Source of the DNA: Bacteroidota bacterium
GTDB taxonomy: Bacteria > Bacteroidota > Bacteroidia > 2-12-FULL-35-15
Reading direction: 5' to 3'
Assembly (NCBI GenBank): GCA_947504725.1
Contig: CANNHN010000011.1
Location: 1-64,000 of the forward strand
Length of the DNA stretch: 64,000 nt
The translations under genes were made by a program, and so were the position numbers. A model generated the notes under the pieces. The model was not told the origin of the DNA, did no database searches, and saw nothing but the letters and a program-made list of their open reading frames with translations. Of the stretch, positions 1 through 64,000 are shown in pieces. Every line of letters begins with the position of its first letter. The stretch's first letter is position 1.

Positions 1-137
1 ATAACGTTTTGCGCACTGGCGCAGTTGTGCGGTTAAAAAAAATTATTTGTTTTTTATTCCAATGATAAATATAAAGAAAAATTATTGTACTAACTAAAAT
101 GTGCACAATTGCACCAGTGCGCTGTTAGCAGTTAGGC
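1..137. repeat. attC-like folded palindrome (integron-cassette-type recombination site)
   Basis: Two 20-bp arms, 11-30 and 103-122, are reverse complements with 18 of 20 matches. They are enclosed by TAAC at 2-5 and GTTA at 124-127, and an inner GTTA (32-35)/TAAC (91-94) pair bounds a 55-base AT-rich centre. The arms are offset asymmetrically: five bases (6-10) lie between TAAC and the left stem, one base (123) on the right. A second box, GTTAGGC at 131-137, fits the integron core consensus GTTRRRY. Conserved folding, terminal TAAC/GTTA and unequal bulges are what attC sites look like; the gene for a tyrosine recombinase lies 540 bases away. The site touches the window edge, so its left end may be incomplete. 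Alternative: an unrelated REP-like palindrome. Confidence 0.55.
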
Positions 138-243
138 TGGACTTCACTAATGCTCACGTTTCATATACTTAGCTCGTTCGCAAATCTGTCTCCGGAGAAT
201 AATTAGGAACGGAAGAATGATGTTCGTTTCATAAATGTCTTCT

Positions 244-271
244 TTACTTTTTTGCTTGATCAAAAAAGTAA
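244..271. repeat. Palindromic hairpin, terminator-like
   Basis: Ten-base arms TTACTTTTTT (244-253) and AAAAAAGTAA (262-271) face each other across GCTTGATC. The hairpin could end transcription from either side, but no clear gene ends here. The surrounding 138-350 stretch has no convincing gene; it reads as intergenic or decayed cassette DNA. Confidence 0.45.
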
Positions 272-350
272 CAAAAAAATCAAGAAGCAACGATCTCTTC
301 CCGCAAACGCCCAACTCATCATCGCGTTGCTTCAGGCCTCACGCGCCCTC

Positions 351-557
351 CTAATTGACATTGTCTGCCGTGCTACGATTTATAGCATTAGTCTGAAAAT
401 ATAGAAAATGTCGATTTTTATTGGGAACTTTCAAAACTTTATTCACCATACTCCAAAAAACGAAAATGCCTTTTGTGTCTCGTAAATTAAGTTTTGAGAA
501 GTAGTCGATAAATTCCTGATTTTTTATTTTCGTTAACAAGATTTTTACACCTAGCAC
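351..557 (-). CDS. Small hypothetical ORF in the cassette-like interval
   Basis: A 68-codon frame rich in Lys, Asn and Phe, with no signal peptide or motif that I recognise. It occupies most of the stretch between the attC-like site (1-137) and the GTTAGCAG-type box at 562-573, so it may be the gene of a short cassette or only a chance frame in AT-rich DNA. Its strand is the same as that of the recombinase. Nothing in the sequence proves expression. Confidence 0.25.
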   Translation of the reverse strand: MLGVKILLTKIKNQEFIDYFSKLNLRDTKGIFVFWSMVNKVLKVPNKNRHFLYFQTNAINRSTADNVN

Positions 558-561
558 ACAG

Positions 562-636
562 CTTACTGCTAACTTACTTATATGTGCGATAAAACTACAT
601 AATACAAACAGCTAGTTGTTGGCTTTGTGTAGTTTT
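562..636. other. Cassette-boundary box plus inverted repeat
   Basis: CTTACTGCTAAC (562-573) is, on the other strand, GTTAGCAGTAAG. It matches 11 of 12 bases of the box GTTAGCAGTTAG at 124-135 in inverted orientation. Beside it, AAAACTACA (591-599) and TGTAGTTTT (628-636) form a 9-bp inverted repeat around a near-palindrome centred on CTAG (about 607-620). This lies immediately downstream of the recombinase stop codon. I read it as a possible recombination site (attI-like or a second attC) acting with the site at 1-137; this is inference. Confidence 0.35.
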
Positions 637-674
637 GTCACACTCTTTGTTATACCAAATATAAGTCATTAATA

Positions 675-1787
675 TCATAAATAATCAAAAGGTGATTTAA
701 TATTCTGAATGCTTTTGGTTGATACATGTGTATATATTTCTGTTGTTCTGCTGCTTTTATGTCCCAACAATTCCTGTATATAGCGCAAGTCCGTTCCCGA
801 CTCCAACAAATGTGTGGCATAACTATGGCGCAACCAATGCAATGTTGCTGGCTTTGTAATCTTCGCTTTTGTTAAAGCTTGTTTTAAAACACTCTGCAAA
901 CTCTCTGCACTGTATTGTTCCCCCTTTCTCTGACCCTCAAAAAACCAAACCTCAGGCTTATATATTTTATAATATTCCCTCAATAGTTGAATGGTTTTAA
1001 GCGATAGAGGAACCATACGATCTTTTTTTCCTTTGGCTTGTTTAATAAACAATAATCCACGATCACTATCTATGTCGTTTGCTTTTAAATTCAAAAGCTC
1101 ACTTCTTCGTAATCCACAAGCGTAAATTAAGCTTAACATTACCCTATGTTTAAAATTGGAATGTGCCTCCAATATTTTTTTTACATCTTCCTTGCTCAAT
1201 ACATTTGGCAAAGGATGCGAACGCTTAGGTCTATGAATAAGGTCGACATCAATGCTAACATTGAGTGCCGTCCTAAAAAACAATTTAACAGCATTCACAA
1301 CCTGATTTTGATACGATGACGAAAACTTATTTGCTAAAATATGATTGTTATTAAATTCTATTAAGTCATCATTCGTAATTTCCGAAATCGATTTAGTATG
1401 AAAATAAAGCAAAAATACTTTTAAGGCTTCGGAATAAGTCTTTACCGTATTCTCACTATATCTGCGAGAATGCAACCAATTAATAAACTTTTCAATTTGC
1501 TTTAAAGTCTCTGCACTCAACTCCTTTTTACTGCGCAGCGCCTCACGCTCCTTTCCAACTTTATCTTTCAAAGCATTCGCATCAATAATAGAAATAGAAT
1601 CAAAAATTGTTTTGATTTCATTTAAAACAGCTATCGAATAAGGTGCATGCCACGCTTTCAAGCTTTTGCTCCAGCGAATGTTTTTAATTTTTCGCGCCTC
1701 ATCTCCTAACTTATTATCATAAGGGAATTGAATAAGCACAACTTCTTCACCTCGGTGAATGGCTTTGTCGAGTTTGATCGTTATCAT
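675..1787 (-). CDS. Tyrosine-type site-specific recombinase/integrase
   Basis: A 370-residue tyrosine recombinase that cuts and rejoins DNA through a covalent 3'-phosphotyrosyl intermediate. Residues 1-75 are an extra N-terminal module. About 90-180 is the SAM-like core-binding domain, and about 190-365 the catalytic domain. Catalytic residues visible are Arg227 (GLRRSE), Lys in KGKKDR (252-257), His317 and Arg320 (HWLRH), His343 (LGH) and the nucleophile Tyr352 (EIYTHV). The stretch KPATLHWLRHSYATHLLE with QELLGH resembles integron integrases as well as XerC/D; I do not see an obvious IntI-specific insert. The start follows a zinc-ribbon gene by 10 bases, so the two are probably co-transcribed. 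The attC-like site and boundary box downstream suggest a local substrate. Dedicated chromosome-dimer XerD is less likely given the extra N-terminal module. Confidence 0.88.
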   Translation of the reverse strand: MITIKLDKAIHRGEEVVLIQFPYDNKLGDEARKIKNIRWSKSLKAWHAPYSIAVLNEIKTIFDSISIIDANALKDKVGKEREALRSKKELSAETLKQIEKFINWLHSRRYSENTVKTYSEALKVFLLYFHTKSISEITNDDLIEFNNNHILANKFSSSYQNQVVNAVKLFFRTALNVSIDVDLIHRPKRSHPLPNVLSKEDVKKILEAHSNFKHRVMLSLIYACGLRRSELLNLKANDIDSDRGLLFIKQAKGKKDRMVPLSLKTIQLLREYYKIYKPEVWFFEGQRKGEQYSAESLQSVLKQALTKAKITKPATLHWLRHSYATHLLESGTDLRYIQELLGHKSSRTTEIYTHVSTKSIQNIKSPFDYL

Positions 1788-1797
1788 AAAATTGGAA

Positions 1798-2157
1798 TTA
1801 CTTCGCTTCCTCTTTCCTTTTTACAAGAAAGAAATAATCATTATCAATAGGCAAATATCCATATTCATAACAATAATAATAGTTCGTCCCTTTTTTAGTT
1901 GTATACACATTGGTGTAAAAACTAAAATTGAACCCCTTTTGAAGAAGTTTGGATTTTGAAGCCTTAGCTGTTTCTTCTGGAATAAGCTCTTCCAAAATTT
2001 TATAATTTTTTCGAAGCGTTGAATTTACCGTTCGGTAATAATCACTTGTTGCTGTTTTAATTTTATTATTAAAACTATTTCGACATAAATCCGAGCAAAA
2101 TTTTTTGTCGGTTCTACCATTAAAGGAGTCTCCACACTCCACACATTCTCTACTCAT
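1798..2157 (-). CDS. Hypothetical zinc-ribbon protein upstream of the integrase
   Basis: A 119-residue protein with an N-terminal zinc knuckle, Cys5-x2-Cys8-x12-Cys21-x3-Cys25, followed by a Lys-rich linker with helical character and a Tyr-rich end (several Tyr around 90-105). There is no signal peptide, so it should be cytoplasmic. The knuckle resembles small nucleic-acid-binding zinc ribbons, but I cannot name a function. It ends 10 bases before the recombinase starts on the same strand, so the pair may be one transcript, and a role in DNA handling is plausible but unproven. It is divergent from ssb; the 299 bases between them hold two GGAGTAGT repeats and no other gene. Confidence 0.7.
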   Translation of the reverse strand: MSRECVECGDSFNGRTDKKFCSDLCRNSFNNKIKTATSDYYRTVNSTLRKNYKILEELIPEETAKASKSKLLQKGFNFSFYTNVYTTKKGTNYYYCYEYGYLPIDNDYFFLVKRKEEAK

Positions 2158-2456
2158 AAACTGATTTTTAAAATTTTTACTTGCCGGAGTAGTGCAAGAA
2201 TGAATTAATAATTTATTTTAAAATAAACTAAAATATGCGCGGAGTAGTTGTTTTTAGTGATGCTAATGTATAAAAATTATCCGTAATACCCGAGTATACA
2301 CAGATAAATTCGAATATAAGCACTTATAAACCGAATCGGGTTTTGAAATCGCCACACATTTGCACCGTCAAAACAACAGAGCGTTTATTGACGAAAACAA
2401 AAAATAATTATAAACCAGTATTTGCCTATAAGCAGGTACAAAAAAAACAAACCATT

Positions 2457-2795
2457 ATGAACGCATTACGCAACAAAGTACAATTGATCGGGAACCTAGG
2501 AATGGATCCAGAAGTGAAATCCTTAGACGGAGGTAAAAAATTAGCTAAAATGAGTATCGCTACCAACGAAAATTACAAAAATGCGAAAGGCGAAAAAGTT
2601 ACCGAAACGCAATGGCATAATTTAATTGCCTGGGGAAAAACTGCTGAAATAGTAGAAAAATTCTTAAAAAAAGGAAGTGAAGTAGCTGTTGAAGGAAAAC
2701 TAATCAACCGTAACTACATCGATAAAGAAGGAATCAAACGTTACGTAACAGAAATTGAAGTGAGCGAAGTATTGATGCTCGATTCTAAAAAATAG
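2457..2795 (+). CDS. ssb: Single-stranded DNA-binding protein
   Basis: A 112-residue OB-fold protein that coats single-stranded DNA in replication, recombination and repair. The family hallmarks are present: an N-terminal NKVQLIGNLGMDPEVK strand, TQWHNLIAWGKTAEIVEKFLKKG in the centre, and VEGKLINRNY. It is shorter than E. coli SSB (178 residues) because the disordered tail with the acidic protein-binding tip is missing; the end is DSKK. The start at 2457 is chosen because homology begins there; the frame stays open to an ATG at 2343, but those 38 residues look unlike an SSB. A Rho-independent terminator follows at 2821. Short SSBs of this kind are common in Bacteroidota, and the genome may hold a second, longer one. 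Confidence 0.9.
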   Translation: MNALRNKVQLIGNLGMDPEVKSLDGGKKLAKMSIATNENYKNAKGEKVTETQWHNLIAWGKTAEIVEKFLKKGSEVAVEGKLINRNYIDKEGIKRYVTEIEVSEVLMLDSKK

Positions 2796-2820
2796 TGCAG
2801 TTGATTGGTGTGTGAACGAT

Positions 2821-2857
2821 AAGTCGTCCTCTCTGGGAGTAGAGAGGCGACTTTTTT
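2821..2857 (+). terminator. Rho-independent terminator after ssb
   Basis: AGTCG-t-CCTCTC pairs with GAGAGG-CGACT across an 8-base loop and is followed by a run of seven T, 26 bases after the ssb stop codon. Confidence 0.8.
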
Positions 2858-2869
2858 TATTATTGCACA

Positions 2870-3336
2870 TCCAGCCCTTTCGACCGCAGCCTCTTGTCAT
2901 TTCAACCGTAGCCCTTTGTCCTTTCGACCGTAGCCGCTTGTCCTTTCGACCGTAGCCGCTTGTCCTTTCGACCGTAGCCGCTTGTCCTTTCGACCGAAGC
3001 CTTTTGTCATTTCGACCGAAGCGGAGAAATCTAAAACACGAACTGAGCACAAACATAGTACTTGAAAACAATCACTTTCGCCTTGCTTGTCCTTTCGACC
3101 GAAGCGGAGAAAACTAATAGATCTCTCCACTTCGGTCGAGATGACATTCTGCATTAACAAATTCAATATTACGAATCCATATCCTTTCGACCGCAGACTT
3201 TTGTCATTTCGACCGCAGCCTTTTGTCATTTCGACCGAAGCGGAGAAATCTAAAACACAAACTGAGCACAAACATAGTACTTGAAAACAATCACTTTCGC
3301 CTTGCTTGTCCTTTCGACCGAAGCGGAGAAAACTAA
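2870..3336. repeat. REP-like repeat array (22-bp units and a duplicated 116-bp block)
   Basis: From about 2875 to 3002 a 22-bp unit, CTTGTCCTTTCGACCGTAGC plus CG, repeats head to tail with small changes (clear copies at 2937, 2959 and 2981). A block of about 116 bases, 3001-3116, reappears almost unchanged at 3220-3335; it starts at TTTGTCATTTCGACCGAAGC and ends after CGGAGAAAACT. Between the blocks lies an inverted copy, CTCCACTTCGGTCGAGATGA, at about 3125-3144. No open frame here is a credible gene: 22 is not a multiple of three, and the frames that stay open simply translate the repeat. The array abuts the GIY-YIG gene. Confidence 0.9.
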
Positions 3337-3711
3337 AACACAAAAACCATGAAACAACATAATTACTTTGTCTACATCACAACTAATTTCTCTAAAACTG
3401 TTTTATATGTTGGTGTAACAAATTCCTTAGAACAGCGACTAATAGAGCACTATTTAAATAGAGGCAATAAAAATGCTTTTGCTGGGAAATATTATTGCTA
3501 CAACTTACTTTTCTACGAAAGACATGAATATATAACCAATGCAATTGCTAGAGAAAAGCAAATAAAACGATGGAATCGCGAGAAAAAATTGAATCTGATT
3601 ACCATCGAGAACCCGAAACTCAATTTCTTGAACCACAGCATCATGGAATGGAATCCAAATGAGGAATGGACGATTAGATAAATAGTTCTCTCCACTTCGG
3701 TCGAGAGGACA
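3307..3711. repeat. Inverted REP copies framing the GIY-YIG gene
   Basis: Bases 3307-3334 and 3684-3711 are 28-bp inverted repeats with 25 matches, each built around CGACCGAAG and the CGGAGA/TGGAGA step. The left copy ends 14 bases before the start codon at 3349, and the right copy begins 2 bases after the stop at 3681. The unit of repeat, gene and inverted repeat is therefore about 405 bases. It resembles the REP-gene-REP arrangement known for RAYT transposases, but with a different nuclease. Confidence 0.75.
3349..3681 (+). CDS. GIY-YIG nuclease family protein
   Basis: A 110-residue single-domain GIY-YIG endonuclease. The motif is FVYITTN at residues 7-13 followed by LYVGVTN at about 19-25 (YVG replaces YIG). 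Next comes RLIEHY with the conserved Arg and His, then AIAREKQIKRWNREKK, which holds the catalytic-domain Glu and a basic helix. Length and layout match the small stand-alone UvrC-N/UPF0213 group rather than UvrC. Its natural substrate is not known. The gene has no neighbours in its own transcription unit and is framed on both sides by inverted REP copies, with further direct repeats outside. That setting suggests it either spreads the repeats or travels with them; this is inference. Confidence 0.87.
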   Translation: MKQHNYFVYITTNFSKTVLYVGVTNSLEQRLIEHYLNRGNKNAFAGKYYCYNLLFYERHEYITNAIAREKQIKRWNREKKLNLITIENPKLNFLNHSIMEWNPNEEWTIR

Positions 3712-3966
3712 TTTGAGTTTATTGTTTCATTTTGACTTTGTTCCTTTTGTCATTTCGACCCTAGCCTTTTGTCATTTCGACCGTAGCCTTTTGTCATTTC
3801 GACCGAAGCGGAGAAATCTAAAAAAACATGAACTCGGAGATAATAGTTCTCTCCACTTCGGTCGAGAGGACATTTGAGTTTATTGTTTCATTTTGACTTT
3901 GTTCCTTTTGTCATTTCGGCCCTAGCCTTTTGTCATTTCGACCGAAGCGGAGAAATCTAAAAAAAT
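3684..3966. repeat. Duplicated REP block downstream of the GIY-YIG gene
   Basis: A segment beginning ATAGTTCTCTCCACTTCGGT at about 3682 and running to CGGAGAAATCTAAAAA near 3826 recurs from about 3842 to 3963, including the non-REP part with TTGAGTTTATTGTTTCA. The first copy carries one extra 22-bp TTTTGTCATTTCGACCGTAG unit. Each block starts with one repeat orientation and ends with the other. No gene is visible. Confidence 0.85.
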
Positions 3967-3974
3967 AACTAAAT

Positions 3975-4010
3975 AAAAAAGCCTCAAGTAAAATTACTTG
4001 AGGCTTTTTT
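3975..4010 (-). terminator. Terminator of the accB-accC end of the fatty-acid operon
   Basis: AAAAAAGCCTCAAGTAA and its exact complement TTACTTGAGGCTTTTTT face each other across two bases. It lies 15 bases beyond the accC stop codon, and the T-run works on either strand. Confidence 0.85.
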
Positions 4011-4024
4011 AAAGTGATATTTTA

Positions 4025-5365
4025 TTATTCCGTTAAATCAAAATCATCTAAAAATTTTGTTGTGTAATCACCTTTAATGAATTTTTCATCCTTCATTAAT
4101 TTCAAGTGAAATGGGATTGTTGTTTTTACTCCTTCAATTACATATTCACTCAACGCACGGTGCATTTTTGCAATTGCCTCTTCACGTGTTTGTGCAACAG
4201 TAATTAATTTTGCAACCATACTATCATAATTCGGAGGAATCGTATATCCAGCATAAATATGTGAATCAACACGAATACCATGTCCACCTGGGGTGTGCAA
4301 TACCGTGATTTTTCCTGGTGACGGACGGAAATTATTAAATGGATCTTCCGCATTTATTCTACATTCAATTGCATGCAATTGAGGATAATAATTTTTTCCA
4401 GAAATAGGAACGCCTGCAGCAACCAATATTTGTTCGCGTATCAAATCATAATCAATTACTTCTTCAGTAATTGGATGCTCCACCTGAATACGTGTATTCA
4501 TTTCCATGAAATAAAACTTGCGATGCTTGTCAACTAAAAACTCAACAGTTCCAACACCTTCATATTTTACTGCCAATGCCGCTTTAATTGCAGCTTCACC
4601 CATTGCTTCGCGCAACTCATCGGTCATAAATGGAGATGGCGTTTCTTCCGCTAATTTTTGATGACGTCTTTGAATAGAACAATCTCTCTCCGATAAATGA
4701 CATGCTTTTCCATATTGATCGCCTACAATTTGAATTTCAATATGACGTGGCTCTTCAATATATTTTTCCATATACATGGCACCGTTACCAAATGCATTTT
4801 CTGCTTCTTTAAATGCTGAATCGTACAACGCATCCATATCTTCTGCCTTCCAAACAATGCGCATCCCTTTTCCACCACCACCAGCTGTTGCTTTAATAAT
4901 AACAGGATATCCAACTTTCGGAGCTAATTCTTTTGCATGTTCAGCACTTTCCAACAAACCTTCTGAACCAGGAACACATGGAACACCTGCTGCAATCATG
5001 GTAGATTTTGCTGATGCCTTGTCTCCCATCGAGTTTATCATTTCGGGAGATGCTCCAATAAATTTAATATTATGCTCTTGGCAAATCTTAGAAAATTTTG
5101 CATTCTCTGAAAGAAAACCATAGCCTGGATGAATTGCATCTGCATTAGTTATTTCTGCTGCCGAAATAATATTGGGAATATTTAAATAAGAATCCTTACT
5201 TGGTGGAGGTCCAATACAAACTGCCTCATCAGCAAATTTTACGTGCAAGGAATCTTTATCAGCAGTTGAATAAACTGCTACCGTTTTAATTCCCATTTCT
5301 TTGCAGGTACGAATAATGCGTAACGCAATTTCGCCTCTGTTAGCTATTAATATCTTTTTGAACAT
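4025..5365 (-). CDS. accC: Acetyl-CoA carboxylase, biotin carboxylase subunit
   Basis: A 446-residue ATP-grasp enzyme that carboxylates the biotin on AccB using ATP and bicarbonate, the first half-reaction of malonyl-CoA synthesis. The N-terminal [20 protein letters not shown], the glycine-rich ATP loop GGGGKGMRI near residues 163-171, and the [16 protein letters not shown] active-site segment (about 290-305) are all present. The length equals that of E. coli AccC (449). It lies 109 bases after accB on the same strand, and a terminator follows, so it closes the yceD-rpmF-plsX-fabH-accB-accC series. The accB-accC gap contains a small hairpin with ATCCCGC arms. Confidence 0.97.
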
Positions 5366-5443
5366 GGTTTCAATTTGAAAATTAAAAAATTTGAAAATTT
5401 GAAAATGAAATGCATTTAATCAAAACAGGAATTACCCATTTCC

Positions 5444-5461
5444 ATCCCGCACATGCGGGAT
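5444..5461. repeat. Short GC-rich hairpin between accB and accC
   Basis: ATCCCGC (5444-5450) pairs with GCGGGAT (5455-5461) across ACAT. Similar 'atcccg' hairpins occur at 11746-11767 and about 24018-24035, so this is probably a dispersed intergenic repeat and not a terminator, as it has no T-run. Confidence 0.5.
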
Positions 5462-5474
5462 CCAAATTTCCAAA

Positions 5475-5963
5475 TTAGCTAGGATCAATCAAGAACAATG
5501 GTTGATCATACTCAACTGGAGTTGCATCATTTACCAAAACCTTAACAATTTTACCTTTTACTTCACATTCAATCTCGTTGAACAATTTCATTGCTTCGAT
5601 AATACAAATTACTTTTCCTGGAGCAACTTCATCACCTACATTTACAAATAATGGCTTATCTGGAGATGATGAACGATAGAATGTTCCAATCATTGGAGAT
5701 TTTACTGTGATATAATGAGATTCATCTGCACCAGCTGAAGCTTTCACTTCTGGAGTTTTTGTTTCTACAGTTGTAGAAATTTGCTGAACAGCAGGAACTG
5801 TTTGCATTATTGTTTGAGGTGTTGTTGATTGAACAAACACTTGCTCTTTTCTACCTGCAGGAGTTTTGATAACAATTTTTACATCTTTGGTTTCTAACTC
5901 TACCTCGCTCACGCCAGACTTCGCTACAAACTTGATCAAATCTTGAATTTCGTTCAGTTTCAT
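5475..5963 (-). CDS. accB: Acetyl-CoA carboxylase, biotin carboxyl carrier protein
   Basis: A 162-residue carrier whose biotin shuttles CO2 between AccC and the carboxyltransferase. The N-terminal 40 residues start with MKLNEIQDLIKFVAKSGVSE. A Thr/Gln/Val-rich flexible linker follows (about 40-80), then the biotinyl domain 83-162 with the IEAMKLFNEIE motif in which Lys126 is the biotin site. The PMIGTFYRSSSPDKPLFV 'thumb' segment is also typical. Upstream it is 231 bases from fabH. That gap is AT-rich with no gene and could hold a separate promoter, so accB-accC may be expressed partly on their own. Confidence 0.97.
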   Translation of the reverse strand: MKLNEIQDLIKFVAKSGVSEVELETKDVKIVIKTPAGRKEQVFVQSTTPQTIMQTVPAVQQISTTVETKTPEVKASAGADESHYITVKSPMIGTFYRSSSPDKPLFVNVGDEVAPGKVICIIEAMKLFNEIECEVKGKIVKVLVNDATPVEYDQPLFLIDPS

Positions 5964-6194
5964 TATTGTTTTTGTTTAGAGATTTACTTTAAAAATTTAC
6001 TACTATACTTATTTATTGGAACGCAGATTTTTTATGATTTTTATGATTAAAAATGATTTTTTTCTGTTCGTTTCGATTTCTTTATGATTTATAAGCTTCG
6101 CTTATTGAATTGTTTTTATTTTAATTTGTCTGCTGTCTACTTCCTTTTATTGTCTACTTTTCTTTTTGCCAATTGCCAACTTTTTTCCAATTGC

Positions 6195-7190
6195 CTATTT
6201 ACTATCGTATGCCCATTTTAAATATATCGCTCCCCACGTAAATCCTGCACCAAATGTAGAAATGATAATGTTGTCGCCCTTTTTCATTTGCTTTTCATAA
6301 TCCCACAAACACAAAGGAATTGTTCCTGCTGTTGTGTTTCCATATTTCTGAATGTTCAACATCACTTTTTCTGAATTCAATCCCATTCTTTCTGCTGTTG
6401 CATCTATAATTCGTTTGTTCGCTTGATGCGGAACTAACCAAGCAATATCATCCGATTTTAAATTATTACGCTCCATAATTTCAGCGCTCACATCAGCCAT
6501 TCCAACTACCGCACGCTTAAAAACAGGTTGCCCATCTTGAAAAACAAAATGTTCTTTTGCATCTATTGTTTCGTGTGTTGGCGGCTTTACAGATCCGCCT
6601 GCCTTTTGATGTAAATATTTTCGTCCCGACCCATCTGCTTTTAAAATAGAATCTTGCAATCCTAATCCTTCTGTGTTTGGTTCTAAAAGAACAGCTCCAG
6701 CACCATCACCAAAAATGATACATGTTGAACGATCGGTATAATCAAGTATAGCCGACATTTTATCAGCACCTACAACAATAACTTTTTTATATTTTCCAGT
6801 TTCTATAAACTGTGCTCCGGTTGATAATGCATAAACAAAACCAGAACATGCAGCTGCTAAATCAAAACCCCATGCATTGGTTGCTCCTATTTTATCACAC
6901 ACTACATTTGATGTAGATGGAAAAACATAATCAGGAGTAACCGTTCCAACAATAATCATATCTATATCCAAAGCAGTAATGCCTCTTTTTTTCAAAAGTT
7001 CTTCAATGGCTTTTACACACATATCAGAAGTTCCTAATCCTTCTCCTTTTAATATTCTACGTTCTTTAATTCCTGTTCGGGTTTCTATCCATTCCGAAGT
7101 TGTTGGAACCAATTTCTCTAACTCTGTATTTGAGAGAACATAATCTGGAACATATCCGGCAACAGCCGTAATCGCAGCGGTAGTTTTCAT
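6195..7190 (-). CDS. fabH: Beta-ketoacyl-ACP synthase III
   Basis: A 331-residue condensing enzyme that joins acetyl-CoA (or a branched primer) to malonyl-ACP and starts fatty-acid chains. The thiolase-fold catalytic triad is visible: Cys115 in AAACSGFVYAL, His255 in VPHQANKRI and Asn285 in YGNTTAGTIPL. The pocket-lining residues do not tell me which primer it prefers; Bacteroidota often make iso-branched acids. Its ATG overlaps the plsX stop by one base (TAATG at 7190), implying translational coupling. That places phospholipid-precursor and chain-initiation enzymes under one control. Confidence 0.97.
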   Translation of the reverse strand: MKTTAAITAVAGYVPDYVLSNTELEKLVPTTSEWIETRTGIKERRILKGEGLGTSDMCVKAIEELLKKRGITALDIDMIIVGTVTPDYVFPSTSNVVCDKIGATNAWGFDLAAACSGFVYALSTGAQFIETGKYKKVIVVGADKMSAILDYTDRSTCIIFGDGAGAVLLEPNTEGLGLQDSILKADGSGRKYLHQKAGGSVKPPTHETIDAKEHFVFQDGQPVFKRAVVGMADVSAEIMERNNLKSDDIAWLVPHQANKRIIDATAERMGLNSEKVMLNIQKYGNTTAGTIPLCLWDYEKQMKKGDNIIISTFGAGFTWGAIYLKWAYDSK

Positions 7191-8128
7191 TATTGAAATG
7201 CTATTTTTATTTTATCTGAAAGATTTGCTTCAATGATATTTTTAGTAAGCAAGAGCATATTCTTTACAGCAATATTATTTGAAATTCCATGTCCGATCAT
7301 GACGGTTGAATTAATTCCTAAAACTGGAGTCCCTCCATAAATTTCATAATTAAAACGATCAAAAAATTCATCTTTTATTTTACGTTTACGAAGCATCGTA
7401 TACATCGCTTCTGCTTGTTTCAAAACAACGTTTCCTGTAAAACCATCACAAACAATAACATCTGAATGGTTGTTAAATAAATCGCGACCTTCGATATTAC
7501 CTATAAAATTAAAATCTTTTGAATCTTTCATTAAACCATGCGCAGCTTGTGCAACAAGATTCCCTTTCTCTGGCTCTTCCCCAATATTCAACAATGAAAC
7601 ACGCGGATTTTTTATTCCATATACATGTTCTGAAAACAAAGAACCTAATACTGCAAATTGATATAGCACATCTGGCTTACAATCTGCATTGGAACCTACG
7701 TCTAATATAAGACCTAGACTTCCATTTTCTTGAGGCATGATTGAAGTGATACACGGACGAATTACTCCCGGAATTACTTTAACACTAAACATTGAGCCAA
7801 CAAGCATTGCGCCCGTATTGCCATTGCTTGCGAATCCATCAAGCTTCCCTTCTTTTAAAAGATGAAACCCAACACTAATGCTAGAATTGGGTTTCTGACT
7901 GAATGCTTTGGTCGGGTGTTCACCCATTCCAATTATTTCGGTAGTATGAACGATGTCGAAATTATTTTCATCTGCTCCCTCTTTTGCAAGACAAGCTATG
8001 ATTTGTTCTTTATCGCCTATCAAAACTAAGCGAACATCTTTGGGTAATTCACTATAAGCTAATATTGCTCCAGATACTGTTGCATCTGGTGCAAAATCAC
8101 CGCCCATAATATCTAAACCAATTCTCAT
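7190..8128 (-). CDS. plsX: Phosphate acyltransferase PlsX
   Basis: A 312-residue enzyme that converts acyl-ACP to acyl-phosphate, the donor for PlsY in phosphatidic acid synthesis. Family marks are MRIGLDIMGGDFAPDATVSGA at the start, TNGNTGAM-type SNGNTGAMLVGSM at about 108-120, LDVGSNADCKP, and VCDGFTGNVVLKQAEA. Length is normal. It follows rpmF by 109 bases and overlaps fabH by one base, the classic rpmF-plsX-fabH order of many bacteria. Confidence 0.96.
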   Translation of the reverse strand: MRIGLDIMGGDFAPDATVSGAILAYSELPKDVRLVLIGDKEQIIACLAKEGADENNFDIVHTTEIIGMGEHPTKAFSQKPNSSISVGFHLLKEGKLDGFASNGNTGAMLVGSMFSVKVIPGVIRPCITSIMPQENGSLGLILDVGSNADCKPDVLYQFAVLGSLFSEHVYGIKNPRVSLLNIGEEPEKGNLVAQAAHGLMKDSKDFNFIGNIEGRDLFNNHSDVIVCDGFTGNVVLKQAEAMYTMLRKRKIKDEFFDRFNYEIYGGTPVLGINSTVMIGHGISNNIAVKNMLLLTKNIIEANLSDKIKIAFQ

Positions 8129-8237
8129 AAACTCTTTCGAATTACGAATGTTTATATTAATCTACGCATTCGGAACCTCTTGTTTACAATTTAGCAAACA
8201 CAGATTCGCAAATTCGTAAAAATTCGTTATCTGTAAA

Positions 8238-8423
8238 TTATGCAGAAACTTTTTTCTCTACTGCTAATTTTCCTTTGTAGTACCCACACTCTCCGCATAC
8301 ACGGTGATACAATGTTGGTGCTCCACAATTTGAACAAGTTGAAAGAGTTGACGCAACTGCTTTGTCGTGACCTCTTCTGCTATCTCTTCTACTTCTCGAT
8401 AATTTTCGCTTTGGATGTGGCAT
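8238..8423 (-). CDS. rpmF: Large ribosomal subunit protein bL32
   Basis: A 61-residue basic ribosomal protein starting MPHPKRKLSRSRRDSRRGHDK. A four-cysteine zinc knuckle (CSNC and CGEC, about residues 30-46) marks the zinc-binding C+ form. The family's usual position, between the YceD-like gene and plsX, is kept here, tying ribosome and membrane synthesis. Gaps of 65 and 109 bases on the same strand fit one operon. Confidence 0.97.
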   Translation of the reverse strand: MPHPKRKLSRSRRDSRRGHDKAVASTLSTCSNCGAPTLYHRVCGECGYYKGKLAVEKKVSA

Positions 8424-8488
8424 TATTTCTAATTTTTATTGTTTACTTTTTTTACTATTACTAATTATTTTTTATTCTTTTTAATTGC

Positions 8489-9028
8489 TCAATTGAGCTT
8501 AATGTTCTTCAATCCTGCCCAACGTGGGTCTGCTTGTTCTTCTTCCTTTTTTTCTTCCTCCAATAAAAACTTCTCCAACTTCGCTATCGTTTCTTTATCA
8601 CAAGTACTTTCTCCTTTTTTATCCAAAGGATGAACTCTTTTAATTGGAAAAGAAAGTGTGATGTATTCATATATAAATTGTGCTACATCCAACTCGTGTT
8701 CATTAGCAGCAACTGTTATAATATCATCATCTTCATTACCGGAATCACTTCCTCCCACTTTTACAATCAACTTATAATTACCTGTGATTGGTAAATCAAA
8801 CTCCACCGTACAAAGGTCACATTCCGTTTTCACGGATCCTGAAATCTCAAATTCTAAAACCATCATTTGTGATTGTTTTAAAAGATTAAGATTTACAAGT
8901 ATGTTTGCTTGCTTTATCTCCGAAAATTCATAATCTAAAAAGAACGAATCTTTTACTTCAAACTTATATTCATGCAAGCCTAATCCCAATCCCACAAACT
9001 GAATAATGTATTCTTTTCTGGCCTGCAT
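8489..9028 (-). CDS. YceD/DUF177 family protein
   Basis: A 179-residue protein of the DUF177 (YceD, large rRNA accumulation) family. It has an acidic centre (GGSDSGNEDDDIITV, about 105-119) and a central CDLC motif within SGSVKTECDLCTVEFDLPI, the family's Cys pair. The Glu/Lys tail EEEKKEEEQADPRWAGLKNIKL ends in the PRWAGLKNL-like signature. In E. coli and plants the family supports 23S rRNA accumulation; the biochemical action is not known. It heads the operon and has a well-formed promoter 26 bases upstream. Confidence 0.9.
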   Translation of the reverse strand: MQARKEYIIQFVGLGLGLHEYKFEVKDSFFLDYEFSEIKQANILVNLNLLKQSQMMVLEFEISGSVKTECDLCTVEFDLPITGNYKLIVKVGGSDSGNEDDDIITVAANEHELDVAQFIYEYITLSFPIKRVHPLDKKGESTCDKETIAKLEKFLLEEEKKEEEQADPRWAGLKNIKLN

Positions 9029-9053
9029 TTTTCCAAGTTTTTAAGAAAGAGGG

Positions 9054-9082
9054 CAAAGGTAAAAAAATCTCCCTTACTTCAA
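9054..9082 (-). promoter_or_regulatory. Bacteroidota sigma-A-type promoter of the yceD-accC operon
   Basis: On the minus strand TTG (9082-9080) is followed after 18 bases by TACCTTTG (9061-9054), an exact match to the Bacteroidota -7 box TAnnTTTG. It lies 26 bases upstream of the yceD start. Confidence 0.7.
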
Positions 9083-9129
9083 AGCTTTGGATGAAATTAA
9101 TTTTAGTGCAATTTTACCCATTTTTATGC

Positions 9130-9166
9130 AAAAAACGGATAAAAAACATGTTTTTATCCGTTTTTT
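9130..9166 (-). terminator. Bidirectional terminator between the carboxypeptidase gene and the yceD promoter
   Basis: A perfect 16-bp stem, AAAAAACGGATAAAAA (9130-9145) with its complement at 9151-9166, has a 5-base loop. It lies 30 bases beyond the carboxypeptidase stop and insulates the yceD promoter from read-through. Confidence 0.9.
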
Positions 9167-9196
9167 AAGCGAATTTATCGCCTTTTTGACCCTTTT

Positions 9197-11593
9197 CTAC
9201 CTCACAATTGATAGCCTTAGTGTTTCCGAAGATTCATTTCCAGTTGAAATGTTATAATAATACATGCCCTGTGCCAGTTTAGAAGTATTCAAACGGTAAC
9301 TTTTTGTTCCTGAATCAACATTTTCAGAAAATACTAATTGCCCTAATGAATTAAACACCATCAACTTTGCCTTCTCCATTTTTGATAATGAGTAATTTAT
9401 ATATGTATAATCATTCGCTGGGTTTGGCATCGTTTGAGAAATTGTGATTTGATTTAAGGAAATCTCATTAATTCCTGTTGCTAAAGGTACCAATTTTTCA
9501 ACTTTCAAATCATCAAAATAAAATCCATCAGCTCCTCCTCCATTATCCGAAACTAATTTAAAACCAATTTTTACATTCAATCCAACATATGCATCCAACG
9601 AAATTTCTTCTTTTCTCCAATCTAATTTATATGCATCGTAAAGTGGCATTCCAAAATCCTGATATGCATTTCCTGACTTTGTATTGTGACCGCACAAAGG
9701 TGTCCAACTTGAACCGCCATCTGTAGAAACCATTACCTCTGCATAATCATAATTGGTTTCAATTTCCCACCGCTGCCAAAACACAATTTGCGCACTTATA
9801 GCATCTGTTAAATCTAAATTTGAAATCGTACTAATCATCGAATTCTCATTGTCGCCATAATCACCAACTGGACTATCCGTTATTGCTCCTGTTCCACTAT
9901 AAAAAACAGATGTGCTGACTCCCCAAGATGGACTCGTCCATCCTGCCATTGTGTTTCCATTGCTGCTAAAAACAATTGTTGGCGGACCGAATTTTTTTAC
10001 AATTGTATCTTTAAATGTATACAAGCCATTACTCACATTGATTTCATATTTTATTGTTGCTCCTATAGCCAATGGATTTAAAGTAAACGAAATGGAATCC
10101 AATACTTCGTCTAATAAATTGAGTGATGAAAAAGTTTTAGGAGAACCAACGCTTGCAATCTCCGGTCCAATTGGAACGATAGAAACGGTATACGTTGCTG
10201 GAGCATCCATCCCCAAACGATGTATTTTGAAATTAAAAAAACCTGTTGCTGCTGGAATATAATTTGGTTCGTCATCCGATACTACTGCATATTTTAATGC
10301 GAGATGAGCCATGTGTAAATTCTGCCAAATATTTTCCTTGCAAATATCTACAATCCGAGATGATGGTGGCCAAAATCCTTCGTCACTTCTTCCAGCTTCT
10401 GGAGTCATTCCAATTATTTTTGGTTTGGTAATTTGTTCACCATATTGCCAATCATCAATGGTTCCGTTTGTAGAATACAAAACAGTTTGCGGTGCTGTTC
10501 CATATGAATATTTATTATACGTAGTAAGATGATCCGCATACTCAGAAAACTGGGCATAGTCGGGAGCAATCACTGCTGCATCATAACCGTATGAGTAAAT
10601 TAATAGATTACCAAACGTATGATTGTTTAACGACATCTTAAAAGTATGCGCATTACTAAAGTCTCTTAAATTTTGAGATTCCGCTTCCGACCAAGCTGCC
10701 GTTCCTCTATACGCTTCTGAAAATCCACTTGGTGAAGAACCTACATTATCATATCCCCATTGGTAGCCGTAATTTCTATTAATATCAACACCATAAGAAC
10801 CACCATTGTTTCTTCTGTTCTTTCGCCACATTCCTCCTCCACTTGGATCAGTTGTTTGGTTGCGAACATACCCATCAGGATTTACCAATGGAATAAAATA
10901 CATTTCTTCATTGTTTACTAAATACTGCACTTCGGGATTACTTGAATAATTTTCACATAAATAATACATGTACATTATCAATTGTGAAACAGATGCTGGT
11001 TCACGTGCATGATGCGCTGAATTATACAGCACTTCTGGCTCTGCCTCATCTATATTAGGATTATCTGAAATTTTCATCCAATACAAAGGACGACCTTCAA
11101 TTGTATTTATTGGACCTATTACTGTTCTTGCTTTTACCAAAGTTGGAAAAAGTGTTGCCAAATTATCCATGTGCCAAAGAATTTCGGCATACGTATAAAA
11201 TCCACCCATACTTCCTAAAGTAAAATTAGTTGGCGTTGAATATGTTGGTGGAACGGTACATCCAATCGACATGGTAGAAATTGGAGTAGTTTCATTTTTT
11301 AGAAATGAAGGATTATTTTGATCTCGATAAAACTGTTTTACATCTTCAATCTGCACATCAAAACTAAATCCGTTTTCTTTGATAATGCCGATTTCTGTTT
11401 CTGAAAAATCAGAAATAAACCAAAATCCTTTTTTCATTTCGCCATGATCAAGCGATAAACCCGCTTGCGTCAATTGAATAATTCCAATTTCATCTGTATA
11501 GATTTTTATGCGAGAATATTTTTCGGTTTGAATAGCTTGAGCAAATACTTGAGTTCCTCCAAACAACAAAAAAAACAGTAGAAATTTTTTCAT
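9197..11593 (-). CDS. Secreted M14-family zinc carboxypeptidase with T9SS sorting domain
   Basis: A 798-residue exopeptidase that removes C-terminal residues from peptides outside the cell. Signal peptide at 1-19 (FLLFGGTQVFAQA). The M14 domain covers about 125-430. The zinc ligands are His195 and Glu198 in HHAREP and His325 in NNHTFGN; the probable general base is Glu399 in TPEAGRSDEG. PLVNPDGY and DINRNYGYQWG are substrate-site motifs of the carboxypeptidase T type. A beta-rich region (about 550-700) with FYFDDLKV resembles a MAM/jelly-roll module. The last 75 residues (NPANDYTYINYSLS to LRLSIVR) are a type A T9SS sorting domain. It stands alone, with a good promoter and terminator. Confidence 0.93.
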   Translation of the reverse strand: MKKFLLFFLLFGGTQVFAQAIQTEKYSRIKIYTDEIGIIQLTQAGLSLDHGEMKKGFWFISDFSETEIGIIKENGFSFDVQIEDVKQFYRDQNNPSFLKNETTPISTMSIGCTVPPTYSTPTNFTLGSMGGFYTYAEILWHMDNLATLFPTLVKARTVIGPINTIEGRPLYWMKISDNPNIDEAEPEVLYNSAHHAREPASVSQLIMYMYYLCENYSSNPEVQYLVNNEEMYFIPLVNPDGYVRNQTTDPSGGGMWRKNRRNNGGSYGVDINRNYGYQWGYDNVGSSPSGFSEAYRGTAAWSEAESQNLRDFSNAHTFKMSLNNHTFGNLLIYSYGYDAAVIAPDYAQFSEYADHLTTYNKYSYGTAPQTVLYSTNGTIDDWQYGEQITKPKIIGMTPEAGRSDEGFWPPSSRIVDICKENIWQNLHMAHLALKYAVVSDDEPNYIPAATGFFNFKIHRLGMDAPATYTVSIVPIGPEIASVGSPKTFSSLNLLDEVLDSISFTLNPLAIGATIKYEINVSNGLYTFKDTIVKKFGPPTIVFSSNGNTMAGWTSPSWGVSTSVFYSGTGAITDSPVGDYGDNENSMISTISNLDLTDAISAQIVFWQRWEIETNYDYAEVMVSTDGGSSWTPLCGHNTKSGNAYQDFGMPLYDAYKLDWRKEEISLDAYVGLNVKIGFKLVSDNGGGADGFYFDDLKVEKLVPLATGINEISLNQITISQTMPNPANDYTYINYSLSKMEKAKLMVFNSLGQLVFSENVDSGTKSYRLNTSKLAQGMYYYNISTGNESSETLRLSIVR

Positions 11594-11615
11594 TAGAAAA
11601 AGATTAGTTGTATAA

Positions 11616-11646
11616 CAAATCTAATCAATAGAAGCATTAAAAGCAA
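11616..11646 (-). promoter_or_regulatory. Promoter of the carboxypeptidase gene
   Basis: Minus-strand TTG (11646-11644), 20-base spacer, TAGATTTG (11623-11616), an exact TAnnTTTG box 23 bases from the start codon. A GATTAG/CTAATC inverted repeat (11602-11607 with 11621-11626) overlaps the box. Confidence 0.6.
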
Positions 11647-11685
11647 ATGAAGGGAATTACATATTTGGCAACCGTCATCCTTATC

Positions 11686-11767
11686 GCAGTCACTTCGAGC
11701 GGAGTCGAGAAGCGTTACAATTGTGGGACTGCTCCTCATCAAGAGATCCCGTGTCGTGGCACGGGAT
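11686..11767. repeat. REP-type intergenic repeat and hairpin
   Basis: CACTTCGAGCGGAGTCGAGA (from 11691), also found at 28073, is followed by a hairpin, ATCCCGTG (11746-11753) with CACGGGAT (11760-11767). It lies between the convergent-side end of pdxA and the carboxypeptidase promoter; no gene is present. Confidence 0.75.
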
Positions 11768-11816
11768 GACGTTCATTTGAAATTATTCTTGTAAAGCACT
11801 TGATTAGCAGAAACGA

Positions 11817-12872
11817 CTATCTTTCCCTTTTACCAACACTAATCTTCAAAGGATTAGAAGTAATTTCTTTGTACTGTTTTCTCACTTTATAAATATCAAT
11901 AGCCGTGTAAATTGCTCTACGAAAAGATTCTTCTGATGCAACATTTTTTCCAGCAATATCATAAGCTGTTCCATGATCGGGCGAAGTTCTAACAACTGGC
12001 AAACCTGCTGTAAAATTTACACCTGAATTAAAAGAAATTGTTTTGAAAGGAATTAATCCTTGATCGTGATACATAGCAAGTACTGCATCAAATTTTTCAT
12101 ACGCTTTGTTTCCGAAAAATCCATCTGCCGGATAAGCTCCATAAACTAGCATTCCTTCTTCTTTCAGTTGATTTATTGCAGGAAGAATAATGTTTTTTTC
12201 CTCATCACCGATTACGCCATTGTCACCAGCATGTGGGTTTAACCCTAACACAGCTATTTTAGGTTTTCGAATTTCGAAATCCTGAATCAATGATTGATTT
12301 AATGCTCTTAATTTTTTAACGATTTTTTCAGTTGTTAATTCTTGTGCAACTTTTGTAACAGGAATATGTCCAGTTACAACAGCAACTCTCAAAGTGCTAC
12401 TTACTAAAAACATCAAGCTGTTTCCATCACCAAATTTATCATCCAAATATTCGGTGTGACCAGGAAATTTAAAATCTTCGGATTGAATATTTTCTTTATT
12501 GATTGGAGCTGTTACCAATACATGCACTTTACCCTGCGCCAATGCATAAGCCGCTGCTTCTAACGATTTGAATGCATACTTTCCACCTTCATCTGTTTGT
12601 TTTCCTAACTCGATGTTTACATCTTCTTCGTATACATTAATTAAGTTAGTCCTTTTGTGATTAATTTCTGAAACATCTTGTATTTGATTAAAACTAAAAT
12701 CTTCAATGTTCAATGCTTTACGGTGAAAGCTGGCCGTTTTCATAGAACTGAAAACAACAGGTGTACATATTTCAAGCATTTGAGGATCTAGAAATGTTTT
12801 GATAATCACTTCCATTCCTATTCCATTTATATCCCCCTGAGAAATTCCAACAATTATTTTTTCGTCTGACAT
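11817..12872 (-). CDS. pdxA: 4-hydroxythreonine-4-phosphate dehydrogenase
   Basis: A 351-residue NAD-dependent enzyme of the DXP-independent-start branch (E. coli type) of pyridoxal 5'-phosphate synthesis. It oxidises 4-phosphohydroxythreonine, the product of which condenses with deoxyxylulose phosphate. Metal ligands His169 (TGHIP), His214 (GLNPHAGDNG) and His269 (MYHDQGLIPFK) are all present, as are FPGHTEYL near 136-143 and RTSPDHGTAYDIAGK near 297-311. Length is normal (E. coli 329). A TACCTTTG box sits at 12965-12958 on the minus strand, 86 bases upstream, though I see no good -33 TTG. Upstream the unknown secreted protein on the same strand ends 171 bases away. Confidence 0.95.
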   Translation of the reverse strand: MSDEKIIVGISQGDINGIGMEVIIKTFLDPQMLEICTPVVFSSMKTASFHRKALNIEDFSFNQIQDVSEINHKRTNLINVYEEDVNIELGKQTDEGGKYAFKSLEAAAYALAQGKVHVLVTAPINKENIQSEDFKFPGHTEYLDDKFGDGNSLMFLVSSTLRVAVVTGHIPVTKVAQELTTEKIVKKLRALNQSLIQDFEIRKPKIAVLGLNPHAGDNGVIGDEEKNIILPAINQLKEEGMLVYGAYPADGFFGNKAYEKFDAVLAMYHDQGLIPFKTISFNSGVNFTAGLPVVRTSPDHGTAYDIAGKNVASEESFRRAIYTAIDIYKVRKQYKEITSNPLKISVGKRER

Positions 12873-13043
12873 GCTATAAGTTTAAAGTTTTAAAAGTTCA
12901 AAATTCAAAGTTTTTGATTTCAGGCTAAACTAAAAGTTTAACTGATTCAAAGAATTACAAAGGTAAATTTAAATTGATTGTAGTGGTGAAAATAAAAGTT
13001 CATTCATTACGCAACTTTGAACTTTCCAACTTTAAACTTTGAA

Positions 13044-14195
13044 CTATTCTTCCACCCAACTCACAATATCACTTAAGTTAGTAATATCAAGCGTTGTCCA
13101 TTTTTTTGTAGTTGTATTCCAAATTGCAACTCCTTGCGGATAACGATCTTCGCCCATTACAATTTCAGCTTGAACAGCAGCATACCCCGAAGTTGTTTTT
13201 GCATTGTCTAGTCTGCACCATTTTTTTCCTACATTATCAATTTCAAACATAATAGATCGTCCATATTTTGGATTCTCATCTGATTCAATAAAAAAACTAT
13301 TTCCTATAGGCTGAAACAATAACTTAGTAGTCGTTTTCTTTTTCAAATCAATTGCAAATCGACCTTTCCCACATGAATAAACAATTCCACCTTCACTCGA
13401 TAATTCAAAAAATGTACTTTCTGCGGTTGCTGGGATCTCTGTAATTTCTCCTAGTTTCTCAACTGTTTTATTAATGTTCACTTTATAAATAATTGCTGAT
13501 TGTTGATTCTTAGGAAAATTGGCATATAAGAATGAACTGTTATCCAACCAAAAAATAGGAAATTTACGTTTGACATCATCTCCCAAAAGTGGCTGTGCTT
13601 CACCCAATCCAGCGTCTTTCACTAAAATATCTTGTTTGCCCGTTACATAATACGCTGAAATGCTAAATGGTTTTGTAGTTTCATCCACTTCAATATCGGG
13701 ACGTTGAATGGGATTGTAATTTGGGTTTTGTACCTTCTCAAATTTTTCTGTCTTCAAATCTAATACGGAAAAATATTTCCCTTTAAAAATATCATTTGTT
13801 CTAAAAACAATACTGTCACCACGGCAAGCAACATACTCTCCTCGCTCAAAAACCAATAATTTTTTTGTTTTGATATCGATTACATTTCCAATTCCTGTAA
13901 TCACATATCGATTGCGATAAATTCTGTTTTTTCCTAAATCGAAACGTACATAATTTCCTGATACGCCTGCTTTTTTTGTAGGAAGAGAAATAACTGTTTC
14001 CTTCGAAACCATTGCACCATCAAGGAAATGATAGTTCACTAAATGCTGCATATTATTGGCTGCTGCATTGTCATCATATTCAGCGATAAGAAGCGAAACT
14101 TTCTTGCCAGCAGGCAAACTCTTTTTTAGTGGCATGTGGAATGCAACAAAAAAAATAACTATAAAAATGAGTAGAGAGAATTTTAAAAACCTCAT
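13044..14195 (-). CDS. Hypothetical protein with a signal anchor and beta-propeller-like repeats
   Basis: A 383-residue protein I do not recognise. Residues 1-22 (FLKFSLLIFIVIFFVAF) are a signal peptide or membrane anchor. The rest is rich in short beta-strand pairs such as NVIDIKTKKLLVFERGEYVACRGDSIVF and GRFAIDLKKKTTTKLLF, spaced like blades of a six- or seven-bladed propeller. The last blade ends with VAIWNTTTKKWTTLDI. It lacks a T9SS sorting domain and a lipobox. It begins 10 bases after the pepA stop on the same strand, so pepA and this gene are probably co-transcribed; a periplasmic role is likely. Confidence 0.7.
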   Translation of the reverse strand: MRFLKFSLLIFIVIFFVAFHMPLKKSLPAGKKVSLLIAEYDDNAAANNMQHLVNYHFLDGAMVSKETVISLPTKKAGVSGNYVRFDLGKNRIYRNRYVITGIGNVIDIKTKKLLVFERGEYVACRGDSIVFRTNDIFKGKYFSVLDLKTEKFEKVQNPNYNPIQRPDIEVDETTKPFSISAYYVTGKQDILVKDAGLGEAQPLLGDDVKRKFPIFWLDNSSFLYANFPKNQQSAIIYKVNINKTVEKLGEITEIPATAESTFFELSSEGGIVYSCGKGRFAIDLKKKTTTKLLFQPIGNSFFIESDENPKYGRSIMFEIDNVGKKWCRLDNAKTTSGYAAVQAEIVMGEDRYPQGVAIWNTTTKKWTTLDITNLSDIVSWVEE

Positions 14196-14205
14196 TCAAA
14201 AAAGT

Positions 14206-15642
14206 TTATGCGTTGTTTTTCAAATAATCGAACAGCAAACGTACTCCAACTCCCGTGCCGCCTTTTACTCTGTAATTATCTTTGCTAGTTAAAAATGCAG
14301 GACCAGCAATATCAAAGTGCATCCAAGGGTAACTAATGTAACGTGCTAAAAATTTTCCCGCAGTAATACTTCCTGCATACGGACCACCCAAATTTTTCAT
14401 GTCAGCGATATCCGATTTAATAAGTTCATCATAATCATCCCAAAATGGCATCTCAGCTAATCTTTCAAAAACTGCATTACCACTTTGTTTTAGTTTATTT
14501 TTTGTGCTTTCGTCAGCTGTTCCCATCGCAACAATTCCTGATGTTCCAATTGCTGCAACTGCGGCACCTGTTAAGGTTGCTAAATCAATTACCAATTTCG
14601 GATTGTATTTTTGTGCATACGATAAGGCATCTGCTAAAATCATTCTTCCTTCAGCATCTGCATTCAACATTTCAACCGTCATTCCATTGTACATCGTTAT
14701 AACATCTCCTGGAACGTAAGCATTTTCACCCGGACGATTATCTGTTGCAGGCACTAATCCAATTACGTAAACTGGTAATTTTGCTTTTGCAATCGCGTAC
14801 ATTGTTCCGCCAACAGCAGCCGAACCAGCCATGTCGCACTTCATCATGTCCATACTGTTTGGCGTTGGTTTCAAACTCACTCCACCTGTATCATACACCA
14901 CTCCTTTTCCAACTAAAATAATAGGCTGTTTGTTTTTAGCATTTTTCGGTTTGTATTCCATTATACTGAATGTAGGTGGCTCAATACTTCCTAAATTCAC
15001 GGATAACAATCCACCCATTTTTAAAGCTTTAATTTTTTCTTTATTGAACACCTCAACATTAAATCCAGCCGCTTTACCCATTTTTTGAAACTCTTTGGAA
15101 AGCTGTGTTGCTGTTAAAAAATTTACTGGCTCATTTACCAATGTTCGAGAAAGGCAAGTTGCTTCTACTACAATATTTAATTCTTCAATTTGTTTTGAAT
15201 TCAAAACTTTTGAAACAATGGAAATCGACTTCAAAGAAAATCTTTCTTTGTCTCTATCCTTTTTATATTTCAAAAACTGATAGTTACTCAATGCCAATCC
15301 TTCTGTAAAAGCTAAGGTTTCAATTGCTTTTCCTTCAGCATCAATAATATTAATTGATTCCAACTTAGCATCGGTAATCCAACCATGAATTGCGCTTGCG
15401 GCTTTACGAAGCGACTCCGCTGTTTGATACTTATCTTTTTTCACATCAATAACTTGTACAATAAACAAGCGGTGAAGTTGATTTAAACAAACCGATTTTT
15501 TTTCATGTTTATTGATTTCATTCTTTATGAAATCGATTTCAGGTTTAGTTAAACCATAGTTATTAAAACTATTATTCTTTCCACACAACAAAACAACACT
15601 CTCATTGTTATTTAATGTAGATTTTTTGGAGATATTCGTCAT
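14206..15642 (-). CDS. pepA: Leucyl aminopeptidase family protein (M17)
   Basis: A 478-residue cytosolic aminopeptidase needing two divalent metals and releasing N-terminal residues in peptide turnover. The M17 signature appears as NADAEGRMILADAL. The metal/active-site lysine segment is GKGVVYDTGGVSLKPT, followed by MDMMKCDMAGSAAV. The start at 15642 (MTNISKK) is chosen; the frame is open back to 15744, but those residues are hydrophobic, unlike the family, and would overlap the divergent mqnC start. The N-terminal domain is shorter than in E. coli PepA. It is divergent from mqnC with a 100-base promoter region between them. Confidence 0.92.
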   Translation of the reverse strand: MTNISKKSTLNNNESVVLLCGKNNSFNNYGLTKPEIDFIKNEINKHEKKSVCLNQLHRLFIVQVIDVKKDKYQTAESLRKAASAIHGWITDAKLESINIIDAEGKAIETLAFTEGLALSNYQFLKYKKDRDKERFSLKSISIVSKVLNSKQIEELNIVVEATCLSRTLVNEPVNFLTATQLSKEFQKMGKAAGFNVEVFNKEKIKALKMGGLLSVNLGSIEPPTFSIMEYKPKNAKNKQPIILVGKGVVYDTGGVSLKPTPNSMDMMKCDMAGSAAVGGTMYAIAKAKLPVYVIGLVPATDNRPGENAYVPGDVITMYNGMTVEMLNADAEGRMILADALSYAQKYNPKLVIDLATLTGAAVAAIGTSGIVAMGTADESTKNKLKQSGNAVFERLAEMPFWDDYDELIKSDIADMKNLGGPYAGSITAGKFLARYISYPWMHFDIAGPAFLTSKDNYRVKGGTGVGVRLLFDYLKNNA

Positions 15643-15742
15643 ATAATTTCTACTTTTGAGGAAGTAAATGTAATAAAAGAATTGAGAAATTCCGAACGAT
15701 ACCAAGGCAAGCTCAAAAGCCTCACCAAATAACACAATCAGC

Positions 15743-16891
15743 ATGAATACCGAACAATTATTAAAGCGAGCATTGAATTTCGAGTTTCTTTCGCAAGAGG
15801 AAGGAGTTTACTTATTTAAACATGCACCCACTGCCGAATTGGTATTTGTTGCTAACGAATTACGCAAAATTCAAAAACCCGATTCATTGCCAAACAATGG
15901 CAAACCTGGCAAAGTAACTTGGCAAATTGATAGAAACGTAAACACAACAAACGTTTGTACTGCCAATTGTAAATTCTGCAATTTTTATCGCATTCCAGGT
16001 CACGTTGAATCCTACATCACCGATATTGAAACGTACAAAACAAAAATTGATGAAACCCTGAAATATGGCGGAGATCAATTGTTATTGCAAGGTGGCCATC
16101 ATCCTGATTTAGGATTAAAATTTTATGTGGATACATTTTCATCCATCAAAAAATTATACCCAACAATTAAATTGCATGCACTCGGACCACCAGAGATAGC
16201 GCACATCACCAAGCTTGAAAAATCGACACATACTGACGTATTAAAAGCTTTGAAGGAAGCTGGCATGGATAGTTTGCCAGGTGCTGGAGCAGAAATTTTA
16301 AACGATCGCGTTCGAAGATTAATCTCCAAAGGAAAATGTACTGGTCGCGAATGGTTAGACGTAATGCGTGCTGCACACCAATTAAACATTACTACTTCCG
16401 CAACAATGATGTTCGGACATATAGAAACCATAGAAGAACGTTTTGAGCATTTGGTTTGGATTCGTCAAGTACAAAGTGAAAAACCAAAAGATTCAAAAGG
16501 CTTCCTAGCCTTTATTCCATGGCCATTTATGGATGATGGAACATTATTAAAACGTCACAAAGGAGTAAAAAACAATGTGAGTGGTGATGAATACATTCGG
16601 ATGATTGCCATGAGCAGAATTATGTTGCCAAATGTGATTAACATACAAGCAAGTTGGTTAACAGTAGGAAAAGATGTGGCTAAGTTGTGTTTACATTCCG
16701 GAGCAAATGATTTCGGCAGTATTATGTTAGAAGAAAATGTTGTTTCAGCAGCTGGAGCACCTCATCGCTTTACTGCCAAAGGCATACAAGATGCTATTGT
16801 AGAAGCAGGATTTGAACCACAATTAAGAACACAACAATACGATTACCGTGAACTGCCCGCAAATATGGTGGAACAAGTGATAAATTATTAG
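15743..16891 (+). CDS. mqnC: Cyclic dehypoxanthinyl futalosine synthase
   Basis: A 382-residue radical SAM enzyme of the futalosine route to menaquinone, cyclising dehypoxanthine futalosine. The [4Fe-4S] ligands are Cys72, Cys76 and Cys79 in CTANCKFCNFYR. The ending FYR (not AFAR), LLQGGHHPDLGL, HALGPPEIAH and SATMMFGHIET indicate MqnC rather than its paralogue MqnE. The C-terminal FIPWPF supports this. No other mqn gene is in the window, so the pathway is scattered. The stop codon TAG lies at the edge of a CCCCT-type palindromic repeat. A TACTTTTG box at 15651-15658 could be its -7 element. Confidence 0.93.
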   Translation: MNTEQLLKRALNFEFLSQEEGVYLFKHAPTAELVFVANELRKIQKPDSLPNNGKPGKVTWQIDRNVNTTNVCTANCKFCNFYRIPGHVESYITDIETYKTKIDETLKYGGDQLLLQGGHHPDLGLKFYVDTFSSIKKLYPTIKLHALGPPEIAHITKLEKSTHTDVLKALKEAGMDSLPGAGAEILNDRVRRLISKGKCTGREWLDVMRAAHQLNITTSATMMFGHIETIEERFEHLVWIRQVQSEKPKDSKGFLAFIPWPFMDDGTLLKRHKGVKNNVSGDEYIRMIAMSRIMLPNVINIQASWLTVGKDVAKLCLHSGANDFGSIMLEENVVSAAGAPHRFTAKGIQDAIVEAGFEPQLRTQQYDYRELPANMVEQVINY

Positions 16892-17033
16892 GCCTCACCC
16901 CTAGCCCCTCTCCATTTGGAGATGGGAATAAACTTGTTGCTAAAAATGACAATAGAAAGCAATAACAATGACGTCACCCTGAGCGCGACCAAAGGGAGGT
17001 CATCCCCAGCGGAGTCGAGGGACGAAGGGAAAG
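16892..17033. repeat. Two palindromic repeats downstream of mqnC
   Basis: Immediately after the mqnC stop, ACCCCTAGCCCCTCTCCATT (16897 on) forms a hairpin with TGGAGATGGG. About 50 bases later a CACCCTGAGCGCGACC / AGCGGAGTCGAGG pair of the 'gagcggagtcga' REP family occupies 16975-17022. No gene is present. Confidence 0.7.
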
Positions 17034-17063
17034 GGCGCCAATCACAATTAGAAAAACAAAAAA

Positions 17064-17285
17064 ATGATAAACAAACTAACAACCATCTTACTTCTTTCTT
17101 CTGCATTGCTTTTCACTAGTTGCAAAAAAGAATACACTTGTTCATGTACAGATTCGGCAGGAACAAAAACAGTTGTTTTTACCGAAAAAACCACTGAAGG
17201 CAAAGCTTCTTCCAAATGTGATCAACATTACAACACTACTTATGGAAGTGTGCCTTTTAATGATGTGAGTTGCTCGATCGAGTAA
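17064..17285 (+). CDS. Small cysteine-rich lipoprotein
   Basis: A 73-residue protein with a lipoprotein signal: KLTTILLLSSALLFTSC with Cys at about residue 20 as the lipid site. The mature part of about 53 residues has four further Cys (YTCSC, SSKCDQ, VSCSIE), probably two disulfides, and is rich in Thr and Ser. The function is unknown; short lipoproteins like this are frequent in Bacteroidota. No same-strand neighbour is close, and the 177 bases that follow show no gene. Confidence 0.7.
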   Translation: MINKLTTILLLSSALLFTSCKKEYTCSCTDSAGTKTVVFTEKTTEGKASSKCDQHYNTTYGSVPFNDVSCSIE

Positions 17286-17462
17286 AACAATGGTTATTAA
17301 TGGCAATTCTGCTATTATAAATGAATATGAGCTTTCGGCTGGTATTTACTTTTATCCTTTCGAATGAAAATACTGTCCTAAACAAAGGGAAATTTGTGAT
17401 TTTAGATGAAATTATGAAATAAAATCAGTAATTTAGAGTTCTATTTTTGAGGCGCCTAACGG

Positions 17463-20201
17463 ATGAAAAAATTACTCCTTTCCATATTTGTTCTTTTGAT
17501 TGGTTTTTCCAATGCATTTGCTACACATAATCGTGCAGGGGAAATTACTTACAAGTATATTGGAACGCCTACAACTCCTTACAAATACGAAATAACGGTT
17601 ACTACCTATACAAAATGGGTTGGCACATCTGGAACTGATAAATGCGAATTATTTGTTCACTTCGGAGATGGTGATACCGCAATTGTTCCACGTATAAATG
17701 GTCCTAGTTTTAACTGCTCTTCCACGGCAGATGGAGTATTAATAACTCCAGATACTCGTTACAACGTTTACAAAACAACGCATAATTATGCAGGCCCAGG
17801 AAATTATTTCATTACAATGGAAGATCGCAACAGAAATTCTGGCATATGCAATATTCCTGACTCAGATAATCAATCTTTTTTCCTTCGTTCTGAATTAGTC
17901 ATTTCACCTTTTTTAGGTCAAAATGATTCTCCAACGTTATTGAACAAACCGATTGACGATGCTTGTGTTGGTGTTTGTTTTGAACACAATCCTGGTGCAT
18001 TTGATGCTGATGGAGATAGCTTGCATTATAGCATGAGCGTTTGTTATGCAGGTGGATCTCCTCTTTTAACTTGGACATTTCCTCCAAACATGAACTCAAG
18101 CAGCATCAATCCTTTAACAGGCGATTTAGTTTGGTGTGCACCACCTTTAATTTGCCAATACAATGTTGCAATTCTTATTAAAGAATATCGCTTATTACCA
18201 GGCACGAGTATCCGCTATTATATTGGGTCTGTTTTACGAGACATGCAAATAGATGTTTTTGCTTGCTCTAACAATGCTCCGCAGATTAATAATCTAAATG
18301 ACACGTGCGTAATCGCAGGCAGCAATTTGAACTTCCTAGTCACAGCAACGGATGTTGAAACAAATACACTTTCTTTATCTGCAACAGGCGGACCGTTAGA
18401 AGTAACAGCTACACCTCCAGCTACTTTTGTTTCTGTATCAGGACCGGGAACGGCAAGCGGAACATTTAACTGGAACCCTAGTTGCTCACAAGTGCAATTA
18501 TTACCTTACCTAGTAACGTTTAAAGCTTCTGATGGTGGCGGATTCACCCCACCAACTGGACCTTTAGTTAATTTCGAATCTATATTCATCAGAGTCATTG
18601 CTCCCGCACCAACTGGATTAACAGCCGTTCCGAGTGGTTCAAGTATTATATTAAATTGGAACTATCCTTTTTGCGATAGCACAGGAAGTAATCCACTTAA
18701 AAAGTTTTTAATTTATCGTAAAAACCTTTGTGACCCATGGACACCAGGGCCATGCGAAACTGGTGTACCAACATATACAGGATATTCATTAATTGGAACA
18801 GTAAATTATACAACAACAACTTTTACAGATAACAATGGCGGAGCTGGATTAACAAATGGTGTTGATTATTCCTATATAGTTGTTGCTTATTATTTAGATG
18901 CTTCTCAAAGCATAGCATCCGATCATGTTTGTGCACAAATGGTTCGCGATGTTCCTATTATTACAAATGTGAGTGTAATGTCTACAAATTCATCGACAGG
19001 TTCTATTTGGACGCATTGGGTGAAACCAATTGGAAATGCTGGCAACTTAGATACGATTATAAATCCTCCACCATACGAATATCGTTTGATGAAAGCACCT
19101 GGATTTAATCCACTTGCTTCTTCTTTTGTTGCTGAATTTTCATATACCTATCCGTCCTTTTCTGCAATTACAGACACAGGGTTTGTGAGTACTGGTTTAA
19201 ATACTGAAGGAATACCTTATACGTATAAAGTTGATTTTTATTCGAATGGGGTTTTTAAAGGATCTACACAAACGGCTTCTTCTGTATTTTTATCTTCTAC
19301 ACCTGCTGATAAACAAGTGAACTTAACTTGGCAACATTTTGTTCCGTGGAATAATTACATCTATCATATTTTTAGAGAAACAACTCCTGGTTCAGCTGTT
19401 TTCAATCTAATTGATAGTACAACAACTTTAAGTTATTCGGATACTGCATTGTTAAATGAAGTAGAATATTGCTACCGAATTTTAGCAATTGGAGAATATT
19501 CGGATACTACTTTACCAAAACCACTGCGTAACTATTCACAAATAAAATGTGAGACACCAATTGACATCATTCCCCCATGTCAACCTCCATTTGATGTTGT
19601 TACCGATTGCGATGTTATACAGAATACAATTTCCTGGGTGAATCCAAACTTAAACTGTACTGAAAATGATGCAGTTCAAATCAATATTTATTTTGCACCA
19701 ACTGTTGACGATCCTTTGCTACTTATTTATAGCACAACGGATATGAGTTTAACGAGTTATATGTTACCTATTTATTATTATGAAGGCGTTCCGTCCATAG
19801 CTGGTTGTTATGCTGTAACTGCTGTCGACTCTGCCATTATTCCAAATGAAAGTCCGATTGTAAATAAAATTTGTGTTGATAATTGCCCGGAGTACGAATT
19901 ACCAAACGTATTTACTCCAAACGGTGATGGCAAAAATGATTTCTTTACTCCACTTCCAAACTGGCGATTTGTAAAAGATGTAGACATTAAAATTTACGAT
20001 CGTTGGGGATTATTAATGTTTGAAACAAACGACCCAAATGTATTGTGGAACGGAACAAGCAAGGATACTAAAGGAAAATGCACAGATGGAGTTTATTTCT
20101 ATGTCTGCACAGTAAATGAAATTCGTATTGACGGAATTAAACCTCGAATTTTAAAAGGTTTTGTTCATTTAATTAATGAAGGATCAAATCCGGCTCAATA
20201 A
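17463..20201 (+). CDS. Large secreted surface protein with type B T9SS (gliding-motility-associated) C-terminus
   Basis: A 912-residue exported protein. Signal peptide 1-21 (LLLSIFVLLIGFSNAFA) and a mature start THNRAGEITYKYIG, which resembles the start of the protein at 33193 (THIVGGSLTYEQLG). Central parts contain Ig/fibronectin-like beta modules with many paired Cys, for instance SIILNWNYPF (about 395) and KQVNLTWQHF (about 617). The C-terminus is a type B sorting domain: PNVFTPNGDGKNDFFTPL, then IKIYDRWGLLMFE, WNGTSKDTKG and GVYFYVCTV. Such proteins are exported by T9SS with SprF-like helpers and act as adhesins or matrix. The ribE start lies one base after the stop. Confidence 0.9.
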   Translation: MKKLLLSIFVLLIGFSNAFATHNRAGEITYKYIGTPTTPYKYEITVTTYTKWVGTSGTDKCELFVHFGDGDTAIVPRINGPSFNCSSTADGVLITPDTRYNVYKTTHNYAGPGNYFITMEDRNRNSGICNIPDSDNQSFFLRSELVISPFLGQNDSPTLLNKPIDDACVGVCFEHNPGAFDADGDSLHYSMSVCYAGGSPLLTWTFPPNMNSSSINPLTGDLVWCAPPLICQYNVAILIKEYRLLPGTSIRYYIGSVLRDMQIDVFACSNNAPQINNLNDTCVIAGSNLNFLVTATDVETNTLSLSATGGPLEVTATPPATFVSVSGPGTASGTFNWNPSCSQVQLLPYLVTFKASDGGGFTPPTGPLVNFESIFIRVIAPAPTGLTAVPSGSSIILNWNYPFCDSTGSNPLKKFLIYRKNLCDPWTPGPCETGVPTYTGYSLIGTVNYTTTTFTDNNGGAGLTNGVDYSYIVVAYYLDASQSIASDHVCAQMVRDVPIITNVSVMSTNSSTGSIWTHWVKPIGNAGNLDTIINPPPYEYRLMKAPGFNPLASSFVAEFSYTYPSFSAITDTGFVSTGLNTEGIPYTYKVDFYSNGVFKGSTQTASSVFLSSTPADKQVNLTWQHFVPWNNYIYHIFRETTPGSAVFNLIDSTTTLSYSDTALLNEVEYCYRILAIGEYSDTTLPKPLRNYSQIKCETPIDIIPPCQPPFDVVTDCDVIQNTISWVNPNLNCTENDAVQINIYFAPTVDDPLLLIYSTTDMSLTSYMLPIYYYEGVPSIAGCYAVTAVDSAIIPNESPIVNKICVDNCPEYELPNVFTPNGDGKNDFFTPLPNWRFVKDVDIKIYDRWGLLMFETNDPNVLWNGTSKDTKGKCTDGVYFYVCTVNEIRIDGIKPRILKGFVHLINEGSNPAQ

Positions 20202-20202
20202 T

Positions 20203-20790
20203 ATGTTTTCAGGAATTATAGAAGGATTAGGAGAAGTTGTTACCATCCAAAAAGAAAAAAGCAATTTACACATTACTGTAAAGGCTCCTTTCGTTAAAGA
20301 ACTTAAGATTGACCAAAGCATCGCTCACAATGGCGTTTGCTTAACAGTAGTTGATATTAAAAACGATTGTTACACTGTAACGGCAATTGATGAAACAATA
20401 CAAAAAACAAACATTGGATTATTAAATAATGGTGATACATTAAATTTAGAACGTTGCTTAAAAGTTGGAGATAGATTAGACGGGCATATCGTACAGGGGC
20501 ATGTAGACCAGCGAGCTGTTTGTACAAAAATGGAAGAAACAAATGGAAGCTGGACGTTTACTTTTGAGTATGATGCTACAAAAGGAAATGTAACGGTGGA
20601 GAAAGGTTCTGTTTGTGTAAATGGTGTTAGCTTAACAGTAGTTAATTCAAAAGACAATTCGTTCTCCGTTTGTGTAATTCCTTACACGTTTGAAAACACA
20701 AACTTTAAAACAATTCAGCCAGGTGCTATTGTAAATATTGAGTTTGATATTGTTGGGAAGTACATTGCTCGAATGCTTCCGAAGAGCTGA
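20203..20790 (+). CDS. ribE: Riboflavin synthase, alpha chain
   Basis: A 195-residue enzyme that dismutates two lumazine molecules to riboflavin. It is made of two similar beta-barrels (about 1-90 and 91-188). Each carries the family repeat: MFSGIIEGLGEV with NGVCLTVVD at 1-54 and GHIVQGHVD with NGVSLTVVN at 97-150. The start at 20203 is chosen because the family begins MFTGI/MFSGI; an ATG at 20176 would overlap the preceding gene by 26 bases. The gene follows the T9SS protein with one base between stop and start, so it may depend on read-through from it. No FMN riboswitch is visible, and other rib genes are not in the window. Confidence 0.95.
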   Translation: MFSGIIEGLGEVVTIQKEKSNLHITVKAPFVKELKIDQSIAHNGVCLTVVDIKNDCYTVTAIDETIQKTNIGLLNNGDTLNLERCLKVGDRLDGHIVQGHVDQRAVCTKMEETNGSWTFTFEYDATKGNVTVEKGSVCVNGVSLTVVNSKDNSFSVCVIPYTFENTNFKTIQPGAIVNIEFDIVGKYIARMLPKS

Positions 20791-20813
20791 TACATTAACA
20801 TTCTTTTTGCATG

Positions 20814-20870
20814 CACTTCGACTCCGCTCAGTGTGACAACGAGATCGTCACACTGAGCGGAGTCGAAGTG
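20814..20870. repeat. Perfect 24-bp inverted repeat (REP family)
   Basis: CACTTCGACTCCGCTCAGTG plus TGAC (20814-20837) has its exact reverse complement at 20847-20870 with a nine-base loop AACGAGATC. It lies 24 bases after the ribE stop. It could form a very stable hairpin but lacks a T-run. The same sequence recurs at about 22746-22818, 29695-29746 and 42975. Confidence 0.9.
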
Positions 20871-20998
20871 TTTACGAAGTCGAAAACACATTAAATCCTC
20901 TTTTTTTACAAAAAATCAAACTATTCGCTTTTCTATTCTTCAAATTATCTTAAATTAGCTATCGATTAAATTTCAACTACGCTCTTAAAAAATTACTC

Positions 20999-22663
20999 AT
21001 GAAGAAATCTACTATTAAATTATTGTTTATTGCTTTTGTATTGCAAGCATCATTTGCTTCGGCACAGTCAACTTATGCTGACGTATACAATATCTTTCAA
21101 GCAAATTGTGTTACGTGTCATGATGCAACTAGTCCAGCAGGCGGATTAAACCTTGTTGCCGCTTCATCAACAGTTTATACCAGTATCGTAAACGCAAATC
21201 CTAACAACCCGGCTGCTTTAGCAAGAGGCGACAAACGCATTAAACCAGGTGATCCACATAGAAGTTTTTTACTTCGTAAATGTCAAAATGGATTAGATGC
21301 TGATAACGGGATTACTTCACCATCTGAAGGCGATCCAATGCCTAGTGGTACAAGTCCAGTTCCTTTAACAAATAAAGAAATCGAATTGATTCGTCAATGG
21401 ATTTATGCTGGCGCACCACAAACTGGGCTGGTTGTAGATACAGCTGTTGTTAACCAATATTACAATGGTTACGGAATTGCAAGCGTTGCTAGTGCTCATC
21501 CATTGCCAACAGCACCTGGTTCATTTCAAATTCACGTTGGAAAAATATTTTTGGACGTAAATTCAGAAGTAGAATACTTTTTAAAACACAACTTAAATTT
21601 ACCTGATACCTTGGAAGTAAATCGTATCGAATTATTTTTATCATCGCAATCACATCACTACATCATTCATAAATTTTTACCAGGCGCAGCAGCTACTTTT
21701 ACGGATGCAGTTCGTATTCAAAACCCATCAACAGGAGCTGGGTCTTCTGATGGATACAACACAATGGTGAGTGCATTTCAAGCATCACGTAACGATGTGC
21801 TGCCTCCTACAACAGCTTATCAATGGGAAACAAGCACTGTTCTAGATTTGAATCATCACTTTTTTAATACCAACCCCGATTCGGTATTAGCTACAGATGT
21901 TTATGTTAACGTGTATACTCAACCGAAAGGTACTGCCGCTAAAATTATGTATAGTGACATTATCACAAACACGAGTATCTTTATTCCGAACACTAGTACA
22001 GATGTAACTTTCACCAAAGCTGATTTTGATGCATCAGCTACTAATATGATGAACATATGGTTGCTATCTTCACATACTCATAAATACGGAATTGATTTTG
22101 ATATCTTCTTACGTAATCCGGGAGGAAGTACTGGTGCAAACATTTACGAAGGATTCTATAATTCTGATTACACCTTCAACCAAGGGTATTACGATTGGGA
22201 ACATCCTCCTGTACGATTGTTTGATCCGTTGTTAGATGTAAACCCAAGAGATGGTTTGATTCAACAAGCTAAATTTAACAACAACGGTCCTTCAAACGTA
22301 TTCTTTGGATTAACAACCAACGATGAAATGATGTTGTATTTTATTCAATACACATTAGGAACCGCTATCGTTGGAATAAACGAAAACGCATCCATTGAAA
22401 ATAAAATCAATTTAAATGCATTTCCAAATCCATTTAGTAGCAACACAAAAATTTCTTATGACTTAAAAGAAAACGCAGCTGTTACAATTGTAGTTTACGA
22501 TGTTTTGGGAAATAAAGTGGAAACTCTTCTAAACAATGAAGCACAAAGTAATGGAAGCCATGTGATTGATTACAATGCAAAAAATCAGTCGAAAGGAATT
22601 TATCTTGTATCTGTAACCATTGATGGACAGACATACACAAAACGAATTGTTTTAGCAAACTAG
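20999..22663 (+). CDS. Secreted cytochrome c / copper type II monooxygenase-like fusion with T9SS sorting domain
   Basis: A 554-residue exported protein. Signal peptide 1-23. A c-type haem domain at about 25-140 carries Cys37, Cys40 and His41 (CVTCH) with Met114 (DPMPSG) as likely sixth ligand. About 170-455 resembles the copper type II, ascorbate-dependent monooxygenase fold (PHM/DBH). It has a His219-His220 pair in SSQSHHYIIH (CuH-like), His359-x-His361 in SSHTHKYG, and Met444 in TNDEMMLYFI (CuM-like). The final 75 residues (FPNPFSSNTKISYDL to RIVLAN) are a type A sorting domain. The substrate is unknown; electrons could pass from haem to copper. It stands alone between a REP hairpin and a strong terminator. 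Confidence 0.85.
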   Translation: MKKSTIKLLFIAFVLQASFASAQSTYADVYNIFQANCVTCHDATSPAGGLNLVAASSTVYTSIVNANPNNPAALARGDKRIKPGDPHRSFLLRKCQNGLDADNGITSPSEGDPMPSGTSPVPLTNKEIELIRQWIYAGAPQTGLVVDTAVVNQYYNGYGIASVASAHPLPTAPGSFQIHVGKIFLDVNSEVEYFLKHNLNLPDTLEVNRIELFLSSQSHHYIIHKFLPGAAATFTDAVRIQNPSTGAGSSDGYNTMVSAFQASRNDVLPPTTAYQWETSTVLDLNHHFFNTNPDSVLATDVYVNVYTQPKGTAAKIMYSDIITNTSIFIPNTSTDVTFTKADFDASATNMMNIWLLSSHTHKYGIDFDIFLRNPGGSTGANIYEGFYNSDYTFNQGYYDWEHPPVRLFDPLLDVNPRDGLIQQAKFNNNGPSNVFFGLTTNDEMMLYFIQYTLGTAIVGINENASIENKINLNAFPNPFSSNTKISYDLKENAAVTIVVYDVLGNKVETLLNNEAQSNGSHVIDYNAKNQSKGIYLVSVTIDGQTYTKRIVLAN

Positions 22664-22687
22664 AATAGTTAGTAATACAAAACAAAA

Positions 22688-22721
22688 AAATCCCGCTCCG
22701 TAAAATTACGGAGCGGGATTT
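22688..22721 (+). terminator. Strong Rho-independent terminator
   Basis: AAATCCCGCTCCGTAA and its exact complement flank two bases, followed by eight T. It lies 24 bases after the stop of the cytochrome/monooxygenase gene. Confidence 0.9.
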
Positions 22722-22745
22722 TTTTTATCGCTTTAAATAATCAAG

Positions 22746-22818
22746 TCTTCGACTCCGCTCAGCCTGACGATACATTAAAGAAAGCGCCACACTAACGTCA
22801 CCCTGAGCGGAGTCGAAG
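22746..22818. repeat. REP-family inverted repeat before the metF end
   Basis: CTTCGACTCCGCTCAG at about 22747 and CTGAGCGGAGTCGAAG ending at 22818 are complementary across about 40 bases. It is the same family as 20814-20870, but the loop is longer and arms differ at CCTGACG. Confidence 0.8.
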
Positions 22819-22833
22819 GGTAAGCGCACAAGA

Positions 22834-23787
22834 CTAGAACACTTTGCTAGCAACTCTTCTTGTTACCTCTGATGTTCCCATCGTGTAATAATGTAAACAG
22901 GGTGCTCCGGCTTTTATCAATTCTTTTGATTGTTGAATACACCATTCTATCCCAACTTCCTTCACTTCTGCATCTGTATTACACTTTTCTATTTCTTCCA
23001 ACAATGCTTGTGGCACATCAATCTTGAAAATTTTTGGCAAAGCAGTCGCTTGTTTTTTTGTTGTGATAATTTTTAATCCTGGAATAATTGGAACATTTAT
23101 ATTTTGCTCTTTGCATTTTTTCAAGTACTCAAAGTATTGAGCATTATCAAAAAACATTTGAGTAACAATGTATTCTGAGCCTGCATCAATTTTTGTTTTC
23201 AGATGTTTCATATCCGAAATCATATTGGGTGCTTCAAAATGTTTTTCAGGATAACCAGCAACGCCAATACAAAAATCTGTTGGTGCCACATCTGCCAAAT
23301 CCTCATCAATGTATTTTCCTTTATTCATGCTTCCAATTTGTTTTACCAAATCGATCGCATATGCATGTCCGCCTGGCTCCGGAACAAACTCTGGTTCGCT
23401 TTTAATCGAATCACCTCGTAAAGCCAACACATTGTCAATCCCTAAAAATTGCAAATCAATTAACGCATTTTCTGTTTCTTCTTTACTGAAACCACCACAA
23501 ATAATATGAGGCACAGCATCTACATGGTATTTATTCATGATAGCCGCACAAATTCCAACCGTACCTGGACGCTTGCGGATACTCACCTTTTCCAAATAAC
23601 CTCCTTCACGCTTTTTATATAAATATTCTTCACGATGATACGTAACATCCACAAACGATGGCTTGAATTCCATTAACGGATCGATTCCATCAAAAATAGA
23701 TTGAATGCTTTTTCCTTTTAATGGTGGAAGAATTTCGATTGAGAACAAGGTCGATTGAGCTTGTTTGATGTGATCAGTTACTTTCAT
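22834..23787 (-). CDS. metF: Methylenetetrahydrofolate reductase
   Basis: A 317-residue FAD-dependent enzyme of the TIM-barrel family that reduces 5,10-methylene-THF to 5-methyl-THF for methionine synthesis. Family marks are FSIEILPPLKG (the FE-hPP segment, about 16-26), FVDVTYHREEY, ALRGDS (about 138-143), IGVAGYPEKHFEAPN and IVTQMFFDNAQYFEYLKKC. The C-terminal regulatory domain of eukaryotic MTHFR is absent, as expected for bacteria. It is a single-gene unit; the 307-base gap upstream holds repeats and a TTACTTTG box at about 23840 that may be its -7 element. Confidence 0.95.
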   Translation of the reverse strand: MKVTDHIKQAQSTLFSIEILPPLKGKSIQSIFDGIDPLMEFKPSFVDVTYHREEYLYKKREGGYLEKVSIRKRPGTVGICAAIMNKYHVDAVPHIICGGFSKEETENALIDLQFLGIDNVLALRGDSIKSEPEFVPEPGGHAYAIDLVKQIGSMNKGKYIDEDLADVAPTDFCIGVAGYPEKHFEAPNMISDMKHLKTKIDAGSEYIVTQMFFDNAQYFEYLKKCKEQNINVPIIPGLKIITTKKQATALPKIFKIDVPQALLEEIEKCNTDAEVKEVGIEWCIQQSKELIKAGAPCLHYYTMGTSEVTRRVASKVF

Positions 23788-24094
23788 AAAGGTATAATTG
23801 CAGATCTATCTGCCGACAAGTTAAATTATAATTGCGGGTGCAAAGTAACGGCTTGGAGAACGAATATCCAAATATATACTCTCAGTTAATTCGCCTCTTT
23901 CAACAATTCCCCCTTTAAAAAGGGGGCTAGGGGGATTTTTTCGTCATTAATTCGTTAGATTTTAGTAAATTCGCACTCCTTAAGAAGAAAGTAAAGGAAT
24001 AAGTTTAGTATTAACAGATCCCGCATTAGTGCGGGATTAATTCGGCTAAATGATTTTAACTACCAGCTATGGCTGGCATTGAAATCATAGTCTC
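23788..24094. other. Intergenic region with three hairpins between metF and lepA
   Basis: No gene. CCCCCTTTAAAAAGGGGGCT with AGGGGGAT (23908-23935) is the CCCCT-type dispersed palindrome. AGATCCCGCATTAGTGCGGG (24017-24036) is a GC hairpin like those at 5444 and 11746. Just before lepA, TGATTT...CCAGC-TAT-GGCTGG...AAATCA (about 24050-24086) forms an interrupted hairpin ending 9 bases from the start codon. The divergent promoters of metF and lepA must lie here. Confidence 0.7.
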
Positions 24095-25891
24095 ATGAAA
24101 ATGGAGAATATTAGAAATTTTTGCATCATTGCCCACATCGATCACGGAAAGAGTACTCTTGCTGACCGTCTTTTAGAATATACCAATACCATCAACAAAC
24201 GCGACATGCAAGCACAAGTGTTGGATGATATGGATTTGGAGAAAGAACGTGGTATTACGATTAAAAGTCACGCTATTCAAATGGATTATGAATTGAATGG
24301 CAAGAAGTACGTATTGAATTTAATTGATACTCCGGGTCACGTTGATTTTTCCTATGAAGTTTCTCGTTCCATTGCTGCTTGTGAAGGTGCTTTGTTGATT
24401 GTAGATGCTGCACAAGGAATTCAAGCACAAACCATTTCCAACTTATACCTTGCCCTAGGAAACGATTTAGAAATCATTCCTATCCTCAATAAAATTGATT
24501 TACCAAGTGCTGAACCTGAATTAGTAAAAGATCAAATTGTAGAATTATTAGGTTGCAAACGCGAAGAAATTATGGCCGCTTCTGGTAAAACAGGAATGGG
24601 CGTACATGATATTTTAGAAGCGATTGTAGCAAGAATTCCTGCTCCAAAAGGTGATCCAACTGGACCATTACAAGCATTAATCTTTGATTCTGTTTACAAC
24701 TCCTTCAGAGGAATTATCGCTTATTTTAAAGTGACAAATGGTAGCATCAAAAAAGGTGATAAAGTAAAATTTTTCGCAACAGAAAAAGAATACAATGCCG
24801 ATGAAATTGGTGTATTACGTTTAAAACAAGAACCTCGAACGGAAGTAAAGACAGGTGATGTAGGTTATATCATTTCTGGAATTAAAGATGCGAGAGAAGT
24901 AAAAGTGGGTGATACCATTACAACGGTAAACAATCCATGTGCTGGAGGAATTCAAGGATTTGAAGAGGTGAAACCAATGGTATTTGCTGGTATTTATCCT
25001 GTAGATACAGAAGATTTTGAAGAGTTACGTTACTCCATGGAAAAACTTCAATTGAATGATGCTTCTTTAACTTGGGAGCCTGAATCATCTGCAGCATTAG
25101 GCTTTGGATTCCGTTGCGGATTCTTAGGAATGTTGCACATGGAAATTATTCAAGAACGATTGGAACGCGAATTCAACATGACCGTTATCACCACTGTTCC
25201 CAACGTTTCGTATCATGCATACAGCACAAAAAATGAATTGATGGTGGTAAACAACCCATCCGATTTACCTGATCCAAGTAAATTAGATAGAGTTGAAGAA
25301 CCTTATATCAAAGCACAAATCATTACCAAATCCGAATACGTTGGTAACATCATGAGTTTGTGTATTGGCAAACGTGGAATTATTACCAACCAAATTTATT
25401 TGACAACAGATAGAGTTGAATTGATGTTTGATATGCCATTAGGTGAAATCGTTTTCGATTTTTATGATCGCTTAAAAACCATTTCAAAAGGATACGCATC
25501 TTTTGATTACCAACCTTTAGATTACCGCCAAAGTTATTTAGTAAAACTAGATATTTTATTAAACGCAGAACCTGTAGATGCATTATCTTCTTTGATTCAC
25601 AGAGATAATGCTTACGAGTTTGGCAAAAAGATGTGTGAGAAATTGAAAGAATTAATTCCACGTCAGCAATTCGAAATTCCTATTCAAGCTGCTATCGGAG
25701 CAAAAATTATTGCCCGCGAAACTATCAAAGCAATGCGTAAAGATGTGACTGCTAAATGTTATGGTGGTGACATTTCCCGTAAACGTAAATTGTTGGAAAA
25801 ACAAAAAGAAGGAAAGAAACGAATGCGTTCTGTTGGTAGTGTAGAAATCCCGCAAAGTGCATTTATGGCGGTGTTGAAGTTGAATGATTAG
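24095..25891 (+). CDS. lepA: Elongation factor 4
   Basis: A 598-residue translational GTPase that acts on stalled or hyper-accurate ribosomes (back-translocation and biogenesis). G1 AHIDHGKST at about 13-21, G2/G3 RGITIKSH and [12 protein letters not shown], and G4 LNKIDLPSA are all visible. The C-terminal tail [25 protein letters not shown] (about 560-584) is the LepA-specific domain that sets it apart from EF-G. Length equals E. coli LepA (599). Two ATGs six bases apart (24095 and 24101) are possible; family starts at the second are equally good. A terminator follows at 25951. Confidence 0.97.
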
Positions 25892-25950
25892 TTTGTCGCG
25901 AAGTCGCAAAGGCACGAAGAAAATTAGAAAACAGACCTTATTATTACATT

Positions 25951-25975
25951 AAAAAGCCCTTCAAAGGGCTTTTTT
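25951..25975 (+). terminator. Terminator after lepA
   Basis: AAAAAGCCCT pairs with AGGGCTTTTT across TCAA and is followed by more T, about 60 bases after the stop. Confidence 0.8.
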
Positions 25976-26084
25976 TATTGAAAACTTTCCGTCTTGGTGC
26001 CTTTGTGGCAAATATTTCCAAAAACCCTGTAACTTTACCCTTCCTTAGTCGTCTTAAATCTGAAATCGCACAAAAAACGCTACA

Positions 26085-26570
26085 ATGACTGTCGAAGAAT
26101 TCAACAAAACTGTTGATTTACATGCAGATAACCTCTACCGGTTTATCCTTAAGAATATTAAGGATTCGGAGAAAGCGCGCGACATTGTGCAGGACACATA
26201 TGAAAAAATGTGGCTAAAAGTATCGGAAGTGGAAAGCACCAATGCCAAATCCTATATGTTTACCACCGCTTATCGCACAATGATTGATAAAATCAGAAGA
26301 GATAAGAAACAGGGCGATATGACCGATGCTAATTTGAATAGCTTAAGTTCAAACCGTCAGTACAGTGATTTAAAAGAAATATTGAATGAAGCATTAAATA
26401 AATTACCCGAAATACAGCGCTCCGTAATTTTGTTACGCGATTACGAAGGATACAATTATGCCGAAATAGGGGAAATAACCAATTTAAGTGAGTCACAAGT
26501 AAAAGTATATATTTTCAGAGCGCGTGGTTTTTTAAAGAACTATATCGGTGCAATGGAAAATGTTATTTAG
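26085..26570 (+). CDS. ECF-type RNA polymerase sigma factor
   Basis: A 161-residue sigma-70-family factor of the extracytoplasmic-function group. Region 2 is at about 10-75 (LYRFILKNIKDSEKARDIVQDTYEKMWLKV). Region 4 is at about 105-155 with LPEIQRSVILLRDYEGYNYAEIGEITNLSESQVKVYIFRARGFLK, a clear helix-turn-helix. Region 3 is missing, as is normal. It lies 34 bases before a single-pass membrane protein in the same direction, the usual sigma/anti-sigma arrangement. A TAACTTTA element at 26030-26037 may be its promoter. The stimulus is not evident. Confidence 0.93.
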   Translation: MTVEEFNKTVDLHADNLYRFILKNIKDSEKARDIVQDTYEKMWLKVSEVESTNAKSYMFTTAYRTMIDKIRRDKKQGDMTDANLNSLSSNRQYSDLKEILNEALNKLPEIQRSVILLRDYEGYNYAEIGEITNLSESQVKVYIFRARGFLKNYIGAMENVI

Positions 26571-26603
26571 ACACAAGTATCAAGTATCAGGACACAAGAC
26601 ATA

Positions 26604-27902
26604 ATGAACATAAACAAAAATAACTACGAAGCTTTTTTCCTTGATTATCACGAAGGAAATCTTTCACCTCAACAGGTGGCTGACTTGTTATTGTTTATAG
26701 AACAACATCCTGAATTAAAAGAAGAATTTGAATGTTTTGAAAATGTAACCTTAGATGATTTATCAAATGTTTCGTTCGAAGGAAAAGCCTCTTTGAAAAA
26801 GGAAATTACTCTTGACAACAGAGAGGAATATTTTATCCGCAATGTAGAAAACACATTAACGTCTGCCGAAAAAAACTTATTAGATACATTCATCAAACAA
26901 CATCCCCAATTTTTAACAGAGCTTGAATTGTTTAAAAAGACAAAAGTGTTTGCGGATGCTTCTGTCGTTTTTGAAAACAAAGAAGCCTTAAAGAAAACTG
27001 TTGTTACTACAGAGGATTTGTTGATAGCATCAGTTGAAGGGCTATTGACAAAACAAGAGCATGTTTTCTTAAATCAGCAACTATCGGTTGATGCAGAAAT
27101 GCAAAACAATTATAGTTTGTACAAACAAACAAAATTGGTTGCGGACGCTTCTATCGTTTATGAAAACAAAGAAGAATTAAAACGCAAAGAGAGAAAAATT
27201 GTTCCTCTTTTCTACTACGTTGCTGCGGCTGCATCCATTGCTTTATTAATAGGATTGTTCTTTATCTTCAATGGCAATAAAAACAACGAACAAAATTTTG
27301 CTGATAAAACCAATGGAGAAAAAATACCTCCGATAGAAAACAACAACCCGAATGCAGTTGTAAAAAACAATCAACCAATTGAAAATAGTTCTATCGCTCC
27401 AAATCAAGTTGCTACTATTGTAAAAAACAACAAAGTAAAAATCGTTCGCAAAGAGAACTCTAACGAACCTCCTGTAATTGTTAACGAACAACCTTTAAAT
27501 ATTGCAGAAAATAAGCCTGAAAACAAAAACGAAATTGTTCCCGAAAATAATCCAATAGCAAAAATTGAAGAGCCGAAAACAAACAAAGTAGAAGCTCCTG
27601 TATTTGCGAAAGTTGAAAACAAACAACCAACAACCAACACACCTACCGAATTTCTTTCTTTAAAAGAAGTAGTAGCTCAAAAATTAAAAGAGAAAACATT
27701 GGATGAAGAATCACTTGCTGCACAAAAACAAAACGGTCGTTCAAAAAGATTCACCGGCTGGGATTTTGCACAAATTGCAACAAGAGGAATCAGCAAAGTA
27801 ACTGGACGAGATGTAGAAGTAAAACCCACCTACAATGATGAAGGAGATGTAACGGCTTATGCTTTAGGCGGTGGATTTCAAGTAACAAGAGGAAAACAGT
27901 AA
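26604..27902 (+). CDS. Single-pass membrane protein with triplicated N-terminal module, probable anti-sigma factor
   Basis: A 432-residue protein. Residues 8-67, 75-132 and 138-195 are three tandem copies of a helical unit. Copies share a tyrosine/Glu start (EAFFLDYHEGNLS; EEYFIRNVENTLT; EDLLIASVEGLLT) and a Glu/Asp end (SFEGKASLKKE; VFENKEALKKT; VYENKEELKRK). A membrane segment at about 201-222 (PLFYYVAAAASIALLIGLFF) follows. About 225-360 is Asn/Pro/Lys/Glu-rich and disordered. The C-terminal 70 residues contain FTGWDFAQIATRGISKVTGRDVEVKPTYNDEG, a compact outer domain. Position behind the sigma factor and topology suggest it holds the sigma factor. The N-terminal unit fits the short anti-sigma helical domains, but I cannot confirm it. 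The triplication is odd. Confidence 0.8.
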   Translation: MNINKNNYEAFFLDYHEGNLSPQQVADLLLFIEQHPELKEEFECFENVTLDDLSNVSFEGKASLKKEITLDNREEYFIRNVENTLTSAEKNLLDTFIKQHPQFLTELELFKKTKVFADASVVFENKEALKKTVVTTEDLLIASVEGLLTKQEHVFLNQQLSVDAEMQNNYSLYKQTKLVADASIVYENKEELKRKERKIVPLFYYVAAAASIALLIGLFFIFNGNKNNEQNFADKTNGEKIPPIENNNPNAVVKNNQPIENSSIAPNQVATIVKNNKVKIVRKENSNEPPVIVNEQPLNIAENKPENKNEIVPENNPIAKIEEPKTNKVEAPVFAKVENKQPTTNTPTEFLSLKEVVAQKLKEKTLDEESLAAQKQNGRSKRFTGWDFAQIATRGISKVTGRDVEVKPTYNDEGDVTAYALGGGFQVTRGKQ

Positions 27903-27929
27903 AAATCCCCTAAAACAAAAACACACCCC

Positions 27930-28096
27930 TAACCCCTCTCAAGAGCTATCTGGATCAAAAGGAGAATAAATAGCCCTACCGGGCATTCGCGAAATCTCCC
28001 TAGCCCCCTTTTCCAAAGGGGAATAGATTCTCCTCACAATTATGACAACAAAAAAATGCATTGAACTATTGTCACTTCGAGCGGAGTCGAGAAGCG
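27930..28096. repeat. CCCCT-type and REP-type repeats before nadB
   Basis: CACCCCTAACCCCTCTCAAG (27931-27950) and TAGCCCCCTTTTCCAAAGGG (about 28001-28021) are members of the CCCCT hairpin family. CACTTCGAGCGGAGTCGAGA (28073 on) is the REP half-site also seen at 11691. No gene is visible. Confidence 0.7.
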
Positions 28097-28103
28097 TAAT
28101 TCG

Positions 28104-29681
28104 TTAAGATTCGTAATTTGTAGTTTTAGGATAGTTCACCGTATAATGCAACCCTCTACTTTCTTTTCTTTCTCTTGCATGCTTAATAATGATGTAAGCA
28201 ACATTGATGATGTTTCTTAATTCACACAATTTCGGAGAAATAATTGTTTTTAAATAAAGTGCTTCATTCTCTTTATACAAAATTTCCAAACGATCAAATG
28301 CTCGTTGTAAACGAATATCAGAGCGAACAATTCCAACATAGTTCGTCATAATGGCTTGCACTTCTCTTAAACTTTGAATCAACAAAACCATTTCTTCGGG
28401 ATGTGCTGTTCCTTCTGCATCCCAATCTGGGATAGCATCACAAAAATTTATAGCTTTTGAATCTTCCACTGCAGCAATGGATGCATGATGAGAATATACA
28501 ATTGCTTCCAACAAAGAATTGGATGCCAAACGATTGGCTCCATGCAATCCTGTTGACGAACATTCTCCAATAGCATACAAAAGATTAATGTTGCTCCGTC
28601 CTTCTTTATCAACTTTAATTCCTCCACACATATAATGCGCTGCAGGCACAACAGGAATAAAATCTTTTGTAATATCGATTCCCAAGCTCAAACATTTCTC
28701 ATAAATATTTGGGAAATGTTTTATCAATTCCGCTTTATCTAAATGACGGCAATCCAAATACACATAATCATCTCCACGTGTTTTCATTTCATTGTCGATT
28801 GCACGTGCAACAATATCTCGAGGTGCTAATGATTTTCGTTCATCGTATTTTTGCATGAATTCATTTCCATCAATGGTCTTTAAAATTCCACCGAAACCAC
28901 GAACAGCTTCTGAAATTAAAAAAGAAGGACTTTCACCAGGATTGTATAAAGAAGTAGGATGAAACTGATAAAATTCCATGCCTTCGATTCTTCCTTTCGC
29001 ACGATATACCATAGCGACACCATCACCTGTTGCAATTGTCGGATTGGTAGTTATACTATACACATGGCCGGCTCCACCTGTCGCCATCAAAATGGTTTTC
29101 GCTAAAATTGTTTCAATTTTATTGCTTCTTAAATTCAAAACATACGCTCCGTAACATTCAATATCGGGTGTACGACTATTTACTTCTTTTCCTAAATGAT
29201 GTTGCGTTAAAATATCAATAGCAAAATGGTGATCTAAAATTTCGATGTTTTCATGTTTATGAATGGCAGCTAATAATGCACGTTCAATTTCATACCCTGT
29301 ATTGTCTTTGTGATGCAAAATACGATGTTCTGAATGACCGCCTTCTTTTGCCAAATCGTATTCACCACTTTCTGTTTTATCAAACTTCGCTCCCCATGCA
29401 ATTAATTCGTTTACTCTTTCAGTAGATTCATTTATGACCATCCGCACAATTTCTTCATCACAAATTCCATCTCCAGCAATCAATGTATCTTGTATATGTT
29501 TCTCGAAACTATCAGGACTGTACATCACAGCTGCTATTCCGCCTTGCGCATATTTTGTATTGCTCTCGTCTTCATTGGCTTTGGTTATCATACATACCTT
29601 TCCATGCTGCGCTACTTTTAATGCGTAACTCAAGCCTGCTATTCCCGAACCAATAATTAAAAAGTCTATTTTTCTTTTCAT
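28104..29681 (-). CDS. nadB: L-aspartate oxidase
   Basis: A 525-residue FAD flavoprotein that oxidises aspartate to iminoaspartate, the first step of de novo NAD synthesis; NadA uses the product. The FAD-binding Rossmann motif is IIGSGIAGLSYAL (about 9-21). GGIAAV, EGGHSEHRILHHKDNTG, FHPTSL and HGANRLASNSLLEAIVYSHHA are succinate-dehydrogenase/aspartate-oxidase family marks. The conserved Arg of the active site is in EAVRGFGGIL. NadA and NadC are not in the window. Upstream lies a REP hairpin. It is a single-gene unit divergent from nfu. Confidence 0.95.
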   Translation of the reverse strand: MKRKIDFLIIGSGIAGLSYALKVAQHGKVCMITKANEDESNTKYAQGGIAAVMYSPDSFEKHIQDTLIAGDGICDEEIVRMVINESTERVNELIAWGAKFDKTESGEYDLAKEGGHSEHRILHHKDNTGYEIERALLAAIHKHENIEILDHHFAIDILTQHHLGKEVNSRTPDIECYGAYVLNLRSNKIETILAKTILMATGGAGHVYSITTNPTIATGDGVAMVYRAKGRIEGMEFYQFHPTSLYNPGESPSFLISEAVRGFGGILKTIDGNEFMQKYDERKSLAPRDIVARAIDNEMKTRGDDYVYLDCRHLDKAELIKHFPNIYEKCLSLGIDITKDFIPVVPAAHYMCGGIKVDKEGRSNINLLYAIGECSSTGLHGANRLASNSLLEAIVYSHHASIAAVEDSKAINFCDAIPDWDAEGTAHPEEMVLLIQSLREVQAIMTNYVGIVRSDIRLQRAFDRLEILYKENEALYLKTIISPKLCELRNIINVAYIIIKHARERKESRGLHYTVNYPKTTNYES

Positions 29682-29694
29682 AAGAATTAAAACA

Positions 29695-29746
29695 CTTCGA
29701 CTCCGCTCAGTGTGACATTACGATGTCAGTCTGAGCGGAGTCGAAG
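29695..29746. repeat. REP-family inverted repeat between nadB and nfu
   Basis: CTTCGACTCCGCTCAG (29695-29710) and its exact complement (29731-29746) flank a 20-base loop. It sits 14 bases upstream of the nadB start, so it must overlap or bound the nadB promoter. Confidence 0.85.
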
Positions 29747-29824
29747 ACTAGACAATGCGTAAAGATAATTGCAGATACTTTTAGTACCTTTGTAATATTA
29801 TTACTTATCAAAATTACAGAAAAG

Positions 29825-30448
29825 ATGGACACAATCGTTAAAAAGCCAATTATCATATACGCAGAGAGTACGCCCAATCCTTCATCCATGAAGTTTGTTG
29901 CCAATCAATTGATGGTACACGATGGAGCAACTGCACAATATCTTTCAAAATCAGAAACAAAAGGCTCACCACTGGCTGCTAAATTATTTGATTTCCCTTT
30001 TGTAAAAGCCGTTTTTATGGCTGCCAATTTTGTTACAATTTCTAAAACAGATTCGGTTGCTTGGGAAGAAATAACATTGGAGTTGCGTGATTTTATCCGT
30101 ATTTATATTTCGGAAGGACATCCAATTATCACAGAAGTCCCAAAAACAGAAGTTGCAATTGATAATACTTTTACGGAAACAAAAGAAGTTTTTACGGAGC
30201 ATGCTGCACCAACAAATGAAGTAGAAGTTAAAATTGTAGAAGCACTAGAACAATATATTCGTCCGGCTGTTGAAGGTGATGGAGGAAGTATTACATTCAA
30301 AAGTTTTATTGATGGAGTTGTAACAGTTCAATTGCGAGGAGCATGTAGCGGTTGCCCTTCTTCTACAGTTACTCTAAAAGCAGGAATAGAAGGATTGCTT
30401 AAACGAATGATACCTGAAGTGAAGGAAGTTGTTTCGGAGGCCGTTTAA
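29825..30448 (+). CDS. nfu: NifU/Nfu-type iron-sulfur carrier protein
   Basis: A 207-residue protein with two domains that carries [4Fe-4S] clusters to targets. Residues 8-95 are an Nfu N-terminal domain (IYAESTPNPSSMKFVANQ). About 130-205 is the NifU C-terminal domain with the cluster-binding Cys174-x2-Cys177 in GACSGCPSS. The connecting 100-130 is acidic and flexible. The same layout is found in mitochondrial NFU1. It is a single gene, with a terminator at 30495. A TACCTTTG box lies at 29785-29792. The suf operon it probably works with is at 53741-57636. Confidence 0.93.
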   Translation: MDTIVKKPIIIYAESTPNPSSMKFVANQLMVHDGATAQYLSKSETKGSPLAAKLFDFPFVKAVFMAANFVTISKTDSVAWEEITLELRDFIRIYISEGHPIITEVPKTEVAIDNTFTETKEVFTEHAAPTNEVEVKIVEALEQYIRPAVEGDGGSITFKSFIDGVVTVQLRGACSGCPSSTVTLKAGIEGLLKRMIPEVKEVVSEAV

Positions 30449-30494
30449 CAGTTTAACAGTTGGAAATTTTAAAGTTTCTAAACGTATTAAAAAT

Positions 30495-30535
30495 AAAAAA
30501 GTCCAAAGTTGTATCATACAACTTTGGACTTTTTT
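30495..30535. terminator. Bidirectional terminator between nfu and the SBBP protein gene
   Basis: AAAAAAGTCCAAAGTTGT and its exact complement ACAACTTTGGACTTTTTT flank a five-base ATCAT centre. It serves both converging genes, 47 bases after nfu and 16 bases before the stop of the minus-strand gene. Confidence 0.9.
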
Positions 30536-30550
30536 ATTTTGAACTTTTAA

Positions 30551-33055
30551 CTAGTTCTTTACTACCTTCTTCGTAACTATAGTATCACCTGTAATTACTT
30601 GCAAATAATAGATTCCATTTGCATTTTCAGCAATGCTGATATTTTTCTTGTTGATGCCCGGAGTTCCATCCATCTCTTCTGAATAGATTAATTGCCCCGT
30701 AAAATTCATTACATTCATTTTAACTTGTTCCGATTTTTCCAATTGGAATTCCAAAGTAAAATCGGTTGTAGCAGGATTTGGATACACACTTAACAGCAAT
30801 GCATTTGCTGTTTCTTCAATTCCAAAATTATTTATATTAAACACAGCTGAAACCGTTGAGCAACCTAATACATTAAACACCTCTACATAATAATTTCCAT
30901 TTGCAGTAAATTGGAAATTTTGACTTGTAGCACCAGCAACAGGTAATCCATTAAAATACCATTGATACGCAAAATAAGAAGGGGTGCACATCAATGAATC
31001 TACTCCTTGAGTTATGGTTGGTAATCCAGGATTTCCTAAAACATAAATAGTAACCGAATCTGTATTTGTACAACCGCCTGTTGCAGTTCCAACAACGGTG
31101 TAAGTTGTAGTAACGGTTGGACCAGCAATCGGATTTGCAATATTTGGATCACTTAAAGAACCAATAGGAGTCCACACATAAGAAATTCCACCAGTTGCTA
31201 ATAAATTTGCGTTTGTACTTAAACAAGTACTATCATTCGGGCCAGCATCAATAGGTGGCAAACCAAAAACAGTAACTACTTGTGTTGCCGTTGCAGAACA
31301 TCCTATTCCATTTGTTACAGTAACTGTATACGTTCCAGAAGTTGAAACTGTAATTGATGATAATGTATCACTTGCTCCAGTGCTCCATAAATATGTAGCT
31401 GCTGCAGCTGATGTTAATGTAACAGAACCACCAGTACAAAAAGATGTTGGTCCGCTTGGAGTAATACCTGGTGATGGAAGTGGAATAACGTTCACTATAA
31501 TTGTATCGTTATCTGTACAACCATTTCCGTTTGTAATAGCAACTACATACGTTGTAGTAACCGTTGGATTTGCAATTGGATTTGCAATGTTTGTAAAGTT
31601 TAATCCTGCTGAAGGTGTCCATAAATAGCTAATTGCACCAGGTGCAGAAGAATTTAATTGAACCGAACTACCATTACAAATACTAGTATCTGCACCTGCA
31701 TCCGATTTTAATTGACAATATTTGATAGTTTCAAAATCTTCGTTAGAACCTGCACCCCTACTCATTCCCGCAACAAAAACATTCCCAAGTGCATCAACTG
31801 CAACTGAAGCTGCCTGATCAGAATTGTTACCTGTTCCGTTATATTTTGTTATCCATTCTTGAGTTCCTGCTGCATCGTATTTGATGGTCATGTAATCATT
31901 ATTCGCTCCTGCAGTAAAAGAATATCCTGTGATGTAAACATTTCCAGTTGCATCTACTGCAATTGATTTCCCTTCATCATATCCGTTGGATGGACCGTTA
32001 TAACGAGCTGTCCATTGCGTAGCTCCAGCATTATTATATTTAATTGTAAATGCATCTTCAGCTGTACTTCCTACTCCAACACTTTTTCCAGTTACATAAA
32101 CATTTCCAGTTGGATCTAAAGCAATAGCATTAGCTCGATCGTAATCATTACCTGTACCATTATAGTTCTGTGCCCATTGTTGAACACCAGCCGAATTGTA
32201 TTTTACAGTAGAATAATTATAGTTGGTTAAAACTAACGTTTGACTATAGCCTGTTACATACACATTTCCAGAACCATCTACAGCAATAGCACGTGCCTCA
32301 TCGTAATTTCCATCTGGACCATTGTACTGCGTAGCCCATTGCTGTGCCCCTGCCAAATTATATTTAATAGTGATGAAATTAAAGTCGGCAGCAGCGCTGA
32401 TATAAGTATAACCAGTAATGTAAGAATCACCAGTAACAGCGTCTACAAAAATTGCGAAACCTGCATCAATCAATCCGCCAGCACCATCAAAACGGTTAGC
32501 AAATTGCTGAACCCCTGCAGAGTTATATCTAACGGTGGTAGCAGCACTGTTTGATCCCGCTCCGTCACTGGTTCCAGTAACAAAAACGTTTCCTGCATTG
32601 TCTACTGCCACATCCCAAGCTTCATCAGTTCCCGCAGCTGTATTCGTATAGCGTGACGCCCATTGTTGAACACCAGCAGAGTTGTATTTTACTGTACCAT
32701 AATCATACCCACCTGCCCCTAAACTCCAACCAGTTACATAAACGTTCCCAGAGCCATCTACTGTAATAGCATGCGCTTCATCCAGACCATTTCCAGGACC
32801 ATTGTATTCCGTTCTCCACACCTGAGCTCCAACTGCATCGTATTTAATTGTAACATAATCAAAATTCCCGCTTGTTGCTCCAAGACCTATCCCTGTTACA
32901 TATACGTTTCCTGAAGCATCCACAAACATATCTTCTGCCTTGTCAATATTGCTTCCCCCACTGGTATAACGTGTTTGCCACTGAATATTTATTTGCGCAT
33001 TCAGTGCTAAAAATGAGGTTCCCGAGATAAGAATAGATAGTAGTACTTTTTTCAT
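30551..33055 (-). CDS. SBBP-repeat (beta-propeller) protein with Ig-like domains and T9SS sorting domain
   Basis: An 834-residue secreted protein. Signal peptide 1-20. About 25-440 contains eight copies of a ~52-residue SBBP repeat, each with a core like DEAHAITVDGSGNVYVTGWS and a YNGxG or YTN turn, forming one or more beta-propellers. Next are two or three Ig/PKD-like units with Cys (DTSICNGSSVQLNSSAPGA; DSTCLSTNANLLATGG; PTITQGVDSLMCTPS). The C-terminal 75 residues (YPNPATTDFTLEFQLEK to TKKVVKN) are a type A T9SS sorting domain. Function is probably surface binding; no enzyme motif is seen. It has its own promoter at 33078-33110. Confidence 0.9.
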   Translation of the reverse strand: MKKVLLSILISGTSFLALNAQINIQWQTRYTSGGSNIDKAEDMFVDASGNVYVTGIGLGATSGNFDYVTIKYDAVGAQVWRTEYNGPGNGLDEAHAITVDGSGNVYVTGWSLGAGGYDYGTVKYNSAGVQQWASRYTNTAAGTDEAWDVAVDNAGNVFVTGTSDGAGSNSAATTVRYNSAGVQQFANRFDGAGGLIDAGFAIFVDAVTGDSYITGYTYISAAADFNFITIKYNLAGAQQWATQYNGPDGNYDEARAIAVDGSGNVYVTGYSQTLVLTNYNYSTVKYNSAGVQQWAQNYNGTGNDYDRANAIALDPTGNVYVTGKSVGVGSTAEDAFTIKYNNAGATQWTARYNGPSNGYDEGKSIAVDATGNVYITGYSFTAGANNDYMTIKYDAAGTQEWITKYNGTGNNSDQAASVAVDALGNVFVAGMSRGAGSNEDFETIKYCQLKSDAGADTSICNGSSVQLNSSAPGAISYLWTPSAGLNFTNIANPIANPTVTTTYVVAITNGNGCTDNDTIIVNVIPLPSPGITPSGPTSFCTGGSVTLTSAAAATYLWSTGASDTLSSITVSTSGTYTVTVTNGIGCSATATQVVTVFGLPPIDAGPNDSTCLSTNANLLATGGISYVWTPIGSLSDPNIANPIAGPTVTTTYTVVGTATGGCTNTDSVTIYVLGNPGLPTITQGVDSLMCTPSYFAYQWYFNGLPVAGATSQNFQFTANGNYYVEVFNVLGCSTVSAVFNINNFGIEETANALLLSVYPNPATTDFTLEFQLEKSEQVKMNVMNFTGQLIYSEEMDGTPGINKKNISIAENANGIYYLQVITGDTIVTKKVVKN

Positions 33056-33077
33056 GCTAATGAGTAATAAGTTTAGT

Positions 33078-33110
33078 CAAAACTAAGCTTTTTTATCATT
33101 AATCTAACAA
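33078..33110 (-). promoter_or_regulatory. Promoter of the SBBP protein gene
   Basis: Minus-strand TTG (33110-33108), 22-base spacer, TAGTTTTG (33085-33078), a match to TAnnTTTG, 22 bases upstream of the start. The spacer is slightly long. Confidence 0.5.
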
Positions 33111-33192
33111 TTTTAAAGATAAAAATTTGTCCAAACAAAATTTTTATTACATTTACATTTCGTAATCATATAACGACTAAACAACTTTTTGA

Positions 33193-36100
33193 ATGAAGAA
33201 ATTACTACCCCTAATTATTTTTATCTTCTTTCTACCATTCGTTTCAAATGCTACTCACATTGTAGGTGGATCACTTACATACGAGCAATTGGGAGGTTCA
33301 ACCTATCGTGTTACTTTAAAATTATACCGCGATTGCAAACCAAGTAGCGTTGGATTTCCAGGAAGCGTAAGTATTCTTGTAAGAAGAAATTGCGGTACTG
33401 TAAGTTTACCGAATATTGTTATTCCTTTTCCAGGAGCTTCTCTTGTACCACCAAACATTGATACTTGTGCAGTAAACCCTGGTATCTGTTTGGAAGAAGC
33501 GGTTTACACGACAGTAGTAAGTGGATTACCCCCAACTCCGGGTGGATACGATTTATGGTATTCAACCTGTTGCAGAAACTCAACTCTTTTAAACATTGTT
33601 GCCCCTTTATCTGCAGGAGATGTTTGGTATGCGCACATTCCTGATAATGGAGTAGTAATCGCTAACAGCAGTCCGAAATGGGTTAGTCCTCCTCCGGTAT
33701 TTGTTTGCCAAGGCCTTAACATGAACATCAACCATGCTGCTACGGATGCTGATGGCGACTCTTTAGTTTATTCACTGTATACACCTTTTACGGACGTACC
33801 TGCACCAACATGGCCAGGATGTGTTTGGAGTGCTCCTACTGTTACATGGTCAAGTACTTATGGCGCCAATAACCCCCTGAATGCAGCAGTACCAAACTCC
33901 TTAACGGTTAGTTCTGCAGGTATTCTAAATGGAATTCCTCCTATTTTAGGCCAGTTTGTTGCTGGTGTGCGTTGCGAAGAGTGGAGAAATGGTGTGAAGA
34001 TTGGTGAGATTTTACGAGATTTCCAGTTCAACGTTGTAAACTGCCCCCCTGTTGCTGTCGCTAGTTTCAGCTCTGGTGGTGCTTGTAACGGAACAACAAT
34101 TACATTTACAAATACAACTAGTCCTGCAGCAAATACTTATTTATGGGACTTTGGTGATGGATCTCCTACTTCAACAGTAACAAGCCCTGTTCATACCTAT
34201 CCTGGTTTGGGAAGTTATACTGCGGTACTTATTATTAATGATGGAACTCCTTGTGCTGATACAATGACACAGTTAGTGAACATCTCTTACGTAATTTCTG
34301 ATTTTACGCATGATGCGCCTAATTGTATGGGCTTTCCAATAAACTTTAATGACACCTCTACTGTAGATCCAGGAAGCAGTATCGTGGGCTGGAATTGGAA
34401 TTTCGGAGATGGATTTACTTCTACGTTACAAGACCCAACACATATATATACATACGGTAGTAATTTCAATGTTCAATTAATAACAACAACTGCTGCTGGA
34501 TGTTTGGATACTATTATTTATCCAGTATTTATTCAAGGTAATCCTATTGCAAATGCAGGAGGCGATACAATCAGCTGTACAAACAACTCTACAATAACTT
34601 TAGGAGGTACTGTATTAAATGCCGGAGGCGGAATTTGGAGCGGAAGCGGAATATTTAATCCAACAGATAGTACTTTAAATGCAACTTATACTCCAACTGC
34701 AGCTGCAATTTTAGCTGGCGCAGATACATTACAATTAATTACATATACAAATGGTTTCTGCCCTGCTGATACCGATCAAGTAATTATCAGTTTTTATGCT
34801 GGACCAACTGCGAATGCCGGACCAGATGTTTTTGTTTGTAAAGACACTGCCAATGTACCAGTATGTGGAACGTTCACTGTAGCTGGAGGGACAATTTGGT
34901 CTTCCAGTGGAACAGGTTTTTTCAATGACTCATCCTTGTTATGTGCAAACTATTTCCCGAGTACTGCCGATACAGCTGCCGGAACAGTCATGTTATATCT
35001 AACAACCACGTTGAATGGAAATTGTATCGCCTCGAGTGATACTACCATAGTAACTTTTACGGGTACACCAATCGCGATTATTACTTCCGCAGATAGTTCA
35101 TGTACAAGCAATCCAATAAATTTAAATGCAAGTGTAACAACTGGTAGTGGTATTTGGACATCAAGCGGATCAGGTTCCTTCGCACCAAGTGATACAACAG
35201 TAACAGGTGGCGTTTATAATCCTAGTCCAGCAGATGACATTGCAGGAAATATCATTTTAATTTTCACATCTACGAATAATGGTGGTTGTCGCTCAAACGC
35301 TGATACACTTACTGTTACACTAATCCCTTCACCAACAGCCGCCTTCTCAAGCATCAGCGCTTGCCCACAAGACACCGTTTCTTTTAACGATGCTTCAACC
35401 ACATCGGTTGGAAGTGTAGTAAGTTGGAGCTGGAATTTTGGTGATACTGGAACAAGTACATTAGAAGATCCTACTCATATTTATGCTGTTGGCGGACCGT
35501 TTACTGTAACCTTAATTGTGACATCAAACAATGGTTGCGTGGATACACTTAATCAAATAGTAAACGTATTCGAAAAGCCGATAGCAAACTTTAATGCTAA
35601 CGGAATCTGTTTAGATGACGGAACACTTTATACCGACATATCTACTGTTGGTGGAGGTGCTACCATTGCAACGTGGAACTGGACATATGGTGACGGAAGT
35701 ACAAACGGCACGATTCAAAATCCTTCACATAATTTCCCAACGGCAGGAATATTCAACACGCAATTAATTGTAACATCCTCTCAAGGCTGTATTGATACAA
35801 TTGTTCAACCCGTTACTGTTTTACCTGGACCAGCTGCTTTGTTTACTGCTGATGATTTTACAGGTAACGTGAATCAGCAAATCAACTTTACGGATCAATC
35901 TACCAATGGGGCTATTTCTTGGTTCTGGGATTTTGGAGATAGCTCATCCGATTCAACATCTACATTGCAAAATCCTTCGCACATTTATAGTGCCGGGGGA
36001 TATTATGATGTATGTTTAATTGTTACTGATATTAATGGTTGTACTGATACAATTTGTCAAACAGAAGTAATTTCTATGCCGCCTGATGTACCAACAGGAT

Positions 36101-36369
36101 TTAGTCCAAATGGCGATGGTGAAAATGACATTTTTTATGTTTATGGCGGTCCGTTCAAAGAAATTCAATTTAAAATTTATAACAATTGGGGTGAATTAAT
36201 TTTCGAATCAACTGATATTGTTGACTGTTCTGGTCATACGTGTGTAGGTTGGGATGGTAAGCGAAAAGGAATTGATCAAGCAATTGGAGTTTATGTTTAT
36301 ACTGTTATAGGTGTTACCGAAGATGGAAAAGAACATAAAATTTCGGGAGATGTTACTTTGCTTCGTTAA
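33193..36369 (+). CDS. PKD-repeat giant surface protein with type B T9SS C-terminus
   Basis: A 1058-residue exported adhesin-like protein. Signal peptide 1-20, then a conserved N-terminal domain THIVGGSLTYEQLGGSTYRV to about 280 with many Cys. Five PKD domains are visible by their WDFGDG-like cores: about 290-365, 370-445, 715-790, 795-870 and 880-955. Between the second and third lie three 80-residue Ig-like units (TISCTNNSTITLGG; FVCKDTANVPVCG; SSCTSNPINLNAS). The C-terminal 90 residues are a type B sorting domain: VPTGFSPNGDGENDIFYVYG, IQFKIYNNWGELIFES, VGWDGKRKG and GVYVYTVIG. It is the first gene of a three-gene unit with a PorP/SprF and an OmpA protein, the usual setting of T9SS type B cargo. 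Confidence 0.93.
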   Translation: MKKLLPLIIFIFFLPFVSNATHIVGGSLTYEQLGGSTYRVTLKLYRDCKPSSVGFPGSVSILVRRNCGTVSLPNIVIPFPGASLVPPNIDTCAVNPGICLEEAVYTTVVSGLPPTPGGYDLWYSTCCRNSTLLNIVAPLSAGDVWYAHIPDNGVVIANSSPKWVSPPPVFVCQGLNMNINHAATDADGDSLVYSLYTPFTDVPAPTWPGCVWSAPTVTWSSTYGANNPLNAAVPNSLTVSSAGILNGIPPILGQFVAGVRCEEWRNGVKIGEILRDFQFNVVNCPPVAVASFSSGGACNGTTITFTNTTSPAANTYLWDFGDGSPTSTVTSPVHTYPGLGSYTAVLIINDGTPCADTMTQLVNISYVISDFTHDAPNCMGFPINFNDTSTVDPGSSIVGWNWNFGDGFTSTLQDPTHIYTYGSNFNVQLITTTAAGCLDTIIYPVFIQGNPIANAGGDTISCTNNSTITLGGTVLNAGGGIWSGSGIFNPTDSTLNATYTPTAAAILAGADTLQLITYTNGFCPADTDQVIISFYAGPTANAGPDVFVCKDTANVPVCGTFTVAGGTIWSSSGTGFFNDSSLLCANYFPSTADTAAGTVMLYLTTTLNGNCIASSDTTIVTFTGTPIAIITSADSSCTSNPINLNASVTTGSGIWTSSGSGSFAPSDTTVTGGVYNPSPADDIAGNIILIFTSTNNGGCRSNADTLTVTLIPSPTAAFSSISACPQDTVSFNDASTTSVGSVVSWSWNFGDTGTSTLEDPTHIYAVGGPFTVTLIVTSNNGCVDTLNQIVNVFEKPIANFNANGICLDDGTLYTDISTVGGGATIATWNWTYGDGSTNGTIQNPSHNFPTAGIFNTQLIVTSSQGCIDTIVQPVTVLPGPAALFTADDFTGNVNQQINFTDQSTNGAISWFWDFGDSSSDSTSTLQNPSHIYSAGGYYDVCLIVTDINGCTDTICQTEVISMPPDVPTGFSPNGDGENDIFYVYGGPFKEIQFKIYNNWGELIFESTDIVDCSGHTCVGWDGKRKGIDQAIGVYVYTVIGVTEDGKEHKISGDVTLLR

Positions 36370-36393
36370 TAAATAAAGAAGAGAAGAATTTTT

Positions 36394-37419
36394 ATGAAAC
36401 ACATTATACTTACTTCATTTTTAAAGTCGATGAACAAATCATTATTAGTGCTGATACTTTTCGTTTCTGTAAAGGTAGGTTCTGCTCAAGATTTTCACTT
36501 ATCGCAATACGATGCTCCACCAATGTTTTTAAATCCTGCTATGACAGGAATGTTTGATGGAAAATATCGCGTGCACGGTCATTATCGTACACAGTGGATG
36601 TCGGTTGCAACAAAACCTTATACAACTGCGGGAATTTCTTTTGATATGCCAATCAAAAAATTCGGTGCAGGAATTCAGATATTTAATTATCGTGCAGGAG
36701 CAGGAAATTACAATGCATTAAGTGCATTGCTTTCCCTAGGCTACGATGTGGTTTTTGATAAAAAGAAAAACCATCATCTTGCATTAGGTGTTCAAGGTGG
36801 TATTGTTAATAAGAGCGTTGACCAAAGCAAATTGTCTTTCGGAAACCAATACACAACTGCCAATGATGGCGGGTTTGATACTGGATTACCAAGTGGAGAA
36901 ACTTTTGCTAACACAAATTTCACTATACATGATATCAATGCTGGATTTTTATATTACTATGCTAAAGAAAATTCTCGCTTAAATCCTTTTGTTGGGTTTT
37001 CAGCATTTCACTTAACGCAACCTACTGAATCTTTTTTCAATCAGGCAAATAAATTACCGTTGCGTTATTATGCTCATGGGGGTGTAAAAATAAACATCAA
37101 TGAAAAAATCCAATTGTTGCCGAAGGCCATTTATATGAAACAAATAAATGATCAGGAATTAACTGCTACATTATTATTACATTACTTTCTAAAAAGCTCT
37201 GATACCTATTTAATATTTGGACCAACATACAGAAATAAAGATGCTGCAATTATTGAAGCAGGATTAAAAAAAGGATCTTATACTGCTCGCATCAGCTACG
37301 ATATAAACACTTCTAAATTAAAAGAAGTATCACAATCTCGTGGTGGATTCGAAATATCATTAACCTACATTGCTCGCAGAAGCAAGCCTAACCCTTTAGC
37401 AAACTGTCCAAGATTATAG
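36394..37419 (+). CDS. PorP/SprF family type IX secretion membrane protein
   Basis: A 341-residue outer-membrane beta-barrel protein of the PorP/SprF family. Its marks are AQDFHLSQYDAPPMFLNPAMTGMFDG at the mature N-terminus, YRTQW, and FGAGIQIFNYRAGAGNYNAL. The signal peptide is at about 13-31 (MNKSLLVLILFVSVKVGSA), so the second Met, base 36430, may be the true start. In Flavobacterium such proteins are needed for export of the type B cargo encoded next door. The gene follows the cargo gene by 24 bases and precedes the OmpA protein by 2 bases. Confidence 0.92.
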   Translation: MKHIILTSFLKSMNKSLLVLILFVSVKVGSAQDFHLSQYDAPPMFLNPAMTGMFDGKYRVHGHYRTQWMSVATKPYTTAGISFDMPIKKFGAGIQIFNYRAGAGNYNALSALLSLGYDVVFDKKKNHHLALGVQGGIVNKSVDQSKLSFGNQYTTANDGGFDTGLPSGETFANTNFTIHDINAGFLYYYAKENSRLNPFVGFSAFHLTQPTESFFNQANKLPLRYYAHGGVKININEKIQLLPKAIYMKQINDQELTATLLLHYFLKSSDTYLIFGPTYRNKDAAIIEAGLKKGSYTARISYDINTSKLKEVSQSRGGFEISLTYIARRSKPNPLANCPRL

Positions 37420-37421
37420 TT

Positions 37422-39482
37422 ATGAGAAGCACGAAAAATATTTTTGCACTATTATTCTTGTTTGTAACTGTTTCAACTTTTGCTCAAAGCAAAAGAGAAT
37501 GGTTAGAATATGCTGATGCTGCTTTCAAAAACGGAGATTACAAAACTGCTGTTACATTTTATTTAAAAGTAGTTGATAAAGGAACTGCTGTTGACTATAC
37601 TCGTCCCTACGAAGCTAGACCTTACACGCCTCCTCCTAAGAAAAACAAAGACAGTACTGCTGTTGCAGATACAAATAAACAAATCACTACTGATCCAACG
37701 GAGCAATATGCTATTCACCAAATTGCAGACAGCTACCGCTTAAACCACGATTATGCAAATGCAGAAATTTGGTTTAAAAAATCAGTAGACAATAAACCTG
37801 CGGATTATCCTTATGAAAAATTTTGGCTAGGTGATGCTTTAATGAAAAACCAACGCTATCCAGGTGCTGCCATGAATTTTGAATCGGTGATGACGGACGC
37901 TGAAGGAAAAGATTCTGTAATGTTCAAACAAGCAAAACTCAAGATTGCTGGTTGCTATTTAGCTACAGATACAGCAAACAACAAATCAGGAGTTATTGTT
38001 AAAAAAATATTGGATTCGCTTTTTAATTCAGGCACAGCAAGTTTTGCGGTAAATTATTATGGCGATGCAAACACTGTTCAATTTACTACTGCGCGTGATG
38101 GGAACACTGTTTTAGATCCTAAAAAACAAGATCCAAGATATGTTTGCGACATTTATACATTAAAGAAAACAAACAGCGGTTGGAACAGTTTAAGTAAAGT
38201 ATCTGGACCAGCCAACACAGAAATGCATGAAGGTGCTGGGTTTTTAACATTGGACAGAAGCAACTACTTTTTTACACGTTGGTCAACAACAAACAAAAAC
38301 GAATGTGGGATTTTTCTTTCAAAAAATTTGAACGACAAATGGTTAGGTGCTGAAAAATTAAACGACAACATTAATCTAGCTGGATACAAAACAATGCACC
38401 CATCACTTTCTCCAGATGGAAGCATTTTATATTTTTCTTCAAACCGCCCAGGTGGTTTTGGAAAAATGGACTTATGGTATGTTAACTTAGATGATGATAG
38501 CAGACCAACTGGTGGTCCAATTAACATGGGACCATTGTTTAATACTTCGGAAGATGAAGTTACTCCTTTCTTTCATTATTATACGTCTACTTTATATTTT
38601 AGTTCAAATGGACATCCAGGATTTGGAGGATTAGATATTTTTAAATCGTCATACAATAGCGATTCATTATGGTCATCACCAAAAAACTTAGGTTCTCCAT
38701 TTAACTCGAGCAAAGAAGATTCTTATTTTGTTTTAGAACGTAGTCAACGAAGTGGTTTCTTAACGTCAGATAGAGAAGAATGTAAAGATTGTACTGGTGG
38801 TGCTTGTTTGAAAATATACACAATTGAAAAAGATCCATTAGTATTTGATTTAAAAGGAACCGTTTACAATTCTGAAACCAATGAGATTATTCCGAATGCA
38901 ATGATTACTTTAAAAGATATTCGTGGTGATAAAGAACCTTTCTTCTTATTTACTGACGCAGAAGGAAATTATTTCACCGCATTGGATGAAGGAATGGAAT
39001 TGTATTTAAAAGCTCAAAAAAACAAGTACTTCGGAGATGCTGGTAATGTTACAACATTAGGCTTAACTGAATCTGCTCACTTAGTTAAAGATTTCTTCTT
39101 ATCTCCTATTCCTTCAGGTGATATCGTAATCCCCGGAATTGAGTACGATTTGGATAAAGCAACTTTACGTCCTGCTTCTAAAAAGATTTTGGATGACTTA
39201 ACAGACTTCTTGAATTTGAATAATAACTTAACGGTTGAAATTAACTCACACACAGATGAGCGTGGAAGTGATAAATACAACATGAAGCTTTCACAAGAAA
39301 GAGCGAAGTCTTGTGTTGACTATTTAATTTCTAAAGGAATTGCTCCTGAACGTTTATTGCCACAAGGATATGGTGAAACAAAATTACTTATCGCAAAAGC
39401 TGTAACAGAGGAAGAACATCAAAAGAACAGACGAACTGCTTTCCGCCCTATTAAAGAAGGTGATATCAGAACAACGAAATAA
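37422..39482 (+). CDS. OmpA-family protein with TPR, PD40 and carboxypeptidase-regulatory-like domains
   Basis: A 686-residue cell-envelope protein with signal peptide 1-21. TPR-like helices at about 25-180 (KREWLEYADAAFKNGDYKTAVTFYLKVVD). About 200-455 is a WD40-like PD40 beta-propeller, with copies such as HPSLSPDGSILYFSSNRPGGFGKMDLWYV. A carboxypeptidase-regulatory-like beta sandwich is at about 470-560. The C-terminal OmpA peptidoglycan-binding domain (about 575-685) has VEINSHTDERGSDKYNMKLSQERAKSCVDYL. The plan equals that of T9SS-associated PorE-type proteins. It ends the operon, with a strong terminator at 39484, and probably anchors the translocon or cargo to the wall. Confidence 0.93.
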   Translation: MRSTKNIFALLFLFVTVSTFAQSKREWLEYADAAFKNGDYKTAVTFYLKVVDKGTAVDYTRPYEARPYTPPPKKNKDSTAVADTNKQITTDPTEQYAIHQIADSYRLNHDYANAEIWFKKSVDNKPADYPYEKFWLGDALMKNQRYPGAAMNFESVMTDAEGKDSVMFKQAKLKIAGCYLATDTANNKSGVIVKKILDSLFNSGTASFAVNYYGDANTVQFTTARDGNTVLDPKKQDPRYVCDIYTLKKTNSGWNSLSKVSGPANTEMHEGAGFLTLDRSNYFFTRWSTTNKNECGIFLSKNLNDKWLGAEKLNDNINLAGYKTMHPSLSPDGSILYFSSNRPGGFGKMDLWYVNLDDDSRPTGGPINMGPLFNTSEDEVTPFFHYYTSTLYFSSNGHPGFGGLDIFKSSYNSDSLWSSPKNLGSPFNSSKEDSYFVLERSQRSGFLTSDREECKDCTGGACLKIYTIEKDPLVFDLKGTVYNSETNEIIPNAMITLKDIRGDKEPFFLFTDAEGNYFTALDEGMELYLKAQKNKYFGDAGNVTTLGLTESAHLVKDFFLSPIPSGDIVIPGIEYDLDKATLRPASKKILDDLTDFLNLNNNLTVEINSHTDERGSDKYNMKLSQERAKSCVDYLISKGIAPERLLPQGYGETKLLIAKAVTEEEHQKNRRTAFRPIKEGDIRTTK

Positions 39483-39483
39483 T

Positions 39484-39517
39484 AAAAAAACCCAAACAGA
39501 AATGTTTGGGTTTTTTG
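39484..39517 (+). terminator. Terminator of the T9SS three-gene unit
   Basis: AAAAAACCCAAACA and its exact complement flank GAAA, then T, two bases after the OmpA-protein stop. Confidence 0.9.
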
Positions 39518-39585
39518 TTGTAATGGTAAAATCTAATTTGACATCATATGGAAACACAATCAATCCAATTATGATTGTAATCTAA

Positions 39586-39798
39586 TTATGCCCAAAAATA
39601 AGCTTTCTGAATTGGTGTCGCATACATGTTACTCATACCAGGAGCAAATCTCTTAACACTCTTTTTTCTTCTTCTATGATCGCGTTTGTTACCACAACCT
39701 GGTTTTGGCGCACAGCCATCAAAAATAAAAATAGCGGACACGAGTATTGCAAATACACTTAATTTACTTAATTTAGGGAATAGAGAGAATTGTTTCAT
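39586..39798 (-). CDS. Small basic lipoprotein, hypothetical
   Basis: A 70-residue frame with a plausible lipoprotein signal, KLSKLSVFAILVSAIFIFDGC, the lipid Cys being about residue 29. The mature part is basic (KRDHRRRKKSVKRFAPG, about 38-54) with CAPKPGCGNK and a PGMSNMYATPIQKAYFWA end. It stands alone on the minus strand between two plus-strand units. Function unknown; the hydrophobic core is convincing, the rest has no recognised motif. Confidence 0.55.
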   Translation of the reverse strand: MKQFSLFPKLSKLSVFAILVSAIFIFDGCAPKPGCGNKRDHRRRKKSVKRFAPGMSNMYATPIQKAYFWA

Positions 39799-40014
39799 AA
39801 TTTTAAACTTCTATTATTTATTAATATTGTAGTTTTAGAATATTAAAAATAGTAAAAATTATTGATACTAATACATGTCATTATTGTATCCGTCATCGAT
39901 AGTTCTGCAAGAACGCTCCGTAATTGATTTCGGGTCAAAACAAAAGATCTCGTGTCGGGCTAAGGGATAAATCAGACTACATTTTCCCATTAGGCAAAAA
40001 AAGTAAGACTTATT

Positions 40015-40045
40015 TTGGTTTATAACATAAACTACTTTATATTTG
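40015..40045 (+). promoter_or_regulatory. Promoter of the TonB-dependent receptor unit
   Basis: TTG (40015-40017), 20-base spacer, TATATTTG (40038-40045), exact TAnnTTTG, 28 bases upstream of the start at 40073. The 228 bases before it hold one imperfect hairpin and no gene. Confidence 0.65.
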
Positions 40046-40072
40046 TGCGATAATTATAACATATTACAATTT

Positions 40073-42232
40073 ATGAAAAGAAGTTTGTGCCTATTTGCAT
40101 TGATTTTATTGAGTTTTCAAGGAATATTGGCTCAAACCAAAGTTTCAGGAAAAATACTAGATCAAAAAAAACAGCCTATCCCAGGAGTTAACGTATTTAT
40201 TAAAGACACCTATGATGGTGCATCAACTGATCCAGATGGAAATTTTTTCTTTACTGCGGCCGATACTGGTGATGTTATAATTGTATGTAGCTTCATCGGC
40301 TTTGAGCAAATCGAAAGGAAAGTAAGCCTAACAAGCAAAGATTTTACTTTCAATACAACAATGAAAGAATCGTTGAACGAATTGAAAGTGGTGACCATCT
40401 CTGCTGGAACAATCGAAGCGAGTGATGAGAAAAAAACCACAGTTTTAAAACCACTTGATATTGTTACTACTGCTGGTGCACAAGGAGATATTGTGGGCGC
40501 CTTAAAAACATTGCCGGGGGCACAACAAGTTGGTGAGTCGGAAGGACTCTTTGTTAGAGGTGGTGACGGCAGTGAAACAAAAACGATTATTGATGGAATG
40601 GTTGTAAACAAACCATTTTTCAGTTCTGCTCCAGATATAGCTTCTCGCGGGCGATTTTCCCCATTCTTATTTAAAGGAACGGTTTTTAGCACTGGCGGAT
40701 ATTCTGCTCAATACGGACAAGGGATGTCGTCTGTTCTGGCTTTGGAAACACAAGACTTGCCAAATCAAACATCTTCTACTCTTGCCATTTCATCAGTGAG
40801 TGTTGGTGGAGGATATAATAAATTATGGAAAGACAAAAACATGAGTGCTGGATTTGATTTAAACTACGCAAACCTCCTGCCCTATTTTAAACTAGTCAAA
40901 CAAACTCCTGAATACACGCGCGCACCCCAATTTTCTGGTGGTTCATTAAATTTTCGCAAAAAAACTTCTGCTACAGGAATGTTAAAATTTTACGGATATT
41001 TTAATTTATCTGATTTAGGAATTAAAACATTAAGTATAGATAGCATAAATGGATTTAAAAATTTATTTGAATTAAACAACTCCGACATCTATACAAATTT
41101 AACTTACAAAGAACGATTAGGAGAAAAATGGTTGATGAACCTTGGAGTATCATACAGCACCAACGTAGACCATATAAAAACATGGAACGATTCTATTCGT
41201 TCACAAAGTGATATGTCGCAAGGAAGAATGGTATTCAGTAGAGGAATTGGAAAACTTTCTATTATCCGATTTGGTGGAGAATACCAATATACATTTGATG
41301 AAATAAAAATTGATGGTGCTAAATACGGTTTTCCTTACCATATAAAAAATGCAATCTATGACAATTATTCATCGCAATTTGTAGAAGCAGACATTTACAT
41401 TACACAAAAATTAGTTTTGCGTGCTGGTGCACGAGGAGAACATACAACATTAGAAAAAAAATATGTAGTTTCTCCACGTACTTCATTGGCCTACAAAATC
41501 GGAGAGAAAAGTCAGATTTCATTTGCATACGGACAATTTTATCAAAAACCGGATAGAGCATATTTGTTTTATTCAAAAATTCCTGGATATAACAAAGCAA
41601 CACATTACATTGCCAATATACAACGTGTAGATGATTATCATACATTACGTGCAGAAGTCTATTTTAAAAAATATGATAATCTAACTAACTTAATTGACTC
41701 TACAAATAGCGGATTTGGGTATGCTCAGGGATTAGATGTTTTTTGGAGAGATAAAAAAACTATTAAAGGCGTGGATTACTGGATTTCATACACTTACTTA
41801 GAAACAAAACGTAAATATCAAAATTATCCTAAAGAAGTAACGCCACCTTTTGCAGCAACTCATACAGCATCCTTGGTATTTAAAAAGTTTTTTGAAAAAC
41901 TTAATTTAAGTACTGGATTCACTTACACATACGCAACTGGACGACCTTATTACAATCCGAATAATTCAGAATTTATGAGCGACAAAACAATTGACTATCA
42001 TTCACTAGGAATCAATGGTGCATATTTGCGACAAATAAAAAATTGCTTTGCTGTATTGGCATTTTCTGTAACCAACACGATTGGTAATGAACAAATATTC
42101 GGATACCGTTACTCGTACGATGGGATTAGAAGTGCGGCAGTAACACCTCCGGCAAAACGCTTTTTCTTTGTAGGTTTGTTTTTATCATTTGGCCAAAACC
42201 GATCGAAGGAAGTGATTGATAACAATAACTAA
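40073..42232 (+). CDS. TonB-dependent receptor with carboxypeptidase-regulatory-like domain
   Basis: A 719-residue outer-membrane active transporter. Signal peptide 1-20 (LCLFALILLSFQGILAQ). A carboxypeptidase-regulatory-like domain at about 21-105 (VSGKILDQKKQPIPGVNVFIKDTYDGASTDPDGNF) is followed by a plug at about 110-220 (KTLPGAQQVGESEGLFVRGGDGSETKTIIDGM). The rest is barrel strands ending FFVGLFLSFGQ. The start at 40073 is preferred because the signal peptide begins there; an ATG at 40043 adds ten residues. The substrate is not evident. A small protein, a membrane protein, a winged-helix regulator and a 2TM protein follow in one direction. Confidence 0.92.
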   Translation: MKRSLCLFALILLSFQGILAQTKVSGKILDQKKQPIPGVNVFIKDTYDGASTDPDGNFFFTAADTGDVIIVCSFIGFEQIERKVSLTSKDFTFNTTMKESLNELKVVTISAGTIEASDEKKTTVLKPLDIVTTAGAQGDIVGALKTLPGAQQVGESEGLFVRGGDGSETKTIIDGMVVNKPFFSSAPDIASRGRFSPFLFKGTVFSTGGYSAQYGQGMSSVLALETQDLPNQTSSTLAISSVSVGGGYNKLWKDKNMSAGFDLNYANLLPYFKLVKQTPEYTRAPQFSGGSLNFRKKTSATGMLKFYGYFNLSDLGIKTLSIDSINGFKNLFELNNSDIYTNLTYKERLGEKWLMNLGVSYSTNVDHIKTWNDSIRSQSDMSQGRMVFSRGIGKLSIIRFGGEYQYTFDEIKIDGAKYGFPYHIKNAIYDNYSSQFVEADIYITQKLVLRAGARGEHTTLEKKYVVSPRTSLAYKIGEKSQISFAYGQFYQKPDRAYLFYSKIPGYNKATHYIANIQRVDDYHTLRAEVYFKKYDNLTNLIDSTNSGFGYAQGLDVFWRDKKTIKGVDYWISYTYLETKRKYQNYPKEVTPPFAATHTASLVFKKFFEKLNLSTGFTYTYATGRPYYNPNNSEFMSDKTIDYHSLGINGAYLRQIKNCFAVLAFSVTNTIGNEQIFGYRYSYDGIRSAAVTPPAKRFFFVGLFLSFGQNRSKEVIDNNN

Positions 42233-42309
42233 AATCAATTGGCAATTTTTCAGTAAGCAATAGGCAATTAAATAAACAGACAATAGATAATTAAAAAATA
42301 AACAATTAA

Positions 42310-42963
42310 ATGAAAAACGAAATGAAAAAATTATTACCCCTGTTAGCGCTTTTAAGCATGACACTTTATGCTACTTCTCAAAACAAAAAATACATTGCTA
42401 TTATGGAAAAAAATGTAGCTGCATTGGATACCACTCGTGATGGATTGCAATTACAAAATTTAGCAAACAACTTTGAACGTATTGCAAGTGCAGAAAAAGC
42501 AGAATGGCTTCCTAGTTACTACGCAGCATATTGTTACACAAACATGACCTATTCAACAAAAGGAGATCAAATTGATACCTATTGCGACAAGGCTGACAAG
42601 TTCCTTAACGTAGCAGATTCTATAAGTCCTAAGAACTCTGAAATTTATACATTAAAAGCACAAGTAGCATCAGCACGCATTAGTGTTAATCCAATGTCTC
42701 GTGGACAAAAATACGGACCAATTTCTGGTGATTTGCGTGAAAAAGCAATAGCGTATGACAAAACAAATCCTCGTCCATATTATTTAGAAGGAACTTCTTT
42801 ATTCTATACTCCTCCAATGTTTGGCGGTGGAAAAGATAAAGCAAAACCTGTTTTTCAAAAAGCACTAGAAATGTATGAAACATTTAAACCAGAAAGTAGT
42901 ATCGCACCAAACTGGGGAAAAAACTCTTGCAACTATTTTATTAAAGAGTGTGATAAGAAATAG
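42310..42963 (+). CDS. Secreted TPR-like protein
   Basis: A 217-residue exported protein, signal peptide about 5-24 (MKKLLPLLALLSMTLYATSQ), so the ATG at 42322 may be the real start. The mature part is helical with repeats like EWLPSYYAAYCYTNMTYS, LNVADSISPKNSEIYTLKAQVASARI and RPYYLEGTSLFY, the period of a TPR-type solenoid, plus four Cys. Genes like this follow TonB-dependent receptors in many Flavobacteriales, but no function is established. It lies 77 bases after the receptor and is probably co-transcribed. Confidence 0.75.
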   Translation: MKNEMKKLLPLLALLSMTLYATSQNKKYIAIMEKNVAALDTTRDGLQLQNLANNFERIASAEKAEWLPSYYAAYCYTNMTYSTKGDQIDTYCDKADKFLNVADSISPKNSEIYTLKAQVASARISVNPMSRGQKYGPISGDLREKAIAYDKTNPRPYYLEGTSLFYTPPMFGGGKDKAKPVFQKALEMYETFKPESSIAPNWGKNSCNYFIKECDKK

Positions 42964-42974
42964 TACGAATTGTG

Positions 42975-43091
42975 CACTTCGACTCCGCTCAGTGTGACAA
43001 CAAACTTACAAATATGCCTGAGGCTGGTAGGTCTGTGTTTTCAAAAATAATAATTTCGGGGCATTTCCCCCTTTAAAGGGGGCAGGGGGAT
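42975..43091. repeat. REP half-site and CCCCT palindrome
   Basis: CACTTCGACTCCGCTCAGTG (42975 on) is one arm of the REP element, without the other. A CCCCCTTTAAAGGGGGCAGG (43067-43086) hairpin follows. The region contains no gene; its presence inside a receptor gene unit could break or weaken the operon. Confidence 0.75.
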
Positions 43092-43117
43092 GATGACAAT
43101 CTAAATTACAAAAACGA

Positions 43118-43693
43118 ATGAAAAACGAAGAAAAACATTTAACACAAGAAGAAAGTCTGAGAATCATTCATAAAATGATTTCTGCAGCAAAAAATGATGT
43201 AAAATCAGATGCGTTCATCTTCTTGCTTTGGGGATGGTTAGTATTTGTTGCTAGTATTTCACAATTCATATTAATAAATATGAATTGTGAATGGAATTCA
43301 ATTCCTTGGATGTTAATGCCAATTGGAGGAGTAATTACAGCAATTTATGCTTTTAGAACAAGTAAAAAAGAAAAAGTAAAAACACATGTCTCCGAATTTT
43401 TAAAATATACTTGGATAGCTTTTGGCGCAGCCATGGGAGTAATCATGTTTTTTCACGAACGGGGTGCTTCGCAAATTCTTCCAATAATTATGACATTGTA
43501 TGGTATTGGTCTTTTTATTTCAGGAGGAGCATTAAAATTTACTCCTCTTATTTTAGGCGGAATATTCTGTTGGCTTTGCGCAATAGCTGCTTTTAAAATA
43601 GAAGGGATTTATCAATTGTTAATTATTGCAACTGCAGTTTTTGGAGGATACATTGTTCCAGGATATTTATTACAAATGAACAATAAAAAATAA
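43118..43693 (+). CDS. Polytopic membrane protein, hypothetical
   Basis: A 191-residue integral membrane protein with a Lys/Glu-rich cytoplasmic N-terminus (about 1-30, EEKHLTQEESLRIIHKMISAAKNDV). Five or six membrane segments follow: about 31-52, 62-80, 95-115, 120-138, 140-158 and 163-182. No signal peptide. The N-terminal amphipathic helix and the next-door winged-helix gene suggest a membrane sensor or partner of the regulator. No family function can be named. Confidence 0.75.
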   Translation: MKNEEKHLTQEESLRIIHKMISAAKNDVKSDAFIFLLWGWLVFVASISQFILINMNCEWNSIPWMLMPIGGVITAIYAFRTSKKEKVKTHVSEFLKYTWIAFGAAMGVIMFFHERGASQILPIIMTLYGIGLFISGGALKFTPLILGGIFCWLCAIAAFKIEGIYQLLIIATAVFGGYIVPGYLLQMNNKK

Positions 43694-43735
43694 AATAATT
43701 CGAATAAATATTTCGAATAATATAAATGCTCACAC

Positions 43736-44023
43736 ATGTTTAACGACTTAGATCCATTATTACATTCACAATTACGCTTATCAGTAATGAGTTTATTGAT
43801 AAGTGTAAAGGAAGCAGATTTTAGTTTCCTTAAAGAAAAAACAGGATCAACTGCAGGAAACTTAAGTGTGCAAATAAGTAAATTAGCTGAAGCTGATTAC
43901 ATTACCGTAAAAAAAACATTCAAAGACAATTACCCACAAACTAGTTGTATGATTACTAAAAAAGGCATTAAAGCATTTGAAGTATATGTAGAGACAATAC
44001 AAGCATACATAAAAAAGAATTGA
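43736..44023 (+). CDS. Small winged-helix transcriptional regulator
   Basis: A 95-residue DNA-binding protein: LDPLLHSQLRLSVMSLLISVKEADFSFLKEKTGSTAGNLSVQISKLAEADYITVKKTFKDNYPQTSC is the N-terminal winged-helix core. The recognition helix is in TAGNLSVQISKLAE (about 45-58), and the wing is KTFKDNYPQTSCMITKKG. It belongs to the one-domain MarR/ArsR-like group with no ligand domain. It lies 42 bases after the membrane protein and 96 bases before the 2TM protein. The order membrane protein, HTH, 2TM protein suggests local control of these genes or of the nearby receptors. Confidence 0.88.
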   Translation: MFNDLDPLLHSQLRLSVMSLLISVKEADFSFLKEKTGSTAGNLSVQISKLAEADYITVKKTFKDNYPQTSCMITKKGIKAFEVYVETIQAYIKKN

Positions 44024-44119
44024 AAAAATTAAAAACGGTTAATTCAGAGATTTGTCGATTAAGCGCTATTCAAAATTAACCTAATCAACACAATTAACTT
44101 AATTAATATAAATCAAAAA

Positions 44120-44419
44120 ATGGAAAACAGAGACGAACAATTATGGATCATCGCTAAAAAACGAGCAGGATTTAAAAAACAATTAGCTTCATACATTATC
44201 GTGAATGGCTTTTTGTGGGCAATGTGGTATTTCACGCAAGGCCATCATGAAATAGATAACATCACAATTGATGGAGGTGATGGATTTCCTTGGCCTATTT
44301 GGCCTGCGCTAGGTTGGGGAATAGGTTTGGCATTTAGCTATTATGGAGCATATCATAGCGATAAAGAAACGGATACTATGAAAGAGTTTCAAAAATTAAA
44401 AGACAAAGAAGGGAAATAA
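44120..44419 (+). CDS. 2TM domain-containing protein
   Basis: A 99-residue membrane protein of the 2TM family: the signature KKRAGFKKQLASYIIVNGFLWAMWYFT is followed by a short polar loop, a second segment FPWPIWPALGWGIGLAFSYYGAYH (about 55-78) and a charged tail KETDTMKEFQKLKDKEGK. In other bacteria this domain precedes histidine kinases, but here it stands alone. It ends seven bases before the stop of the convergent receptor gene. Confidence 0.85.
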   Translation: MENRDEQLWIIAKKRAGFKKQLASYIIVNGFLWAMWYFTQGHHEIDNITIDGGDGFPWPIWPALGWGIGLAFSYYGAYHSDKETDTMKEFQKLKDKEGK

Positions 44420-44425
44420 TTTTCC

Positions 44426-46855
44426 TTAAAACGTAAGAACATATTGCAAAGCAGTTGTTCGAGGTGATTCAATTTTCATTGGTCGAAGTGAATAGTCAAC
44501 ATTAAAAATGTTGCTGCAGACCAATGAAATTTTTTGTTTCTTGCTTGCCTGATAACTTAATCTTGCATCAAAAACATGAAAACCATTATGGCTTTCCCAA
44601 TAATCAATTGCTTTTAAATCATCTACAAAAGTCAATGCTTCTGTTAGTTCTTCCAAATCCTCAAATGCTTTATCTATGTTTTGCATTTTGCTGTAAAAAC
44701 GGTAGCTAAAGCCAATTCCGATTTTATAAATTCTGAATTCAATATCTCCTTTCACTAAATGCTTAAAACGATATTTTAAAATATTATTTGTAGTATCCAT
44801 GCTACTATTTTTATAGGTCAAAGGTTTTCCTGCACCACCAAATGCACTATCAACAGCATATACATTATCAGGAGTTAAGGTTATAGGTTCAACATACGTG
44901 TAACCTAACAAGGCAGCTACTCCAAATTTTTTATTTTTCTCATCCGAAGAAATCACCATAGACATATCGACCCCTCTTACTTGTGAATTACCAGTATTTA
45001 CAAATTTGAATCCTAATAATGCAATTGAGGGTTGCCATTGACCAAACAAATATTCAATAGTATTTTCATATCTCTGATAAAAACCAGCAATATCAAAATA
45101 ACCCATTATGCCACCAAGCTTAAATCCCTGTTTTAAACCAATCTCAAAATTTGTACTAGTTTCTGGCTTTAAATCAGGATTCGGAAAAACGCCAAACAAT
45201 CCTGCTTTTGTAGAAATATATCGCTCCGTAATTGTAGGATATCTAAATCCTTGTCCGTAAGATGTTCTAACATATGTAGCTTTTAATACTTGCAAACTTG
45301 CCCCAGCACGATAAATGGGTGCTACAACACTATTAAAATCGTTCATCTTAAAATATTCATATCTAAATCCACCAGAAATATTTAAGATATTCCAGAATTT
45401 TTTATCTATTTGTGCATACCCACTTGCATTCACAATTTTATTATTTGGAGAACCACTTGAAATATAAAGTTGAGCATGTGAATTAGACATACTACCAACA
45501 ACTCCACCTGTAAACGTAAAGTCTAAATTTTTAAATATTCGTTGTAACTGATACTCTCCATAATAAAGTGTTCCTGAATTCGATTGATTGTTTGAGATTT
45601 CATTATCCGAATGAAAAATACGAGATACTAAACTATGGCTAATTCCATTTCCTTTGTTAAATTTAATGAAGGGGTCGAGATTAAATAATTTTTGATTTTG
45701 TAAAAAAACGGCCCCAGGATATCCTTTGTATAACCCTAAAGAATCATCACTCCACGCCAACACCATGTTTGTCTTGTTTAACATCCCGTTTCCATTTATA
45801 CCATAACTTAATCCTGGATATTTTTTAGAACGATACCTCAAATTAAAATTCAAGCGTCCTCTTGTTTCTTGCATATCTTTATTCGAATACGTTGGAATTT
45901 CGCCAACAACACTCTGAGCAAATGCAGGAACTGGAGCTTGAGGAGGAGGAGGACCAATATAACCTTGATCAATATTAAAATTTCCACCAATTACAAAATC
46001 TAAATTCTTTTTCACTATTCGAGAATGCAAAAAATTAAGATTGGTAAATCCTGGGATTGATTCGTTGTACCAATTAACTGCTGGCTTTTTAGGCAGACTA
46101 TAATTTCCAACAGAATAATTGATGGAAGTTTTTGGTTTATCACGCGGATATGCACTTCTAACATTAATAACTCCGCTCAATGCAGACGAACCATACAAAA
46201 CGGAAGAAGCACCTTTAATAATTTCAATTTGTTCTATGTTTTCAACCGGAATATAACTCCATTCTGGTCGGCCAGCATCACCACTTAAAAGAGGGATTCC
46301 ATCTACTACAATAGCAACTCTACTTCCAACACCAAAAGTGAATCCACTACCTCCTCTAATTTGTGGATCGTTATCTATAATGGTTAATCCAGGAACTTGT
46401 TCTAGCGCTGTTTCAACACTAGTAGTATTTCTATTGTTAATTAAACTGGGTTTGATAACTTCCATTGAAACGGTCATCTCTTCTAATTTCTGATCAAACT
46501 TACCTGATGACACTACTATTGTTTCTAAGAATTTAGTTGATGTAAGAAGGTTAATATTTTTTTCAGTAATTCCGTTTGATTGAATATGAACCGAAAAAGT
46601 ATCATTTAAGGAACCCACAAAAACACAAAAAAGTTGGTGAGAACCGGTATCAAGAACCATCGAATAATTTCCATCAATATCAGAAACAGTTCCTTTAGAC
46701 AAATTGTTTACTGCACGAATAGTTGCCCCTGGAAGATACTCTTTTGAAGCATCGTCAATTATCTTCCCTTTTAGAACTCCTGTTTGTTGTGCAGAAACCG
46801 AGCTAATAAAAAGAATTGATAAAAAGAGTTGGAGAAGTGATTTCTGATATTGCAT
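44426..46855 (-). CDS. TonB-dependent receptor, second of the locus
   Basis: An 809-residue outer-membrane receptor. Signal peptide 1-22. A carboxypeptidase-regulatory-like domain follows at about 25-110 (GVLKGKIIDDASKEYLPGATIRAVNN). The plug is at about 120-235 (VETALEQVPGLTIIDNDPQIRGGSGFTFG, VAIVVDGIPLL, IIKGASSVLYGSSALSGVINV). The C-terminal barrel ends ESPRTTALQYVLTF with a terminal aromatic. The ligand is unknown. It lies 58 bases after a T9SS-exported protein gene on the same strand, with an imperfect hairpin between. Confidence 0.93.
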   Translation of the reverse strand: MQYQKSLLQLFLSILFISSVSAQQTGVLKGKIIDDASKEYLPGATIRAVNNLSKGTVSDIDGNYSMVLDTGSHQLFCVFVGSLNDTFSVHIQSNGITEKNINLLTSTKFLETIVVSSGKFDQKLEEMTVSMEVIKPSLINNRNTTSVETALEQVPGLTIIDNDPQIRGGSGFTFGVGSRVAIVVDGIPLLSGDAGRPEWSYIPVENIEQIEIIKGASSVLYGSSALSGVINVRSAYPRDKPKTSINYSVGNYSLPKKPAVNWYNESIPGFTNLNFLHSRIVKKNLDFVIGGNFNIDQGYIGPPPPQAPVPAFAQSVVGEIPTYSNKDMQETRGRLNFNLRYRSKKYPGLSYGINGNGMLNKTNMVLAWSDDSLGLYKGYPGAVFLQNQKLFNLDPFIKFNKGNGISHSLVSRIFHSDNEISNNQSNSGTLYYGEYQLQRIFKNLDFTFTGGVVGSMSNSHAQLYISSGSPNNKIVNASGYAQIDKKFWNILNISGGFRYEYFKMNDFNSVVAPIYRAGASLQVLKATYVRTSYGQGFRYPTITERYISTKAGLFGVFPNPDLKPETSTNFEIGLKQGFKLGGIMGYFDIAGFYQRYENTIEYLFGQWQPSIALLGFKFVNTGNSQVRGVDMSMVISSDEKNKKFGVAALLGYTYVEPITLTPDNVYAVDSAFGGAGKPLTYKNSSMDTTNNILKYRFKHLVKGDIEFRIYKIGIGFSYRFYSKMQNIDKAFEDLEELTEALTFVDDLKAIDYWESHNGFHVFDARLSYQASKKQKISLVCSNIFNVDYSLRPMKIESPRTTALQYVLTF

Positions 46856-46866
46856 CTAAAAAAATA

Positions 46867-46898
46867 AAAAACCCTGACAAAATTTCGTCAAGGTTTTT
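46867..46898 (-). terminator. Hairpin between T9SS protein and receptor genes
   Basis: AAAAACCCTGAC pairs with GTCAAGGTTTTT (one mismatch) across eight bases, then T. It would end transcripts from the upstream gene partly or wholly; the receptor could still be read in part from it. Confidence 0.65.
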
Positions 46899-46913
46899 TT
46901 ATTTAATCTATAA

Positions 46914-47888
46914 TTACTTAATGAATAGTTTACCTGATTTCTGAATTTCAGCTCCAATCAATTGATATAAATACAATCCTGAATTCAACTCAGAAACATT
47001 AATTGAGTTTAATTGTGAATTGGCTAACACCTTTGTAGAAACCATTTTTCCAGTTAAATCATATACAGAAAGAACTGTTTTCGAGTTCATCATTTTAATA
47101 AAATCAACATATATTGTTTTATCATTAGCGTAAACACTTGCATTGTTTTCATTATACAAATCCTGAACTGAAGCACCTGAAGGATAAACAACTGATAAAT
47201 CATCTAACCACAATTTACTTCCAGCTGTTGAAGTCAATTGATCATTTGAAGCTGTTGTATTGATCATAATATAAGAAGGAGTGCTAGCTGAAACATAATT
47301 AAACGCTACTGCAAAACGTGTCCAAGAAGCAATATTAGCTGCAGGAGTTAAAAACAATGCATCTGCAATTTTATTAACAGATGAATCAGGATGATACGAA
47401 CTTGCTGTTTCAGGATCGTAATAATTTCCTGTATGTAAAATTGCTCTTACTTTACCAATTTCAGAACTACCGCCTTGAGTATATTTATACCAACCCACCA
47501 AACTATCTGGACGACCAACAAATGACATACGTCTAATATCTGTACCTGTAGCACCCTCCATTGTTCCAATATAACCATCTGCTTTGTTTGTCGTTGGTGC
47601 ATTAACTATTCCAGTTGTAACAGAGCCATTAACTACTGCAATAACAAATGTTTTCGTTTCCATGCGAACTGAATATGCGCCTCCGTGAAAGGTAGTTGCA
47701 TCTCTGTAACAAGTTTGCGGACCACTGGTTGCCCAATCAGTTCCTGTTTTATTTGAATTAAAGAAGGTTGGCTCTTCCGATGCAGCACCAACATTTTCCC
47801 ACAATTCAAAATCTCCGTTTTGAATCGTAGTTTGAGCAAATAAACTAGCGCTAAGGGCAATTGATAGTAGAGTAAGTGTTTTCTTCAT
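46914..47888 (-). CDS. Secreted PCMD-like protein with T9SS sorting domain
   Basis: A 324-residue exported protein. Signal peptide 1-19. The mature part starts TIQNGDFELWENVGAAS, the pattern of the PCMD (putative carbohydrate metabolism) beta-sandwich. It goes on to DGYIGTMEG, DSLVGWYKYTQG and GSKLWLDDLSVVYPSG near 235-250, typical for such jelly-roll folds. The C-terminal 70 residues (NDKTIYVDFIKMMNSKT to SGKLFIK) are a type A sorting domain. Its position before the TonB-dependent receptor suggests a surface partner of it. A TATATTTG box lies just upstream at about 47918. Confidence 0.82.
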   Translation of the reverse strand: MKKTLTLLSIALSASLFAQTTIQNGDFELWENVGAASEEPTFFNSNKTGTDWATSGPQTCYRDATTFHGGAYSVRMETKTFVIAVVNGSVTTGIVNAPTTNKADGYIGTMEGATGTDIRRMSFVGRPDSLVGWYKYTQGGSSEIGKVRAILHTGNYYDPETASSYHPDSSVNKIADALFLTPAANIASWTRFAVAFNYVSASTPSYIMINTTASNDQLTSTAGSKLWLDDLSVVYPSGASVQDLYNENNASVYANDKTIYVDFIKMMNSKTVLSVYDLTGKMVSTKVLANSQLNSINVSELNSGLYLYQLIGAEIQKSGKLFIK

Positions 47889-47937
47889 TGGGAATTTTTT
47901 TTAGTTTCTATAACAAATATAAACCTTTTTTGACAAT

Positions 47938-49875
47938 CTATATACTCTCCTTTTCAACCCAATCGCCATGCTTTTTAATCAATTCTATCAATGCATCCAC
48001 AGCTTTTTCTGAATTCACATTTCGCTCCACCACTTCTCTCCCTTTGTATAAAGTAATTTTATCAATACCAGTTCCTACATAACCGTAATCGGCATCGGCC
48101 ATTTCACCAGGACCGTTTACAATACAACCCATAATTCCGATTTTTATTCCTTTTAAATGATCTGTTCTGTTACGAATTTTTGCTGTTGTTTCTTGCAAAT
48201 CAAATAATGTTCTTCCGCATGACGGACAAGAAATATATTCTGTTTTAGAAATACGTGTCCGCGTTGCTTGTAAAATTCCGAAAGCAGTTGCATTTACATT
48301 TTTCGGGGAAGTGCAGTTGTTTTGATAAATCCAAATACCATCTCCGAATCCATCTAAAAACAATGCACCAAAATCGGTGGATGCATGCAACTGAAATTTC
48401 TCTTCTAATAAACTAGAGTAATTTCTTTTTACGATAACTGGAATTTCATTTTTAGTTTTAAGAAACTCAACAAACATTCTCCGCTGCTCTGCCATTCCGT
48501 GTTCATTGGATGTTTCAAATACTAAAACAAAAGGGTTGGAAGGTTGGAAGGTTGAAAACTGAAGTACGTCATTAATTGTAATTGATACAAAATTTAATGA
48601 TTCTGATTTTTTATCTGAATTTTCAAAATCAGCCCATTTAAATAATGGATAACTTCTTGTTTTATCTTTTAAATTATTCCATGCGTTTGCATTATATATT
48701 AATCCTAATGTTCCGGGAATTTGAAAATCTACTGTATTATCTCCAACAAAAACATAATCACACGCTTGATCTGTTAAATTCCATTTATCGAGTGGAACAG
48801 AATAATTATATCCAACTGCAAAAAGTGAAGCTGCTGTGATTTTTTGTTTTTCAGAAAAATCGGCAATTACTCTTGGTACATTGTGCCCTCCAATATTTCC
48901 AACTTCTTTTGAAACTCGTTTTGCGAAATCGTAAGGAGAATATGGAAGTTTAATTATTTCAGGAATTGCTTTATGCGAACCTCTTTTTGAGTAGCGTTCT
49001 ACCAAGTTCTTTGCAACTGGAATTTCAAATTCAGGGTCTTCCGTTAATGAAACACGAACAGTATCACCAATTCCGTCCTCTAACAAAGTTCCAATTCCAA
49101 CAGCTGATTTTATTCTGCCATCTTCTCCTTCTCCAGCTTCAGTAACGCCTAAGTGCAACGGATAATTCATATTCAATTCTTGCATCTTTACAATCAACAA
49201 TCGATAAGCTTGCACCATCACTTGTGGATTACTAGCTTTCATCGACAAAACAATGTTGTAATAATTGTGATCTTCGCAAATCCGTAAAAACTCCAAAGCA
49301 CTTTCTACCATTCCTAATGGTGTATCACCATATCGACTCAAAATTCGGTCACTCAAAGAACCATGATTCGTTCCAATACGCATTGCTGTTCCGTACTCCT
49401 TACAAATTTTTACCAACGGTGTAAATCGTTTTCGGATACGATCCAATTCTTCTACATATGTTGCATCTGTATATTCAATGTTTTCAAATTTCTTTTTGTC
49501 CGCATAGTTTCCCGGATTCACTCGCACCTTTTCAATTATTCGCGCAGCTAATTCAGCTGCATTAGGAGTAAAATGAATATCCGCAATTAAAGGAGTATTA
49601 TAACCACGCTTCTTTAATTCTTTTTTTATTTCTTCTAAATTTTGGGCTTCTTTTAAACTTGGTGCAGTAATTCTTACATACTCACAACCAGCATCAATCA
49701 TTCGGATACTTTGCTCAACAGTTGCAATCGTATTCATTGTATCCGTAGTCGTCATCGATTGAATTCGAATAGGATTATCTCCACCCAAAGGCACATCACC
49801 AATGTTTACTACACGTGTTTTGTATCTTGAATATTGAGTAAGACTATTGCAATAAAGTTTAGTATTCATAAGCAT
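47938..49875 (-). CDS. ispG: 4-hydroxy-3-methylbut-2-en-1-yl diphosphate synthase, long three-domain form
   Basis: A 645-residue [4Fe-4S] enzyme of the MEP isoprenoid pathway that reduces methylerythritol cyclodiphosphate to HMBPP. The TIM-barrel part (about 20-290) has IRIQSMTTTDTMNT and HLGVTEAGEGEDGRIKSA. The C-terminal cluster domain has SCPSCGRTLFDL and IGIMGCIVNGPGEMADADYGYVG, giving three Cys ligands. E. coli IspG is 372 residues; the extra part between, about 290-560, is the insert domain known in plants, Chlamydia and Bacteroidota. Starts at 49875 and 49869 are both possible. Confidence 0.96.
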   Translation of the reverse strand: MLMNTKLYCNSLTQYSRYKTRVVNIGDVPLGGDNPIRIQSMTTTDTMNTIATVEQSIRMIDAGCEYVRITAPSLKEAQNLEEIKKELKKRGYNTPLIADIHFTPNAAELAARIIEKVRVNPGNYADKKKFENIEYTDATYVEELDRIRKRFTPLVKICKEYGTAMRIGTNHGSLSDRILSRYGDTPLGMVESALEFLRICEDHNYYNIVLSMKASNPQVMVQAYRLLIVKMQELNMNYPLHLGVTEAGEGEDGRIKSAVGIGTLLEDGIGDTVRVSLTEDPEFEIPVAKNLVERYSKRGSHKAIPEIIKLPYSPYDFAKRVSKEVGNIGGHNVPRVIADFSEKQKITAASLFAVGYNYSVPLDKWNLTDQACDYVFVGDNTVDFQIPGTLGLIYNANAWNNLKDKTRSYPLFKWADFENSDKKSESLNFVSITINDVLQFSTFQPSNPFVLVFETSNEHGMAEQRRMFVEFLKTKNEIPVIVKRNYSSLLEEKFQLHASTDFGALFLDGFGDGIWIYQNNCTSPKNVNATAFGILQATRTRISKTEYISCPSCGRTLFDLQETTAKIRNRTDHLKGIKIGIMGCIVNGPGEMADADYGYVGTGIDKITLYKGREVVERNVNSEKAVDALIELIKKHGDWVEKESI

Positions 49876-49981
49876 TTGATTGAGACATTCCGAAAGAATC
49901 TTTTCGGGACAAATTTACGAGAAATGCCACAAAGTATCTTATATTTTTTGTATTTTTGAATAGATAAAAACTACTCCCCAA

Positions 49982-51307
49982 ATGAAAAAATATTACTCTT
50001 TTATAGCTATTGCTATTGTATTCGTTTGCTTCTCAAACTCTGCAAAATCAGCTTGCACAGCCAACTTCACTTCTACAAATATAGCTAACGCATACAATTT
50101 TACAGATGCTTCATCTAGCACTTCAGGCAGTATTGTTACTTGGTTATGGAACTTCGGTGACCTTTCTGCTCCTAGTACATTACAGAATCCAACTCATACC
50201 TATACCGTTTGTGGTGTTTACAATGTATCGTTAACAATTGCAACAAGTTTGTTTTGCACTAATACATACTCTACTACTATTACAGTGAATAGTGGAATGA
50301 CTGGATCATTCACATCAACAGTTGACACGACAACAGGAATCGCTGTATTTACAGGTTCGCCAATTGGATTAGACATTGATTATTCTTGGGATTTTGGAGA
50401 TGGGAATACTGGAACTGGAGCACTTGCAACGAATACATACGCAACATCTGGAACTTATTATGCCTGTTTAACTGTTTCCGATACTGGTGGAATTTGCACA
50501 AACACATATTGTGATAGCGTAGTAGTTTATATTTCTACACCATCTTGTAGTTCTACTTTTACATATACGGATAATGGCTCAGGAAATTTAACATTTCAAG
50601 TTGCTCCCGTTGTAATAACAAATACATATAGTTGGGATTATGGTGATGGCACAACAGGAACTCTACCTCTATCACTTCATACGTATGCTACAGCTGGAAC
50701 ATATTATGTTTGTTTAACCACAACCGATCCGCTCACATCGTGTACAAGTACTTTTTGTGATAGTGTTTTGGCTGCAGGAACAGGTGGTGTGTGCAATGTT
50801 ACTTTTACTTATTTAGACGTGAACGGAATCGTTGCGTTTACAGTTATTCCTCCTTCATTAACGAGTACTTATTCTTGGACTTTTGGAGATAGTAATACTG
50901 GAACAGGCGCTGTAACATCAAACACGTATGCAGTAGAAGGAAATTATTACGTTTGTGTAACGATGGTTGATGCATTTAATTCGTGTACTGATACTTTTTG
51001 TGATTCTATTGTAACGAATATTACGGGTATTGGAATATTAGAAAACGAAAACAATAATTTTAATTTAGTTGTATTTCCAAATCCCGCAAACGAACAAGTA
51101 ACCGTCTCTTATGAATTAAATCAATCGTCACAAATGAATATTGAATTATTCGACATCATAGGAAATGTAATTTCAGCAACTTCTATTTCAAAATCTTCAG
51201 GAAAACATCAAACTGCTATTAATATCGAACACCTTAATCAAGGTGCATATTTAATAAAATTGAGCTCCGAAAATGGCAATTCTAGCAAATTAATCATCAA
51301 AAATTAG
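49982..51307 (+). CDS. Four-PKD-domain secreted protein with T9SS sorting domain
   Basis: A 441-residue exported protein. Signal peptide 1-23 (YSFIAIAIVFVCFSNSAKSA). Four PKD domains of about 80 residues follow, with cores WLWNFGD, YSWDFGDGNTG, YSWDYGDGTTG and YSWTFGDSNTG. Each carries paired cysteines, as in YYACLTVSDTGGICTNTYCDS, likely disulfides. The C-terminus (VFPNPANEQVTVSYELN to SKLIIKN, about 365-441) is a type A sorting domain. No catalytic motif. A paralogue starts 188 bases further on; a terminator separates them. A TATTTTTG box at about 49951-49958 may be the -7 element. Confidence 0.92.
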   Translation: MKKYYSFIAIAIVFVCFSNSAKSACTANFTSTNIANAYNFTDASSSTSGSIVTWLWNFGDLSAPSTLQNPTHTYTVCGVYNVSLTIATSLFCTNTYSTTITVNSGMTGSFTSTVDTTTGIAVFTGSPIGLDIDYSWDFGDGNTGTGALATNTYATSGTYYACLTVSDTGGICTNTYCDSVVVYISTPSCSSTFTYTDNGSGNLTFQVAPVVITNTYSWDYGDGTTGTLPLSLHTYATAGTYYVCLTTTDPLTSCTSTFCDSVLAAGTGGVCNVTFTYLDVNGIVAFTVIPPSLTSTYSWTFGDSNTGTGAVTSNTYAVEGNYYVCVTMVDAFNSCTDTFCDSIVTNITGIGILENENNNFNLVVFPNPANEQVTVSYELNQSSQMNIELFDIIGNVISATSISKSSGKHQTAINIEHLNQGAYLIKLSSENGNSSKLIIKN

Positions 51308-51324
51308 ATACTTTTTACATCTTG

Positions 51325-51360
51325 AAAAAGGGTAATTATTTAACTATAATTACCCTTTTT
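51325..51360 (+). terminator. Terminator between the PKD paralogues
   Basis: AAAAAGGGTAATTAT and its exact complement ATAATTACCCTTTTT flank six bases, 18 bases after the stop. Confidence 0.85.
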
Positions 51361-51494
51361 TATTGACAAATATGAGATATTATACAATTTGGATACGTAA
51401 GATTTTAGGATTTTGATTTTATTCCTCGATAAGAGTGTTGCACATTTGTATCATCAAATTAGAAATACACTTAAACAACTAAAAATTAAATATC

Positions 51495-52670
51495 ATGAAA
51501 ACACTTACAAAAAAGAAACAAACAATGCTTTCCAAAATTACAAAAGCATTATTTTTAGGAGCCTTTATTTTTATGGGCTTTAATTCAAAAGCACAATGCA
51601 CCGCTTCATTTATGCCATTCGATTCAGTTGGATATGGCTACTTCTGGAACACTTCATCAGGAACAGGCTTAACTAGTTCTTGGGATTTTGGTGACGGAAC
51701 CTTTGCAACTGGAACAGGAGATATCACTCACTTATATTCTACTCCTGGAACATATTATGTTTGCTTAACTGTTACAGATTTTTTAGCAACATGTACAGAT
51801 ACCTATTGTGATTCAATAACAATTGGAACTGCTTCATCAGGAGCTTGCATGGGTGTTGTAAATGCAAATTTTACATCAACTGAAACTACGGGTTCAGTTA
51901 CGTTCGCGAATACTCCTTCTGGTTCTAGTCCAGTTTATTTCTGGGATTTTGGTGATGGGTCTAACAGCTCTGTGGCAGGAAGCACATCACATACATATGC
52001 TGCTAACGGAACGTATTTAGTTTGTTTAACTGTTTACGAAACTGGAACTGGAACGGATTCTTGTCAATATTGCAATTACGTTACTGTAAGTGGAATTACT
52101 GGTTGCACTGCTGCAATGTATGTAGTTCAAGACTCTTCAAACTTGTATAACTACTTTGTATATTACACTACTACTACTTCTCCAGCCACTACTACTTACT
52201 TCTGGGATTTTGGTGATGGAACAACCTCTACACTTCCTTACCCTTCACATACGTATGCAACCACTTCACCAGTTGTTTTGTGTTTGACTATAACTGATGG
52301 TGCACTTTGTACAATCACGATGTGTGATTCAATCACTCCAGGAATGATGATGTCAAGTGTATTTACGATTAACGTTGTTAATCCACTAAGTGTAAATGAG
52401 GAAGTATCACCAATTTCTTTATTAGAAAATTATCCAAATCCATTTAGCGATAACACGACTATTAGTTATGCAATTACTAAAGAGGCAAATGTATCCATTT
52501 CAATTGTTGATCTTTTGGGAAATACAGTTGCTGAACTAGAAAGCGGAAATAAAGCAAGTGGCGAATATTCTACAACATGGAATGCTGAAAATGTTGCAGA
52601 AGGAATGTATTTACTTCAATTGAAAGTGAATAATAATATCAAAACTAAAAAGATTGTAGTTAGTAAATAA
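51495..52670 (+). CDS. Three-PKD-domain secreted protein with T9SS sorting domain
   Basis: A 391-residue exported protein, paralogous to the preceding one. The signal peptide lies at about 12-33 (SKITKALFLGAFIFMGFNSKAQ); the ATG at 51525 is an alternative start. Three PKD domains have cores SSWDFGDGTFATG, FWDFGDGSNSS and FWDFGDGTTST, with conserved Cys pairs such as YVCLTVTDFLATCTDTYCDS. The C-terminus (YPNPFSDNTTISYAIT to KKIVVSK) is a type A sorting domain. No enzyme motif is visible; a structural or adhesive role is likely. Confidence 0.92.
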   Translation: MKTLTKKKQTMLSKITKALFLGAFIFMGFNSKAQCTASFMPFDSVGYGYFWNTSSGTGLTSSWDFGDGTFATGTGDITHLYSTPGTYYVCLTVTDFLATCTDTYCDSITIGTASSGACMGVVNANFTSTETTGSVTFANTPSGSSPVYFWDFGDGSNSSVAGSTSHTYAANGTYLVCLTVYETGTGTDSCQYCNYVTVSGITGCTAAMYVVQDSSNLYNYFVYYTTTTSPATTTYFWDFGDGTTSTLPYPSHTYATTSPVVLCLTITDGALCTITMCDSITPGMMMSSVFTINVVNPLSVNEEVSPISLLENYPNPFSDNTTISYAITKEANVSISIVDLLGNTVAELESGNKASGEYSTTWNAENVAEGMYLLQLKVNNNIKTKKIVVSK

Positions 52671-52693
52671 GTTCAGTTTGTTTAGAGGGAAAG

Positions 52694-52720
52694 CCTGCCA
52701 GAATATCGGCAGGTTTTTTT
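52694..52720 (+). terminator. Terminator after the second PKD protein
   Basis: CCTGCC pairs with GGCAGG across eight bases and is followed by seven T. Its T-run overlaps the stop of the convergent transporter gene. Confidence 0.7.
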
Positions 52721-53612
52721 ATGCTTTTTCTTTTTTCAAATATTGTTTCAACAATCCATTTCCAAAAATGGTTGCCAAAATAATCATCGTTCCTAAGTAG
52801 AATCCGGGAGTCATCGCTTCTTCTTTTTTCCAAAGTATATACGCGATAATAATCCCATAAATAGTTTCCAAATTTACTGTAAGCGTAACTGTATACGGAC
52901 TGATTTTTTTCATCAAATTAACACTCGCTATAAACGGGAATGCTGTTCCCAAAACAGATAATACCGCCAACCACCACCAAGCTCCAGCAGTAATATCAAA
53001 AAATTGAGGTGTAAATTCTCCTGTAAATAATAAGTAAACAGTCAGCGCTAGAAAACCACCTGTTAATTCATAAATAGCAATAACCGGAGAAGAAATTCTT
53101 CTTACTAGCAATCCATTAAATACTGTAAAAAAAGAAGAAGTAAGCGCTGCTAACATTCCAAAAATAATTCCCAAAGTGTACTGAGTCTCTACTTGAAAAA
53201 TCATTGCAATCGCTCCAATTATAACCATCCCGAAAATAATTTCATAGCGAATGATTTTACGTTTATAAAAAATAGGTTCAATAATAGAAGTAAACAATGT
53301 ACCGGTTGCAAACGCTACCAATGTAACTGAAACGTTAGATACATTGATTGCGTTATAAAAACAAAACCAGTGAAACGCTATAATTGCACCAATTCCCACC
53401 AACTGATAAATGTCTTTTTTAGGAAGTCGAATGTTTATTTTGGCTAAAACTAAATAAGAAGCAACAGTTCCAACTGTAATTAACATTCGAAACCAAACCA
53501 ACTGATAAGCAACAACACCTTCAATATTGATTAGCTTACCGAGAATTGGTGACCAACCCCAAATGAGAACAATGAAATGTAAAAGAAGTAGATTTTTATT
53601 TTTAAAAAGCAT
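52719..53612 (-). CDS. EamA/DMT-family transporter
   Basis: A 297-residue inner-membrane protein of the drug/metabolite transporter superfamily: two EamA halves (about 8-137 and 148-285), ten membrane segments. VSVTLVAFATGTLFTSIIEPI ends the first half, the repeat spot of the family. The second half has GTAFPFIASVNLMKKISPYTVTLTVNLETIYGIIIAYIL. The C-terminus is KKEKA, cytoplasmic. The substrate cannot be told from sequence; family members move amino acids, nucleosides or drugs. It is downstream of sufD by 128 bases but may be separately transcribed. Confidence 0.92.
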   Translation of the reverse strand: MLFKNKNLLLLHFIVLIWGWSPILGKLINIEGVVAYQLVWFRMLITVGTVASYLVLAKINIRLPKKDIYQLVGIGAIIAFHWFCFYNAINVSNVSVTLVAFATGTLFTSIIEPIFYKRKIIRYEIIFGMVIIGAIAMIFQVETQYTLGIIFGMLAALTSSFFTVFNGLLVRRISSPVIAIYELTGGFLALTVYLLFTGEFTPQFFDITAGAWWWLAVLSVLGTAFPFIASVNLMKKISPYTVTLTVNLETIYGIIIAYILWKKEEAMTPGFYLGTMIILATIFGNGLLKQYLKKEKA

Positions 53613-53740
53613 AAAGGAAACAAAAAAATTAAAAAAACCGCTGAGAGAAAGGAGAAAAGCTGAGAACCGCTGAGTAATTATTTCTTTGCGAGCTCTGCGA
53701 ATTCAATCTTCACAGGGACTTTGCGTCCTCTGCGGTAAAA

Positions 53741-55036
53741 CTATTCAAATCGTTTTGAAATTTTAGCTTCTACATATTCACGTAAAGCTTCAATCTTAAT
53801 TGTACCAACCACTTCAGAAGCAAATGCATGCATAAGCAACTTTTTAGCACTTGCTTCACTCAATCCTCGCGCACGAAGATAGAAAATTTTATCCTCATCC
53901 AATTTACCTGTTGATGTTCCATGTGAACACTTTACATCATCGGCATATATTTCTAATTGGGGCTTTGTGTTAATGGTTCCATCATCACTTAAAAGAATAT
54001 TTTTATTAGACTGAAATGCATTTGTTTTCTGAGCATCTTTTCTAACATAAATTTTTCCGTTGAAAGTCGCAGAAGATTTTTCTTCTATAATCCCTTTGTA
54101 TAATTGATTACTGTTGCAGTTTGGCTTACGATGATCTACCAAAGTATGGTTATCTACAACTTGACTTCCATTTGTTAAATACAAACCATTCAAATGCGAT
54201 TCAATAAACTCATCATCCAAAACCATGTTCAGATTATTACGAACCAGCAATCCACTTAATGTAAACGTGTGAGTCGTAAAAACACTTTTCTTTTTTTGAA
54301 TCGACTGAGTTGTGCATACTAAATGTCCAAAATCACGCTCATCCTGAATTTTATAATGATCAACAATTGCATTTGCTTCAACTATAATTTCTGTCACTGC
54401 ATTGTTAAACGATTTGGCCTTAGAATCAATTATTTCATACGACTCCACAATTGTCGCTTGTGCATTTTCATCTACCACAATTAAATTTCTAGAATTTAAA
54501 AAGGTGTTTTCCGAAACAGAAGTAAGATGGATAATATGAATCGGTGTTTCAACCACAGCACTCTTTGCAACATGAATAAAAACACCTCCAATTGACATAG
54601 CTGTATTTAATGCAATGAAGGGATCTAAATTGACATCAGAATATTTTGAATAATGCTTTTTGAATGCGTCATTAGAAATAGCATCCGAAATATTAAATAC
54701 TTGCAGTCCTTGAGGTAAAGAATTTATTTTCGAATGTTCTGAATTAAATTTTCCATTTTCGATTACAACAACAATTGCATCTTTTAAGAATTGAGAACTT
54801 TCAATTTGTTTAGCTGAAAGTTTTTTCGAGCTTGAAAATAAAAACTCCCCTTTCAAAGCCAATTCCATGTTCACATACTTGTACTCTTCACTTTTTCTAT
54901 TAGGAATTCCTTGTTTAGAAAAGGCTTCCAAGGCTTGCTCACGAATAGACAAATCACCAAACAATGAACCTTTTGATGATTCAAATTCAGCAATCAATTT
55001 ATCTTTTATAGTATTTACTTTTGTAATCGTTTCCAT
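53741..55036 (-). CDS. sufD: Fe-S cluster assembly protein SufD
   Basis: A 431-residue scaffold subunit of the SufBC2D complex. C-terminal marks typical of SufB/SufD are present: LEIYADDVKCSHGTSTGKLDEDKIFYLRARGLSEASAKKLLMHAF, with the conserved HG. The N-terminal third has the SIREQALEAFSKQGIPNRKSEEYKYVN segment of SufD. The gene follows sufC after a 48-base gap filled by a CCCCT palindrome. The expected next gene, sufS, is not here; an EamA transporter follows. Confidence 0.94.
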   Translation of the reverse strand: METITKVNTIKDKLIAEFESSKGSLFGDLSIREQALEAFSKQGIPNRKSEEYKYVNMELALKGEFLFSSSKKLSAKQIESSQFLKDAIVVVIENGKFNSEHSKINSLPQGLQVFNISDAISNDAFKKHYSKYSDVNLDPFIALNTAMSIGGVFIHVAKSAVVETPIHIIHLTSVSENTFLNSRNLIVVDENAQATIVESYEIIDSKAKSFNNAVTEIIVEANAIVDHYKIQDERDFGHLVCTTQSIQKKKSVFTTHTFTLSGLLVRNNLNMVLDDEFIESHLNGLYLTNGSQVVDNHTLVDHRKPNCNSNQLYKGIIEEKSSATFNGKIYVRKDAQKTNAFQSNKNILLSDDGTINTKPQLEIYADDVKCSHGTSTGKLDEDKIFYLRARGLSEASAKKLLMHAFASEVVGTIKIEALREYVEAKISKRFE

Positions 55037-55045
55037 TAATATCTA

Positions 55046-55087
55046 TTCAAATTTCTCCTCTCCATTTGGGGAGGTTGGGAGGGGCTA
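55046..55087. repeat. CCCCT-type palindromic repeat in the sufC-sufD gap
   Basis: CTCCTCTCCATTTGGGGAGG (55055-55074) with GTTGGGAGGGGCTA is a hairpin of the dispersed CCCCT family. The sufC stop codon (minus-strand TAG, 55087-55085) lies inside its last bases, as the mqnC stop does at 16889. Confidence 0.75.
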
Positions 55088-55837
55088 CGCTCCAACTTCT
55101 TCTTTAATAAAATCGTATCCTTTTTCTTCTAATTCTAATGCTAATTCTTTCGGACCAGATTTTACAATCTTTCCTTTATAAAGAATATGCACAACATCCG
55201 GCACAATATAATCTAACAAACGTTGGTAATGCGTAATCACAATAGTTGCATTGTCTTTCGACTTTAATTTATTTACTCCTCCAGCAACAATTCTCAATGC
55301 ATCTATATCCAAACCGCTATCTGTTTCATCCAAGATTGCCAACTTCGGTTCCAACATAGCCATTTGAAAAATTTCATTTCTCTTTTTCTCACCACCGCTG
55401 AAACCTTCATTCACCGAACGATTTGCCAATTTTCCATCCAACTCAACTAATTTTTGTTTTTCTTTAACCATTGCTAAAAAATCTTTTGCTTCCATAGGAG
55501 TTTGTCCTTTGTATGCACGAATTTCATTAATAGCAGTTTTCAAAAAATTAATATTACTCACGCCTGGAATTTCAACTGGATATTGAAAAGCCAAAAACAC
55601 ACCTTCTCTCGCTCTGTCTTCGGGAGAAAGTTCTAACAAATCTTTTCCATTGAATGTTACAGAGCCTTCTGTAATTTCATAATCTTCTTTTCCTGCAAGT
55701 ACTGATGACAAAGTACTTTTACCAGAACCATTTGGTCCCATTATAGCATGGATTTCACCAGCTTTAACTTCGAGGTTTATTCCTCTTAATATTTCTTTGC
55801 CATCTATTGAGGCATGTAAATTTTTTATACTTAGCAT
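55085..55837 (-). CDS. sufC: Fe-S cluster assembly ATPase SufC
   Basis: A 250-residue ABC-type ATPase of the SufBC2D complex; ATP binding drives the change needed for cluster assembly. Walker A is GPNGSGKSTL (34-43), the signature FSGGEKKRNEI (about 147-157), Walker B LAILDETDSGLD (about 168-179), and the H-loop VITHYQRLL. It starts 14 bases after sufB ends. Its last codons run into a palindromic repeat that supplies the stop. Confidence 0.96.
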   Translation of the reverse strand: MLSIKNLHASIDGKEILRGINLEVKAGEIHAIMGPNGSGKSTLSSVLAGKEDYEITEGSVTFNGKDLLELSPEDRAREGVFLAFQYPVEIPGVSNINFLKTAINEIRAYKGQTPMEAKDFLAMVKEKQKLVELDGKLANRSVNEGFSGGEKKRNEIFQMAMLEPKLAILDETDSGLDIDALRIVAGGVNKLKSKDNATIVITHYQRLLDYIVPDVVHILYKGKIVKSGPKELALELEEKGYDFIKEEVGA

Positions 55838-55851
55838 ATTTTCAAAAATAA

Positions 55852-57303
55852 TTATCCTACTGATCCTTCCAATGAAACGGCTAAAAGCTTTTGAGCTTCT
55901 ACTGCAAACTCCATTGGTAATTTATTTAAAACTTCTTTACAATATCCATTCACAATTAATCCAATTGCTTTTTCATTATCTATCCCTCTTGATTTACAAT
56001 AGAACAATTGATCTTCACCAATTTTTGAAGTGGTTGCTTCGTGTTCTACTATTGCTGATTTATCTTTTATCTCGATGTATGGAAATGTATGCGCTCCGCA
56101 TTTATCACCCAACAATAAACTATCACATTGCGAAAAATTTCTTGCATTGCTAGCACCCTTTGCTATTCTCACCAAGCCTCTATAACTATTATTGCTAAAT
56201 CCTGCTGAGATTCCTTTTGATATAATTGTACTTCTTGTATTTTTTCCAAGATGCATCATTTTTGTACCGGTATCTGCTTGCTGATAATTATTTGTTACTG
56301 CAACAGAATAAAATTCTCCTACTGAATTATCTCCTTTTAAAATTACAGAAGGATATTTCCAAGTAACAGCAGATCCTGTTTCTACTTGTGTCCACGAAAT
56401 TTTAGAATTGTCTTCCAAACAAATTCCACGTTTCGTTACAAAATTGAAAATTCCGCCCTTCCCATTTTTATCTCCTGGATACCAATTTTGAACCGTTGAA
56501 TATTTTACTTCTGCATTTTTATGTGTAACAATTTCTACAACCGCAGCATGCAATTGATTTTCATCACGCATAGGAGCAGTACATCCTTCGAGGTAACTAA
56601 CATATGCATCTTCATCTGCAATAATTAAGGTACGCTCAAACTGTCCTGTTCCAGAAGCATTGATTCTAAAATAAGTGGAAAGTTCCATCGGACAACGAAC
56701 TCCTTTTGGAATGTAGCAGAATGAACCATCCGTGAAGACAGCTGAATTTAATGCTGCATAAAAATTGTCGGTATAAGGAACAACCGAACCCATGTATTTT
56801 TTTACCAGCTCTGGATGCTCTTGAACTGCTTCTCCAAACGAACAAAAAATAATTCCTTTTTCAGAAAGTGTTTCTTTGAAAGTTGTTTTTACTGAAACGC
56901 TATCCATAACAATGTCGACAGCAATTCTGCTTTCTACTCCACTCAATCGTTTTTGTTCTTCAATAGAAATACCTAGCTTCTCAAATGTTTTTAATAATTC
57001 AGGATCTACTTCATCCAAACTATTTAATTGCACTTTTGGTTTTGGTGCAGAGTAATAAATAATATCTTGAAAATTTGGTTTGGTATAGGAAACGTGGGCC
57101 CAGTGTGGCTCTTCCAATGTTTGCCAGTATTTGAATGCTTTTAATCTATATTCCAACATCCATTCTGGTTCGTTTTTCTTTTTAGAAATAAAACGAATGA
57201 TGTCTTCATTTAAACCCTTCGGAGCATTATCAGCCTCAATATCAGTAACAAAACCGTACTTATATTCCCCGCTAATCTGCTCTGCTAAAATCTCGTTTGC
57301 CAT
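55852..57303 (-). CDS. sufB: Fe-S cluster assembly protein SufB
   Basis: A 483-residue scaffold on which new clusters form. Recognisable parts are [16 protein letters not shown] (about 42-57), [50 protein letters not shown], and the C-terminal core [42 protein letters not shown] with conserved Cys and His. It starts 6 bases after the SufA-like gene ends, so the four suf genes form one operon. Length is normal. Confidence 0.97.
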
Positions 57304-57309
57304 CTTTTC

Positions 57310-57636
57310 TTAAACTGAAAAACTTTCTCCACAACCACACGTTCTGCTTGCATTCGGATTGATAAATACAAACCCTTTTCCGTTCAAACCTCCTGTATAA
57401 TCCAACTCGGTTCCAATTAAATAAAGGAAACTTTTTTTGTCGACTGCAATTTTAATTCCTTTGTCTTCAAAAACTTGATCTCCTTCTTTAATAGTACTAT
57501 CGAATTCCAATTTGTATGAAAGTCCTGAACATCCACCGCCATCAACACCTACACGGATGAAAGTGCCATCGGGGTGATTTTCGCTTTTTATTAAGTTTAA
57601 CGCATGCTGTTTTGCGTTTTCTGATACTGTTATCAT
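57310..57636 (-). CDS. A-type iron-sulfur carrier (HesB/IscA/SufA family)
   Basis: A 108-residue protein that receives and passes on clusters. The three Cys ligands of the family are Cys36 (GGGCSGLSY), Cys100 and Cys102 (TCGCGESF). GGLNGKGFVFINPNA is the conserved loop ahead of the CGC. Its place as first gene of the suf operon supports the name SufA. The palindrome at 57680-57694 lies in its promoter region. Confidence 0.95.
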   Translation of the reverse strand: MITVSENAKQHALNLIKSENHPDGTFIRVGVDGGGCSGLSYKLEFDSTIKEGDQVFEDKGIKIAVDKKSFLYLIGTELDYTGGLNGKGFVFINPNASRTCGCGESFSV

Positions 57637-57679
57637 TTTATATAGTATTGATAATCAATTAGTTATTCCTTATTCTTAT

Positions 57680-57694
57680 TTAGATTGAATCTAA
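57680..57694. promoter_or_regulatory. Perfect 7-1-7 palindrome in the suf promoter region
   Basis: TTAGATTGAATCTAA reads the same on both strands apart from its centre base, 44 bases upstream of the sufA-like start. The TTAG...CTAA outline is like DtxR/IdeR-type iron-regulator sites. It could control the suf operon, the divergent GT2 gene, or both. Confidence 0.45.
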
Positions 57695-57829
57695 TCTGAG
57701 TACAAAAATACCTAATTATAGGTATCAAAACAAGTATTTTAGATAAAATATTAATGCAGAAATAAAGAGGTATGTGCTGATTAGTTTTTCTATTTTTGGG
57801 GCAAATTACTATCAATCAAATTTATTACA

Positions 57830-58564
57830 ATGTTTTATTATAAAAAGTGGGCTATCGTTATTCCGATGGCAAATGAAGAGCAGGATTTCAAGCCTTTTAT
57901 TGAAATGCTAAATTTTGTGATTGATGAACTAAATCCTGGGAGTGTCTATTTTATTATTGATAAAGCATCAAACGACAAAACCCTCGAGCTCTCTCAAGCG
58001 CTTTCTGCAAAAGATTCTAGATATGTTACTGTTTGGTCGCCAGAAAACAAAAATGTGGTAGATGCTTATGTGAAAGGGTTGCGCGTAGCGTATGAAGCAG
58101 GTCACGAAATTATTATTGAAATGGATGCCGGACTTTCACATGATCCTCGCGCCATTCCAATGTTTTTACGCGTACTCAACGAAGGAAACGAATGCGCATT
58201 TGGTAGTCGATTCATCAACGGTGGTTCCATGGGCGACTCACCTTTCAAACGCAGAATGCTTTCAAAAACAGGAACCATCTTAGCAAATTTGTTGTTGGGA
58301 ACAAAATTACGCGACATGACTTCCGGCTATCAAGGTTTTCATCGTGATGTAGTTGGGAAAATTATCAATCATGAATTTAAATCGAAAGCCCATTTCTATC
58401 AAACCGAATTAAGATACTTGTTAAGAAAACGTAGAACATTTGAAGTGCCAATTCATTATCAAGCACCTTCTCCTCGCGTATCTAAAAATGCTATTAAGAA
58501 TGCCTATCAAACGCTTTTCTATTATTTTATTCAACGACTGCGTGGCAATAAACCTACATTGTAA
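57830..58564 (+). CDS. Family 2 glycosyltransferase
   Basis: A 244-residue GT-A-fold enzyme, dolichyl/polyprenyl-phosphate sugar transferase-like. AIVIPMANEEQDFKPFIEM (about 8-26) is the nucleotide end; ASNDKTLELSQAL follows; EMDAGLSHDPRAIP (about 98-111) holds the DxD-like metal site. FGSRFINGGSM, TGTILANLLLGTKLRDMTSGYQGFHRDV is the acceptor-side motif of polyprenyl-phosphate transferases. No membrane segment is found in it. It is nine bases before the STELLO gene, so they form one unit, and a lipid-linked donor for the nearby GT-C enzyme is plausible. Confidence 0.92.
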   Translation: MFYYKKWAIVIPMANEEQDFKPFIEMLNFVIDELNPGSVYFIIDKASNDKTLELSQALSAKDSRYVTVWSPENKNVVDAYVKGLRVAYEAGHEIIIEMDAGLSHDPRAIPMFLRVLNEGNECAFGSRFINGGSMGDSPFKRRMLSKTGTILANLLLGTKLRDMTSGYQGFHRDVVGKIINHEFKSKAHFYQTELRYLLRKRRTFEVPIHYQAPSPRVSKNAIKNAYQTLFYYFIQRLRGNKPTL

Positions 58565-58573
58565 TTAAAAAAT

Positions 58574-59581
58574 ATGACTAAATCACTTATTATCACTTCC
58601 ATTGCAAATGATCAACATCCGATCTTAAAGCAGTTTGCAAAAGAATGTAAAGATCATCAATTTGATTACATCGTTATAGGCGATACAAAATCTCCTACTG
58701 ATTTTAAAATGGACGGCTGCGATTATTGGAGTGTTGATCGCCAATTAACGCTCCCTTTTGATTTAGCTAAAATTACTCCTACTAAACATTATTCTCGTAA
58801 AAATTTAGGTTACTTACTAGCCATTAAAAATGGGTCTACAGAATTAGTGGAAACGGACGATGATAATATTCCAAGAGTGGAATTTTGGACAGAAAAAAAT
58901 CGTGAAGTAAAAAGTCATGTGTTTGAAAATGCTGGCTGGGTAAATGTATATCATTACTTTACAAAAAATATGATTTGGCCAAGAGGATACCCTTTGGAAG
59001 AATTACAAAAAAAACAAATTGAACTTTCCACATTAAAAAATAATCCTATTAACTGCCCAATCCAACAAGGCTTAGCAGATGAAAATCCAGATGTAGATGC
59101 TGTATATCGCTTGACATATCCATTGCCGATGAATTTTGAAATTAAAAACAGATTGGCACTTGGAAAAAATGCTTGGAGTCCGTTTAACAGTCAAAATACG
59201 TATTGGTTTAAAGAGGCATTTCCATTAATGTACCTTCCTTCTTTCTGTAGTTTTAGAATGACAGACATTTGGAGAAGCTATGTTGCACAACGTATTTCTT
59301 GGGAATGCGGATGGAGTATTCTATATCACGAACCAACTGTTTGGCAAGAAAGAAATGCTCACAACTTGATGAAAGATTTTGAAGATGAAATACCAGGCTA
59401 TTCCAACAACTTTAATATCTGCAAAGAATTACAAGCACTTTCATTGAAGCCTGGACAAGAAAACATTTGCGATAATTTAATTACATGTTACCAAAAATTA
59501 ATTGATATCAATGTAATTGGTAAAGAAGAAATGGGATTATTAAAAGCGTGGATTAGCGATATTAGCAAATTGGTAAAATAG
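58574..59581 (+). CDS. STELLO/DUF288 family glycosyltransferase-like protein
   Basis: A 335-residue protein of the DUF288 (STELLO) family, known from plant Golgi cellulose-complex factors and nematode and bacterial proteins. Family signs are SLIITSIANDQHPILKQFAKECKDHQFDYIVIGDTKSP at the start, YSRKNLGYLLAIKNGSTELVETDDDNIP (about 76-103) with a DDD metal-type motif, and APW-like NPINCPIQQGLADENPDVDAVYRLTYPLP. No membrane segment is seen. It follows the GT2 gene by nine bases and is convergent with the GT-C gene. The sugar and acceptor are unknown. Confidence 0.85.
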   Translation: MTKSLIITSIANDQHPILKQFAKECKDHQFDYIVIGDTKSPTDFKMDGCDYWSVDRQLTLPFDLAKITPTKHYSRKNLGYLLAIKNGSTELVETDDDNIPRVEFWTEKNREVKSHVFENAGWVNVYHYFTKNMIWPRGYPLEELQKKQIELSTLKNNPINCPIQQGLADENPDVDAVYRLTYPLPMNFEIKNRLALGKNAWSPFNSQNTYWFKEAFPLMYLPSFCSFRMTDIWRSYVAQRISWECGWSILYHEPTVWQERNAHNLMKDFEDEIPGYSNNFNICKELQALSLKPGQENICDNLITCYQKLIDINVIGKEEMGLLKAWISDISKLVK

Positions 59582-59590
59582 AAACTATTG

Positions 59591-61276
59591 CTAGTACTTA
59601 ATTTCGTACAGCTCACATTTTTCTTTCGTACCTATTGATTTTACCAATCTCACTTTTTGAGGATATTTATTGTAAACTGGACCGATCATTCTATGAATAG
59701 TGTTGATCATTCTTCCATTATTTTTTTTAGGATTCATTCGAAGATTTGCTAAAATAACATATTGCACATTCAATTTTTTCCACCCCATCAAAACAGTATC
59801 CGCATCCATGGTGGTAGTAATAAATTGACCAACAAATTTTTTACCATCTCCATACAAAAATGACATAGCCGGCTTACGAGACAATACTACCGAACTATCT
59901 GGCAAACTATCCGCACAATACTTGCTCATCTTTAAAAAATTTTCCCAATCCGGTGTATAGCCATAATAAATATCACCACTCAAATTTTTCTTAAATGCCG
60001 TGATTTTACTTTTATCAACCGTAGATATTTTAATTGTATATAACAACATTCCACCTGCAAAAAGAACAAAAACGATTTGCAACATCGAATACTTTTTTAT
60101 CAATTCGTAAATTCCATAAAAGAACAAAAGGAAAATAAATGGTACTACTATTATAACAAGTCGATCTTGCATATTTTGTGCTTGAACTCCAAAAAATATC
60201 CCACCACTCAATACAATAAAATAAATACTTGAGAAAAATATAAATTTATTTTTTTTGTAACTTAAGAATGTGAAAATTCCAATCAGCACCGCAGTGATAT
60301 ATGCAAATTGAGGAACAATGCTAGTTAATTCATACGCATCTTTTCTCAAATTCATAATTCTATAAATATGCAACGACATATACGTATTAAAATTATTAAA
60401 GAAACGATCAACCATTCCTGAAAAATCTTCATGCCCACTAATCGGCTTATATAACTCTTTTCGAAGCATCATTTCCAACTGGTTGGTATCGTTTGCACCA
60501 AACATAGCAGAAGTAACAAATTGATAAATCATTCGAATAACAAAAAAGGCCACAAGTGCATAAATCACTTGCTTGTAATTTCTATTTAACAGAAAAAATA
60601 CTGCCACGCCCACAATTGTAACAACTGCAACACTCTTAGAAATAGCAAGAATAACAAAGAGTAACCCGAAGATGATCCATTTCAAATAATTTTGTTTGAT
60701 GTCATCTATTAAACTCTGATCTGATTTTATTCCATCAATAATTTTAAAAACAATGTAAAAACAAAGCGATTGAATAAACAAGAAAAATGTTTCAGTAAAA
60801 GTCTGACTTGCATAATACTGCATAAAATGGTTGAAGGATATGAATGAAATCAGCGCAAACAAAACAGTATATGGAATGCGTTTTACAAATGCTTTATAGG
60901 TAAACCATACAAAACCAAAATGGCATACCACCGAAAACATTTTGAGTGCTATCACATTTAAACCAAATAATTTTACAACAAGTGATAAAAAAATCGGATA
61001 CCCTGGCCCTTGGAAATAAGGGAATTTCCCTTCATTTAATAAAGACCACGCCCTTTCTATATAAGATGAATCGTCACCACCGTCCGATACTTTTGCATCA
61101 AACATGATGAAGGAAAATAAAGTAGATAAAAACAATAATGAATAAAATATTTTTTTATCGTTTAGTTCAAACCAGGCATTTAATTTTTCAAATAAATCGG
61201 ATTTACTAACGCTAATTGAACCCGCATTTTTCGCAGTTGGATTTGGTTTACTCGGATGTTTTTCTTTTTTAGACAT
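59591..61276 (-). CDS. GT-C-type integral membrane glycosyltransferase
   Basis: A 561-residue protein with a 40-residue Lys/Ser-rich cytoplasmic start and eleven or twelve membrane segments from about 42 to 400. The first outer loop has DGGDDSSYIERAWSLLNEGKFPYFQGPGYPIFLSLVVKLFG, with the acidic residues and GxxY/P motif typical of family 39/83 enzymes that use polyprenyl-phosphate sugars. The C-terminal 130 residues are soluble and outside (DIYYGYTPDWENFLKMSKYCADSLPDSSVVLSRKPA). It sits by a polyprenyl-phosphate transferase gene and so may glycosylate an envelope lipid or protein. Confidence 0.82.
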   Translation of the reverse strand: MSKKEKHPSKPNPTAKNAGSISVSKSDLFEKLNAWFELNDKKIFYSLLFLSTLFSFIMFDAKVSDGGDDSSYIERAWSLLNEGKFPYFQGPGYPIFLSLVVKLFGLNVIALKMFSVVCHFGFVWFTYKAFVKRIPYTVLFALISFISFNHFMQYYASQTFTETFFLFIQSLCFYIVFKIIDGIKSDQSLIDDIKQNYLKWIIFGLLFVILAISKSVAVVTIVGVAVFFLLNRNYKQVIYALVAFFVIRMIYQFVTSAMFGANDTNQLEMMLRKELYKPISGHEDFSGMVDRFFNNFNTYMSLHIYRIMNLRKDAYELTSIVPQFAYITAVLIGIFTFLSYKKNKFIFFSSIYFIVLSGGIFFGVQAQNMQDRLVIIVVPFIFLLFFYGIYELIKKYSMLQIVFVLFAGGMLLYTIKISTVDKSKITAFKKNLSGDIYYGYTPDWENFLKMSKYCADSLPDSSVVLSRKPAMSFLYGDGKKFVGQFITTTMDADTVLMGWKKLNVQYVILANLRMNPKKNNGRMINTIHRMIGPVYNKYPQKVRLVKSIGTKEKCELYEIKY

Positions 61277-61356
61277 AGGATTCAGACCATTTAACTTCCT
61301 AAAATTAATTAAAAAACGGATATATCAAAATAATCCTTTGAATACAGCGTTTTGTT

Positions 61357-61387
61357 TTGTCGCATTCGCATATAAGCCTTACTTTTA
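61357..61387 (+). promoter_or_regulatory. Promoter of thiL
   Basis: TTG (61357-61359), 20-base spacer, TACTTTTA (61380-61387), one base off TAnnTTTG, 18 bases upstream of the ATG. Confidence 0.5.
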
Positions 61388-61405
61388 CTCTATAATTATA
61401 CGTTT

Positions 61406-62449
61406 ATGTTAGAAAATACAGACCGAACAGAATTAAGCAGCTTAGGTGAATTTGGATTAATTAAACACCTTACTCAGTTTATTGAAATAAAGAACGAAAG
61501 CACAATCAAAGGAATTGGAGACGATGCCGCTGTTATTGACTATAAAAACAAACAAACTGTTGTTTCAACGGATATGCTTGTTGAAGGGGTCCATTTTGAC
61601 TTAGCATACATGCCACTTAAACATTTAGGATTCAAATCTGTCTCCGTAAATCTTTCAGATATATATGCAATGAATGCTAGTCCAAAACAAATAACTATCT
61701 CCTTGGCAATTTCTAATCGTTTTTCGGTTGAAGCATTAGAGGAGCTATATTCTGGATTTATGATGGCTTGTCACAAACACAATGTCGACATTATTGGTGG
61801 TGACACAACCACTTCTAAATCAGGATTAGTAATTAGCATTACCGCCATTGGCGAAGCGAATAGCGATGATCTTGTTTATAGAAATACAGCTAAAGAAGGA
61901 GATTTACTTTGTGTTACAGGTGATTTGGGCGCAGCCTATGTGGGCCTACAATTATTGGAAAGGGAAAAGAAAATTTTCATCGAATCGCCTGGTGTTCAGC
62001 CAGACTTAGAAGGGAATGACTACATACTGGAGCGACAATTAAAACCAGAGGCTCGAAAAGATATTGCTGTTTTACTAAAAAAATTAGAAGTAAAACCTAC
62101 TTCAATGATTGATATTTCAGATGGGTTATCTTCCGAAATATTACACATAACATCACAATCAGGCGTTGGCTGTAATTTATACGAAGAAAAAATCCCTATC
62201 GATCCATCTACCTACAATATGGCTCGTGAATTCAATTTAGACCCTACAGTATGTGCACTAAGTGGTGGTGAAGATTATGAATTATTGTTCACCATCGACC
62301 CATCCGATTTTCCAAAAGTAAAAGCAAATCCAGATATCACGGTTATTGGTCATTTAACAAATAGTAAAGAAGGTGTAAATTTGATTTCAAAATCTGGAAC
62401 ATCAATTACTTTAACAGCTCAAGGCTGGGACTCGTTACTAAAAAAATAA
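61406..62449 (+). CDS. thiL: Thiamine-monophosphate kinase
   Basis: A 347-residue enzyme that phosphorylates thiamine phosphate to the diphosphate cofactor. Motifs include KGIGDDAAVIDY (about 33-44), STDMLVEGVHFDL (51-63), IGGDTTTSKSGLVISITAIGE (131-151), LCVTGDLGAAYVGLQLL, SMIDISDGLSSEILHI (about 233-248) and ALSGGEDYELLFT (about 288-300). Length is typical (E. coli 325). It is a single-gene unit, with 12 bases before the next gene, which may be co-transcribed. No TPP riboswitch is visible in the 129-base gap upstream. Confidence 0.96.
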   Translation: MLENTDRTELSSLGEFGLIKHLTQFIEIKNESTIKGIGDDAAVIDYKNKQTVVSTDMLVEGVHFDLAYMPLKHLGFKSVSVNLSDIYAMNASPKQITISLAISNRFSVEALEELYSGFMMACHKHNVDIIGGDTTTSKSGLVISITAIGEANSDDLVYRNTAKEGDLLCVTGDLGAAYVGLQLLEREKKIFIESPGVQPDLEGNDYILERQLKPEARKDIAVLLKKLEVKPTSMIDISDGLSSEILHITSQSGVGCNLYEEKIPIDPSTYNMAREFNLDPTVCALSGGEDYELLFTIDPSDFPKVKANPDITVIGHLTNSKEGVNLISKSGTSITLTAQGWDSLLKK

Positions 62450-62461
62450 AACACCTTTTTG

Positions 62462-64000
62462 ATGAAAGTAAAACATCTTTTTATTTGCTTTTTCATCTTG
62501 CTCACATTAAATGGTGCAGCTCAATCTACCTTTTTTCGTAATTATTCTGTTGAAGATGGACTTCCATTTATAGATGTAACTACTATTTTTCAAGACAGCA
62601 AAGGAAATTTATGGAGCGGTGGTTATGGTGGATTAAGTAAATTTGATGGAATTTCATTTGCCAACTATTCCCCAAAAGATGGATTACTTAACCACTTTGT
62701 AACCTCCATTTCTGAAGACAACCAAGGAAATCTTTGGATTGGAACAATTAGCGGGGTTAATAAATTCGACCAAAAAACTTTTACAGGATACACAACAAAA
62801 AACGGACTCGTCAACAATGCAATCACGTCTTCTTTAAAAGATAAAGGCGGGAACATTTGGTTTGGAACTGAAAATGGAGTTAGTAAATTAGTTGACGGAA
62901 CGTTTATTAATTTTTCTACAAAAGATGGATTGGTTGGTGAATTTACAACCTGCTTGTTTCAAGACAATCAAGGAAAGATTTGGATTGGAACAACAAAAGG
63001 CATAAGCATTTTTGATGGAAAGATTTTTACGCCAATTACAGAATCAAACGGCTTGCCTTCAAATTCAATAACCTCAATAACGCAAGACAACGAAAATAAT
63101 TTTTGGATTGGAACCAACAATGGAATTTGTAAAATTAGCAACAAAATATTTACATCTTATACAACCGAACAAGGATTAATAGAGAATAATGTTACATCAT
63201 TAATTTGCGACTACAAAAACACCCTTTGGATTGGAACAGAAAAAGGATTAATGAAATTCAAAGATGGAAAATTTACAAAGTATTCAATCAAAAGAGACCA
63301 AAATAGTAATTTAGTTAAATGTTTGTTTGAAGATTTCGAACACAACATTTGGATTGGAACGTATTCTGGATTATTCAAATATAGAGGGAACCCTTTTATT
63401 TCCTATGGAATTCATGATGGATTAAACAACAATTTTATTTTCGGAATAACACGCGACTCAAAAGACAACTTATGGGCAGGTTCTCAAGGAGGCGGACTAT
63501 ACAAATTCAACGATGGAGAATTCTCTCAATTTAATAATGAAAATGGACTTGATGCGAATGGGGTAAACATGATATATGAATTTCGTCCAGGTGTTTTGTG
63601 GTTGGCTACAGATAAAGGATTAACAATTTATGATGGCAAAACCTTCACGAAACAAAAAGATACTTCATCCGTTTGGACGAATTTAATTAATACAATTTAT
63701 AAAGATTCGAAAAACAATATTTGGTTAGCTAGCAAAGGATGCGCTTATAAATATAACGGAGAAAAATTTATTTTTTATCCACTCAATGGACTATCAGATA
63801 ACTGTGACGCATGGTCAATAACTGAAGACCGAAAAGGAAACATTTGGATTGGAACTTATTTAGGTGGGCTTTTCCAATTAGAAGGAAATAAATTTGTTGA
63901 ATGCAGTAAAAAAATAGGTCTAAAAAATGACACCTATTTAACATCTTTAATTGATAAAGACGGGAATCTTTATTTTGGATCTTTGGATGGGCTATGGATG
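62462..64000 (+). CDS. Two-component-regulator-propeller (Reg_prop) sensor protein, 3' end outside the window
   Basis: At least 513 codons, cut by the window edge. Signal peptide about 1-20 (FICFFILLTLNGAAQ). The rest seen here is about twelve Reg_prop repeats of roughly 42 residues, each containing a core like DNQGNLWIGTISGVNKFDQ. This is the N-terminal half of the large sensor propellers of Bacteroidota. The missing C-terminus normally contains a Y_Y_Y domain, a membrane segment, and a histidine kinase, adenylate cyclase or DNA-binding domain; I cannot say which. It starts 12 bases after thiL ends. Confidence 0.85.
   Translation, partial: MKVKHLFICFFILLTLNGAAQSTFFRNYSVEDGLPFIDVTTIFQDSKGNLWSGGYGGLSKFDGISFANYSPKDGLLNHFVTSISEDNQGNLWIGTISGVNKFDQKTFTGYTTKNGLVNNAITSSLKDKGGNIWFGTENGVSKLVDGTFINFSTKDGLVGEFTTCLFQDNQGKIWIGTTKGISIFDGKIFTPITESNGLPSNSITSITQDNENNFWIGTNNGICKISNKIFTSYTTEQGLIENNVTSLICDYKNTLWIGTEKGLMKFKDGKFTKYSIKRDQNSNLVKCLFEDFEHNIWIGTYSGLFKYRGNPFISYGIHDGLNNNFIFGITRDSKDNLWAGSQGGGLYKFNDGEFSQFNNENGLDANGVNMIYEFRPGVLWLATDKGLTIYDGKTFTKQKDTSSVWTNLINTIYKDSKNNIWLASKGCAYKYNGEKFIFYPLNGLSDNCDAWSITEDRKGNIWIGTYLGGLFQLEGNKFVECSKKIGLKNDTYLTSLIDKDGNLYFGSLDGLWM

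Follow-up and report, generated by a model that had tools for sequence, protein, structure and literature searches.

Small GIY-YIG nuclease genes paired with their own (C/T)GTC-tagged REP hairpins: a putative two-part REP unit in Bacteroidota and other phyla

REPs have been sorted into GTAG-tagged and CGTC-tagged superfamilies, the latter including dRS3 of Neisseria, and the CGTC-tagged REPs showed no association with transposase genes (Di Nocera 2013, PMC3733652). Stand-alone prokaryotic GIY-YIG proteins of the Slx1-like kind have been predicted to work in DNA repair, and no connection with REPs was found in the 2006 paper on the GIY-YIG superfamily (PMC1564403). In the open-access literature (most subscription journals and bioRxiv being beyond reach) no earlier link of GIY-YIG proteins to REP, RAYT, REPIN, dRS3 or bacterial MITEs was found. 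Here we describe a small GIY-YIG gene placed between inverted REPs in a window of 64,000 nucleotides (the whole stretch of DNA analysed) from the 3.4-Mb genome G000 of a Bacteroidota bacterium. The features of the locus are as follows.

2457..2795, + strand: single-stranded DNA-binding protein gene (ssb), upstream neighbour; ORF named by reading its protein
2876..3022, + strand: 22-bp tandem array of the REP 5' half, 6.7 copies
3005..3033, + strand: REP copy
3088..3116, + strand: REP copy
3118..3146, - strand: REP copy, 1 nt from 3088-3116, with which it makes an inverted dimer
3185..3237, + strand: 22-bp tandem array of the REP 5' half, 2.4 copies
3224..3252, + strand: REP copy
3307..3335, + strand: bracketing REP on the upstream side, a hairpin tagged with TGTC, 13 bp ahead of the ATG
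3349..3681, + strand: GIY-YIG nuclease gene, small stand-alone (prokaryotic Slx1-like), 110 aa; PF01541 51 bits, model pLDDT 90, nearest solved folds UPF0213/Slx1
3683..3711, - strand: downstream bracketing REP, inverted, 1 bp past the stop codon; 26/29 complementary to 3307-3335
3743..3809, + strand: 22-bp tandem array of the REP 5' half, 3.0 copies
3792..3820, + strand: REP copy
3844..3872, - strand: REP copy, inverted, 23 nt from 3792-3820
3931..3959, + strand: REP copy
4025..5365, - strand: acetyl-CoA/biotin carboxylase-like gene, downstream neighbour; ORF named by reading

The two arms that bracket the 110-aa ORF are 29 nt each, are complementary at 26 of the 29 positions and both carry a TGTC tag. 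The preliminary description had rightly recognised this inverted pair, and its measures need correction: 28 nt, 25 matches and distances of 14 and 2 bases become 29 nt, 26 matches and 13 and 1. The pair scores 21.5, compared with a best score of 12.5 among 2417 control positions of the same geometry in the window. The same repeat also fills the surroundings in direct and inverted copies, as had been described for about 750 bases; the array spans about 1 kb and contains inverted REP dimers alongside many direct copies. A 20-mer of the repeat is present in nine copies with at most 3 mismatches at 3010-3955, and shuffled sequences gave 0. The 5' half of the REP alone has been amplified in tandem at three places near the gene, with a period of 22 bp (about two helical turns).

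The 110-aa protein matches PF01541 across the whole domain (51 bits, E 1.8e-13), and no other family was matched in the Pfam search. In an alignment of 50 relatives, Y9, Y20-x-G22, H34 and E69 are invariant and R30 is nearly so, the GIY..YIG, Arg and Glu of GIY-YIG catalysis all being present. A structure model built from this alignment reached a mean pLDDT of 90, and its nearest solved folds, with modest scores, are the UPF0213 protein 1zg2 and eukaryotic Slx1. The conserved catalytic residues together with the Slx1/UPF0213-like model mark it as a true GIY-YIG protein, a minimal, apparently intact, stand-alone Slx1-like nuclease. Slx1 is a nuclease of branched DNA. GIY-YIG enzymes cut DNA by hydrolysis and are unable to reseal it on their own, and a classical transposase reaction is therefore unlikely; to our knowledge, DNA transposition has not been reported for hydrolytic GIY-YIG enzymes. 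A role in defence was also considered: a PADLOC search with the window protein gave no match, and its Chryseobacterium homologue gave a weak, partial match to UzuA. A PF01797 (Y1/RAYT) profile search of the whole G000 genome returned no match and no Y1 transposase was detected. The earlier proposal that the inverted REPs here surround a nuclease other than a Y1 enzyme is right.

The locus resembles the RAYT/REPtron/REPIN systems in that an inverted pair of tagged, imperfect hairpins encloses the gene, cognate REPs are numerous and dispersed, and REP types are specific to the enzyme. It differs in its enzyme (a GIY-YIG hydrolase instead of an HUH/Y1, PF01797, protein), in its tag, which is (C/T)GTCA instead of GTAG, and in the lack of a detectable Y1 transposase in the genome. 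The window system thus works like a REPtron, while its enzyme and tag place it outside the RAYTs. Repeats of the CGTC superfamily (dRS3, Rickettsia RPE-4/6; PMC3733652) have an unpaired CGTC, TGTC or CCTC tag at one end, a stem of 8-9 bp whose first pairs are A-T and T-A, and a CCA-like tail of three bases, and inverted dimers predominate among them. The window REP shares the unpaired tag. Its copies with GTCATTT have the same first pairs in an interrupted stem, and its inverted dimers lie among many direct copies. Its tail is CTA, and it occurs in a cluster. Free-standing homing endonucleases of the I-TevI type have the same catalytic fold and are likewise selfish-looking genes within their likely target, but the window protein has no NUMOD or DNA-binding extension, lies in no intron or interrupted gene, and has no relatives of its type in the phage records searched. 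Slx1-like/UPF0213 proteins share the minimal GIY-YIG domain of about 100 aa and are the structural neighbours named above, and differ in being described as a probable DNA repair family. Insertion sequences and MITEs also show a gene between terminal inverted repeats and gene-less derivatives, and in Chryseobacterium a discrete unit with terminal inverted repeats was found (see below); the difference from insertion sequences is that there is no known transposase and no target-site duplication was found.

Window copies with GTCATTT have A-T and T-A as their first stem pairs, and a predicted stem of 5 pairs, an internal loop and 2-3 pairs. When folded as DNA, the window repeat leaves GTC unpaired, and several repeat types fold as single-stranded DNA into GTC-hairpin-CT. 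Since the folding energy of the window repeat is no better than that of many shuffles, the predicted hairpin rests on covariation in relatives and not on folding energy in the window. Among 55 distinct 32-nt copies from Chryseobacterium, for most of which the search pattern left the inner 12 bases free, the inner stem covaries from G-C to A-T (p=1.4e-5).

The exact repeat core TCGACCGAAGNGGAGA occurs 31 times in G000, of which 22 are outside the window locus, and 46 times when one mismatch is allowed; the reversed-pattern control gave 0 matches in the same genome. Within the window genus high numbers of the repeat go only with the gene: it is numerous in G000 only (31), and 34 genomes other than G000 and G002 have 0-3. 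In G002, which has 4 repeats, one lies 31 bp from a GIY-YIG orthologue of 78% identity, and ssb is also the upstream neighbour of this gene. Besides UvrC, G000 holds four further small GIY-YIG genes, and the window repeat type is absent at all four of them. One is flanked by its own repeat, GTCATCCCGTGCC..GGCACGGGATCT, a second by another, GTCATTGCGAG..GGCAATCTC, and a third adjoins GTCACCCTGAGCGGAGTCGAAGGG; the fourth adjoins a tRNA-Arg gene.

The generality of this pairing was assessed with 120 small GIY-YIG loci, of which 40 were taken from genomes of Bacteroidia and the other 80 from a scan of the whole collection (Bacteroidota, Chloroflexota, Proteobacteria, Patescibacteria, Elusimicrobia, Cyanobacteria/Melainabacteria, Planctomycetes, Acidobacteria, Nitrospirae, Fibrobacter, Armatimonadetes, Omnitrophota, WOR-3 and others). 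With a score of at least 18 as the threshold, a repeat spans the gene at 89 of the 120 loci (74%) but at only 36 of 890 other ORFs nearby (4%; odds ratio 68, p=1.6e-70), and at only 5% of the small non-GIY-YIG ORFs of the same regions; at this threshold, 26% of the 120 genes have no flanking repeat. The adjacency of GIY-YIG genes and repeats that the preliminary description had proposed to look for is thus largely borne out. Chance pairing, or a property of ORFs in general, is ruled out by the position-based controls and the 890-ORF control. GTCATT is found within 200 bp upstream of 66 of the 120 genes (about 7 expected), and in 45 of the 76 pairs where both tags exist the nearest tags face inward (GTCAT..gene..ATGAC). 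A (C/T)GTCA-tagged hairpin is common to the repeats at these loci. In Neisseria, S. meliloti, N. aromaticivorans and A. lipoferum, all covered in the 2013 survey (PMC3733652), CGTC repeats adjoin or flank a GIY-YIG gene, and in N. aromaticivorans the downstream repeat begins directly at the stop codon of the GIY-YIG gene. Genes of this type occur in none of 50,697 phage records and hardly at all in true plasmids, and horizontal spread therefore looks slow; the plasmid records with a small GIY-YIG gene are mostly chromids or mislabelled chromosomes.

At several loci (L066, L074, L081, L088 and L089) the C-termini of the GIY-YIG proteins apparently run into the REP (..PSTSSG, ..CKNDSHS), and the repeats therefore seem to supply the ORF ends of these proteins. 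Tiny GIY-YIG genes of about 78-93 aa with the motif REKxLKSGxGRE form a third subclass, which lies beside tRNA genes (L033 at G000:C13:807-1025, L072, L077, L084, L086, L091, L092, L093, L099 and L103). Eight of nine classified loci, plus L099 and L033, are within about 65 bp of a tRNA, and several genes sit between partial tRNA duplications. None of the 28 genes of class a is so placed, nor, after reassignment of L099, is any of the other 125 genes of class b.

At the 90 loci where the inverted pair is clear, repeat similarity tracks protein similarity (Mantel r=0.39, p<=0.0005; the largest r in 2000 permutations was 0.18). Diverged GIY-YIG paralogues of one genome have unrelated repeats, and orthologues share their repeat across genomes, as with the GTCATCCCGTGCC type in G000, G008, G016 and G022. 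It is evident that the repeat type goes with the enzyme type and not with the host.

Whether repeat number follows the gene, as the preliminary description had asked, was examined in 169 Chryseobacterium genomes by counting the cognate pattern GTCATTGCGAGN{8,13}GAAGCAATC. The median count is 7 in genomes with an intact gene (n=44), 5 in those with a decayed gene (n=13) and 1 in those without (n=112), a difference with p=2e-13, or p=1e-8 after subtraction of the two flanking copies, by a statistic that ignores kinship. The expectation holds for these medians and fails in G183, G265 and G191, which bear 21-29 cognate REPs and no GIY-YIG homologue of at least 63% identity. These three genomes are candidates for orphan REPs that have outlived a lost gene, yet they weaken the claim that gene and REPs go together.

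At a Chryseobacterium locus between a barnase-like and a barstar-like gene (named by reading), the REP-gene-REP unit is present in some genomes and absent in others. An internal deletion of the gene has reduced it to a REP pair with a gene remnant in L260, and a solo REP remains in L259 and L261. In 12 genomes, the units at this site and at a second chromosomal site have exactly about 398 bp in common, running from the outer GTC tip to the GAC tip, with nothing shared outside. Since the homology stops exactly there, the unit is discrete and has the REP tips as its ends. Many gene copies carry stops; inheritance is mostly vertical at one locus, with frequent loss and decay. No target-site duplication was readable in 50 regions at the barnase-barstar locus in filled, empty, decayed and solo states, and the two-site comparison in the 12 genomes gave none either, the sample holding no recent empty/filled pair. 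At five REP sites of C. elymi, comparison with a closely related genome that is 98% identical to it at the barnase-like locus showed no clean recent insertion; the sites are mostly shared with the relative, or else the intergenic region is replaced.

Two further observations concern the barnase-barstar locus. In L225 (G192), both flanking REPs have the same extra loop insertion of about 24 nt, and the two ends of the unit therefore appear to have been homogenised. Across L216-L265, the intergenic site seems to be occupied alternatively, or in stacked fashion, by the REP-gene-REP unit and a lipoprotein-like gene unrelated to it, and occupants differ even between genomes that are about 94-98% identical around it.

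We propose that the window probably holds one member of a widespread two-part unit, made of an Slx1-like GIY-YIG nuclease and its own REPs and mobilised by the nuclease together with host repair. The nuclease, of about 100 aa, is encoded between two inverted REPs of its own (C/T)GTC-tagged type; it would most likely recognise the REP hairpin where single-stranded or cruciform DNA lets it form, and would nick beside the GTC tag. Host repair, needed at this step because GIY-YIG enzymes cannot rejoin DNA, would then bring the released piece (a REP, a REP pair or the REP-gene-REP unit) to another site, by copying or by reinsertion. In the long run, REPs could be scattered, local arrays built and the gene occasionally moved. 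The pairing, its specificity, the joint occurrence of gene and REPs, the unit ends at the REP tips and the hairpin covariation are observed here, and the cutting, the mobilisation and the repair step are inferred from them. The REP-mobilising unit suggested in the preliminary description is thus upheld as an arrangement, which is recurrent and specific. Mobilisation is the best inference and is partly supported, because no insertion footprint was read, some REP-rich genomes have no close homologue, the correlation is blind to kinship, and the anatomy is also compatible with homing.

Homing into existing REPs is the main rival and explains the anatomy almost as well. The nuclease would cut REPs or REP pairs, the gene would be copied in by recombination across REPs, and the REPs themselves would spread otherwise. 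Homing genes classically lie inside the target that they cut, gene conversion through REP homology would leave unit boundaries at the REP tips just as well, stops in many gene copies are what a homing life cycle predicts, and the sister subclass beside tRNA genes is accompanied by partial tRNA duplications. We nevertheless consider it unlikely, as Chryseobacterium genomes with the gene have more REPs even when the flanking pair is left out, selection should disfavour large numbers of REPs if intact ones are cut, no Y1/RAYT enzyme that could spread REPs was detected in the window's genome, and no other enzyme was found with CGTC REPs in the 2013 survey (PMC3733652).

It is still less probable that the nuclease merely resolves REP hairpins or cruciforms and is kept beside REPs for regulation or genome stability, with no mobilisation. 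Such host maintenance agrees with the repair role predicted for prokaryotic Slx1-like proteins (PMC1564403) and with mostly vertical inheritance at one Chryseobacterium locus. However, a repair enzyme acting in trans has no need to lie between its own substrates, and the specific REP of each enzyme clade, the frequent loss and decay of the gene and its patchy presence all point away from this role. Other insertions are known to favour REPs (PMC3733652), and the gene might therefore be an ordinary passenger in REP-rich intergenic regions; this is very improbable, being already disfavoured by the ORF controls (the repeat pattern at only 5% of small ORFs in the same regions), by the enzyme-REP specificity and by the inward-facing orientation of the pairs.

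On the reading that nuclease and host repair mobilise the unit, a broader proposal follows. Small Slx1-like GIY-YIG nucleases may serve the CGTC-tagged REP superfamily (dRS3 and relatives in many phyla) as its dedicated mobilising enzymes, and there would then be a second class of REP system that evolved independently and uses a hairpin nuclease acting by hydrolysis, together with host repair, in place of a transposase. We find the case for and against this proposal evenly balanced. How CGTC REPs including dRS3 spread was left open in 2013 (PMC3733652), and a nuclease partner in many phyla makes the question testable in vitro. If the nuclease were proven to move REPs, this would count as a new class of mobile system. 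A large and poorly understood nuclease family would then have a role, and the lifestyle of a REP with its enzyme would have arisen at least twice, with unrelated enzymes.
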